From a virus: a DNA stretch of 32,267 bases. The position numbers and the translations under genes were made by a program. The stretch spans positions 1-32,267 of IMG/VR virus record IMGVR_UViG_3300044858_002116; one strand, given 5' to 3'. Under the pieces are notes generated by a model that worked only from the letters and a program-made list of their open reading frames with translations, did not search any database and was not told the origin of the DNA. How positions within the stretch are numbered: the first letter of the stretch is position 1; the number at the start of each line of letters is the position of its first letter. Below, piece by piece: positions 1 through 32,267 of this stretch.

Positions 1-2
1 GG

Positions 3-158
3 GGTAAGAGACTATGTGAGCCTCATATGGCATCCCTTGTCAGGGGTGAACAAATCAAGTGGGCGCCGAAGCGCCTGCTAGATTGGGACTTGGACAACCG
101 AATCAGACTGGCAGTCCAAGCCGAGTATATTGCTAGTCTGAACAGGGAGGCTATATGA
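3..158 (+). CDS. Partial hypothetical protein, C-terminal end
   Basis: The frame is open from the left edge of the window to a TGA at 156-158, giving 51 residues that include a charged stretch (residues 15-45 are rich in Arg, Lys, Asp and Trp). The stop overlaps the next start as ATGA (155-158), the arrangement used throughout this genome, which supports real translation. The only internal ATG (27) has no good Shine-Dalgarno sequence, so the gene probably starts before the window. The family is not recognised. The alternative is that the first 154 bases are an untranslated leader. Confidence 0.55.
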   Translation, partial: GKRLCEPHMASLVRGEQIKWAPKRLLDWDLDNRIRLAVQAEYIASLNREAI

Positions 159-271
159 ACGGGGAGTTGTTCCTAACACAGGCAACATGGGATCTACTCA
201 GCACATTTGCTGGAGTACTCCTTGCCATTGTAACATACAGAATATTGGAGGATGTATGGACGAAAAACTAG
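155..271 (+). CDS. Small single-pass membrane protein (38 aa)
   Basis: ATG at 155 follows AGGGAGG (144-150) at good spacing and overlaps the stop of the preceding gene (ATGA). The 38-residue product has one hydrophobic segment at about residues 14-31 (LLSTFAGVLLAIVTYRIL), flanked by an acidic N-terminus and a short Lys/Asn tail, so it is predicted to sit in the inner membrane. The next gene starts inside it in another frame. The function is unknown. Tiny overlapping phage membrane proteins can be lysis regulators, superinfection-exclusion factors or host-takeover peptides, and nothing here decides between these. Confidence 0.6.
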   Translation: MNGELFLTQATWDLLSTFAGVLLAIVTYRILEDVWTKN

Positions 272-366
272 TAGACTCAGTACGCCTGAGTTTATTGTTT
301 GTGTTGTTTATACTAGTAGCCCTGCTAAACGGGGCAACCTGCAACGACATAGATGTGAGGTGTTAA
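256..366 (+). CDS. Small single-pass membrane protein (36 aa), overlapping gene
   Basis: ATG at 256 has GGAGG at 247-251, and the first 16 bases overlap the end of the preceding small gene in a different frame. The product is a 36-residue peptide with an acidic start (MDEKLVDS), a hydrophobic core at about residues 11-24 (LSLLFVLFILVALL) and a Cys-containing acidic tail (NGATCNDIDVRC). The stop TAA abuts the next ATG (TAAATG). The sequence before the first Cys is a poor lipobox, so a lipoprotein (Rz1-like) reading is not supported. The function is unknown. It is probably co-expressed with its overlapping neighbour. Confidence 0.6.
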   Translation: MDEKLVDSVRLSLLFVLFILVALLNGATCNDIDVRC

Positions 367-828
367 ATGGGATACGATATCTATACAATGGAATCAGACA
401 TGAAGAGGTCAGAGAACTTTGCCCGCAAGTATGGGTATGCGTACCTATTCAAGCAATTAGGTGACGGCAAGTTGTCAATTGATCAGCTCATTTCAAGAAC
501 AGAAATACCTGCTGACGCTAGGTTTGAAGGAGACCCAAGGGTATACTTCAGGGCTAACATCTGGGTTATGGCTGAGATAAGGAAGTACTTTACTAATCTG
601 TTCAATGAGATGCCGGAACATACAAGGAATGAACTGGGCCAGACATACCTAGATTTCGTAGATGCTATCAGCTGGAACGAAGGCAGGCATGTCAAGACAC
701 AGGATATCCTAAAGATTCTACAGTGTATACAATACTTTGGTCAAGATGTAGCACAGATAGAACCAGTAGAAGAGTTCATCGAATACATGGAGATTGCCTC
801 AACGCTGGATGGTTTCCTAGTCTGGTAG
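367..828 (+). CDS. Hypothetical phage protein, MGYDIY start (153 aa)
   Basis: ATG at 367 follows directly after the preceding stop and has GAGGTG at 355-360. The protein is soluble, has 153 residues and begins MGYDIY, an opening I associate with small phage proteins of unknown role. The middle has a YFRANIWVM stretch followed by amphipathic helices, and no catalytic motif is visible. The gene ends just before the 312-base structured-looking gap. Bases 798-806 near its 3' end are complementary to 856-864 in that gap, so its mRNA end could take part in folding. The function is unknown. Confidence 0.8.
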   Translation: MGYDIYTMESDMKRSENFARKYGYAYLFKQLGDGKLSIDQLISRTEIPADARFEGDPRVYFRANIWVMAEIRKYFTNLFNEMPEHTRNELGQTYLDFVDAISWNEGRHVKTQDILKILQCIQYFGQDVAQIEPVEEFIEYMEIASTLDGFLVW

Positions 829-1140
829 AAGTGAGTATGAAAGTCGGTGTTGCGTAGCGTTGAGCCGACGACTTAGGGTGTAGACAAGCAGGGCACGGCT
901 AGGTGGTGCGTGATCACCTTCTCCTGCGGCGGAAGCAAGCACCTGACTAGTGGCTGCGAGTGGGGCGCATACCTGTCGCGGTTGATAAGGGCAAGCGAGA
1001 AGCGCAACTCGCAAGCCTAACTCCAGACTTCCCAACCACAGAGGGTATGTAGTACCAAGCGAATGCTTTGCCCACGGGTTGGTTTCTTGTTGGTGGGGGC
1101 ACTAATGACTCCCTCGTATGTAAAGAGAATAGGAGAGATC
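829..1140 (+). ncRNA. Candidate structured non-coding RNA in a gene-free gap
   Basis: No well-supported gene lies here, and the next gene has its own Shine-Dalgarno at 1131-1135. I count 139 G/C in 240 bases (58%) for 841-1080, against about 40% in the 60-base lines 541-600 and 1201-1260. Complementary arms that can be read directly: 843-847/865-869; 901-905/915-919; 952-961/1007-1017 (10 pairs with bulged A1014), enclosing 965-968/1002-1005 and 976-979/995-998; 1044-1047/1053-1056; 1057-1060/1065-1068 with a GAAT loop; 1071-1075/1093-1097. No tRNA, tmRNA or group I intron core signature was found. The identity is unknown. It could be a stand-alone phage RNA or a structured 5' leader for the gene at 1141. 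Confidence 0.5.
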
Positions 1141-1581
1141 ATGGAAGAGAATGTAGAACTACAGATCAACGCAGCGTTTGGAAATTGGGAAGATGCTAGG
1201 CTACACATGTCAGCATTTAGAACTATCATAGAGACAAGCTATCACATCATCAACAACCCTATCAAGATACTTGATGCGTACCCAGAGTACTTCAAAGAGA
1301 TCGTCGATGAACTGGTTGAGAGAGGTGAGGACCGTGAATATGTCAAGAAAGAGATGGCTGAAGCAATTGCTAAACTGTTCTCAATCAACCAGCGCTTGGC
1401 ATTCATGGTAGGTACTGAGTTGGCTGATGTTATGGGAGCAGAGCCAATTGATGATAGATTGATGAATGACCCAATCGAAAGGACTAAAGAAGGAGGTAAA
1501 ACACCTGAAGAAATGCTTCAAGAAGCCATCAGAATTGTAAGGGACTCATCCAATTCAAACAATGATGAGAGGGGGAACTAA
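1141..1581 (+). CDS. Hypothetical acidic protein (146 aa)
   Basis: I place the start at ATG 1141 because AGGAG (1131-1135) lies five bases upstream. In-frame ATGs at 1063 and 1105 fall inside the structured-looking gap and lack an equally good site. The 146-residue product is acidic and predicted largely helical, with a long stretch of alternating charged and hydrophobic residues (about 45-100) and a Ser/Asn-rich tail. No motif is recognised. Its stop overlaps the next ATG as TAATG, so it is translationally coupled to the rest of the rightward block. Confidence 0.75.
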   Translation: MEENVELQINAAFGNWEDARLHMSAFRTIIETSYHIINNPIKILDAYPEYFKEIVDELVERGEDREYVKKEMAEAIAKLFSINQRLAFMVGTELADVMGAEPIDDRLMNDPIERTKEGGKTPEEMLQEAIRIVRDSSNSNNDERGN

Positions 1582-1799
1582 TGACAGAATCAAAATGTGA
1601 TGGTGTTAACCATCGAGCAGAGGTTGATGTAGTTACATTCATTGAGCAGCCGGATCAGATATTCCGTACACTTATTATGGGTGATGTGGAAACTATCAGG
1701 TCTAAGGTGCAAGAGATGGAGAGGGACAAGAGTCCCAACGCATCAGTGTATATAGACTATTGTTGTGATGCATGTAAGGAGATAGCAAATGAATCTTGA
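1581..1799 (+). CDS. Small Cys-containing hypothetical protein (72 aa)
   Basis: The start overlaps the preceding stop (TAATG), with GAGAGGGGG just upstream. The 72-residue protein has one Cys near the N-terminus (residue 6) and a CCDAC cluster near the C-terminus, which could bind a metal, though no complete known zinc-finger pattern is present. The last codons overlap the next gene by 11 bases. The function is unknown. Confidence 0.7.
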   Translation: MTESKCDGVNHRAEVDVVTFIEQPDQIFRTLIMGDVETIRSKVQEMERDKSPNASVYIDYCCDACKEIANES

Positions 1800-2238
1800 A
1801 GAAGTTCGTGGTAAACTAGAGGCAGCTAAAGAAGAGATCGGCAATGCTTCTAGCAGAGCATCTGATATTTATAGAGAAACAGGGTATATGGAGTCGGAAG
1901 CAGACTCAGCGTGGGGTGCAATCGATGAAATCCTTGATGACCTAACAGAGTATCAAACGATTAACATCGACCAGCATCGTATGATCATCAGGTTTCTTGG
2001 CAGAGTAGCAAGGCTTAACCTTTATCTCTATCGTTCCATCATTGATGGCACGACAGGCCAGCCATTGACCAATGCAGATGAGACACGAGTCCGTGAAGCA
2101 ATGAACATCCTAGACAGATTGTTTAATCTAGATCCAATAGACGGAGATGGTAACCCCAATAGAGAATTTGTAGTTGAATATGACTACAATAATTATGCTT
2201 GGATTGTCAAGCAGAAGAAGGAGGAGAACAATGGGTAA
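1789..2238 (+). CDS. Hypothetical acidic protein (149 aa)
   Basis: ATG at 1789 lies within the end of the preceding gene, with AAGGAG at 1776-1781. The 149-residue acidic product looks helical in its first two thirds and ends in a Tyr/Asn-rich segment with a lysine-rich tail. No known domain is recognised. The next gene starts within its last codons (ATG at 2231), keeping the coupled layout. Its role in the early-type block is unknown. Confidence 0.75.
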   Translation: MNLEEVRGKLEAAKEEIGNASSRASDIYRETGYMESEADSAWGAIDEILDDLTEYQTINIDQHRMIIRFLGRVARLNLYLYRSIIDGTTGQPLTNADETRVREAMNILDRLFNLDPIDGDGNPNREFVVEYDYNNYAWIVKQKKEENNG

Positions 2239-2677
2239 GCAAGTTAAGGTTCTAAAGTCAGGCGCTCCAAAGCTCAAGGACTTGAAAGAGTTTGAGCAGG
2301 TTATCATTGTAGAGGGCAGCAGCCTCGACCAGTTCCGCAATGTGTTATCTAACGCAGTGCCGGAGATCGGTCGCAAGCTAGCCAAGTCTAACTACAACTA
2401 CGGCAAGAACGAACTCATGGGTTCGCTTGCAGTAGCAACTAGCATTGACCTTGCACTCGAAGAGCAGGCTGATGTAAACAACTATCATAAGCAGCGTAGT
2501 GTATACGCAGAGTTTAATGGGTTTGAGAATGTTAGTTGGGTTGCAACCGACAAGTGTGGCAACTCGAGCAGCAACGACTTCCAAGACTTGTATGAGTCTC
2601 CGAAGTACGAGATCATTGTGCGTATAGTATCACCGCTCAAGGATAAAGAAGAACTCGCCAAGCGCGGCGTCAAGTAA
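2231..2677 (+). CDS. Hypothetical protein (148 aa)
   Basis: ATG at 2231 is preferred over the upstream in-frame start at 2174 because it has AGGAGGAGA immediately upstream and an 8-base overlap (ATGGGTAA) with the preceding stop, a junction style repeated in this genome. The 148-residue protein has a basic N-terminus (MGKQVKVLKSGAPKLKDLK), a mixed alpha/beta-looking middle and a lysine-rich C-terminus. No motif is recognised. It is the last gene before a strong hairpin and the tRNA. Confidence 0.75.
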   Translation: MGKQVKVLKSGAPKLKDLKEFEQVIIVEGSSLDQFRNVLSNAVPEIGRKLAKSNYNYGKNELMGSLAVATSIDLALEEQADVNNYHKQRSVYAEFNGFENVSWVATDKCGNSSSNDFQDLYESPKYEIIVRIVSPLKDKEELAKRGVK

Positions 2678-2691
2678 TCAACGGGAGGTCT

Positions 2692-2719
2692 GGGGGAGTG
2701 GGCATTGAGCCACTCCCCC
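2692..2719 (+). terminator. Strong hairpin without a U-tract, upstream of the tRNA
   Basis: Ten perfect pairs form between 2692-2701 (GGGGGAGTGG) and 2710-2719 (CCACTCCCCC), with an eight-base loop. The bases that follow (TCATACCC) are not a U-tract, so it is a weak or incomplete terminator. It may instead block exonucleases at the 3' end of the upstream mRNA or mark a processing point before the tRNA that begins 11 bases later. Confidence 0.55.
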
Positions 2720-2729
2720 TCATACCCAG

Positions 2730-2805
2730 CGGGGAGTAGCTCAATGGTTAGAGCACTCGGCTTATATCCGAGCGGTTCATGGTTCAAGTCCATGCTCCCC
2801 GACCA
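2730..2805 (+). tRNA. tRNA-Ile, anticodon UAU
   Basis: A complete 76-base cloverleaf can be traced by eye: a seven-pair acceptor stem (CGGGGAG with CTCCCCG), T8 A9, D stem GCTC/GAGC, anticodon stem CTCGG/CCGAG, five-base variable loop CGGTT, T stem CATGG/CCATG with the TTCAAGT loop, discriminator A and an encoded CCA end. The anticodon loop CTTATAT gives UAU, which reads AUA (Ile). AUA codons occur repeatedly in the surrounding AT-richer genes, so the tRNA may supplement a rare host tRNA. It lies between a strong hairpin and a coding gene, so it is probably cut out of a longer transcript. Confidence 0.95.
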
Positions 2806-2822
2806 TATGAATAGGAGGTAAT

Positions 2823-3176
2823 ATGTGCAGCGAATACAATGGATGGTCTAACTACGAAACATGGAATGCTATGCTATGGATCAACAATGTAGATGGTGTA
2901 GCAGATGGCATGGCCGACCAGCTAGAGCAGCAGATCGAACAGTTCGTTGACGAAGGAACATGGGATCAAGATGGATACCTGCAGTACGCAGAGCAGTTCA
3001 TCAAAGATTACTTCGAAGATACATTCATCTACCAAGATAGAAACGACTGGCACGAGGCTAACTATGGTCCAGTGTCAGATGCAGTAGGAGCATACCTAAG
3101 CACGGTCAACTGGCGTGAGATTGCTAATGTAGTCTACAGTGACAACGAGAAAGAATGGAGGTCTAATCGTGAGTGA
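2823..3176 (+). CDS. YNGW...ETWN phage protein (DUF7249-like)
   Basis: ATG at 2823 follows AGGAGG (2813-2818). The 117-residue acidic protein carries YNGWSNYETWNAMLWINN at residues 5-22, the signature I know from the phage family DUF7249 (YNGWxNxETWNxALWI). The rest is acidic and aromatic-rich with predicted helices. The family has no established function and is usually found among small accessory phage genes, which matches this position just after the tRNA. Its end overlaps the next gene's GTG start by eight bases. Confidence 0.8.
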   Translation: MCSEYNGWSNYETWNAMLWINNVDGVADGMADQLEQQIEQFVDEGTWDQDGYLQYAEQFIKDYFEDTFIYQDRNDWHEANYGPVSDAVGAYLSTVNWREIANVVYSDNEKEWRSNRE

Positions 3177-3780
3177 CTGGAGAGAGATCAATGCGCATGA
3201 GTACGAAGACGGCTATGGATATCGAGTATTCCATGACGATTCTTACGACTCATCAGACTATGAGCGTGGCTTCAAGATCTACGCTACTACTGGTGCATCT
3301 AAGTACATCCCGGTAGATGTATCTATCAGCGCAGCAGATGCAGATGAAGAGAACAGGGTTCAAGACTTGCTTCGTGCAGCTAAGGCTCATGTTCCACTAT
3401 ACCTTCTAGCACATGGCAGTGTAAGTGTCAGCACTAACCCATTCCATGACCCGTATGATAGCGGTCAGTGTGGATTCGCAGTGCTTGAACAGGACTCACC
3501 AGTAGAAGGTGATGCAGCATACATGGAACTGGTTCTTGAGCAGATGGTAAACGAGTACAACCATCTGTTGCGAGGCAATGTAATTGGATGGGCTATAACC
3601 AAGCGTACAGTATGCGAGTCATGCAAGAACTCGTCCGTTGATGTCATCGACAGCTGCGGAGGATACATTGGATTCGACTTCAAGGAGTTGGACTCATTGG
3701 TCAACGAGGTTATTGATACAATCAATAAGCATAGGGAGGCAGAACATGCTAGCAAATCAACCAGAAGCTCAGACGATTAA
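3169..3780 (+). CDS. Phage protein with PFxxPxDSGQ motif (203 aa)
   Basis: The start is taken as GTG 3169, which has GGAGG at 3157-3161 and overlaps the preceding stop at 3174-3176. The upstream in-frame GTG at 3139 has no better site. The 203-residue protein contains HGSVSVSTNPFHDPYDSGQ (about residues 82-100), a motif I recognise from widespread phage proteins of unknown function in which a PF-x(2)-P-x-DSGQ-x-G core is conserved. A later CESCKN pair of cysteines could bind a metal. The acidic N-terminus contains many Tyr and Asp residues. The stop lies inside the next gene. Confidence 0.75.
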   Translation: MSDWREINAHEYEDGYGYRVFHDDSYDSSDYERGFKIYATTGASKYIPVDVSISAADADEENRVQDLLRAAKAHVPLYLLAHGSVSVSTNPFHDPYDSGQCGFAVLEQDSPVEGDAAYMELVLEQMVNEYNHLLRGNVIGWAITKRTVCESCKNSSVDVIDSCGGYIGFDFKELDSLVNEVIDTINKHREAEHASKSTRSSDD

Positions 3781-4072
3781 GATAGACTTCGATAAGTTCT
3801 TAGTCTATGTAGACCGCAGGTTCCAACAGATCTGCGGTCTAAGCATCCACGATGTAGACGACTTTGCATTCTATGATTACTACCCAGGTGAGGAGGCTAA
3901 GCAGATCGAGTATGCACAAGCAGTCAGAGACTGCGCTAGCGCATGCCTAGAGAATGCTGCCGGAGTTAGCATGCCTAAGGTAAAGACATGCGTTGAATGT
4001 CAAAGGGAGTTTGATCTATACAATGAGACCGATGCAGAAGAGTGGGAGTTTGGCCACGACTGCGAGGTCTAA
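3746..4072 (+). CDS. Small protein with C-terminal zinc motif (108 aa)
   Basis: ATG at 3746 has AGGGAGG at 3733-3739, so I prefer it to the longer frame beginning at 3638. The start lies 35 bases inside the preceding gene. The 108-residue acidic protein ends in C82-x2-C85 ... H104-x-C106, a plausible zinc ribbon or knuckle, preceded by helical sequence with Cys63 and Cys67. This is the last rightward gene; an intrinsic terminator begins seven bases after its stop. The function is unknown; a nucleic-acid or host-protein binding role is an inference from the motif alone. Confidence 0.75.
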   Translation: MLANQPEAQTIKIDFDKFLVYVDRRFQQICGLSIHDVDDFAFYDYYPGEEAKQIEYAQAVRDCASACLENAAGVSMPKVKTCVECQREFDLYNETDAEEWEFGHDCEV

Positions 4073-4078
4073 TACTAC

Positions 4079-4121
4079 ACCCCAATGCTGGATTCCTTCC
4101 CCAGCATTGGGGTATTTTTTT
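4079..4121 (+). terminator. Intrinsic terminator of the rightward block
   Basis: Thirteen perfect pairs form between 4079-4091 (ACCCCAATGCTGG) and 4101-4113 (CCAGCATTGGGGT), with a nine-base loop, followed by A and seven T residues (4115-4121). This is a textbook rho-independent terminator for the plus strand. It sits where the two converging blocks meet. On the minus strand the hairpin also forms but is followed by GTAGTATTAG, so it would stop leftward transcripts only weakly. Confidence 0.93.
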
Positions 4122-4147
4122 GAAACAGACTGCGCGTATCGGCTTTC

Positions 4148-4202
4148 TACCTGGCGAACGCACTAGTTGATGAAGTCTCTCTCCTTTTTACCTGGCGAAC
4201 GC
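4148..4202. repeat. 14-bp direct repeat pair at the convergent junction
   Basis: TACCTGGCGAACGC occurs at 4148-4161 and again at 4189-4202, 41 bases apart. The second copy encodes part of the C-terminus of the leftward 89-aa gene and the first lies just past its stop. Read on the minus strand both copies give GCGTTCGCCAGGTA, so the gene's end looks locally duplicated, with the outer copy now non-coding. It could also be a protein-binding site. Confidence 0.6.
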
Positions 4203-4432
4203 GTCTTCTTCCTGGTCGATGGGCGAGGGGGTGGCTCCGGAATCCGGATGTCTTTGGCAGACTTATACCCCATCTCAGCTAGGCCCTCACGGATTGCTTC
4301 CCACGCGTCCGTCCATCCTTCATCGTACCCTTCGTCGTACCCTTCCTGCAACATGTCGGATATCTGTTCGTAGAGATGCGAACAAACCTCCGTGTCGCAC
4401 GAGCAACCAAGAACTATCTTCTTCAAAGACAT
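4163..4432 (-). CDS. Hypothetical protein with EGYDEGYDEG repeat (89 aa)
   Basis: ATG at 4432 starts one base after the helicase stop, in the context AGGGGGTAGCATG. The 89-residue protein has a Cys-containing N-terminus (CSCDTEVC at residues 10-17), an acidic repeat EGYDEGYDEG at about 30-39 and a basic Pro/Arg/Lys-rich tail (about 65-85), which suggests a flexible nucleic-acid-contacting end. No family is recognised. It is the last gene of the leftward replication block, facing the convergent terminator. Confidence 0.7.
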   Translation of the reverse strand: MSLKKIVLGCSCDTEVCSHLYEQISDMLQEGYDEGYDEGWTDAWEAIREGLAEMGYKSAKDIRIPEPPPRPSTRKKTRSPGKKERDFIN

Positions 4433-4433
4433 G

Positions 4434-5735
4434 CTACCCCCTAAAGCTTGCTGTGTTCTTCACAAAGTCCAGATCACATACGCCCGTAGATCCGTTGCGG
4501 TGCTTAGCAATCTTGCAGCTAACCACCTCAGTAGCTGCGAGGAAGTCAGGGTCTGACTTTCGCCACAGCATGAGCACAAGGTCGGCGTCCTGCTCGATTG
4601 CACCGGAGTCACGCAAGTCGGACAGCCTGGGCTCGCCGCTCTCACGATACTCAGACATTCGGCTCAGCTGAGAGAGCGCTATGACAGGTACGTCCATCTC
4701 GCGTGCCAGTGCCTTAAGACCACGGCTTATCTCTGACACCTCGTTAACCCTGTTGCCGTCCTTGTTGGTCTTGTCTGCGCTCATGAGCTGTAGGTAATCT
4801 ACGATGATCAAGTCCACGCCCTGGTCTGCGATCAGCTTCCTGCACTTGCTTCGAACCACAGATGGCGATGCAGTGGGGGAGTCGTCAACGTATATACCCA
4901 TCTTTGAAACCCTCTGTGCCGCCTGGTCTAGCTCAACCAGCTGCATCATGTCTAGTCCTCCGTGCCTAATTGCCTGTATTGGTATGCCACTAGCAGTGGA
5001 TAGAAGCCGGGCACCAACCTGCTCAGCGCTCATCTCAATAGAAAAGATAGCTACCTTCCTACCAACCGTAGCTGCGTTGTATGCCATGGTCGTAGCAAGA
5101 GCCGTCTTGCCTACGCTAGGCCGAGCCGCGAGGATAACTAGGTCGGACTTCTGCCACCCTCCGGTGACTGCGTCTATCTGAGAGATGCCGCTCGGAACGC
5201 CGATGCGAACACCTGAAGTAGCTATGGAGTTTATCCTGCCCTGGGTGATTCGCATTAGGTCGCCAGCGTCTGACCACCTGGCACCACGTCGTCGGCTTCC
5301 AACCTGGAATAGGATGCGCTCAGCTTCGTCAAGTGCAATGGTGGCATCTTCCTGTGATGACTGAGCTACCTCTACTATCCTGGACCCTGCCTTAGATAGG
5401 CTTCGAAGCATTGCCATACGCTCTACGATCTCGAAGTAGCTGGAAGCGTTGATGGATGTAGGGGTGTTGGTGGTAAGGTCGTTAAGGTACGTGAGTCCGC
5501 CGATGTCATCGACGTGTCCACCTATTGCGAGCTGGTCGCTAACCGTCACCACGTCTACGGCCTGATTAGACACATGCACTTGCTTGATCGCGTCGGCAAC
5601 CAAACAGTTACGGCGATCCCAGAACATCGAAGGGTCTAGCTCTATGTCGTTGAGTACATCCTGATCTATGAGGATAGACCCCAACAGCGAACGCTCGGCG
5701 TCTGTATTACTTGGCATCGTTGTCGTCTTCTTCAT
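4434..5735 (-). CDS. dnaB: Replicative DNA helicase, DnaB family
   Basis: This 433-residue protein has the full DnaB layout: an N-terminal helical domain (about 8-110, beginning with the typical NTDAERSLLGSIL), a linker, and a RecA-fold motor. Visible motifs are Walker A ARPSVGKTA (204-212), FSIEMS (231-236), Walker B VDLIIVDYLQL (307-317), the LSQLSR motif (354-359) and the KHRNG arginine-finger region (411-415). It would unwind the phage replication fork as a hexamer, recruiting a primase not seen in this window. The start at 5735 overlaps the preceding gene by 29 bases; a second ATG at codon 7 is possible. The length is normal for the family. Confidence 0.97.
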   Translation of the reverse strand: MKKTTTMPSNTDAERSLLGSILIDQDVLNDIELDPSMFWDRRNCLVADAIKQVHVSNQAVDVVTVSDQLAIGGHVDDIGGLTYLNDLTTNTPTSINASSYFEIVERMAMLRSLSKAGSRIVEVAQSSQEDATIALDEAERILFQVGSRRRGARWSDAGDLMRITQGRINSIATSGVRIGVPSGISQIDAVTGGWQKSDLVILAARPSVGKTALATTMAYNAATVGRKVAIFSIEMSAEQVGARLLSTASGIPIQAIRHGGLDMMQLVELDQAAQRVSKMGIYVDDSPTASPSVVRSKCRKLIADQGVDLIIVDYLQLMSADKTNKDGNRVNEVSEISRGLKALAREMDVPVIALSQLSRMSEYRESGEPRLSDLRDSGAIEQDADLVLMLWRKSDPDFLAATEVVSCKIAKHRNGSTGVCDLDFVKNTASFRG

Positions 5736-5886
5736 TTTCCCCCGCCTTCTCTCTCTCCCACTCGTAGCACGGCTTCATCTTTCCACCCTCTATCCTGTTC
5801 CGGTATCGACCGCAGTATGGGCACTCGCCCGCCTGGTCTCCGTCGTCAGGACCCGTAGATAGCCCCGAGGATATCAACGCTTTCAT
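5707..5886 (-). CDS. Small CPYC zinc-motif protein (59 aa)
   Basis: I place the start at ATG 5886 because GGAGG lies six bases upstream; the frame is open further but lacks a site. The 59-residue product has CPYC at residues 22-25 and a third Cys at 40, with a Glu/Asp-rich tail, so it could be a small zinc-binding protein, although only three Cys are present. It overlaps the upstream gene by 41 bases and the helicase start by 29, so it is tightly coupled to both. The function is unknown. Confidence 0.65.
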   Translation of the reverse strand: MKALISSGLSTGPDDGDQAGECPYCGRYRNRIEGGKMKPCYEWEREKAGENEEDDNDAK

Positions 5887-6133
5887 CGTCCACCTCCAGC
5901 TTCGGTGCTTCCCCGCACCTGTATAAGAATATACTACCATGGATCGGGTCGCTTGGGTTCCCGCTCTCAACGCACCCCCATATGTTGCAGTCGATGCACC
6001 CAAATGAGGAAGCGTGCCTGTCGTCCCTGATAACTATGTAGTCGTGGCCAAGGGAGTCACATACAAGCATGGCCTTCAGCTCCAGCTTGCCGATCATAGT
6101 CTTAGCCCTGAAGTAATCCCACCTATCTGCCAT
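5846..6133 (-). CDS. Cys-rich hypothetical protein (95 aa)
   Basis: ATG at 6133 overlaps the end of the RlpA-like gene by 11 bases. The 95-residue protein contains a Cys/His-rich stretch (CDSLGHD at 25-31, then GCIDCNIWGC at about 45-54) that looks like a small zinc-binding fold, and a hydrophobic C-terminal part. No named family is recognised. The Shine-Dalgarno is weak (GGGG), so coupling from the upstream gene probably drives translation. Confidence 0.7.
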   Translation of the reverse strand: MADRWDYFRAKTMIGKLELKAMLVCDSLGHDYIVIRDDRHASSFGCIDCNIWGCVESGNPSDPIHGSIFLYRCGEAPKLEVDDESVDILGAIYGS

Positions 6134-6485
6134 TACGTTGACCCCACCAGTCCACTGTCACGTTGATCCGGCCTTTGTGAAGGGGGGCAAGCTCTTTGAA
6201 TGCGGCAGGAGAAAGGTCGATGAGTCCAAACCCATTCTTGCAGGCCCGGCAGAAGTCACGAACCCACACCCTGACACAGTCATCCGTCTTCTTGCGGCAC
6301 ACAGTTACAACGTAGGGTGTGTCCTTCCATCGCCACGTACCTACAGCCGCGTAGAATACCTTCTCACCAGAAAGGTAAGGAGAGCATGTCCTAAGGTATC
6401 CGTCATGGCACCGGCCACCACCTCCGTACCACGTCGCATCGTCAGAGCCAAAGAAAACACCTATTGCGAATAGCACTTCAATCAT
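6123..6485 (-). CDS. RlpA-like double-psi beta-barrel protein, secreted
   Basis: The 120-residue protein opens with a short hydrophobic segment (MIEVLFAIGVFFG), a possible signal or anchor, then ATWYG (17-21), which matches the start of RlpA/expansin-type double-psi barrels. The hallmark continues with VRVWVRDFC (71-79) and GLIDLSPAAFKELAPL (87-102), corresponding to the family pattern VxxxDxGP...DLSxAAFxxL. Six Cys in the barrel suggest disulfides and an exported protein. RlpA-type proteins act on or bind peptidoglycan, so this may modify the host wall. The start is ATG 6485 (GAGG upstream) rather than GTG 6497. It lies in the replication cluster, away from the lysis genes, which is unusual. 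Enzyme activity is not proven. Confidence 0.75.
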   Translation of the reverse strand: MIEVLFAIGVFFGSDDATWYGGGGRCHDGYLRTCSPYLSGEKVFYAAVGTWRWKDTPYVVTVCRKKTDDCVRVWVRDFCRACKNGFGLIDLSPAAFKELAPLHKGRINVTVDWWGQRNGR

Positions 6486-6711
6486 TGGTGTCCTCACTTG
6501 ATCTTCCGTTTATTACGGAGTTAGTCTTACATATATTACAAGTTCTGTAATCTCTATGCTCGTGCTTGGTTACGGGATCTGTCCTCTCCATGCCGAGTAA
6601 AGACTCATACTCTATACCAAACTGCCTACAGTATTCCCTAAGCCCAAGGCCAAGACTCTTAGCGTCCGCCTTGAAGATATCAACCGCGCTTAAAGCGTAT
6701 CTCTTTTTCAC
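6478..6711 (-). CDS. Small basic hypothetical protein (77 aa)
   Basis: The frame is open and in line with the leftward tiling. The start is uncertain: GTG 6711 (KKRYALSAV follows) is my choice, TTG 6726 is the alternative, and neither has a strong Shine-Dalgarno. It overlaps the upstream gene by 32 bases and the next ATG by eight. The 77-residue product has a charged helical first half and a CNIC pair followed by polar residues. No family is recognised. Confidence 0.55.
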   Translation of the reverse strand: MKKRYALSAVDIFKADAKSLGLGLREYCRQFGIEYESLLGMERTDPVTKHEHRDYRTCNICKTNSVINGRSSEDTND

Positions 6712-6913
6712 GCCACTTGTTCGCAAGGTCGAGGCCTATCTGCCTCGCTGAGTCCGGACCCAGAAGCTCCGTACCCCTCCCTACTACCTCCGACTGGGAG
6801 CTCTTGAAGTTGTACACTACCTGAGCTACCCACCCTGACTGACCGTAAAGCATAATAAGTTTCGCCACATTCTTGCCACCTATAGTTATAGCCAAGGTTT
6901 CTATTTCCTGCAT
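6680..6913 (-). CDS. Hypothetical protein (77 aa)
   Basis: ATG at 6913 overlaps the preceding stop (TGATG), with GGAG just upstream; GTG 6916 is a weaker alternative. The 77-residue protein has a beta-rich N-terminal half (residues 2-36, including VAQVVYNF) and a helical C-terminus ending in basic residues (WREKEIRFKRG). No family is recognised. The last 32 bases are shared with the next gene. Confidence 0.65.
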   Translation of the reverse strand: MQEIETLAITIGGKNVAKLIMLYGQSGWVAQVVYNFKSSQSEVVGRGTELLGPDSARQIGLDLANKWREKEIRFKRG

Positions 6914-7281
6914 CACGCTCCATACTCCCTCACGATCTCAGTAATAGTGTCATCATCCTCGCTTCTCGACACTTCCGACCACTTGTTCTGACCAAGCGCG
7001 ATGAGTATCGCAGCGTAGTTCATGGTGTCTATTAGTGCATCGTGAACCTCTGGAGTATACCACTCTCCCTCGATTGATACCCGGCCGTTGTTCACCGAGC
7101 CATTCATGGAGTTGGCAATCCGGTTCACCTTGTCCATGGCCATCCTGGAGAACACGCCGTGTGGACCAAGGTTCTCTACGTTGCCCGGACCATACGACTT
7201 CTGCCTGCTGACCATGATATCCCATGCTTCCTCGTACAGATCTGAGAAGTATTCCCCAAAGGAGTCTGGCACCTTACTCAC
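6913..7281 (-). CDS. DUF1599-like protein (nucleotide-modification-associated)
   Basis: GTG at 7281 has a strong site (AGGAGG, six bases upstream) and overlaps the preceding stop as GTGA. The 122-residue protein contains RQKSYGPGN (26-34), GVFSRMAMDKVNRI (42-55) and DALIDTMNYAAI (81-92). This pattern of a YG near the start, Asp/Arg helix and D-x3-D-x2-NYA matches the phage family I know as DUF1599 (nucleotide modification associated domain 1), which is helical and linked by context to nucleotide metabolism. A catalytic role is not shown. Alternative: a distant all-helical nucleotide pyrophosphohydrolase-type fold. Confidence 0.6.
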   Translation of the reverse strand: MSKVPDSFGEYFSDLYEEAWDIMVSRQKSYGPGNVENLGPHGVFSRMAMDKVNRIANSMNGSVNNGRVSIEGEWYTPEVHDALIDTMNYAAILIALGQNKWSEVSRSEDDDTITEIVREYGA

Positions 7282-7472
7282 TTCTTGCCTCCTATCACGT
7301 AGATCAGCAGGCCGAGCCCGACAGCCACAGTAGGGCGATCAACACCGACGCAGAGACCAGCTGCGAGAGCAGTAAGAAATCTACCACTGTTATTGGATAC
7401 GACCTTCTTAGTGGCCTCAACAACCCGTTGAGTCCTTGTAGTTTCTTGTCTTTCATCAGGCGTTGTCGCCAT
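7278..7472 (-). CDS. Small membrane protein (64 aa)
   Basis: ATG at 7472 has AGGAGG six bases upstream, so I reject the longer frame starting at 7526. The 64-residue product has a charged N-terminal half (about 1-28) and two hydrophobic stretches, 31-44 (RFLTALAAGLCVGV) and 48-60 (TVAVGLGLLIYVI), followed by GGKK. It may be a membrane protein with one or two passes. It starts inside the preceding gene by 17 bases and is followed by a GTGA-coupled start. The function is unknown, and the holin-like shape alone is not enough to call it a holin. Confidence 0.65.
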   Translation of the reverse strand: MATTPDERQETTRTQRVVEATKKVVSNNSGRFLTALAAGLCVGVDRPTVAVGLGLLIYVIGGKK

Positions 7473-7629
7473 TAGCGGCCTCCTTTGCCAGTGCATCAGC
7501 AGCTCGAGCCGCCAGTATGTGGGCATCCGGAACCTCCAGCTCCTTCAGCCTGGTGTGCAAGAGCTCAAACACCTTGGCCCATGACACAGCCAAGTCGAAG
7601 CTAGTCAGTCTTTTCTTCGGTCTTTGCAT
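7456..7629 (-). CDS. Small helical hypothetical protein (57 aa)
   Basis: ATG at 7629 follows GGAGG at five-base spacing; the longer frame uses a TTG without its own site. The 57-residue product has a basic start (MQRPKKR) and predicted amphipathic helices at about 12-30 and 36-52. No family is recognised. It overlaps the preceding nuclease gene by 29 bases and the next gene by 17. Confidence 0.6.
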   Translation of the reverse strand: MQRPKKRLTSFDLAVSWAKVFELLHTRLKELEVPDAHILAARAADALAKEAANGDNA

Positions 7630-7948
7630 CTTCTCCTCCAATCAAATCGAGGAAGTCCTGCTCCTCGATGATAACAACTACTCGCCGCCTAGCTCCTGAT
7701 CCGGGGGCATCCCCGACCACGAGCAGTGGCACCTGGTCTGCCTTCCTCGGTACCGCCGAGAGCCAGCGCCAGAACTTCTCGCTAAACATCTGGCCGCACT
7801 TGGCCTGGATGTTAAACTTCCCTGCCGATACGTCCTCAGGCCCGCCATACTGGCCGACCCTCTTCCCTCCAAACTTATGGGCCACCTCCCGCTCGAAGGC
7901 ATTACCCCTCGAGCGGTTGAGCCGACCCCTTCTCGATGCGTCACTCAC
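7601..7948 (-). CDS. PD-(D/E)XK nuclease-like protein (possible resolvase)
   Basis: GTG at 7948 has GGAGG six bases upstream and overlaps the preceding stop. The 115-residue protein has RGNAFEREVA (14-23), then GGPEDVS (35-41) and FNIQAKC (45-51). That order, with E19/E21, D39, then Q48-x-K50, fits a compact PD-(D/E)XK endonuclease of the kind used as phage Holliday junction resolvases or recombination nucleases. The usual Glu/Asp of the last motif is Gln here, a known but less common variant. The neighbouring ERF protein and Cas4-like nuclease support a recombination role. Confidence 0.65.
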   Translation of the reverse strand: MSDASRRGRLNRSRGNAFEREVAHKFGGKRVGQYGGPEDVSAGKFNIQAKCGQMFSEKFWRWLSAVPRKADQVPLLVVGDAPGSGARRRVVVIIEEQDFLDLIGGEDAKTEEKTD

Positions 7949-8270
7949 CTAGGTCCTCCAGGAAGACAGGCATCCCACGCCCGATGTAGGCACCGGCGAT
8001 GTTGTACTCGAAGTACTCCAGCGACTGGTCCCAAGCATCCTTAGATAGCTCTTTTCGCTCCTCGTCACTAGTGTCTACTCTGTTGTTTATTTCCTTGATG
8101 ATATCGTCTGCGATGATGTCGAGCATGGACTTCTTACTGTAGATGTATATGTACACCAGCCCACCTTCTGTGAACTGTTGACCGACACCAACGATGGCGT
8201 CGTCAAAGCCATCAGCTTTCCACGCCTCGATGTCTTCGAGGAACGTCATCGACAGCTCTCGCCTAGCCAT
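7941..8270 (-). CDS. Hypothetical protein (109 aa)
   Basis: ATG at 8270 overlaps the preceding stop by eight bases (ATGGCTAG), with GAGG upstream, so the longer frame beginning at 8363 is rejected. The 109-residue acidic protein starts with a basic stretch, has a beta-like stretch GLVYIYIYSKK and a long charged helix (about 58-85), and ends acidic. No family is recognised. It lies between the OB-like gene and the nuclease gene and is coupled to both. Confidence 0.65.
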   Translation of the reverse strand: MARRELSMTFLEDIEAWKADGFDDAIVGVGQQFTEGGLVYIYIYSKKSMLDIIADDIIKEINNRVDTSDEERKELSKDAWDQSLEYFEYNIAGAYIGRGMPVFLEDLGE

Positions 8271-8643
8271 TCTTCTTACCTCGTAGTGCACCGTATCGAA
8301 GAGGCGAGATGTCAGACACCAGCATGGTGTAATACATCTTACCGTTGTACTCTCGGTCCTCATTGAGCTTGCCTACAACGTGGACGTTTGGCCGAGGGTC
8401 CTTCTCTTGCGAGAGAGCCCACTCGTACACCTTGCCGACGTGGTCCTCTGCCTCCTTGTCGAAGAAGCGGAGGGTCACATACGCGTATCGGTCTGGGGCC
8501 GCATTGCTGCGATCGCCGTCAGCCCACTCCTCGTATGCTGCAGTCTGCATCGTGCCGTACACTTCGAGGTACGAGTTGCCGTTCTTGGATACCTTGTTGG
8601 TCGGCGACTTCTTGTCGCTTAGCCAGATGTCTAGTCTTGCCAT
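8263..8643 (-). CDS. Putative single-stranded-DNA-binding protein (OB-like)
   Basis: ATG at 8643 overlaps the ERF gene stop (TAATG). The 126-residue protein is rich in beta-type stretches: SYLEVYGTM, YAYVTLRFFDKEA, PNVHVVGKLNEDREYNG and KMYYTMLVSDISPL. The pattern of a strand-loop-strand ending in V-x-V-x-G-K-L and a later hydrophobic strand resembles OB-fold DNA-binding proteins. Being next to the ERF annealing gene strengthens the inference, since phage SSBs usually sit there. No clear acidic SSB tail is present. Confidence in the exact role is moderate. Confidence 0.55.
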   Translation of the reverse strand: MARLDIWLSDKKSPTNKVSKNGNSYLEVYGTMQTAAYEEWADGDRSNAAPDRYAYVTLRFFDKEAEDHVGKVYEWALSQEKDPRPNVHVVGKLNEDREYNGKMYYTMLVSDISPLRYGALRGKKNG

Positions 8644-9164
8644 TAGAACTCCATCCCATCAAACCTGTCCCCGGACTTCTTCGGTGCCGGAGTGTTGACC
8701 GCTCCCTTGACGATCTCCTTGGCCCTCTCCCATGTCTCCTCGTCCGTCTTCGCGTCGGCCTCTGGGTCGTCGCCTGTCGGGATGAGGAAGCCTGTGAGCA
8801 GAGCGTACTTCAAGGCTCCAGTAGCTGCCTTGTAAGCAGCCTTGTCCCCTGAGTCAGCTCCTGTTCCAACAGACTGGAAGTTAAGGGTCTCGCCCGTATC
8901 CCCGTCTGTGAGAGTCCATGTGTAGAGCAGAGTAATCGTGGACTGCTTACCGCTAGGCGTGAGCCCCATGTTCACGATGCCAACCTGCGATGGGGTCATC
9001 GAGATGTTTAGCTTCACCAGCTCAGCTCGAACCTTGTCCGCAACGGCGCTAGCCTGTACGAACTTGTACCCCTGGGCAGCGTTCGTCCCGCCCTTCTCAA
9101 CGTAGCCAACGGCCTGCATGACCTTGGCAATCTTGCTAGCTAGAGAGATCTTTTCTACTGCCAT
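8643..9164 (-). CDS. erf: ERF-family ssDNA annealing protein
   Basis: The 173-residue protein has the ERF signature GTGADSGDKAAYKAATGALK at residues 100-119, followed by the hydrophobic YALLTGFLIP and GDDPEAD. ERF proteins bind single-stranded DNA and anneal complementary strands during phage recombination and genome circularisation. The N-terminus (about 1-60) carries the usual basic helices, and the C-terminus is charged. The ATG at 9164 follows AGGGGGTAGT, a start context shared by other genes here. The nuclease gene just upstream would make the single-stranded ends, and the OB-like gene just downstream could coat them. Confidence 0.93.
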   Translation of the reverse strand: MAVEKISLASKIAKVMQAVGYVEKGGTNAAQGYKFVQASAVADKVRAELVKLNISMTPSQVGIVNMGLTPSGKQSTITLLYTWTLTDGDTGETLNFQSVGTGADSGDKAAYKAATGALKYALLTGFLIPTGDDPEADAKTDEETWERAKEIVKGAVNTPAPKKSGDRFDGMEF

Positions 9165-9165
9165 A

Positions 9166-9840
9166 CTACCCCCTGCACTTTGTTAGCCACTGGCAACCTG
9201 CACATGGCCACTTCTTATTGGGATCTTCCCGCTCACCGAGGGGAAGACGCCAGGGTATACGACCCTGACTTAGGAACTTGTTGCCAACCTCCAGAACGCG
9301 GAGTGCCTTGGCATACCATTCCTCGCCAACAGTATACTCCGCAATGCGGAAGTCGTCCTTGCTGACATACACAACCCTAGCAGATACGTCCGCGCCTGTC
9401 GAGTTCTGCCGGCACAGCGCATACGATGCAGCCTGGATTGCGTGCTCAGGCTTTGGACCTTTAAGATAGGAGAAGCCACGAGAGTTCATCGACTTGAGCT
9501 CAAGGACCTCTTCGTTAGTCTCCCCCTTCCACCGAACTAGGATGTCGATGTTGCCGGAGAAGTTCATCTCTTGCCACTCGATTGGAACCTCGAACTCGAT
9601 GGAATCAAAAAGCCCCGACGCTTCCAGCTTCTTGTACAGGACGTCAGCAATGACGTGACCCTGCTCAAAGATTCTGTAGAGCCGAGGCTCGAATGGATTG
9701 CTAGGCTCTACCCCGTTCGCAGAGTAGTACTGCGCACGCAGGCAGCCGCCTAGGGTGCTGCCTCTAAATGGTGTGGCCGACGGCCGCTCTGTCCTGGTAT
9801 TCTTTAGCCCCAGGTCGAAGGCTCCGGATACTGTATTCAT
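9166..9840 (-). CDS. Cas4/RecB-like PD-(D/E)XK exonuclease with Fe-S cysteines
   Basis: I use ATG 9840 with GGAGG five bases upstream; the TTG at 9852 gives only four extra residues. The 224-residue protein shows C33 in GGCLRAQYY, H62 in GHVIAD, D99 in GNIDILV, E114-L-K116, Q136-x3-Y140, and a terminal cysteine cluster (C213, C216, C222). That is the full layout of a Cas4/RecB-type nuclease with an iron-sulfur cluster. It would process DNA ends for ERF-dependent recombination. It is the first gene after the intrinsic terminator at 9851-9888, so it depends on readthrough or a promoter hidden in or near that terminator. Confidence 0.92.
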   Translation of the reverse strand: MNTVSGAFDLGLKNTRTERPSATPFRGSTLGGCLRAQYYSANGVEPSNPFEPRLYRIFEQGHVIADVLYKKLEASGLFDSIEFEVPIEWQEMNFSGNIDILVRWKGETNEEVLELKSMNSRGFSYLKGPKPEHAIQAASYALCRQNSTGADVSARVVYVSKDDFRIAEYTVGEEWYAKALRVLEVGNKFLSQGRIPWRLPLGEREDPNKKWPCAGCQWLTKCRG

Positions 9841-9850
9841 ATTCCCCTCC

Positions 9851-9888
9851 AAATAAAAGACCCACAGTGGGTCGGTCCACTGTGGATC
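9851..9888 (-). terminator. Intrinsic terminator between late and replication genes
   Basis: On the minus strand a 12-pair hairpin (9859-9870 with 9877-9888; one wobble pair) is followed by TTTTATTT (9858-9851). It lies after the C39 peptidase gene and immediately before the Cas4-like gene, both leftward. It would stop most transcription from the structural and lysis genes. The sequence has no obvious second promoter before the next gene. Confidence 0.85.
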
Positions 9889-9910
9889 TTAGAGCATGAG
9901 CCCTAGGCTG

Positions 9911-10483
9911 TCAACCCTTACGCACAATAAGGCACCGCTTGTAAGGTGCATCTCCCTTTGATGAGGCAATGGCCTTGAAGTCCGCCTCGCTTATGATGGC
10001 GGCAAACTTCTCTTTGCCCTTGCCTGACTGGGTCGGGTCGGATAGCTGCCACCCCACTGCCTCGTGGTAAGCGACGCAAACCATGTGACCCCAGGTCATC
10101 TTCTTTGACTTGAGCTTTTTGGCAAACGCATTCACTGCCATTGCTGTCTCAGGGTACCCTGCCGGGGCCTGGACATTGACGATGATCGCATGCCCTTTCT
10201 TCGCTGCGTTGACCACATCCACCCAGTCGGATGGATACCTGGCATCGCAGTCCAGTTTCTTGGAGTACTTAGCAAGCTGGCTTAGGTTGGTTCCCCCATC
10301 GGATACACCGTCCTTGTCAACCCGTCCGCTTGCGTTGGCCGCCTCTATCCCCTCAAGGGCAGAGAAGTCTTTCTCATACTTGTGTACCCACGAAGCTGCG
10401 GCGGCTACGGAAGACGGTCCGCAGTCATCTAGAATGCCGCCCTTCTCTATGTGTGGTAACTGGCTCTTTACTTGTAGCTTCAT
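9911..10483 (-). CDS. C39-like cysteine peptidase, probable endolysin
   Basis: The 190-residue protein has DDCGPSSVAAAASWV (19-33), with Cys21 as the likely nucleophile, then WGHMVCVAYHE (131-141) with His133 and LSDPTQ with Asp149, a Cys-His-Asp layout of papain-like C39-type peptidases. C39-like domains occur in phage endolysins that cut peptide cross-bridges. It lies three genes downstream of an XhlA-like holin candidate, so a lysis role is the best reading. No signal peptide is seen, consistent with holin-dependent export. The start context is GGGGTTAGTATG. Alternatives such as a virion maturation protease cannot be excluded. Confidence 0.75.
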   Translation of the reverse strand: MKLQVKSQLPHIEKGGILDDCGPSSVAAAASWVHKYEKDFSALEGIEAANASGRVDKDGVSDGGTNLSQLAKYSKKLDCDARYPSDWVDVVNAAKKGHAIIVNVQAPAGYPETAMAVNAFAKKLKSKKMTWGHMVCVAYHEAVGWQLSDPTQSGKGKEKFAAIISEADFKAIASSKGDAPYKRCLIVRKG

Positions 10484-10484
10484 A

Positions 10485-10847
10485 CTAACCCCTGTCTATA
10501 ATCTTTCTTGCGATTTCCAACCAGTTGTTTTCAAAGGTGAGACCCCTGTCGTCGACGTAAGCTGCGGCACCAGGCTTACCCTCGCCCACATATATGTCGT
10601 CGTAAGGGATGCCCCAGTCGCCTAGCATGCGCTCCATCTCATCGAGACGAGTTTGCCTGTCAGGCCACTGTTCCCATGCCCTTGCTGAGTGGATGAGTAT
10701 CTTGTACCCAGACTCTTGTAGCATGCTGAGCGCGTCAACGACACCGTTAGCAGGGACTATGGTGCCGAAGACGCGCACAGCTATCGTGTCATCGAAGTCG
10801 ACAGCTATCGTTCTGCTGAACTCTAGGTCGAGCTCGTTCTCGGTCAT
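10485..10847 (-). CDS. HAD-superfamily phosphatase-like protein
   Basis: The 120-residue protein carries the HAD nucleophile motif D17-F-D-D-T21, a Ser-containing motif II (HSAR) and motif III/IV as K-P-G-A-A-A-Y-V-D-D. Small phage proteins of this layout are HAD-like, sometimes polynucleotide-kinase-type 3'-phosphatases. The substrate is unknown. No cap domain is visible, in line with action on a nucleic acid end or macromolecule. The ATG at 10847 overlaps the exonuclease stop (ATGA) and lacks a strong Shine-Dalgarno, so translation is probably coupled. It sits between holin and C39 peptidase, an odd place for this function. Confidence 0.75.
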   Translation of the reverse strand: MTENELDLEFSRTIAVDFDDTIAVRVFGTIVPANGVVDALSMLQESGYKILIHSARAWEQWPDRQTRLDEMERMLGDWGIPYDDIYVGEGKPGAAAYVDDRGLTFENNWLEIARKIIDRG

Positions 10848-11560
10848 CTGTGTAGGATGTGCACCATTGGCTTGAGCTTGGCGTACACATCACGCAGCAC
10901 GAGGACGTCGGCCTCGCAGTGCTCTATGATCTTGGCGTACTTATCCTTGTCTCCATGGTCAGCATCGTCCCACGTGCGAGGATCGAGAGGGGTCTTCTTG
11001 TTCTGGACACCGAAGTACTTCGAGACGTTGTCAAGTGACTTACGCCCGATTGAGATAGAAGATCCCGACGCCTTGTACATTAGGTCCAAGTGCATTCGTG
11101 GCTCGTACGGTCGCATGCCGTGGTACAGCAAGCGAGCGTTCAATACCGGTACGTCAAACAACTTGGAGTTCCATCCGACTATCACGTCAAAAGTGTCTAG
11201 GTACTCACAGTAAGCCTTGACTAGGACGCTGTCGTCCTGCCAGTCCTTACCTGGGTGAGTGTCGTGGCTGTAAGTAACCACGTTCCCGAACGAGTCAGCA
11301 ACAGAGGCACACAGTACGCGGCGCCAGTTGCTGAACGTGGACTCGATGTCAAAGAACGCAATGTTAATCCCAACGAACTCGGGAGTCTTGGTCTTCGACT
11401 TCTTAGCTGGGAGGTGGTCCTCTATGATTTCCTCAACGTATCGCTTGTGGAACTTCTGGACCTGGTCCTTGCTCATGTTTAGCATTTCGCCTATCCGGGA
11501 GAAGGAAAGTCCCTGTTCCTTCATCGAGCCTACGCGCTCTACTAAGTTTGCTTTCGCCAT
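10844..11560 (-). CDS. DEDD 3'-5' exonuclease (RNase H-like) with N-terminal HTH
   Basis: The 238-residue protein has a helix-turn-helix-like N-terminus (about 15-41, LSFSRIGEMLNMSKDQVQKFHKRY), then an RNase H-like exonuclease core: FFDIES (D71, E73), VGWNSKLFDVP (D136), a central LDLMYK (D159) and HCEADVLVLRDVY (D218). These are the four acidic DEDD positions. Such proteins remove nucleotides from 3' ends and resemble the exonuclease domain found in phage polymerase-associated and YprB-like proteins. ATG 11560 follows GGAGG and overlaps the preceding stop (TAATG). Its role here may be DNA processing rather than proofreading, since no polymerase domain is attached. Confidence 0.82.
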   Translation of the reverse strand: MAKANLVERVGSMKEQGLSFSRIGEMLNMSKDQVQKFHKRYVEEIIEDHLPAKKSKTKTPEFVGINIAFFDIESTFSNWRRVLCASVADSFGNVVTYSHDTHPGKDWQDDSVLVKAYCEYLDTFDVIVGWNSKLFDVPVLNARLLYHGMRPYEPRMHLDLMYKASGSSISIGRKSLDNVSKYFGVQNKKTPLDPRTWDDADHGDKDKYAKIIEHCEADVLVLRDVYAKLKPMVHILHR

Positions 11561-11787
11561 TACTTACCTCCGTTGCTCGAGAGTACCTCTATGACCCTCG
11601 ATATAGCGGTTATGATAGACCCAATCACTGAGCCTATGATACCTACCCGCCACTTTAGCTCAAGCTCACCCGTCTGTCTAGCCTTCCGCACAGCCTTGTT
11701 CCCGGCCTGGTCTATCTCAACGACCCGAAGGCGCTCGTCGATAGCGTCGAGCCTGGAGAGCAGGATCTCGAACTGGCTCTTCGTCAT
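11560..11787 (-). CDS. XhlA-like holin candidate
   Basis: The 75-residue protein has an N-terminal coiled-coil-like segment (about 5-38, heptad-like Leu/Ile spacing), and a C-terminal transmembrane stretch (about 47-68, WRVGIIGSVIGSIITAISRVIE), ending in polar residues. This coiled coil plus single membrane helix is the shape of XhlA/haemolysin-type phage holins. It follows the tail hub and precedes the exonuclease, HAD and C39 peptidase genes, so a lysis role is plausible. The start overlaps the preceding stop (ATGA). Confidence 0.7.
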   Translation of the reverse strand: MTKSQFEILLSRLDAIDERLRVVEIDQAGNKAVRKARQTGELELKWRVGIIGSVIGSIITAISRVIEVLSSNGGK

Positions 11788-14210
11788 CGGCCCCTCTTGG
11801 TAGGGTTCATTGGGTTAAACTTTGGCAGCCCAGGATTGGCGTTAGCGTACGATGACGCCTTGTTAGCCAGGTAATTAAGGTGGTCTGCTGCGCCTCCCCT
11901 TCCTGGCTGTACGTTAGGCTTCTGCTCGGAGTCGACATACTGAACGTGGTAGAAGGCGCCTCCCCTTCCAGGCTGTATGTTGTACGGGTCGTTGAGGCCG
12001 CCAATATTCTGCGCCCCTCCTGGTCCATAGTAGCTTGTGCCAGGGACAAAGCCTGGTTTTTGTCCACCGCCACCGCCACCGCCACCGCCTCCACCGCCAC
12101 CTCCGCCGCCACCTCCACCGCCTGGCTGACCGCCCTTCTTCTTGGTGCTATCCTGAGGAACCCTCGTGTCTCTTCGCTCGGCGTACTTGGTCATAGGCAT
12201 GTCGAAGCTGATGCCAGGGCCCTTGAACTTGGAGGGCTTGACGAAGTCGAAAGAGGTTTCCTCGTGCCCATCCATGTGGGCAAGGTACTGCATCCCCCCG
12301 ATATTGTATGTCGTAGCTATAGAGTCGGCCCCATTAACGTCTACGTTCTTCCTGCGGACGATGAGTCTAACAGTCTCTCCAAGTCGTGGCCCTCCGGTTG
12401 CGCCGATGGGTGGAACAGTTCCGGAGCGCATCGTAACGGACAGTATCTTCGTATCCTCTACTGTCCCCCTGTCATTGAGTATCCCCTGTGCGTAGTTTGT
12501 TGCGGCCGCTGTGTTAATGAACCCAGGCTGAGCTTCGACATGGGGCAGAGCATAAGCCAATGTCCGGTCGCTCTTAACCACACCCTTTGTCCTGGCCCCA
12601 GACGGTGCGTCTGAGCTGGCACCCACAAGGAAGTCTGTGGTAGGGAGCACACGAACTGAGTTGGCTAGCACGCTGCGCTTGTTAATGAAGTTGTATGACT
12701 TGATCTGTCCCGGGTACACATAGGTGTGAGCGGGGCTGGCACTTACGTTGTGGTTGAATGTCAGCTGCCCCTCGGTACCTCCAGGAACACCGTAGTAGTT
12801 GAAGACAACCTTGTTTGGGTTGACACCGATTGTGCCACCCCTAGAGCTGGTTTCCAGGTCCGACACCTCACGGAAGAACTCAACAGGGTCCTGGCCAAAC
12901 GTGATGTAAGGGTGGAGGGTGGTGCTAGACCCTGAATCCACGTGGTTAACCGATGCCTGCCAAGCTATCAGAGCTTTTGGCAATGTGCCAACAGAGTCAG
13001 AGTAGTCTGCGGTCCGGTCGATTACCTTTGGGTAGATGTCAGCAACGATGTCATTGATGTTCTTGCGCTTGATCCCAGAGGTGGTCGCCGCAGTTGTGTA
13101 GTCTGACTTGTCACCCCACATACGAATCTGGAACACTCCTGGTGCAGTCTTAAGGATAGACGCCGGGGCGCCAGCTGCTGTTGCATTGCTCAGCAAGGCC
13201 CCTGTGGTCGCATCTACGTTGGTATAGTATGTGTTGTTGGTGTTGTCTGCATTCTCGTACCGGACAAAGTTAGCTACAACGAATGGATGCACGGCGAACT
13301 TATACGGAACCCCCTTGTAGATCACTGGTGAAGTTCTCCCAATTGCAGCTCCGCCAGGCGCTGTGCCGCTTGAGGTACCGTTCCCAACGTATGGCAGGTC
13401 TACCCGGAATGTGAGTACCACATCTCCAGCTGTCGGGGCTCCGCTTAGAAAGACCTCATTGTATGGTGCGGTATTTGGGAACGAACCTATCACGAGAGCA
13501 CATGCCCCACCAGGGTCTGAGTAAAGTATAAACCCGACAGCGGTTAGGGCCGGGGCACCGCCAACGATATGCCCAGCACCCTTGCTCAAAGTAACCTTGT
13601 TGGTGTTGGAGGTACGTCGAACGATGTAAAGGTTCCCCGCCACGCTGACGGTGCCAGTAGCATCGTCCTGTGTAACCGTGATCTGGTTCTTTGTACCCAC
13701 GGATGGGGCCCCTGCTGGGTTGCTGTAGGCGTTTATCTGCCCTGCTTCGGGGTCTCCTGCCCCTGCGGTTGGCACTAGGTCGGGCTCTTCCTTGTAGGTC
13801 TCGTCGTATTCCTGCGCTATCTGCACCACCGAGTCGGCCATGTCAATGGCCAGTGCCCCTGCGGGAGGGCCATCAAGGGGGGTGTAGTACCTAGATAGTA
13901 CGGTCATGTAGTCCACCCCGGAGATGACTACCTCCTGGTCGCTGGCATCGTAGTCGGATATGAACCCACCAGAGATGGTCTCGTACACGCCGGAATCATT
14001 CTGCCTTTGGATAGTGTACTGCTGTTCGAGCGGTACGATAAGCGGAAGGGCCGGGTGATCCACGGGCAGGGTGAAGAAAGCTGAGCCAGTATCGTTGGCG
14101 TACAGCTGGACACCGATATCCCTGGCGTCCTGTAGGACCGCAACAAGGTTTCCCTTTGCGAAGTCTACGCCAGTGGAGTCGTGGATTAGTACCTGGAACT
14201 TACGGCTCAA
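11784..14210 (-). CDS. Tail-tip (Tal-like) hub protein with poly-glycine C-terminus
   Basis: The 808-residue protein has a hub-like start (about 1-120: LIHDSTGV...QDARDIGVQLYANDTGSAFFTLP), a long beta-rich middle with adhesin-like stretches, and a later segment near GQDPVEFFREVSDLE. This overall layout matches tail-hub proteins of the Tal / ReqiPepy6 Gp37-like group. The C-terminus has 20 glycines in a row (12063-12122) and two QPGRGGA repeats. The start is TTG 14210, with GAGG upstream, overlapping the Dit stop as TTGA; the first ATG is about 120 codons later, so TTG is needed. It should bind the host at the virion tip. Confidence 0.75.
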   Translation of the reverse strand: MSRKFQVLIHDSTGVDFAKGNLVAVLQDARDIGVQLYANDTGSAFFTLPVDHPALPLIVPLEQQYTIQRQNDSGVYETISGGFISDYDASDQEVVISGVDYMTVLSRYYTPLDGPPAGALAIDMADSVVQIAQEYDETYKEEPDLVPTAGAGDPEAGQINAYSNPAGAPSVGTKNQITVTQDDATGTVSVAGNLYIVRRTSNTNKVTLSKGAGHIVGGAPALTAVGFILYSDPGGACALVIGSFPNTAPYNEVFLSGAPTAGDVVLTFRVDLPYVGNGTSSGTAPGGAAIGRTSPVIYKGVPYKFAVHPFVVANFVRYENADNTNNTYYTNVDATTGALLSNATAAGAPASILKTAPGVFQIRMWGDKSDYTTAATTSGIKRKNINDIVADIYPKVIDRTADYSDSVGTLPKALIAWQASVNHVDSGSSTTLHPYITFGQDPVEFFREVSDLETSSRGGTIGVNPNKVVFNYYGVPGGTEGQLTFNHNVSASPAHTYVYPGQIKSYNFINKRSVLANSVRVLPTTDFLVGASSDAPSGARTKGVVKSDRTLAYALPHVEAQPGFINTAAATNYAQGILNDRGTVEDTKILSVTMRSGTVPPIGATGGPRLGETVRLIVRRKNVDVNGADSIATTYNIGGMQYLAHMDGHEETSFDFVKPSKFKGPGISFDMPMTKYAERRDTRVPQDSTKKKGGQPGGGGGGGGGGGGGGGGGGGGQKPGFVPGTSYYGPGGAQNIGGLNDPYNIQPGRGGAFYHVQYVDSEQKPNVQPGRGGAADHLNYLANKASSYANANPGLPKFNPMNPTKRGR
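11891..11981. repeat. Imperfect 25-bp direct repeat in the hub gene
   Basis: Two 25-base segments, 11891-11915 and 11957-11981, differ at two positions and lie 66 bases apart. They encode the QPGRGGA repeat near the hub protein C-terminus. Such repeats could let the tip vary by slippage or recombination. Confidence 0.75.
12063..12122 (-). repeat. Twenty-codon poly-glycine tract in the tail hub
   Basis: Twenty consecutive glycine codons (GGC, GGT and GGA mixed) lie between a Lys-rich linker and a GTSYYGPGG-type tail segment. The synonymous codon mixture argues against simple triplet slippage and for selection on the protein. It probably forms a flexible spacer in the tail-tip protein. Confidence 0.9.
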
Positions 14211-15061
14211 AGTATAGCCTCGTTAATTGTGACGGTGCACACTACTCCAGCCCCACTCGTAACCGTAACTGTTGAAGTTCCTGGTGGAACGGCAAAGAAC
14301 TCGTACTCTGTTAGGTAGTTGGTTTGCGTCGACACGCAAGTCTTGAAGTCAACAGAGAAGTTAGACCCAAACCCTCCAGCCTTGGTGAATGCAACGCTGT
14401 CTGTGCCGAGCTCTACTCGGAGTGGGCTCACGGTAGAGGTGCTGCTCCACGCGACAGTAGGCCAGGCAATAGTCTTCCCGTCGTTGACGACTGAGATGGT
14501 TCCGGACCCAGTGCGGGTGAACACCCTTGAGGTTTCGAAGTACTTGTATGGGTCCTCTGCCATGAGAACGACCCGTACCCGCACGGCGTATCCACGGTCA
14601 GCGTCCCCTGCGGAAGCTCCTGCCTCGGTCACGAACCTAGGTAGGGACATTGGTCGAACCTTCATGTACAAGCTGTAAGATCCAGAGGTCTTAGGCTGGC
14701 TGAAAGACAGCTTCCTAAACCCATCCTCAGCGAAAGCCTGGCCGGTTGCAAAGGACGGCCGTGGCTGTAGTGCGTAGTTCAGCTCCGTGATCTTGTCCCA
14801 GAAGTCCCCGTAGGTACTGCCATACACGCCCACTATCATAGAGATCTGTCGTGCCCCAAGGTATGCGTCGTAGCTGTCGATGCCGTCCACCTGTGGAGTA
14901 TCCTCAGAGAAAGCAGTTACGTTAACATCGGAGAAGTCTACGCTTTCAATGTTGTACCCTGAAACAGGTGAAGACCCAACCGCGTTGGGGTCTCGTACTC
15001 CGTTTAGGTCCAAGGCGGACTGCCCTGGACGCTCGATTGTTACTGCCTGTGATAGATCCAT
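14207..15061 (-). CDS. Dit-like distal tail protein
   Basis: The 284-residue protein has an N-terminal region (about 1-110) with a GARQISMIVGVYGSTYGDFWDKI-type stretch and a later AEDPYKYFE (about 170-178), typical of siphovirus distal tail (Dit) proteins, followed by an immunoglobulin-like beta-rich C-terminus. Dit links the tail or head to the host-recognition hub. The ATG at 15061 sits directly after the connector stop. The gene order connector, Dit, Tal with no tube gene is unusual. Confidence 0.75.
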   Translation of the reverse strand: MDLSQAVTIERPGQSALDLNGVRDPNAVGSSPVSGYNIESVDFSDVNVTAFSEDTPQVDGIDSYDAYLGARQISMIVGVYGSTYGDFWDKITELNYALQPRPSFATGQAFAEDGFRKLSFSQPKTSGSYSLYMKVRPMSLPRFVTEAGASAGDADRGYAVRVRVVLMAEDPYKYFETSRVFTRTGSGTISVVNDGKTIAWPTVAWSSTSTVSPLRVELGTDSVAFTKAGGFGSNFSVDFKTCVSTQTNYLTEYEFFAVPPGTSTVTVTSGAGVVCTVTINEAIL

Positions 15062-15706
15062 TTAGGCCCCCGGTGTCTTGCGAACTCGGCGTACCGCTCG
15101 AGAGATCCTCTCCCATCGTCGATCTGCCGCGCTGTATAGCTGGGCAAGCTGGATGCTGTTTGTGTCTGATGCCCCAGACGCTACGGCCCACTGCTGGTAT
15201 CGTACGCGGTCAGATATCAGCATGAACATTGCTTCCTTCTGGACCCAGGCACGCACGGCGTTAATAGCATCGTCGTCGAGCTCGATAGAGGACGAGTCAT
15301 TCGCGGGCTGGGTATAGTGCTTGTATCCAAACACCCGCAGTGTACAGTTGTTAGGCAGGACGAAATACTGTGGCATGTGCAGCTTTCCATCAATGAAGTC
15401 CCATCCACCATTAGCTTCGGTAGTAATCGAGTAAGGGACCGTGAGGAGTAGCTTGCCGCCAGAATTATAAGCGTCCACGCGGTAAACGCTGTCCAGCGTG
15501 AGTGTGTCAATAGTAAAGAAAGCTCCGACAACCGGAGCAGAATAGGATGCGGTTTCATAAATCTCCTGCGGCCGGATCCTGGATAGTTCTTGCGTACCCC
15601 ATTTGATCATGTCGCTGAGCTCGTCATTAGACCACGTGGGGGTAGCGCCAGAATCCCTGAGATCCCGACGTACAATTGTTCTTAGTGCACTTAGTGTAAT
15701 TGCCAT
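15062..15706 (-). CDS. Head-tail connector / adaptor protein
   Basis: The 214-residue protein starts with a helical MAITLSALRTIVRRDLRDSG and TWSNDELSDMIKWGTQELSR, a pattern typical of phage head-tail connector (gp6-like, adaptor) proteins, has a central beta region and ends in a long basic helix (RRWERISRAVRRVRKT). These proteins form a ring under the portal. ATG 15706 has GGAGG at good spacing. Its position between the capsid gene and the Dit-like gene supports the call. Confidence 0.7.
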   Translation of the reverse strand: MAITLSALRTIVRRDLRDSGATPTWSNDELSDMIKWGTQELSRIRPQEIYETASYSAPVVGAFFTIDTLTLDSVYRVDAYNSGGKLLLTVPYSITTEANGGWDFIDGKLHMPQYFVLPNNCTLRVFGYKHYTQPANDSSSIELDDDAINAVRAWVQKEAMFMLISDRVRYQQWAVASGASDTNSIQLAQLYSAADRRWERISRAVRRVRKTPGA

Positions 15707-15724
15707 GTGGCCTCCTGTTGCTTT

Positions 15725-15750
15725 GGGGGAGAGGCCGAAGCCCCTCCCCC
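15725..15750 (-). terminator. UUCG-capped hairpin after the capsid gene
   Basis: On the minus strand, 11 pairs (one wobble) close a UUCG tetraloop with a C-G closing pair, an extra-stable RNA hairpin. It lies between the capsid and connector genes. No U-tract follows (AAAGCAACAGG), so it is probably an mRNA-stability or attenuation element rather than a full terminator. That would fit the need for much capsid protein and less connector. Confidence 0.75.
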
Positions 15751-15765
15751 GCAGCTAGCTAACTC

Positions 15766-16779
15766 TTAGAGCGTCGTTGCGGTCGACTCAATGCGGAGGT
15801 AGCGTGGCTGGCCAGTCGAGGTGTTTGAACCATCGAACTCTCCAGTCGTTCCCTCACCACGGAGGATCGCGCCGAAGCGCATCTTGAAGCCAAGCGTTGC
15901 AACCTGGGCGATTGGATCGCTGTGGTCGCCGCCCGGAGCCACGAAGTAGCTCTGAAGCGTCTGGCTGTCGCCAACGATGTAGGCATCTGGCCCGAAGAGG
16001 AACGTCGAGTAGACGTCCGTCGAGCTTGCGCCTGCGCCGGTGAAGACCTTTGCGTTCGGTGAAACCATGAAGCGGACACCAGCGTACGCGCCGATCTCTC
16101 CGTTGAGGAGGTCGAGCGACTTGGTGTACTTCGTGGCCTCAAGGAAGCCGTTCGCGCTGGTATCCGTCAAGAGGTCGAACTCGACCGCAGGATGGATGAT
16201 TGCGCGATAGAATCCGTCAGCGAACGTTGGAACGTTTGCTGCCTTGAGCTTTGCAACAGCCTTCTTGATCGATAGACCAGTAAGTACGTCGCTGTTGGCG
16301 TTGCCGCCGAGTGTAAGTCGGGTAGTAGCGTCACCACCATACATAACGTTGGTGCCTTGTGCTACTACGTCACGGATGATGGTGTCCATCGACTCGGTTG
16401 CCGCTCGAGCAAGTCGCTCGGAAGCAATCGAGATCAGATCGTGCGGGCTGTCGAGCTGCGCAAGGTCTGAAATCTTGAGAACCTTACCGTACTGCTTAGG
16501 AATGAACGACTCGGTCGTAACCGTGAGGTCATACTCAGCAGGGGCGCCTGCCTCGGTAAGGGTGTCCGCCACGCCAAGCGGCGTGAGGTCTGGGTAGCGC
16601 GCATAGCGAATCTCGTTGCTGCCCTTCTGGAAGCGACCCGAGGTATAGTTCCCCGGCATTGCATGCACCAGTCGGTTGCGCAGGTTCTCCTGAGCCTGCG
16701 AAGCTACGAGCTCCGTGATGAGCGCAGAATAAGCGTTAGAGCTGTTCGTGTCGAGCAGCGCACGCGTCTGCGTAGCCAT
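15766..16779 (-). CDS. Major capsid protein, N4-gp56 family
   Basis: The 337-residue protein matches the N4-gp56 major capsid family in its sequence landmarks: NEIRYARYPDLTPLG near 55-70, the ISDLAQLDSPHDLI stretch, an ATESMDTIIRD helix and the conserved end segment with GDSQTLQSYF and GGDHSDPIAQVATLGFKM (about 270-300). It forms the icosahedral head shell with HK97 fold. ATG 16779 has AAGGAG at seven-base spacing. It follows the scaffold-like gene. The length is normal for the family. Confidence 0.92.
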   Translation of the reverse strand: MATQTRALLDTNSSNAYSALITELVASQAQENLRNRLVHAMPGNYTSGRFQKGSNEIRYARYPDLTPLGVADTLTEAGAPAEYDLTVTTESFIPKQYGKVLKISDLAQLDSPHDLISIASERLARAATESMDTIIRDVVAQGTNVMYGGDATTRLTLGGNANSDVLTGLSIKKAVAKLKAANVPTFADGFYRAIIHPAVEFDLLTDTSANGFLEATKYTKSLDLLNGEIGAYAGVRFMVSPNAKVFTGAGASSTDVYSTFLFGPDAYIVGDSQTLQSYFVAPGGDHSDPIAQVATLGFKMRFGAILRGEGTTGEFDGSNTSTGQPRYLRIESTATTL

Positions 16780-16794
16780 TTATTGACTCCTTTT

Positions 16795-17319
16795 TTACTC
16801 GCTCCAAGGATTGCCGAGGGACGCTATGTCCCTAACAATCTCATCGGAGCTTCTCTTTCCTGCCTTAGCCGTAGTGGCCTTGGCAGGCTTGTTGGGATCC
16901 ACGAACGTTTCCTCAGACTTCCCCACACCCTTGCGAACCATATCCTCAAAGGCCCGTGCCCGATCTTCATCTGTAAGATCTTTGCTTGATTCGGCCCAGG
17001 TTGTGTAGTTTGGGAACTCCTTAGACAAACGCTCACGCTTCTCGGAAGCCCGAGTAGCGTTAAGTTCTTGCTCCAGTGCGGCGATTTTCCGCTGAGCTTT
17101 TTCAAACTCAGAAAGGCTGGCCTCCTCCATCTGAAGCTTCCACTGCACGACCTTGTCGTGCTCTGCCTTAATCTCATCCAACTGCTTTTTAACAGTCGTC
17201 AGAGCTTGGTCCTTGCCAGCAAGGCGCTTCTTCCAAGTGGTGATGTCGTTCTCATCCTGAGTGGCAGCCACCTCCTGCGACTCGGTCTGTTCGTTCAACA
17301 CGACTTCTCCGTCAGTCAC
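16795..17319 (-). CDS. Scaffold-like capsid assembly protein
   Basis: The 174-residue protein is acidic at the N-terminus (about 1-28), then has a long charged coiled-coil region (about 29-100) and a polar, lysine-containing C-terminus. Such acidic-to-coiled proteins directly upstream of the capsid gene are typical phage scaffolds. GTG 17319 has GGAGG six bases upstream and overlaps the giant gene's stop (GTGA). No protease motif is visible. Confidence 0.8.
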   Translation of the reverse strand: MTDGEVVLNEQTESQEVAATQDENDITTWKKRLAGKDQALTTVKKQLDEIKAEHDKVVQWKLQMEEASLSEFEKAQRKIAALEQELNATRASEKRERLSKEFPNYTTWAESSKDLTDEDRARAFEDMVRKGVGKSEETFVDPNKPAKATTAKAGKRSSDEIVRDIASLGNPWSE

Positions 17320-20300
17320 CTGTTACCTCCATATTTTTCGAAGTCAATCTCTCCCGTTGCACGCTGGGAGATTGGCTCCGGATTGTTTCCACCCGAAATC
17401 TGGGTGACGATCTGGTCCGCAGCGCCAGCAAGGTTTTCACCTGTGGCGAGAGGACCGAACCTAACAAGCGATCCAAGGATGTCTCGACCGACGAAATCGC
17501 CGATCCCATAATCCTTGTCTGCGCCCGCCAGGCTTCTGGCAACGTTTCTCAGGTATGCCGGAGGGACAGCTGTGATGTCCCACGGTACGCCCGGGAATAG
17601 CTGAGTGACCATGAAGGCCACCTCATCCATATTTTCCAGATTGTTCCTGAGCGTATAGTCAGTCTCAATCTGATGCTCTACGTAATCTCGTACGTGTATG
17701 TACGACTGGTACCCTGCTCCAGGTGCGTACGTTCCGAACGGCTTCTTAAATAGGAACTCAATCATTTCTGGTAGGATCTTCTTAAACATGTAGCTGTATG
17801 GGTAGAACCCTAGGAATGGATGGTTGATGCTCCTCTCGAACAAGCTTCGCTCCGGGTTGAAGTATGTAGTCCTGTTCGCCTGCTTGAGTGCCTTCTCGTA
17901 TACGTATCGGTATGCCTTGAAAAGCTCCTCCTCCACTCCATGCTTTGTCATGAGCGTGTAGTTGGCTGAGTCTAGTGCTTCAAGAAGCTTGACGTCATCT
18001 GATATTGCCTGTCGGGATAGTCGTCGGATTTCTGCAGTAAGATCCTGCGCATTACCGCTCCCGACTGCGGCCTTGGCGTCTCTTACTATGCGCTGAAGGG
18101 TAGACGACACGGTAGCTATGTCGCCTCCGTATCCTCCTCCGAGGGCAAGTGCCTCTGCGATTCTAGACCCTTCGTACGTGATCTCACCGCCAACAGCGAA
18201 TGCTGTGTCTTGGATCATGATCTCGGCGGAAAGGCGCCTGAGGTCTGCATCGTTCCTAATCTCTTGAACCTTCCTTAAGGACTGGTCCAGCTTGTCGTAT
18301 GCCTCGTTGAACTTAGTTGTCCTAAGTGCAGACACTGTTCCGGAACGTCGGATCTCGTCATCTGCAAGCCCAAGCTGTGCCTTGAGCTGCGCGAACTCCT
18401 CGTCTACCATCGACATGTCGTAGTTGGAATCGCTCATTCTCTGGTATGCAACGTCTAGGTTATCTCCAGCCTGCTTAGGCCTGGTTAGGTACTCACGTCG
18501 AACAAGGCTTGGCGCAACCTCATCTCCAGCTGAACTCTTACCCCCGAAGATAGAGTACCTAACATCAGCGTACACCTGGCCGGTACGATCTGGAATAGCA
18601 TTGAACCCGATACCAGCAGGGCGTGCGGCGTCGATGTCAGACAGAACTCTTTCTTGGTTGAATAGTCGTCGTCGGTAGTCTGCGTAGCGAACAAATAGTG
18701 TCCGTGAGTCAGATGTACCGTATAGGGAAACTAGTGAGTTGTACAGAGACGGGTCGTTTTTCTGAAGCTCCTGCGCAAACTGCTTGGAGGCAATGTCCAT
18801 TGCAAGTGCGTCCTTAGCAGCATCTTTCCTTTCGACAAGAACGTCTCCTGCTTCTGCCTTGAACACTCTTCCGGCACCAGCTTTGGCAGAAGATAGTTTC
18901 CTCTTTACAGCATCGATGATCCCGGTCGCCTCTCCCACCTGCCAGTTCCCAGTTAGGGCACGCTCGAGGGCCCTTTCACGGAAGACAGTCAGGAAGTTAA
19001 CGTTGTCTATTAAAGCATGTGTTTGAGGGGCAACGTTGGCTAGGTCTCGGATCTCTCCAGCCGTAGCTCGCAATACCTGGCCGTCCTTGGTAATTGCTGA
19101 TATTACTTCTCGGTCAACACCTCGTGCCTGGTTAAGAGTAGACGACTCAAAGAACTCTTGTACCCAGTACAGGGGGTTGTTCTTGAATCGGAATTGAGGA
19201 TACATTCTGTCGGTTATATTTGCGATAGATGGAAGCCACCTCTTCGCAGCTCCGCTTGCGTACTGGCTGTATCCTACAACTCTAGAGTCACCCTGGAATG
19301 AGTACATCATTGCGTCAACTGCCTTGAACTCTCCGCCACCGGACGCTGTAGATGCCTTCCACGAATCTTTAAATCGGTCGTACCCGCCGAATCCTTCTTG
19401 TAGGTTGAAGGCTTTTTCGAAAAGCAAGTCCATTGTTTCCCTGTTGAGACCTCGTGCGCTTACTCCCTGGGCTATGGCTTCCTTGACAATCTCGTCCATT
19501 ACCCTATCTACATGAGCTGAGCTCACCCCGCCTCGAGCAAGATAGCTCGCCATTCGGTTTTTGATATTGCTAGTAACGGCAGAGTTCCCTATTGGTGAGA
19601 AGACGCTGCCGATGATGTGCTGAAGCCTACTTGCAGTGTATCTAGTGCTGTACTGAACGTCCTTCAAGTAAGGGCTGGTCATATCAATAAACGGTCGAAC
19701 CTGGCTTTGCATAATAAGCGCCTTGGTTTGGCCGTCAATGTTAGGGTTCTCAATAATCTTCAAGACCCTGTGATAGTTTTGCTTTGGAGCACGAGCAATT
19801 GTGTAGCGCGTATCGTTCATTACGCTGAGTATGGATGGGTCCATGCCCTGAGAAGCTACGATCCTAGCTAGGTCTTGCATGTCCTCTGGCCCTAGTGGGT
19901 TGATGGCAAATCCATTTTCTATAGCATCGTTCACAAACCTAAAGATTCTCTCAGGGTTTTCAGCGTACGAGAACGTAGAGCCTAGCTCTTCGGACATGTC
20001 AAGCGTTGCCCTTGACCACGCCTTCTTAACGTCAAGTAGGTTCTCTGCCTTCTTCATCTCTTCTAGGACGTCGTTAAGGGCGTCTACCGAGTAGCTGTCT
20101 CCCCTGGCCTTCGCGTCTGGCATCAGCTCATTCTTGATCTTCGAGCGGATTGCGGCAACGTCAGAAGCACTACCGATGTACTCTTTAACCAGAGGCTGAC
20201 CAGCTGCGTACCTGGCTTCTGCTGTCGGAAGGAATGAGTCCCGACCGCCACCTTCTATCTTCTGTATTGCCTCGTACAGGCTCTTCATTGTCCTGGCAGA

Positions 20301-22397
20301 GCTTAGGAACAGCATCCCTTTTCTTCGAACTACCTGGATCCTACCTACGTTATTGGCTGCCTTCCGGATCTGTCGGAACCCTTCCTCACCGTATTTGGAT
20401 ATGAGGGAATCTGAAACCTTAGGGTCCATTACCTTTGCCGTCACTGGTGCGATGGCTTCGTTAATCTGTGAGGCCCACTTGTTTGCCGATTCGAACCCTG
20501 CCATATCGATAAGAAGGAAGTCTCGTGCAACCATTCGTCGGGTGTCGGCTTCTGTTGCGCCCTTCGTTACAAGTCCCCCCCTGCGGACTAGCTCTCCTTG
20601 GTCATCAAAGTATTTACCAAAGATTTTTTCGAAAGCCTCGTCTGATGCGGATTGACGGACCGGTGTCCATGTGTCCCCGGCAGCGGCTGACATCGATCTG
20701 GTCCTTGCAAGGTACTCTGTCTTGAGGGCCTGCTTGTTAATAATTCTAGGTACCAGCTTATAGACCTGTCGGTCGATCTCTGCGATAACTTGTCGTGACA
20801 TTTCGTCTGGGCCTAGGTCTAGAAGTAGGTCGTGAACCCTTCGCTCTACGCCACCCTCCTGCCTTGAGATCTGCTTTAGCGCTGTGATAACGTACTCGCT
20901 CTCAACCATTTCTGTAAGAGCCTGAGTTGACACGTCGCTAGCACGTCCAGTGTTGGCGAGGTTGGCCCTGTCGTTAACGTTGGAAATAATCCTTATGCGG
21001 TCCTTGAGCTTAATTACTCCGTCAACATTGTCTGATATTCCTAGAACCGCGACCGTACCACCCTGCTCCCTGGCCATGACGATCATCTGACCTGCGATGT
21101 TGTCGATGTCCTTGTCGGCAACCTGGCCAAGATTTAGCTCTTTCACCGAGGACATGTAGGTGTTCACGGTAGAATCCGCAATGACCTTTGCCTTGGCCGA
21201 CTCAGGCCTGGCGATGAGCCTTCCGATTGCCATCACTGGGAAGTTTGATGCCCCACGGCCCATGAACTCGTGAACCAATGGACGAAGCTCTGGTGCTACA
21301 GTAGATGCGTGGATGTCCATGATTTCGTTTGCTCGGTATCCGCCTAGGGCTCTCATGATAGTATTCGTTGAAGCTGGGACAAGAGCACCAGCTACAGCCC
21401 TCAGGCCTTGCTTGCTTCGATTGCTAACCCCAACCATTCCACGGTACATACCGATTCCGAATCCATTGTTAATGGCGTTTACAACGTTATTAGCTGATTC
21501 CGCATCCTCGATTGTTTTAGTCAGGGCTACCACTTCGCTGCTTGCTGGGTTTGCGCCCTTTGAAATTAGCTCGTCGATCTTAGTCCTTGAGGTTCGGATA
21601 AGCTCTTCGTTCTGTGAACCTACCCGCAGTCGCTCAGTAAGATTCATACCGTAACCATCGGCCGGCATGCCAGTCTTCTTATCTATTCCCTTCTCAAGCC
21701 TAAGAAGAATTTTGTCTGCGGTGCCGAGGTCGTCCATTTTCCCAGCTGTCTCGAATGCCTTCTCTGCGCCTCGTACTGCAGATCGTCCCGCCTTGTAGGC
21801 AGCAACAGCGCCGACCACTCCCCCGATTGGTCCAGCTACTGCGGTTCCCCCAAGAAGTCCAGCTGCGGCGCTAAGGGGCTTGAGTGCACTTATCTTGCCC
21901 AGGGCTAGAGGGGTAAAGTTGAGCGGGTCAAGGAGTATCTGGAATGCTAGGTTTGCTTCCTTGCTGTTGGAGAAAGCGCGCTGCGAGTTAACCATGTAAT
22001 CCGCAACTTCGTCTGCGTTTCTACCTGATGCAATCATGTTTCGTATGTCGTCTGGTAGCCCTCCCTGGTCCAGCATCCTAAGCCTTGCAGCTGCCTGCTG
22101 CACAGCCCAGCTCGGTACGTTAAGAAGGTCAAGTCCTTTTCCTATTGCCCACCCAACCGGTGAGTCTGCAACCATTTTAAAGGCAGGCTCAACAATTGGT
22201 AGCTTGGTGGCGAACTGTGCACCACGGCTAACTACCTCTGTTACTGCTCCACCAAACTCCTTTGCCATCTTTTCAGCAGGGTTCAGGTTCATGTCCTGAG
22301 GCTTGCCGCCAATGTCAAGGGTTACGCCAAGGTCTTTACCCTTTAGCTTTTCTTCCTGCTCGGAAGGAGCGCCTGGATCTCTATAGATAAATGGCAT
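17316..22397 (-). CDS. Giant virion-associated protein, 1693 aa (candidate internal/ejection protein)
   Basis: This is the largest gene in the window. The protein is mostly alpha-helical and charged, has a Gly/Ala-rich hydrophobic segment at about 175-202 (LSAAAGLLGGTAVAGPIGG), a segment with RMYPQFRFKNNPLYW and a C-terminal segment HPFLGFYPYSYMFKKILPE (about 1526-1544). I see no protease, RNA polymerase (T7/N4 motifs), kinase or lytic transglycosylase signature. Its place between the 943-aa protein and scaffold, and its size, fit an internal or ejection protein carried in the head. A tape measure is a less likely alternative because no tube genes are present. It starts at ATG 22397 (TAATG overlap). 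Confidence 0.6.
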   Translation of the reverse strand: MPFIYRDPGAPSEQEEKLKGKDLGVTLDIGGKPQDMNLNPAEKMAKEFGGAVTEVVSRGAQFATKLPIVEPAFKMVADSPVGWAIGKGLDLLNVPSWAVQQAAARLRMLDQGGLPDDIRNMIASGRNADEVADYMVNSQRAFSNSKEANLAFQILLDPLNFTPLALGKISALKPLSAAAGLLGGTAVAGPIGGVVGAVAAYKAGRSAVRGAEKAFETAGKMDDLGTADKILLRLEKGIDKKTGMPADGYGMNLTERLRVGSQNEELIRTSRTKIDELISKGANPASSEVVALTKTIEDAESANNVVNAINNGFGIGMYRGMVGVSNRSKQGLRAVAGALVPASTNTIMRALGGYRANEIMDIHASTVAPELRPLVHEFMGRGASNFPVMAIGRLIARPESAKAKVIADSTVNTYMSSVKELNLGQVADKDIDNIAGQMIVMAREQGGTVAVLGISDNVDGVIKLKDRIRIISNVNDRANLANTGRASDVSTQALTEMVESEYVITALKQISRQEGGVERRVHDLLLDLGPDEMSRQVIAEIDRQVYKLVPRIINKQALKTEYLARTRSMSAAAGDTWTPVRQSASDEAFEKIFGKYFDDQGELVRRGGLVTKGATEADTRRMVARDFLLIDMAGFESANKWASQINEAIAPVTAKVMDPKVSDSLISKYGEEGFRQIRKAANNVGRIQVVRRKGMLFLSSARTMKSLYEAIQKIEGGGRDSFLPTAEARYAAGQPLVKEYIGSASDVAAIRSKIKNELMPDAKARGDSYSVDALNDVLEEMKKAENLLDVKKAWSRATLDMSEELGSTFSYAENPERIFRFVNDAIENGFAINPLGPEDMQDLARIVASQGMDPSILSVMNDTRYTIARAPKQNYHRVLKIIENPNIDGQTKALIMQSQVRPFIDMTSPYLKDVQYSTRYTASRLQHIIGSVFSPIGNSAVTSNIKNRMASYLARGGVSSAHVDRVMDEIVKEAIAQGVSARGLNRETMDLLFEKAFNLQEGFGGYDRFKDSWKASTASGGGEFKAVDAMMYSFQGDSRVVGYSQYASGAAKRWLPSIANITDRMYPQFRFKNNPLYWVQEFFESSTLNQARGVDREVISAITKDGQVLRATAGEIRDLANVAPQTHALIDNVNFLTVFRERALERALTGNWQVGEATGIIDAVKRKLSSAKAGAGRVFKAEAGDVLVERKDAAKDALAMDIASKQFAQELQKNDPSLYNSLVSLYGTSDSRTLFVRYADYRRRLFNQERVLSDIDAARPAGIGFNAIPDRTGQVYADVRYSIFGGKSSAGDEVAPSLVRREYLTRPKQAGDNLDVAYQRMSDSNYDMSMVDEEFAQLKAQLGLADDEIRRSGTVSALRTTKFNEAYDKLDQSLRKVQEIRNDADLRRLSAEIMIQDTAFAVGGEITYEGSRIAEALALGGGYGGDIATVSSTLQRIVRDAKAAVGSGNAQDLTAEIRRLSRQAISDDVKLLEALDSANYTLMTKHGVEEELFKAYRYVYEKALKQANRTTYFNPERSLFERSINHPFLGFYPYSYMFKKILPEMIEFLFKKPFGTYAPGAGYQSYIHVRDYVEHQIETDYTLRNNLENMDEVAFMVTQLFPGVPWDITAVPPAYLRNVARSLAGADKDYGIGDFVGRDILGSLVRFGPLATGENLAGAADQIVTQISGGNNPEPISQRATGEIDFEKYGGNR

Positions 22398-25228
22398 TAG
22401 CTCTGGACTCTCGCTCGTTGACCATAGCCAGTCCCTGCGATGCCCTGTGTCGCGGTGGCTGTCCCGGTAACCGCAGCCGCTGTAGGCCTAACGGTTACTG
22501 TCCTAGGGGTTACAGTCTTGATCGTTGCCGCCGTAAGCTTTCCACCCGCGCCGATTGGCTTGATCTCAGGAAGCTCTCGCTGCCTAATAGGATCAGGCTT
22601 CTTCTGGGCCATCTCTGGCTTGTTGCGGAATGCGCTTGCCAGGAATGGGCTTACACCAGTGTCTGCTTGCGTTCTAAGGTACGGAGACTCTGGGGCAGAG
22701 GTGTCCTTTGATGGTGGAGTATAAGCTCCGTACACGGACGTCCCTGTCACCACATTCTTATTAGTATCCGGCCTTGCCTGTGCTGGGCGTATGTCTGAGA
22801 AGTTCCTTTGGATGTTTGCCAAAACCTCTGGGTTCTGAAGCATCATCTGACGAATGGTTGTCTGGGACAATATCCCAGCCGTGTCTCCGACCACAAGCTT
22901 GATACCTGCCTCTTGGATGTCTTCCATGTCAAACGCTTCCTTGCCCTTGTTGCCAGCAATCCTTGTTGCCTCAGCCACGATGGAGTTCCTGTCTGTGAAC
23001 GCAGACTGAAGGGTTGACTTAACCATAGAGTCAGATCCTACAATTCCGTAGAACCTGTAGTTATCCACGCTCTTTGATGCAGCCCCTGAAACAATCAACT
23101 TACCAAAGTTGTCGCTGGTTGGGTCTGTGTTTGTTTGCCTGAAGATAGAGAATGACGAGTTCGGGTTAAACATATTGAGCCAAGCACCGCTAGAGTTAGC
23201 GGTTTTCCCTGGGTCTGTGAAGGATACCTTTACAGAAGTAGCTGCGTCCCCTGGACTTGTTAGTCCAAGTGAGTCTAGCTCTACGCCTCTCTCCCGTGAG
23301 TACTGCTCGAACTGGTCGAACGGGATTTGGAACGTCCTTGTCCTTGTCCCGGTTCCGTCGTCCATTGTCCCCTGAACTGTGACCATTGCGTCGGTCTGGC
23401 CTACGTTGTCCAGAGACCCCAGGTTTCCAGGGAGCCTGTAAACCCTTACCTGTAACCCTCCGAATATTCCTCGGTCTGCTGCGGTACCCTGGTCGCCCTG
23501 CGTAACCTCTAATGGCTTAACGTAAGTAATCGACTGCTTGCCGTTTATAGTGTTTACGGATGGCATGATCTCCGGAGTTATCCCTGCTGGGTTTCTGTCT
23601 CCCCAGTCGCTAACCTTGACCGCACCGTTCGGTTCTGCTATAATAATGGACCCAGCCTTTACCGCAGCCTTGCCCCATGCCATGTCGATAAGGGCTCCTA
23701 TCGCTGCAGAAGGTCGCAGTGTGGCCGAAGGGCTGTACTGCTGCTCCATCAAAGTATTCATTCTTCCTATGGCATCATTGTAGTCTCTCTGGTTTAGCTT
23801 CGCGTCAGTGAAGCCATCTTCGAACTCTGTCAGCTCAACGTATCCGCTACCGTCTTGGTCGAAATCCTGGAATATTGGGTCCAGGAGTTCTAGGGATATT
23901 CTCTTTTGTCCTAGGTCGGAAAGCCAGCTGTAATCTTCGGCTCCTGGTATGTCCTTAAGTTCTTGGCCTAGCTTGTTTAGCTCTGCCTCTACAGCATCTG
24001 GGTGTCCACCGATAAATGTCCTAACCCCTGAGTCGTCGGTTTGGAACACCGCTCCGGCGCCCTTCAGGCCCGTCTCCAGTTGCTCCATGACGTTAGATCC
24101 CCTGCCAGCGTTGAACTCAATACCGCTAGCTTTTACAAAGATGTTCCCATTAGCTACGAGGCCTTGGACTTTTCCACGTAGAAGCTTGGCGTTTGAGTCA
24201 CCTGCTGCTCCAAACCCTGCACTAAGAATTCCGTTGAGAGACGTGTTCATCTCTGACACCGCGCTTCCAAACAGGGTTTCCATCCCATCCCCAGCCGCAC
24301 CAAGAACGGCCTCATACCCGCCAGGGATATCTCCGCTCTTTTGGAGAGCGAGCTGCTTGATCGCTGAGTAGTAGGGTGTGTTCGCATCTTCGCCTGAAAG
24401 GCTAGCGAATATGTTATTGAGTGTGTCGTTGAAGATACCGTCCCCGTTCGCAACGTAGTTGTCGATGATCGCCTTCGCGGCCTTGTCGACCTTTCCCACA
24501 GAGTTGTCAATCTGCTTCTCGTATCCTTCAAGGGCCCGGTTCTGTCCGTCCACCTTGGCGTTCTTTACAGCCTGTGCATGGGCCTTCTCGATAGATAGGT
24601 ATGCGTCGCTGCTCTTGGTAAGCCCTGACTCAAGCGCTGATTCCATTTGGCCCTTAAGCCACTTGGCGTATGAGCCGTAGCTAATCTCCTCGCGGTCTAG
24701 CGCCGAAGACTTACCGTCGTTCTCAACGTTGAACCCAGCCACGAATACAGCTCCCTTGAGCTTGTCTGCCTGAACTGTGTTTCCGTCCGAAAGCATGTCT
24801 TGGATCTCTTCGTCTGCCCAGTTGCGTACGTCAACAAGCTCAACCTCGGCGATCCCCTTGTTGGCAAAGTTAGACCCAAGAAGTCCGAAATCAATCTTCC
24901 TTCCCTTGGTCATCGCGTCGATAACCAGGTCTTGGATGTCTGTCCGGGACTCCTCCTCAAAGGTCTGGAGCTTAGACAGGATTGTCTGATACTCCGTAGA
25001 ACCCGATGGGAAGCCAGATAGCATTGACCTGTAGTAATCTATCACGTACTCTGAGTCAACGTTTTGTCCGTTAAACTGTGTGACATAAGTACCGGCTTTC
25101 ATGTTTGCCCGGTAGGCTTCCTCAATCAGTCGGAGCTCCTTGTCCATCTGCTCCTTCTGGATCTGATACACAAGCATGGTCAGGTTCTGGGTTGTACCAG
25201 CCCTACCGAATCGTCCTCGTCGTGCCAT
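22397..25228 (-). CDS. Large virion-associated protein with EF-hand, 943 aa
   Basis: The 943-residue protein begins with a basic stretch (MARRGRFGRA), is helical for about 450 residues, and then has a canonical 12-residue EF-hand loop D457-Q-D-G-S-G-Y-V-E-L-T-E468, flanked by helix-forming sequence (23825-23860 on the minus strand). The C-terminus is low complexity, rich in Pro, Thr and Ala (after about 850). Position between portal and giant protein suggests a structural or internal virion role. A calcium-binding loop could regulate assembly or ejection. No enzyme motif is seen. The start overlaps the portal stop (TAATG). Confidence 0.6.
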   Translation of the reverse strand: MARRGRFGRAGTTQNLTMLVYQIQKEQMDKELRLIEEAYRANMKAGTYVTQFNGQNVDSEYVIDYYRSMLSGFPSGSTEYQTILSKLQTFEEESRTDIQDLVIDAMTKGRKIDFGLLGSNFANKGIAEVELVDVRNWADEEIQDMLSDGNTVQADKLKGAVFVAGFNVENDGKSSALDREEISYGSYAKWLKGQMESALESGLTKSSDAYLSIEKAHAQAVKNAKVDGQNRALEGYEKQIDNSVGKVDKAAKAIIDNYVANGDGIFNDTLNNIFASLSGEDANTPYYSAIKQLALQKSGDIPGGYEAVLGAAGDGMETLFGSAVSEMNTSLNGILSAGFGAAGDSNAKLLRGKVQGLVANGNIFVKASGIEFNAGRGSNVMEQLETGLKGAGAVFQTDDSGVRTFIGGHPDAVEAELNKLGQELKDIPGAEDYSWLSDLGQKRISLELLDPIFQDFDQDGSGYVELTEFEDGFTDAKLNQRDYNDAIGRMNTLMEQQYSPSATLRPSAAIGALIDMAWGKAAVKAGSIIIAEPNGAVKVSDWGDRNPAGITPEIMPSVNTINGKQSITYVKPLEVTQGDQGTAADRGIFGGLQVRVYRLPGNLGSLDNVGQTDAMVTVQGTMDDGTGTRTRTFQIPFDQFEQYSRERGVELDSLGLTSPGDAATSVKVSFTDPGKTANSSGAWLNMFNPNSSFSIFRQTNTDPTSDNFGKLIVSGAASKSVDNYRFYGIVGSDSMVKSTLQSAFTDRNSIVAEATRIAGNKGKEAFDMEDIQEAGIKLVVGDTAGILSQTTIRQMMLQNPEVLANIQRNFSDIRPAQARPDTNKNVVTGTSVYGAYTPPSKDTSAPESPYLRTQADTGVSPFLASAFRNKPEMAQKKPDPIRQRELPEIKPIGAGGKLTAATIKTVTPRTVTVRPTAAAVTGTATATQGIAGTGYGQRARVQS

Positions 25229-27486
25229 TATTCATTACCTCCAAGGAGCGCTGCCAGTTCGGCTGCCCCGGGCTGTGCGTTTTCTGGTAGTGCCTCAGGT
25301 GGCGGGTTGCCCTGCTCGCTAGGAGAGTTGAGCATCTCGCTTCCTGGGGCAGGCGGGTTCAGGCTTGCCATAGCCTCAAGGGCGCTGGCTCGTCCTGCCT
25401 CCGACTGCTGCATGGCCTGTTGAGGGGCCTGTTGCTGCATTTGGTTAAACATCTGGATCAGTGTGGCCATCGTCTGTACTGCAGCAGGGTTGAGAGTTGC
25501 GTCTGTCTGCTCGTCTCGGATCAGGTCCTTCTCTCCCTCTGGGTCGGTTACACCCATTCGGTCCATGGCACGCTCAGAGCTCCAAAGCCTGTTTTGTACC
25601 ATGTTGATAGCTGTCTGTGCAAGCTCGATTGTGTCACGTGGTGTGAGCTCAGGCGGGGTAATCGCAATCGAGTACTCACCGTCAAGGATATTGGACACTG
25701 CCTTATCCTTGATTTCCCACATTCGTGCACACACTTCCCATACGTCCTGGATCCACGCGTAGAGGATCTTTCGCTTCGGAGAAATCCGTGCCTCGTAGTT
25801 TGCCATGAGCTGCGCAATTGCCCGGCTAGATCCGAGCACGCTCGACGGGGCGAGCCCGAGAAGCAAGTCGTTAAGCCCTGACACCACTGCCAGCTCTCGG
25901 TCGATTCGCTTGTTATAGTCTTCGACCTGGAACTGAGGGATGAACGGGTTGATGGATTCAATGCGGTTTCCTGCCCCAGGGGTAGCGACCTGGTTTGGCT
26001 TCGGGATAGCGTTGGCAGGAACCTCATCCGGAGCTTCAGCGCCAACCAGCTGCCACATCTGTCCTCCGACAACAGAGTGGATCATTTGTGCTTGGGCGGT
26101 TATCTTCTCGTCCTTTTCTCGGAGCAACTGCTCAATGTCATAGAGCTCTGGCTTTCCGTAAGGGCTGCCAGGGATCATGCTGTTCCGGAGCATGATGTAA
26201 GGAATAACTCCTTCGAGCTCAGGATGTTCAGTTTTCTTAACAATTGTGTTGCCGACGATGATGACGTTGCAGACCAGCGGTGGCTTGCCAGGAGTTGTCG
26301 GGTGCTTGTACCAGTAGTCCATGACCTCGATCTTCATCTGGTCGTACGCCGTCTGGTACCGTACCGGATCTCGGTGGTAGCTGTTCAGGTAGATGCTGGC
26401 AATAGGGTCGTCGTGCGTGCTGGCCGACGTGTATGGGAACCACTGCTCGCCATCACGTACCGGGATTACGTTGATGCCGTAGTCTTCCATCGCAGCCTGA
26501 GGCGATAGCCCGTAGCTGTAGATTGCCCAGTCTACTCGTGTATAGTCAGAGGTTCCGTACCCAAGGTACAGGTTTTCCGGCGTGTCCACGATCTGGACGC
26601 GTGGCATCTTCTTGATTGGGTCCCAATATACCTTGCCAGCCGTCGTACCGTATAGGGACTTTAGGAGAGCGGCCTCTTCGAGGCGCAGGTCCATGTCGTT
26701 AGCATCCCACCATGCGTAGAAGAGACGCTCGCGGCGTGAGGCCTGGTCTCTCTCTTCGGTGGTTGGGCCAGTTGGCACATAGTTAACCACAGGTGTGACT
26801 GCCTGCAGAGATGCAGGGATCTGAACGTACGACGCGTGCACGTTGACCGATACGTGAGATCTACCTGACAGACGTGCGCTCGGGTCCTCAGCCCAGTGGT
26901 CAGCACCACCTAGTGTGAATGTCTGAGGGTGGAAGTAGTGATCGTATCGTCGGTACAGAGCCCGCATTCGGTTCTGCTCTGGCTCAACCAGCTGCTTCTT
27001 GTTCATGGCCTCGGCCATTACGTTGTAGTATTCGTTCTCTTCAGCAACCTCTCCGACAGCATTCAAACGCTGCTTCTCCATGCTGAGAGCCCTGCGCTGC
27101 AAAGCGTTAAGAGAAGGCATCTTCTCGTTAGGCATGTTGATCTTGGTGGATCGTACTCGCCCACCCGAGACGATCATGTTGGAGACAGTCTTAATCCCCT
27201 TGCCGGCTGGCTTGGCGGAACGGTTCTTAACCGCGCTAGGAACAGGCTGTCGCTTACCTCGTCGGGTAGTCGACGCCGCCTCGAGCGAAGCCTTTACGGG
27301 CTTTCCAGTAGACTTAATGTTTGTCTGCTCAGCGCCACGTATGTCCCTGCGGGCACGAGCCATAGCGTCCTTGATACCAGCAATTATGTCTGGTGTCACT
27401 ACACTAGGATCGGTCGTGATCATTGATGGAACTTCCTTGCCGTTTACAAACGAGCCAGAAAGCTTCTTTAGCTTGTCCTTAGGCAT
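25228..27486 (-). CDS. Portal protein
   Basis: The 752-residue protein lies directly after the large terminase. Its sequence has a central portal-like region (about 250-560) with EERDQASRRERLFYAWWDA, YGTTAGKVYWDP and a helical LAPSSVLGSSRAIAQLMANYEARI stretch, followed by an alpha-helical C-terminus and a Gln/Pro-rich tail. It should form the dodecameric ring at the packaging vertex. The N-terminus is basic and extended (about 1-110). It starts inside the terminase stop by eight bases (ATGCCTAA). Confidence 0.85.
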   Translation of the reverse strand: MPKDKLKKLSGSFVNGKEVPSMITTDPSVVTPDIIAGIKDAMARARRDIRGAEQTNIKSTGKPVKASLEAASTTRRGKRQPVPSAVKNRSAKPAGKGIKTVSNMIVSGGRVRSTKINMPNEKMPSLNALQRRALSMEKQRLNAVGEVAEENEYYNVMAEAMNKKQLVEPEQNRMRALYRRYDHYFHPQTFTLGGADHWAEDPSARLSGRSHVSVNVHASYVQIPASLQAVTPVVNYVPTGPTTEERDQASRRERLFYAWWDANDMDLRLEEAALLKSLYGTTAGKVYWDPIKKMPRVQIVDTPENLYLGYGTSDYTRVDWAIYSYGLSPQAAMEDYGINVIPVRDGEQWFPYTSASTHDDPIASIYLNSYHRDPVRYQTAYDQMKIEVMDYWYKHPTTPGKPPLVCNVIIVGNTIVKKTEHPELEGVIPYIMLRNSMIPGSPYGKPELYDIEQLLREKDEKITAQAQMIHSVVGGQMWQLVGAEAPDEVPANAIPKPNQVATPGAGNRIESINPFIPQFQVEDYNKRIDRELAVVSGLNDLLLGLAPSSVLGSSRAIAQLMANYEARISPKRKILYAWIQDVWEVCARMWEIKDKAVSNILDGEYSIAITPPELTPRDTIELAQTAINMVQNRLWSSERAMDRMGVTDPEGEKDLIRDEQTDATLNPAAVQTMATLIQMFNQMQQQAPQQAMQQSEAGRASALEAMASLNPPAPGSEMLNSPSEQGNPPPEALPENAQPGAAELAALLGGNE

Positions 27487-28981
27487 TCAATATCTCCCCA
27501 AAGTAGCTGAACACGGGCTTCTCGACCGGGTTCGATGGATTTCTGGTCGCGTGTCTTACAGCCAGTGCAAGCGCCATGACGGCGTCTGTCTCTAGCTTCT
27601 TATCGTCCAGCTTGTACCCAAGCAGCTGGCGTCGGACTTGCATCCATACGCCTTTGCGAGGGAGCTTCAGCTGGCCACGGTCAATCACCGCCTTTAGGTC
27701 ACCCAGCAGCTCGAGCTTCTTAGCTCGGGTTCCGCCAAAGTCATAGTCCCTAAGTGGCTTTATGATGCTGAACTCTTGTCGGAACAGCTTGCCGCCAAAC
27801 CCCGTGGAGTCCACGATGGTCGTGCAGTATGATCCTTCCTGGCCATATAGTAAGTGCCCCTCCCGCACCATATTTATTACCGCAGGTATAGTCTGCTTGC
27901 CGGTCTTGCGCTTGCATCGCACCCCTGCCAAAAACTCTCGCTCTGTGTAGTCAATCGTAATTGCCCACGTGGCGTCTGATGAGATGCCTGGGTCTACTCC
28001 CTGCGCGTAACGTCGCGTCTTGACTGGCTGAGTTTCTTCGTCGAGTTCTACGAATGAATTATCCACCATGTCTGAATTGAAGTAGGAGTCTCTTGACTCG
28101 ATAAAGAACCCGTCGATGTTTTGAGGAACCAAGTATTCTGCCTGCTGCCTCAGGATAGACTCAAAGGTGTCTGAGTTGAGTCCGTATCCTACATTGTCTC
28201 TGGTCGAAAGTCGGAAGCTAAAGAACTGTTCATCTCGGTTTGGGTTGGTTGGGTTTCCCAGTTCCCACAAGTCAGAGTAGTCGTTGATTCCTTCGGTCGG
28301 GGTACCGATGAAGTGCAGTTGTCCCCCGGTTGACAGGCGTCGAAGGTTTAGGACCTCCTGATAGATCATTAGCAAGTGGGGCTCGAAAGCTGCCTCGTCA
28401 AAGGAGATTCCATTCATGTCCTTGCCCAGCAGTGCCTTTGCCTTGTCCTGCGTTGTGCGGAAGTGGATGTTCGCACCACCGAAAACCGGGTGAACTCGTA
28501 CCCATAGGTACTCTCCACGGTACTTCTTGTCGAAGATGTAGACCGGTCCAATCTCCTTGGTGATGGGGCATCCACGTCCCTTCTGGGCCGGGTGGGATCC
28601 TTGGAATAGCATCGACAGTTCTCGGTGAACTAGCTCTGCTGTCTCCTGCTGAATGCCGATGTGGTACCACTCGTACGGCTCATTAGACCAGCGCTCAGCG
28701 TCTTCCTTGCTTCCCTGTACAGGGACTCGGAGTCCGAGCTTGTAGGTGGCTGAGTGGAGAATCCCCACTGCCATCCCTAGAGTTTTACCGGCTCGGTTTC
28801 CAGCAGAGCACACAGTTGTCAGGTACTTAGGTCGGTATCCTGATTCATCCCGTGCTGCAATCCCCTCAAGCCAGGCAAGCTGGCCTGGGTTCAACTCGAT
28901 GCCAAGCCAGCGAGAAGCAAAGAAGCCGATGTCGACTCTTCCCCTCGCCAGGTCCTTAGCGATCTCGTTGGTAAGGTTCAC
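27479..28981 (-). CDS. terL: Terminase large subunit
   Basis: The 500-residue protein has Walker A SAGNRAGKT (59-67), Walker B GISFDE (191-196) with the catalytic glutamate, the coupling region FIGTP near 224-228, and a nuclease domain with D330 (QGVDPG), D391 (VDSTG) and D466 (ETDAVMALALA). It would power DNA packaging through the portal and cut the concatemer. GTG 28981 overlaps the preceding stop (TAGTG). Its length fits the family. It is flanked by small basic proteins on one side and the portal on the other. Confidence 0.95.
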   Translation of the reverse strand: MNLTNEIAKDLARGRVDIGFFASRWLGIELNPGQLAWLEGIAARDESGYRPKYLTTVCSAGNRAGKTLGMAVGILHSATYKLGLRVPVQGSKEDAERWSNEPYEWYHIGIQQETAELVHRELSMLFQGSHPAQKGRGCPITKEIGPVYIFDKKYRGEYLWVRVHPVFGGANIHFRTTQDKAKALLGKDMNGISFDEAAFEPHLLMIYQEVLNLRRLSTGGQLHFIGTPTEGINDYSDLWELGNPTNPNRDEQFFSFRLSTRDNVGYGLNSDTFESILRQQAEYLVPQNIDGFFIESRDSYFNSDMVDNSFVELDEETQPVKTRRYAQGVDPGISSDATWAITIDYTEREFLAGVRCKRKTGKQTIPAVINMVREGHLLYGQEGSYCTTIVDSTGFGGKLFRQEFSIIKPLRDYDFGGTRAKKLELLGDLKAVIDRGQLKLPRKGVWMQVRRQLLGYKLDDKKLETDAVMALALAVRHATRNPSNPVEKPVFSYFGEILNA

Positions 28982-29193
28982 TACTTTACCTTACCTCGTG
29001 CAACGGACTTTCGGTTAGCTTCAAGCTGGTCCATCTGGTGCTGGAAGATTAGTGTGTTGTAGCTTCCAAGCTTACGGGACTTCCGTGCGCTAGTTCCAGC
29101 CTTCAAGCCTCTGGATCGGTCCATCCGCAGGAGAGCCGAGCTAGTCTTTGCTGAAGGTGCTGGTATGCCCTTGCTCTTCTTCTTGGTCTTCAT
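28981..29193 (-). CDS. Small basic protein (70 aa)
   Basis: The 70-residue protein is very rich in Lys, Arg and Ser (MKTKKKSKGIPAPSAKT; RKSRKLGSY), with predicted disorder except for a central helix-forming stretch around residues 48-62. It starts by overlapping the preceding stop (ATGA) and is the last gene before the large terminase. The strong positive charge suggests DNA or RNA binding. The function is unknown. Confidence 0.65.
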   Translation of the reverse strand: MKTKKKSKGIPAPSAKTSSALLRMDRSRGLKAGTSARKSRKLGSYNTLIFQHQMDQLEANRKSVARGKVK

Positions 29194-29495
29194 ACAGCCT
29201 TCTTTCGGTTTTTGTTTTTTGTGCTGATTGCTTTAGCCTTTGCCTTAGCGTCAGCCTTGCTGCTTGCCCCCCACGCCTGAAGCGAGAGTAGCAACCGCGT
29301 GGGCCGTCCCTTTGAGTCCCGCTCCGGCCCTGGCATGTTACCCATGCGAGCCAGGAACGAAGCCCTACGCGGATTGTCCCCTGACTTAACAGGGGCCTTG
29401 AGCGTGCCGCCTTTATAGCTGGCACGCCCCTTAGCATTTAGACCACCGGCTGGGTTCTTTCCCTCTTTTCGGGTCCAGGCAGCTGTCTTTGGCAT
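29190..29495 (-). CDS. DUF6321-like basic protein (101 aa)
   Basis: The 101-residue protein has AAWTRKEGKNPAGGLNAKG (5-23), then APVKSGDNPRRASFLARMG and RPTRLLLSLQAWGASSKADA. These segments match a widespread phage family that I know as DUF6321. It is highly basic, with no enzyme motif, and is found in other phages near packaging genes. ATG 29495 overlaps the preceding stop (TAATG). The role is unknown; DNA compaction or a structural role is an inference. Confidence 0.75.
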   Translation of the reverse strand: MPKTAAWTRKEGKNPAGGLNAKGRASYKGGTLKAPVKSGDNPRRASFLARMGNMPGPERDSKGRPTRLLLSLQAWGASSKADAKAKAKAISTKNKNRKKAV

Positions 29496-29638
29496 TACTT
29501 TTTCTTGCCTTTCTTGGCAGTTTTAGCAGAGTCTTTGAAGGCCTTGTCGGTAGGAGCACCCTTCTGTCCGGGCTTCCTCATCTTCTCGCCTCGCTTGCGC
29601 TTGGCGTGGATGTTGGCGTAAAGGCCTGGCTTAGCCAC
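29495..29638 (-). CDS. Small basic protein, GLYANIHAKRKR family (47 aa)
   Basis: The conserved segment GLYANIHAKRKRGEKMRKPG is near the N-terminus and is well known to me from small phage proteins of unknown function. I place the start at GTG 29638, giving 47 residues, because it forms an eight-base overlap (GTGGCTAA) with the preceding stop, as at other junctions here. Longer starts (GTG 29692, TTG 29701) would read through most of the preceding gene in another frame. The protein is very basic. Confidence 0.7.
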   Translation of the reverse strand: MAKPGLYANIHAKRKRGEKMRKPGQKGAPTDKAFKDSAKTAKKGKKK

Positions 29639-29795
29639 GCTGAGCTGCGGTCCTTTGTCCGGACTTGTTAGTCCCACGAAGGGTCTTTCCACCCTTGGCA
29701 AGCTTCTTTCCCTTTACTGGAGACTTGCCCTTGACCTTTGACTTCTTGCCATACATTTCCATAAGGAAGGCTGGCATCTTCTTCTTACCTGGCAT
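29631..29795 (-). CDS. Small basic protein (54 aa)
   Basis: An ATG at 29795 overlaps the preceding stop (TAATG) and opens a frame ending with TAA at 29631-29633, 54 residues long. The product MPGKKKMPAFLMEMYGKK continues as a Lys/Gly-rich basic chain and ends QRTAAQRG. It fills the gap between the neighbouring genes exactly and shares their composition, which is why I call it although it is short. No motif is recognised. Confidence 0.75.
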   Translation of the reverse strand: MPGKKKMPAFLMEMYGKKSKVKGKSPVKGKKLAKGGKTLRGTNKSGQRTAAQRG

Positions 29796-30376
29796 TATCG
29801 CCTTCCTACTCGCGCTCGAGGGCGTGGTGATCGCTTTGGCAGAGCCGGATTGTTTGCTCGGCGTGCTGCGTAATTCTCTGAGCCAGTTCTTGTGTCAGAC
29901 CCGCTATAAAGTCCGCCAGTGTACTTGCTGTTTGTAGTGGCCATAGTGCTGGCTGGTGACTTCCTATTCTCCTGTCGAACTCGAGGCTCGACATATGGTC
30001 CGGTGACCGTCTTCTTCCCCTTGGCAGAAGACGTCTGCGTGGACTTTGCGCCACCGCCACGGCCGGCGTCTCGTGAAAAGCCCTTTTCCTTAGCCACCTT
30101 GGTCTTGCCCTTGCCGTACGTAGTCGTACCGACTGGATCGTTCTGGCTGACCGACTTCCGCTTGCCCTGCTTGAGTGTGCCAAGTGCAACTCGGTAGTTG
30201 TCGATCTGTGACCACACGCGCTTCTTGCCAGTCATGGTCTTGAACTTGTTGCTTCGTGTAAACGCAACAAGCTTATTGAGGTCGGCCTTAAGAGCTGCCT
30301 TGCCCTTGCCAGCGACCTTTCCTGTTACCTCTACCTTGGCGGCGTCCTTAACGCCAACCTTCTCAGTCTTGGGCAT
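29795..30376 (-). CDS. Basic protein (193 aa)
   Basis: ATG at 30376 is chosen over the longer frame from 30520 because it follows a purine-rich AGGGAG and overlaps the preceding gene by only 14 bases. The 193-residue protein is rich in Lys, Arg, Gly, Ser and Thr, with a helical first third (about 10-65, containing LNKLVAFTRSNKFKTM) and a long disordered tail ending RPRARVGRR. The strong positive charge suggests nucleic acid binding. The function is unknown. Confidence 0.65.
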   Translation of the reverse strand: MPKTEKVGVKDAAKVEVTGKVAGKGKAALKADLNKLVAFTRSNKFKTMTGKKRVWSQIDNYRVALGTLKQGKRKSVSQNDPVGTTTYGKGKTKVAKEKGFSRDAGRGGGAKSTQTSSAKGKKTVTGPYVEPRVRQENRKSPASTMATTNSKYTGGLYSGSDTRTGSENYAARRANNPALPKRSPRPRARVGRR

Positions 30377-30593
30377 CTTCTTTTTCTCCCTTGTATCCAA
30401 ACGACTTATCGTTTGGGTTAAGCCAGCGTAGTACCACCGGCAGAACTGCAGCCAAGCCGGCTGACACGACTGACTTGAACGTATTAGCGTCCGAGTCAAA
30501 TGCGCTGCCACCGAGCGCAATCCATTGCGCCAAGCATGCAGCTACGAACGAGCGTCCCCATGACGCAAGAGTGGACTTAAGCTCCTTGCTCAT
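30363..30593 (-). CDS. Holin-like membrane protein (76 aa)
   Basis: The 76-residue protein has two hydrophobic stretches, about 14-29 (RSFVAACLAQWIALGG) and 42-57 (VVSAGLAAVLPVVLRW), followed by LNPNDKSFGYKG and a charged tail. The AGLAAVLPVVLRWLNPND pattern is one I know from small phage membrane proteins often annotated as holins. It is far from the C39 peptidase gene, which makes a lysis role uncertain. ATG 30593 has GGAGG at six bases. A second holin candidate is at 11560-11787. Confidence 0.65.
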   Translation of the reverse strand: MSKELKSTLASWGRSFVAACLAQWIALGGSAFDSDANTFKSVVSAGLAAVLPVVLRWLNPNDKSFGYKGEKEDAQD

Positions 30594-31038
30594 CTATAAC
30601 CTCCATTGCTGTGCCTTCTACCAAATACCCGCCACCCAAGATCTCGGCCATCGATATGGCCAGTTCACGGTCAGCGCTTTTCTCTTTGCGTCGGTCGATC
30701 ATCTCCTGTGCTCGTAGACCCTCCGACAGGGTGGGGATCACATCCCCGTTCTCTACCATTTTGTATACGTAGTGGCTGACCAGCTTAGCGAGGTCTCCGT
30801 TGGAAGATTCCACTTTCACCGCCTGCTGGATATTCTTTGCCAGGTCCCTACGGGCCTTGATGTGCTCAGGCGAGGTATGCTGGCGTCTATGATTTCCCAG
30901 GGTGATCCTGCTTATATACTGATTCTCATCCTTCAACCATGAAGAAACCTTAATATCCGAGATCCCCTCTGACATCTTTCGGTTGATTACGTCTACGAGA
31001 GGGCTAGTGCACACCGTGCACTTATTCAGCAGCTTCAT
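30577..31038 (-). CDS. Zinc-finger/HTH protein, possible small terminase
   Basis: The 153-residue protein starts with a C7-x2-C10 ... H50-x3-H54 metal-binding pattern that encloses a helix-turn-helix-like segment (SEGISDIKVSSWLKDENQYISRITLGNH), followed by long charged helices. Small terminases bind DNA through an N-terminal HTH, and the gene lies seven genes upstream of the large terminase, so this is a reasonable candidate. A transcription regulator is the main alternative. ATG 31038 lies 17 bases inside the preceding gene. Confidence 0.55.
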   Translation of the reverse strand: MKLLNKCTVCTSPLVDVINRKMSEGISDIKVSSWLKDENQYISRITLGNHRRQHTSPEHIKARRDLAKNIQQAVKVESSNGDLAKLVSHYVYKMVENGDVIPTLSEGLRAQEMIDRRKEKSADRELAISMAEILGGGYLVEGTAMEVIDEQGA

Positions 31039-31372
31039 CCTCTACCACAGGGTCGGCTACTGGCTCGACCACTGGCTCCTCCACGGCTGGCTCCAGCGTA
31101 ACCGGGTCTAGATTGGTGATATCTTCGTCAATAACCTTCGGCTCTGGTCCCACAATAGCCTCCACTTCTTCTTCGTTTAGACCTAGTCCCAGAAGCTTTA
31201 CCCTGGCCAGCTCAACGAGCGATGCCTGGATCGCCTCTTGCTCGTCTCTTTCCTCCGCCTTTTTTACCATCTGCGCATGAGCCTCCTCAAATGGGGCGGC
31301 CTCATCCGGTGAAACTTCCTCTACTCTTTGCTCCCCTGTTTCAAGATCGAACACAGTCCTAATAATGCTCAT
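31022..31372 (-). CDS. Acidic Pro/Glu-rich protein (116 aa)
   Basis: ATG at 31372 has GAGG upstream and overlaps the preceding stop (ATGA); the longer frame from 31441 is rejected. The 116-residue protein has a charged first half with a predicted helix (about 22-72) and a C-terminal low-complexity tail of Val, Pro, Glu and Asp (about 82-116). It is strongly acidic, in contrast with the basic proteins beyond it. The function is unknown. Confidence 0.65.
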   Translation of the reverse strand: MSIIRTVFDLETGEQRVEEVSPDEAAPFEEAHAQMVKKAEERDEQEAIQASLVELARVKLLGLGLNEEEVEAIVGPEPKVIDEDITNLDPVTLEPAVEEPVVEPVADPVVEDEAAE

Positions 31373-31914
31373 ATTGCACCCTCTCCGTAAATCTCTAGCC
31401 TTGCCCCTGCCTGGAAGCTGTTTGCTGCATAAATACCCCAAGATAGAATTGGGGACGTGCTGGTCCAGTCAAATGTTCCAAATGTTCTCATAACCTGGCT
31501 TACCGAAGCCCCTGACTGACCGCCTGTAAGAAACCTTCCTTGTTTTGTTTGCGTGTTCGACGAATAGTTAAAGATATTAACTTCAAAGTGCGCACTTGGT
31601 ACTTGGGTTGTAAGACGAAGTCCCTCTCTGTTTCCAGTTAGGTATAAAAACGAATTGTCGTTATACGTGTAATAGCTATTATTATCCAACGTTAGGCTCT
31701 GTGAAGTAAAGGATCCATAAGCAGCATTTACGAACATTTGTATAAAGGAAGGGCTACTTGCTGAAGCTCCCTTTGCGTTAGTAACTATTATCCTAAGATT
31801 CCTGTGCGTCTGAGGGATGGGTGAAAAGCTAATGAATTGGCTTGCCGCAGTAAGAAACCCTGCCCCTATGAGCTCTACTTCCTTTTTCGGTGGTACTATC
31901 TGCTTAACGGCCAT
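31369..31914 (-). CDS. Beta-rich protein, tail or appendage type (181 aa)
   Basis: The 181-residue protein has a short basic start, then a beta-rich sequence full of Asn, Ser, Tyr and Thr, and ends RLEIYGEGAI. That end is common in phage tail-fibre-like or carbohydrate-binding domains. It begins by overlapping the preceding stop (TAATG). With the next gene it looks like a pair of surface-exposed virion proteins, but no specific family is certain. Confidence 0.55.
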   Translation of the reverse strand: MAVKQIVPPKKEVELIGAGFLTAASQFISFSPIPQTHRNLRIIVTNAKGASASSPSFIQMFVNAAYGSFTSQSLTLDNNSYYTYNDNSFLYLTGNREGLRLTTQVPSAHFEVNIFNYSSNTQTKQGRFLTGGQSGASVSQVMRTFGTFDWTSTSPILSWGIYAANSFQAGARLEIYGEGAI

Positions 31915-32267
31915 TAGCTAATCTCCACACCATATGCTGCCACGTCCGCACGGGACCCTGTGGTAGCCTGTACGCTAAGCTTTTCTCCTGCCTCAAGAAC
32001 AACCCCGCTGACCTGAGTGACGTTTCCAAGTGAAAGAGGGATCTGCTGGGCAACTGTACCGACATAGTTGTTTACTGTGCCAGATCCTGTCGTTACTCCG
32101 GTCACTGAAGATACAGCGCCTCCGTTGCCGTTTGGCAACGTGAAAAATACGTTATTTTGTCTTTTTGTAATTGCGAATCTGTTTGTGTTGTCAGTAGAAG
32201 GAATCCTAGATACCTCCATTGGGGCAGAGCTAGTAACAGTGTTTGTAAACAACCCGTTTACATGTGA
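31914..32267 (-). CDS. Partial beta-rich protein, N-terminus cut by window edge
   Basis: The frame is open to the right edge of the window and ends at TAA 31914-31916. The visible 117 residues are rich in Ser, Thr, Val and Gly with beta propensity (GNGGAVSSVTGVTTGSG) and no Cys. A TTG at 32252 would serve as a start only without a Shine-Dalgarno, so I treat the gene as partial. A tail appendage or structural role is suggested by its composition and the next gene. Confidence 0.6.
   Translation of the reverse strand, partial: SHVNGLFTNTVTSSAPMEVSRIPSTDNTNRFAITKRQNNVFFTLPNGNGGAVSSVTGVTTGSGTVNNYVGTVAQQIPLSLGNVTQVSGVVLEAGEKLSVQATTGSRADVAAYGVEIS

Follow-up and report, generated by a model that had tools for sequence, protein, structure and literature searches.

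In phage T7, RNase III sites lie beside promoters. The SAS elements of mycobacteriophages sit 3–8 bp before the start codon, and stoperators are asymmetric in their orientation.

The promoter of the Syn5 RNA polymerase is ATTGGGCACCCGTAA (PMC3950665), and the early promoters used by the N4 virion RNA polymerase are hairpin promoters (PMC4496689). The SAS/ESAS repeats of Cluster K mycobacteriophages have a 13-bp SAS consensus, GGGATAGGAGCCC (PMC3203893), and the stoperators of Cluster A mycobacteriophages are short sites in intergenic spaces (PMC9283540).

Here, we analysed an intergenic gap in a window of 32,267 nucleotides of viral DNA (IMGVR_UViG_3300044858_002116) and compared it with these systems. 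The gap, at positions 829–1140, is a composite: a conserved control segment (1023–1140) preceded by an insert (829–1022).

Layout of the P0001–P0002 gap

The gap spans 312 nt between P0001 (367–828, plus strand; 153 aa, starting with MGYDIYT) and P0002 (1141–1581, plus strand; 146 aa). As the original prediction had read it, this stretch is gene-free and non-coding and sits in the early small-gene block of the phage. The homologues of P0001 in the comparison phages share 59–76% identity and those of P0002 in related phages 38–96%, and Pfam and PHROG searches with the two proteins matched no family. The gap is locally GC-rich. Our recount reproduces the 139 G/C in the 240 bases of 841–1080 (58%), as well as the 40% and 38% of the outlying 60-base lines 541–600 (24/60) and 1201–1260 (23/60); the rise holds against the early block (46%), but not against the whole window (52.6%). 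The accompanying statement that every other junction is tightly packed is roughly correct, except for a 145-base gap with a tRNA-Ile at 2678–2822 and for the convergent junction past 4072, where non-coding sequence is also present. This tRNA-Ile (anticodon TAT, 2730–2802) lies inside the early block and is also found in the related contigs L027, L017 and L026. ARAGORN found nothing in 829–1140, and the Rfam search proposed at the outset gave no covariance-model match at the gathering score—the top match at E<10, with E 6.5, was to a microRNA model from plants and lay on the minus strand—in agreement with the claimed absence of tRNA, tmRNA and group I intron landmarks.

Which phages share this gap? 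About ten distinct relatives of the window phage are present in IMG/VR. Among 84,980 genomes of bacteria and archaea, none had a relative of P0001. The GenBank phage set matched neither P0001 nor the terminase; the first 3 kb of the window gave only a short tRNA match there, and the gap itself only matches of E 4. The window phage belongs to an uncultivated group, and the comparisons below are based on few relatives, fragmentary contigs and structural alignments made by eye. The P0001–P0002 gap measures about 140–155 nt (~145) in most relatives, about 50 nt in L026 and L038, and about 300 nt in L041, while only the window and a near-identical contig (L018/L060) have the 312-nt form. In the relatives, the elements follow the order stop codon, strong hairpin, motif M1, motif M2, often a small stem-loop, Shine-Dalgarno (SD) sequence and start codon; in the shortest gaps, those of L026 and L038, a single hairpin element remains between the stop codon and the SD. 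The conserved core of this intergenic control segment occupies ~118 nt in the window (1023–1140, plus strand). Its blastn identity is 99% in L027 and 77–80% in L017, L023 and L024, and the same element order recurs in L021, L019, L025, L009, L041 and L042. By direct reading, an SD-like AGGAGAG lies at 1131–1137 (plus strand).

A strong hairpin is located shortly past the stop codon in all eight of the sampled P0001–P0002 gaps of relatives, and in seven of seven gaps between gene A and gene B, two genes upstream; an eighth gene A–gene B gap, in L025, has a hairpin with z −6.6. The z values of these post-stop hairpins range from −4.0 to −8.8 and are somewhat flattering, as the hairpins were picked by eye before scoring, while their recurrent position is not in doubt. 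The arms are mostly unrelated between phages. None of the hairpins has a T run, and they are therefore not standard intrinsic terminators. The window phage has lost the strong hairpin and kept its right arm alone: the hairpin of L027 and L017, AGTCTGGAGGG..CCCTCCAGACT, stands at the place of the window insert, and sequence comparison identifies the leftover right arm, CTCCAGACTT, at 1021–1030 (plus strand). Soon past the stop codon, a weak hairpin GTCGG..CCGAC (845–869, plus strand; z −1.49) is a possible stand-in for the lost one. With respect to compensatory changes, the post-stop hairpins of the relatives are strong and their arms are non-homologous, and the insert has no informative homologue.

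Motif M1 (TACCAAGCGAATGC, 1053–1066, plus strand) is the window form of a conserved TACnnnnCGAAYG, which lies between the post-stop hairpin and M2 in the gaps of the relatives. The pattern TACYWDRCGAAYG has 25 exact matches in 14 related contigs, a few of them inside coding sequence (e.g., L026 5637 and L019 5705), as compared to one match for the reversed control pattern. In IMG/VR, a scan for M1 plus a CGTA motif retrieved known relatives only, together with one false match in a coding region. M1 occurs three times in the window, at 1053, 4148 and 4189. The latter two copies (TACCTGGCGAACGC; 4148–4202, plus strand) are 41 nt apart and follow a terminator-like hairpin, 4080–4122, which closes the early block. 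This tandem (4148–4161/4189–4202) overlaps the end of a minus-strand ORF and is conserved in L027, L017 and L024. Arm-swap tests of a stem around M1 gave p 0.007 at one flank length and 0.24 and 0.13 at two others, and a short hairpin at M1 gave p 0.24. A hairpin at M1 was rejected as an RNA element for this inconsistent, flank-dependent support, and because the stem tests are mixed, we treat M1 as a sequence motif.

Motif M2 (TGACTCCCTCGTA, 1106–1118, plus strand) is promoter-like, with 22 nt between its end and the ATG at 1141. It is nearly constant within a phage and different between phages, at the same place upstream of the SD: TGACTCCCTCGTA in the window, L027, L017 and L024; TGACTCCCCCGTAG and variants in L009; GTTGCTCTCCCGTATA in L019; GCTGGACTnnCCTCCATA in L021; GTTCCCTnnCCCGTA and variants in L025; and GGTCTGCCCCCCGTAG in L041 and L046. 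Most phages repeat their M2 two to six times on the early strand. The TGACTCCCTCGTA type has four copies each in L017 and L027 (one of the latter a variant), and GTTGCTCTCCCGTATA has five in L019. TTGCTCTCCCG occurs five times in 11 kb of L019 and GTCTGCCCCCC four times in 6 kb of L045, all in the early orientation, and the pattern CYCCCNCGTA matches early blocks in that orientation. All of the copies examined in detail are oriented with the early genes, and every copy found is located near the divergent start, within the early block. Nearly all of the gene-adjacent copies end about 20–45 nt before a start codon with an SD, and in many of them a stable stem-loop is located between M2 and the SD; the copies at L027 4671 and L045 2572 have no gene directly after them.

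Possible roles of the control segment

How might these elements work? At a rough probability of 45%, we favour the reading that the gap is an early-gene control cassette in which M2 would be a promoter for a phage-specific transcription apparatus. The gap would thus serve as the intergenic control cassette of the early rightward gene block. The strong hairpin past the stop codon may end, process or protect the upstream message. M2, as the core promoter, would start the downstream message—that of P0002 here, with a leader of about 20 nt—and its reader would probably be an apparatus either supplied or modified by the phage. An insert of ~190 nt has taken the place of the left arm of the hairpin in the window phage. 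The position of M2, its single orientation, its constancy within phages and its change between them all point to a promoter, and its spacing to the start codons is as expected for a promoter with a short leader. A reader of the phage's own is probable because M2 is near-constant within a phage, differs between phages and lies on the early strand.

A search for this reader with PF00940 (single-subunit RNA polymerase) gave no match in 14 fragmentary contigs, a weak negative since the built-in control genomes were silent too. The large proteins (943, 1693 and 1831/2761 aa) matched no polymerase family or PDB entry, and AlphaFold without an alignment gave an uninformative pLDDT of 37 for part of the 1831-aa protein. 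We hold the promoter reading at the above probability because no polymerase was found and because the likeness of M2 to the Syn5 promoter beyond CCCGTA is at chance level. In addition, the same pattern of M2 would arise from a phage-specific regulator that binds RNA or DNA.

Two of the large proteins have distinctive settings. The giant gene, encoding 1831 aa at L064:3196–8691 (plus strand) and 2761 aa at L065:10402–18687 (minus strand), runs away from the early block, and its length varies strongly among the relatives; the L064 copy matches phrog_9995 near the N-terminus and otherwise no known family. The 1693-aa protein, encoded at 17316–22397 of the window (minus strand) between the portal and scaffold-like genes, is strongly conserved in a C-terminal stretch, FERSINHPFLGFYPYSYMFKKILPEMIEFLF, could be assigned to no credible family, and is possibly an ejected virion protein. 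An improbable elaboration is that the early promoters are of the hairpin type and particular to each phage, that they co-evolve with a virion-carried polymerase of an unrecognised kind, and that structured RNA units separate the early genes. The candidate for such a polymerase would be one of the 1693-aa and 1831–2761-aa proteins.

The main rival to the promoter reading, which we consider rather unlikely, is that M1, M2 and the hairpins act in cis as 5′/3′ untranslated RNA, on which RNase III, a ligand or an RNA-binding protein of the phage would act to control the translation or processing of early messages. The strong post-stop hairpins without a T run would suit such a role. Moreover, in the first operon unit, M2 serves as right arm in a helix of 12 pairs (GGGGGTCACTAT/ATAGTGACTCCC) enclosing another hairpin, and other phages have different yet complementary arms at this site. 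By eye, the core also appears to have undergone pair-preserving changes between L027, the window and L017 (GGGCA/TGCCC, GGGTA/TGCCC and GGTA/TACC). Across 42 M2 copies from all phages, the upstream bases are often able to pair with M2 (combined p 2.5e-7, for copies that are not fully independent and with the effect carried by some of them only). In the window phage, the corresponding hairpin, GGGGGCA/TGACTCCC (1095–1113, plus strand), whose right arm lies in M2, is a possible one, with p 0.15. Against this reading, the arm-swap within phages was not significant for M2 in five of six phage groups, the tests of the M1 stem were mixed, and the window gap, its insert and its core show no folding excess. 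Furthermore, the M1 pair at 4148/4189 lies past the terminator-like site of the early block, a position at which rightward RNA should be scarce.

Upstream of the left edge of the window, the relatives carry further intergenic units, which are better structured-RNA candidates than the window gap. The first of them opens with the conserved leader TTAAGrTTCCTTATCA, followed by GGGTATGTCAGTCCGGGAGG..CCGGTAACCC, and contains helices with differing arms that still pair in several phages. In seven contigs, the conserved TTAAGrTTCCTTATCA opens the early block and precedes a leader, also conserved, that has CCGG..CCGG and closing GGGT..ACCC pairs (L027:4540–4640, L041:930–1000, L046:1990–2070 and equivalents); Rfam gave no match in the contigs scanned. 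A unit of about 200 nt between two early genes, with the conserved words GATAAG, GGGAGGT and GTATTACC, is a candidate structured RNA found in ten contigs (L027:5143–5352, L041:1555–1800 and equivalents); the window lacks it, as the record begins only downstream of this unit. Rfam gave no credible match in the early blocks of the relatives.

We also consider it unlikely that M1 and M2 are asymmetric, stoperator-like DNA sites, to which a phage protein would bind to stop or modulate transcription of the early block. The motifs are short and asymmetric, lie in one orientation relative to transcription, and are intergenic, including the pair at the convergent junction (4148/4189), as such sites would be. 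However, M2 keeps to start codons instead of being spread throughout the genome, and neither a repressor-like gene nor an integrase was recognised among the proteins scanned, in a scan that was not exhaustive.

Folding of the gap and origin of the insert

The original prediction presented 829–1140 as one undescribed structured RNA, either standing alone or serving as a regulatory leader for the gene at 1141. Our analysis supports a regulatory non-coding segment in part, but not a single 312-nt structured RNA: the gap resolves into the ~118-nt conserved segment and the ~194-nt insert. The proposed excess of folding over shuffled sequence was not found. The minimum free energy of the gap is −100.1, as compared to a shuffle mean of −106.2 (z +1.08), and 86 of 100 shuffles fold at least equally well; by themselves, the insert and the core have z +0.54 and +0.34. 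The predicted 10-pair stem with one bulged A (952–961/1007–1017, GGCTGCGAGT/ACTCGCAAGCC) is present as written, but helices of that length are common in shuffles: the longest helix in the minimum-energy fold of the gap has 9 pairs, the shuffle average is 11.3, and 75% of the shuffles reach 10. Since there is no folding excess and the shuffles have longer helices, eight drawable helices are to be expected in 312 GC-rich bases. Moreover, the predicted stems lie mostly inside the insert, a region that gains substitutions while the flanking genes have none.

A stand-alone small RNA filling the whole gap would fit a gene-free stretch that is GC-rich relative to its neighbours and has multiple potential stems. 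It is nevertheless very improbable, given the z of +1.1, the first two thirds carried by only one near-identical relative, the faster change of the insert than of its neighbours, and the absence of an Rfam match. The alternative of a regulatory leader or control region for P0002 is preferable because the 3′ third is conserved in the relatives directly upstream of that gene. The window thereby illustrates that a gap without genes, even one rich in GC and in drawable stems, does not have to encode a structured RNA.

What, then, is the insert? It measures ~194 nt, has a GC content of 58%, and is present only in the window and IMGVR_UViG_3300042332_000407. Alignment and blastn against all loci found no counterpart of 829–1022 in L027, L017, L023 or L024, and the insert stands where the relatives have the left arm of the post-stop hairpin. 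It contains no ORF of note. A covariance model of 925–1022 found no further copy, and an IMG/VR pattern scan with two insert words matched only the near-identical contig. Between the two near-identical genomes, the insert has 4 substitutions in 194 nt, the flanking genes have 0, and the overall difference is 0.26% over ~11 kb.

Several identities of the gap or of its insert were considered and rejected. As for a copy of another intergenic unit, the insert has three matches of 11–17 nt to other units (GTTGATAAGGG, GGCAAGCGAGA and AGC-AGGGCACGGCTAGG), each with p about 0.05 among 17 targets and hence not significant. The fragments ATGTAGTACC and AAGCGAATG are tmRNA-like, but they occur in reverse order without a model match and were taken as chance. 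A group I intron is drawable with GACTA/TAGT, yet matches no model. To our knowledge, the anatomy fits none of the HDV-like, hammerhead, twister and pistol ribozymes.

In the distant relative L041, the P0001–P0002 gap has an extra stretch of ~175 nt (L041:2969–3145) at the same place as the window insert; the two have the 11-mer GGCAAGCGAGA in common and no significant similarity. Because this stretch is unrelated, the hairpin/insert site of the gap appears to accept inserts.

The simplest reading of the insert is weakly constrained DNA, and in the window phage it is probably non-functional or weakly constrained. That the entire gap is an ordinary intergenic region, its insert a functionless leftover or decaying remnant of a lost small gene or of another intergenic unit, would accord with the substitutions and with the lack of significant similarity to other units or phages, but this is the least probable account, as it leaves the conserved core 1023–1140 unexplained, the insert is retained in both contigs carrying it, and other non-coding sites (2678–2822) also change at 2%.

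Comparison with described systems

Like the T7-like and Syn5 promoters, M2 is short, near-invariant within a phage, in one orientation and close upstream of genes. Conservation over 15–23 bp across the copies within a phage, as in the T7/Syn5 type, is found for GTTGCTCTCCCGTATA in L019 and for the TGACTCCCTCGTA type in L017 and L027. Several of the M2 sequences of these phages end in CC(C)GTA, as the Syn5 promoter does. M2 differs from these promoters in that no cognate polymerase was found and in that it varies between related phages.

The N4 early promoters resemble M2 in their few copies, their confinement to the early block and the layout near the divergent start. A further N4-like trait of M2 is that the right arm is conserved and the left one, which often pairs, varies; the loops measure 3 nt in L021 and L025. 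However, the pairing is not significant in the group of the window phage, and in one unit the “loop” exceeds 40 nt. The N4-type stem of 5–7 bp with a 3-nt loop, just upstream of the start site, is not a feature of every copy; it is good in the copies of L021 and L025, and most copies in the L027 and L041 groups have a weak stem or none. Moreover, a virion RNA polymerase was not recognised in these phages.

The stoperators are, like these motifs, asymmetric and intergenic, but differ from M2, which is tied to start codons and is itself not found across the genome. The SAS/ESAS repeats share with M2 the short repeats tied to gene starts, the mostly single orientation and the upstream inverted-repeat extension. 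SAS, however, resembles a ribosome-binding site, while M2 ends about 20–45 nt upstream, is pyrimidine-rich and is unlike GGGATAGGAGCCC, which was not present at the start codon in 1119–1140.

If M2 is a promoter, these phages would provide a series of promoter specificities that are related yet diverged, in an uncultivated group without a recognised phage polymerase, and would give the search for the reader of M2 a concrete basis. Should M2 turn out to be a signal for translation or processing, it would represent a further case of start-associated repeats like SAS/ESAS. The arrangement of the gaps in the relatives recalls T7 with its RNase III sites: in both, an intergenic hairpin is followed by a promoter-like signal.

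Follow-up and report, generated by a model that had tools for sequence, protein, structure and literature searches.

The ejection proteins of T7 (gp14, gp15 and gp16) and P22 (gp7, gp20 and gp16) are large, helical products of late structural genes, with several encoded per phage, and their genes follow the tail genes in order from small to large. T7 gp15 and gp16 and all three P22 proteins are free of cysteine. According to section 4 of PMC8954989, known podovirus ejection proteins also diverge past detection. The N4-like phages eject a giant virion RNA polymerase as part of a set of three ejection proteins; in those parts of PMC3915230 that treat the polymerases, they are reported to be cysteine-free, which is explained by injection through the tail. 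Other giants come from less familiar systems. Bbp10 of BPP-1-type phages (PHROG 9880) is nearly cysteine-free, and its gene lies behind genes for an internal virion protein and a transglycosylase. Akoni, an actinobacterial podovirus of Microbacterium cluster EK, encodes a single cysteine-free protein of 4487 aa, gp31, directly upstream of its portal gene, and the protein is termed likely virion associated in the authors' account excerpted from PMC7302621. Finally, the polyvalent proteins of Iyer et al. are characterized, in the relevant portion of PMC5512222, by at least two effector domains of disparate kinds; one of these is often a zincin, a hallmark of the class.

The locus compared here with these systems occupies a window of 32,267 nt, the whole stretch analysed, which is an IMG/VR virus record lacking terminal repeats. 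This 32.3-kb window is probably a fragment of a ~42-kb genome, an estimate based on the relative G001, which has 42,512 nt and a 123-nt terminal repeat. Its late structural block, on the minus strand, runs from TerL and portal through proteins of 943 aa (P0002) and 1693 aa (P0001) to a 174-aa putative scaffold, the capsid, a 214-aa protein, a Dit-like protein and an 808-aa protein (Table 1). The two large ORFs were thus found between portal and scaffold-capsid as originally predicted, and each overlaps the neighbouring genes by a few bases. The 214-aa protein has no family match in Pfam or PHROGs, and from its sequence style and position it is a putative head-tail connector. The 808-aa putative hub carries a long glycine run close to its C-terminus. 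After the late block come replication and recombination genes, assigned with Pfam and PHROGs as a DnaB-type helicase, an Erf-like protein, and Cas4-type and other exonucleases.

Table 1. Positions of the features discussed (window coordinates unless a locus is named)
Feature	Position	Strand	Evidence or remark
Terminase large subunit (TerL)	27479..28981	-	PHROG E 4e-15
Portal protein	25228..27486	-	PHROG portal families, best E 6e-6; Gordonia phage portals matched
943-aa giant P0002, candidate ejected internal virion protein	22397..25228	-	cysteine-free
Conserved N-terminal motif of P0002, residues 1-30	25139..25228	-	R3, F7 and N15 identical in all aligned sequences
EF-hand-like loop of P0002, residues 452-474	23807..23875	-	Pfam EF-hand_1 E 1.5e-4, below gathering cut-off
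1693-aa giant P0001, candidate ejected internal virion protein	17316..22397	-	cysteine-free
Gly/Ala-rich hydrophobic segment of P0001, residues ~175-202	21792..21875	-	hydropathy scan
Aromatic C-terminal motif of P0001, residues ~1517-1570, best-conserved stretch	17688..17849	-	alignment and conservation profile
Putative scaffold, 174 aa	16795..17319	-	position and weak coiled-coil-like matches
Major capsid protein	15766..16779	-	PHROG 1357, E 3e-47
Putative head-tail connector, 214 aa	15062..15706	-	sequence style and position
Dit-like distal tail protein	14207..15061	-	PHROG Dit E 2e-10; profile match SPP1 gp19.1 (2x8k) E 0.0036
Putative tail hub, 808 aa	11784..14210	-	weak Sipho_Gp37-like Pfam match, E 0.0048, below cut-off
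Third giant, G001	L219:166-7443	+	2425 aa, cysteine-free, upstream of TerL
Third giant, G009	L224:9657-15188	+	1831 aa from first ATG, cysteine-free beyond first ATG
Zincin-bearing long versions of P0001	L114:15465-21902; L112:14229-20687; L116:9470-15823; L124:10514-16951		

Loci of relatives, gathered by TerL and portal scans of IMG/VR, keep TerL and portal followed by proteins of ~930 aa and ~1500-2150 aa and then by scaffold and capsid, in this order, down to 14-18% protein identity. Profile searches found 136 ORFs like P0001, of which 51 are unique and complete (1488-2153 aa; lowest identity to the window 17-18%), and 126 like P0002, of which 53 are unique and complete (871-956 aa; lowest identity 14%). 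Homologous ORFs in identical gene order in many IMG/VR contigs place the giants beyond chance. Because order and homologues are kept to such low identity, the pair is a standard part of this phage group, and the idea that it had been inserted between portal and scaffold was wrong.

The set usually extends to a third giant, giving proteins of about 1.8-2.4, 0.9 and 1.5-2.1 thousand residues, which together amount to about 4,500-5,200 residues and take up about one third of a genome of ~42 kb. Members of the third family (1831-2425 aa) are equally cysteine-poor and have a Gly/Ala hydrophobic C-terminal stretch that varies among them. They lie upstream of TerL in 45 of the 47 loci whose sequence on that side exceeds 5.5 kb, a count of loci and not genomes, since the loci overlap and several come from one contig; a single-sequence search finds the protein in 3 of 7 records. 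The two loci without it, L112 and L114, both belong to the zincin-bearing clade. The window extends just 3.3 kb upstream of TerL. In G009, a relative that matches 7 kb of the window at 94-98% identity, the third giant is found about 1-1.2 kb past the point matching the window's first bases, just beyond its left end. The original prediction of two giants was therefore accurate for the pair and incomplete for the set. A reading of this upstream giant as a tail fibre was dropped in view of its composition, the hydrophobic stretch at its C-terminus and its lack of cysteine. In one locus a collagen-repeat protein (L072:6109-8037, plus strand; Pfam E 3e-34), probably a fibre, lies between the third giant and TerL.

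The three families share a near-absence of cysteine. There are 2 cysteines in 87,282 aa of the 51 P0001-family sequences, none in 49,104 aa of the 53 P0002-family sequences, and 1 in 68,393 aa of the third family (50 unique ORFs, many truncated). Other proteins of the same phages contain, per 1000 aa, 9.5 (TerL), 2.85 (portal), 1.37 (capsid), 2.67 (connector), 3.39 (Dit) and 3.16 (808-aa protein) cysteines; this comparison and the family count come from different searches, which gave 52 and 53 unique P0002 homologues, respectively. If cysteine were as frequent as in the capsid protein, the P0001 and P0002 families would be expected to have 120 and 68 of them, a calculation that ignores shared ancestry. 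In the window itself, the two giants have no cysteine in 2,636 residues, whereas the remaining seven proteins of the late structural block have 10 in 3,069 (Fisher P 0.0025; exact probabilities for these counts take residues as independent).

Known ejection proteins and comparable phage giants served as controls and behave alike. T7 gp15 and gp16 have no cysteine in 2,065 aa, and P22 gp7, gp20 and gp16 none in 1,309 aa. BPP-1 bbp12, bbp11 and bbp10 have a single one in 3,003 aa, located in bbp10, while other BPP-1-type giants have 0-3, with three in that of vir555. Akoni gp31 has none in the 3,814 residues read. In phages whose ejection proteins are proven or annotated, the portal and nozzle proteins contain 5-11 cysteines per 1000. 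The signature is not unique to ejection proteins, since scaffolds show it too: the putative scaffold of this group has no cysteine in 11,853 aa (67 of 67 homologues), nor do a few small proteins, and it is likewise missing from T7 gp9, P22 gp8, the gp26 needle of P22 and some proteins of the Akoni tail region. Conversely, T7 gp14 has one cysteine, and one to three occur in several of the small internal proteins. Both window giants thus show a cysteine avoidance that is derived here as a mark of injected proteins and, in the part of the literature covered, was found in print only for the N4-like virion polymerases. Their near-absence of cysteine, as in proteins known to be injected, makes it probable that the giants are carried in the head and delivered to the host, and we read the pattern as a strong, though not specific, sign that they leave the head.

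Neither giant matches an enzyme family in Pfam or PHROGs, in agreement with the lack of a recognised enzyme motif noted at first. The larger protein has the predicted Gly/Ala hydrophobic segment, with a hydropathy peak at residues 181-199, and the predicted aromatic segment near its C-terminus, which is the most conserved part of the family. The Gly/Ala segment is short, and its hydrophobicity is weak in some homologues. Residues 177-239 give a weak hhalign match (probability 44-48%) to the third giant's similar segment, a likeness that may be compositional. P0002 has no hydrophobic segment above the threshold applied in the hydropathy scan. Its EF-hand-like loop, missed in the original prediction, matches EF-hand_1 in 5 of 34 homologues and is invisible in distant alignment rows, being limited to the nearer homologues in the window's clade. 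Several P0001-family versions of 1866-1867 aa (L087, L103, L107, L092, L150 and L152) have ~154 extra residues past window residue 223.

Profile and fold comparisons, the check proposed for both giants, brought out nothing resembling a known ejection protein. P0001, P0002, TerL and the 808-aa protein had no match in direct searches of 50,697 phage records, nor did the divergent P0001 homologues of L079 and L205, and PDB sequence searches gave matches at chance level only. The model of P0001 residues 494-1693 is mostly helical (pLDDT 70.8, pTM 0.57), and that of P0002 is helical, then beta, with a disordered C-terminus (pLDDT 75.4, pTM 0.60). Foldseek found no PDB match at E <= 0.001 for either model. 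The best VIA Z scores, 9.0 for P0001 (a talin-type helix bundle) and 6.7 for P0002, fall in a range common among helical models.

The window giants resemble the T7 and P22 proteins in size, predicted helicity, late structural gene context, number per phage and cysteine content. They differ in position, between portal and scaffold, and in having no profile similarity to these proteins and no identified small gp14-like partner or peptidoglycan hydrolase domain. They resemble the N4-like set, compared here by its published description, and show no polymerase match. Akoni gp31 shares with them its size, lack of cysteine and proximity to the portal gene, but it is a single protein upstream of the portal with no profile similarity to either giant; no similarity was found to Akoni tail proteins gp35-37. 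The relation to Bbp10 is more intricate. The zincin-like HExxH segment of four long versions of P0001 (2118-2153 aa; L112, L114, L116 and L124), which are true family members since they have 627 aligned columns in common with the rest, matches BPP-1-type giants in 22 phage records (PHROG 9880, E down to 9e-16; hhalign profile probability 98.8%). Window P0001 lacks this segment, and the family compared with Bbp10 over its whole length gives an hhalign probability of 0.3%; the best PHROG match of P0001 is another family. Membership of P0001 in the bbp10-type family was accordingly rejected, and its gene neighbourhood also differs from that of Bbp10.

The zincin-like segment bears on the possibility that the giants belong to the polyvalent effectors and, as injected proteins of several domains, have the host as their target and form no channel. 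A hallmark of that class, as given in the portion of PMC5512222 cited above, is present in the long versions only, as their zincin segment. A ~180-aa domain of the third giant (residues 389-571 in G001) resembles a small protein that Delftia phage RG-2014 (Schitoviridae) encodes as a gene of its own close to the left end of its genome. However, P0001 has no HExxH, neither window giant contains an effector domain recognised by Pfam or PHROGs, and the RG-2014-like domain belongs to a protein outside the window. Effector and channel roles may also coexist. A purely effector role is possible but rather doubtful, and a host-acting role for some parts of the giants is possible.

Tape measure proteins are likewise ejected and helical, and P0001 could be such a protein of a long-tailed phage, displaced from its usual position. 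It has a weak match to PHROG 167 (tape measure; E 0.0035), as do 3 of 27 homologues, and the Dit-like and hub-like genes are siphovirus-type. Yet the P0001 gene precedes scaffold and capsid instead of lying after the major tail protein and chaperones and before Dit. No match to a major tail protein or tail chaperone was seen in 20 window ORFs or in 10 ORFs scanned from G001, a complete relative, and the adjacent capsid, connector and Dit genes leave no space for a tube gene. This reading, which also fails to account for how long the other two giants are, is improbable, and the original observation that a tape measure is absent holds for the structural genes scanned. Equally improbable is a place among inner-head or core proteins retained by the virion, or a scaffold-like role in assembly only: the giants adjoin a scaffold gene whose product is also cysteine-free, but they are far bigger than known scaffolds, occur as three separate proteins and, in P0001, include a hydrophobic Gly/Ala segment.

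P0001 and P0002 are thus quite probably internal virion proteins that are kept in the head close to the portal and enter the host cell or its envelope before the DNA or together with it. Position beside the portal, lack of cysteine, the third giant and the absence of a tape measure or major tail protein from the structural genes scanned favour the ejection part of the original prediction, and delivery into the host appears well supported by this indirect, sequence-based evidence. The channel part gained nothing from the profile and fold comparisons; a DNA-delivery channel is a plausible guess from size, helical content and the Gly/Ala segment. The giants would best be described as a divergent podovirus-type ejection set and not filed as homologues of a known one. 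The phage is probably short-tailed. Packaged near the portal, the giants would pass through it unfolded or extended, which would account for cysteine avoidance, and leave by a short tail of connector, Dit-like and hub proteins. They may then assemble part of a conduit across the envelope, in which the Gly/Ala segments of P0001 and of the third giant would enter the membrane. We suggest only tentatively that this is an ejectosome of three cysteine-free giants, detectably unlike the T7, P22, N4 and BPP-1 systems, in short-tailed phages with a siphovirus-type Dit/hub tip and possibly actinobacterial hosts.

This reading offers a proposed function and a testable signature for three orphan families that fill about one third of the genome in a common uncultured phage group. 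Cysteine avoidance, in print for one injected phage protein family, is suggested here for several unrelated ones and could help detect ejection proteins where sequence comparison fails. The phi29-type podoviruses of Gram-positive hosts are said in section 4 of PMC8954989 to be without ejection proteins, which makes it informative to learn the host of the present group. No relative turned up in two scans of 84,980 species genomes; weak hints come from the portal match to Gordonia phages and from capsid matches mostly to Streptomyces and Bacillus phages. Elsewhere in the window are a tRNA-Ile gene with a TAT anticodon (2730-2805, plus strand) and a 120-aa ORF (10485-10847, minus strand) that matches PHROG 1238, named phosphoheptose isomerase (E 1.7e-16).
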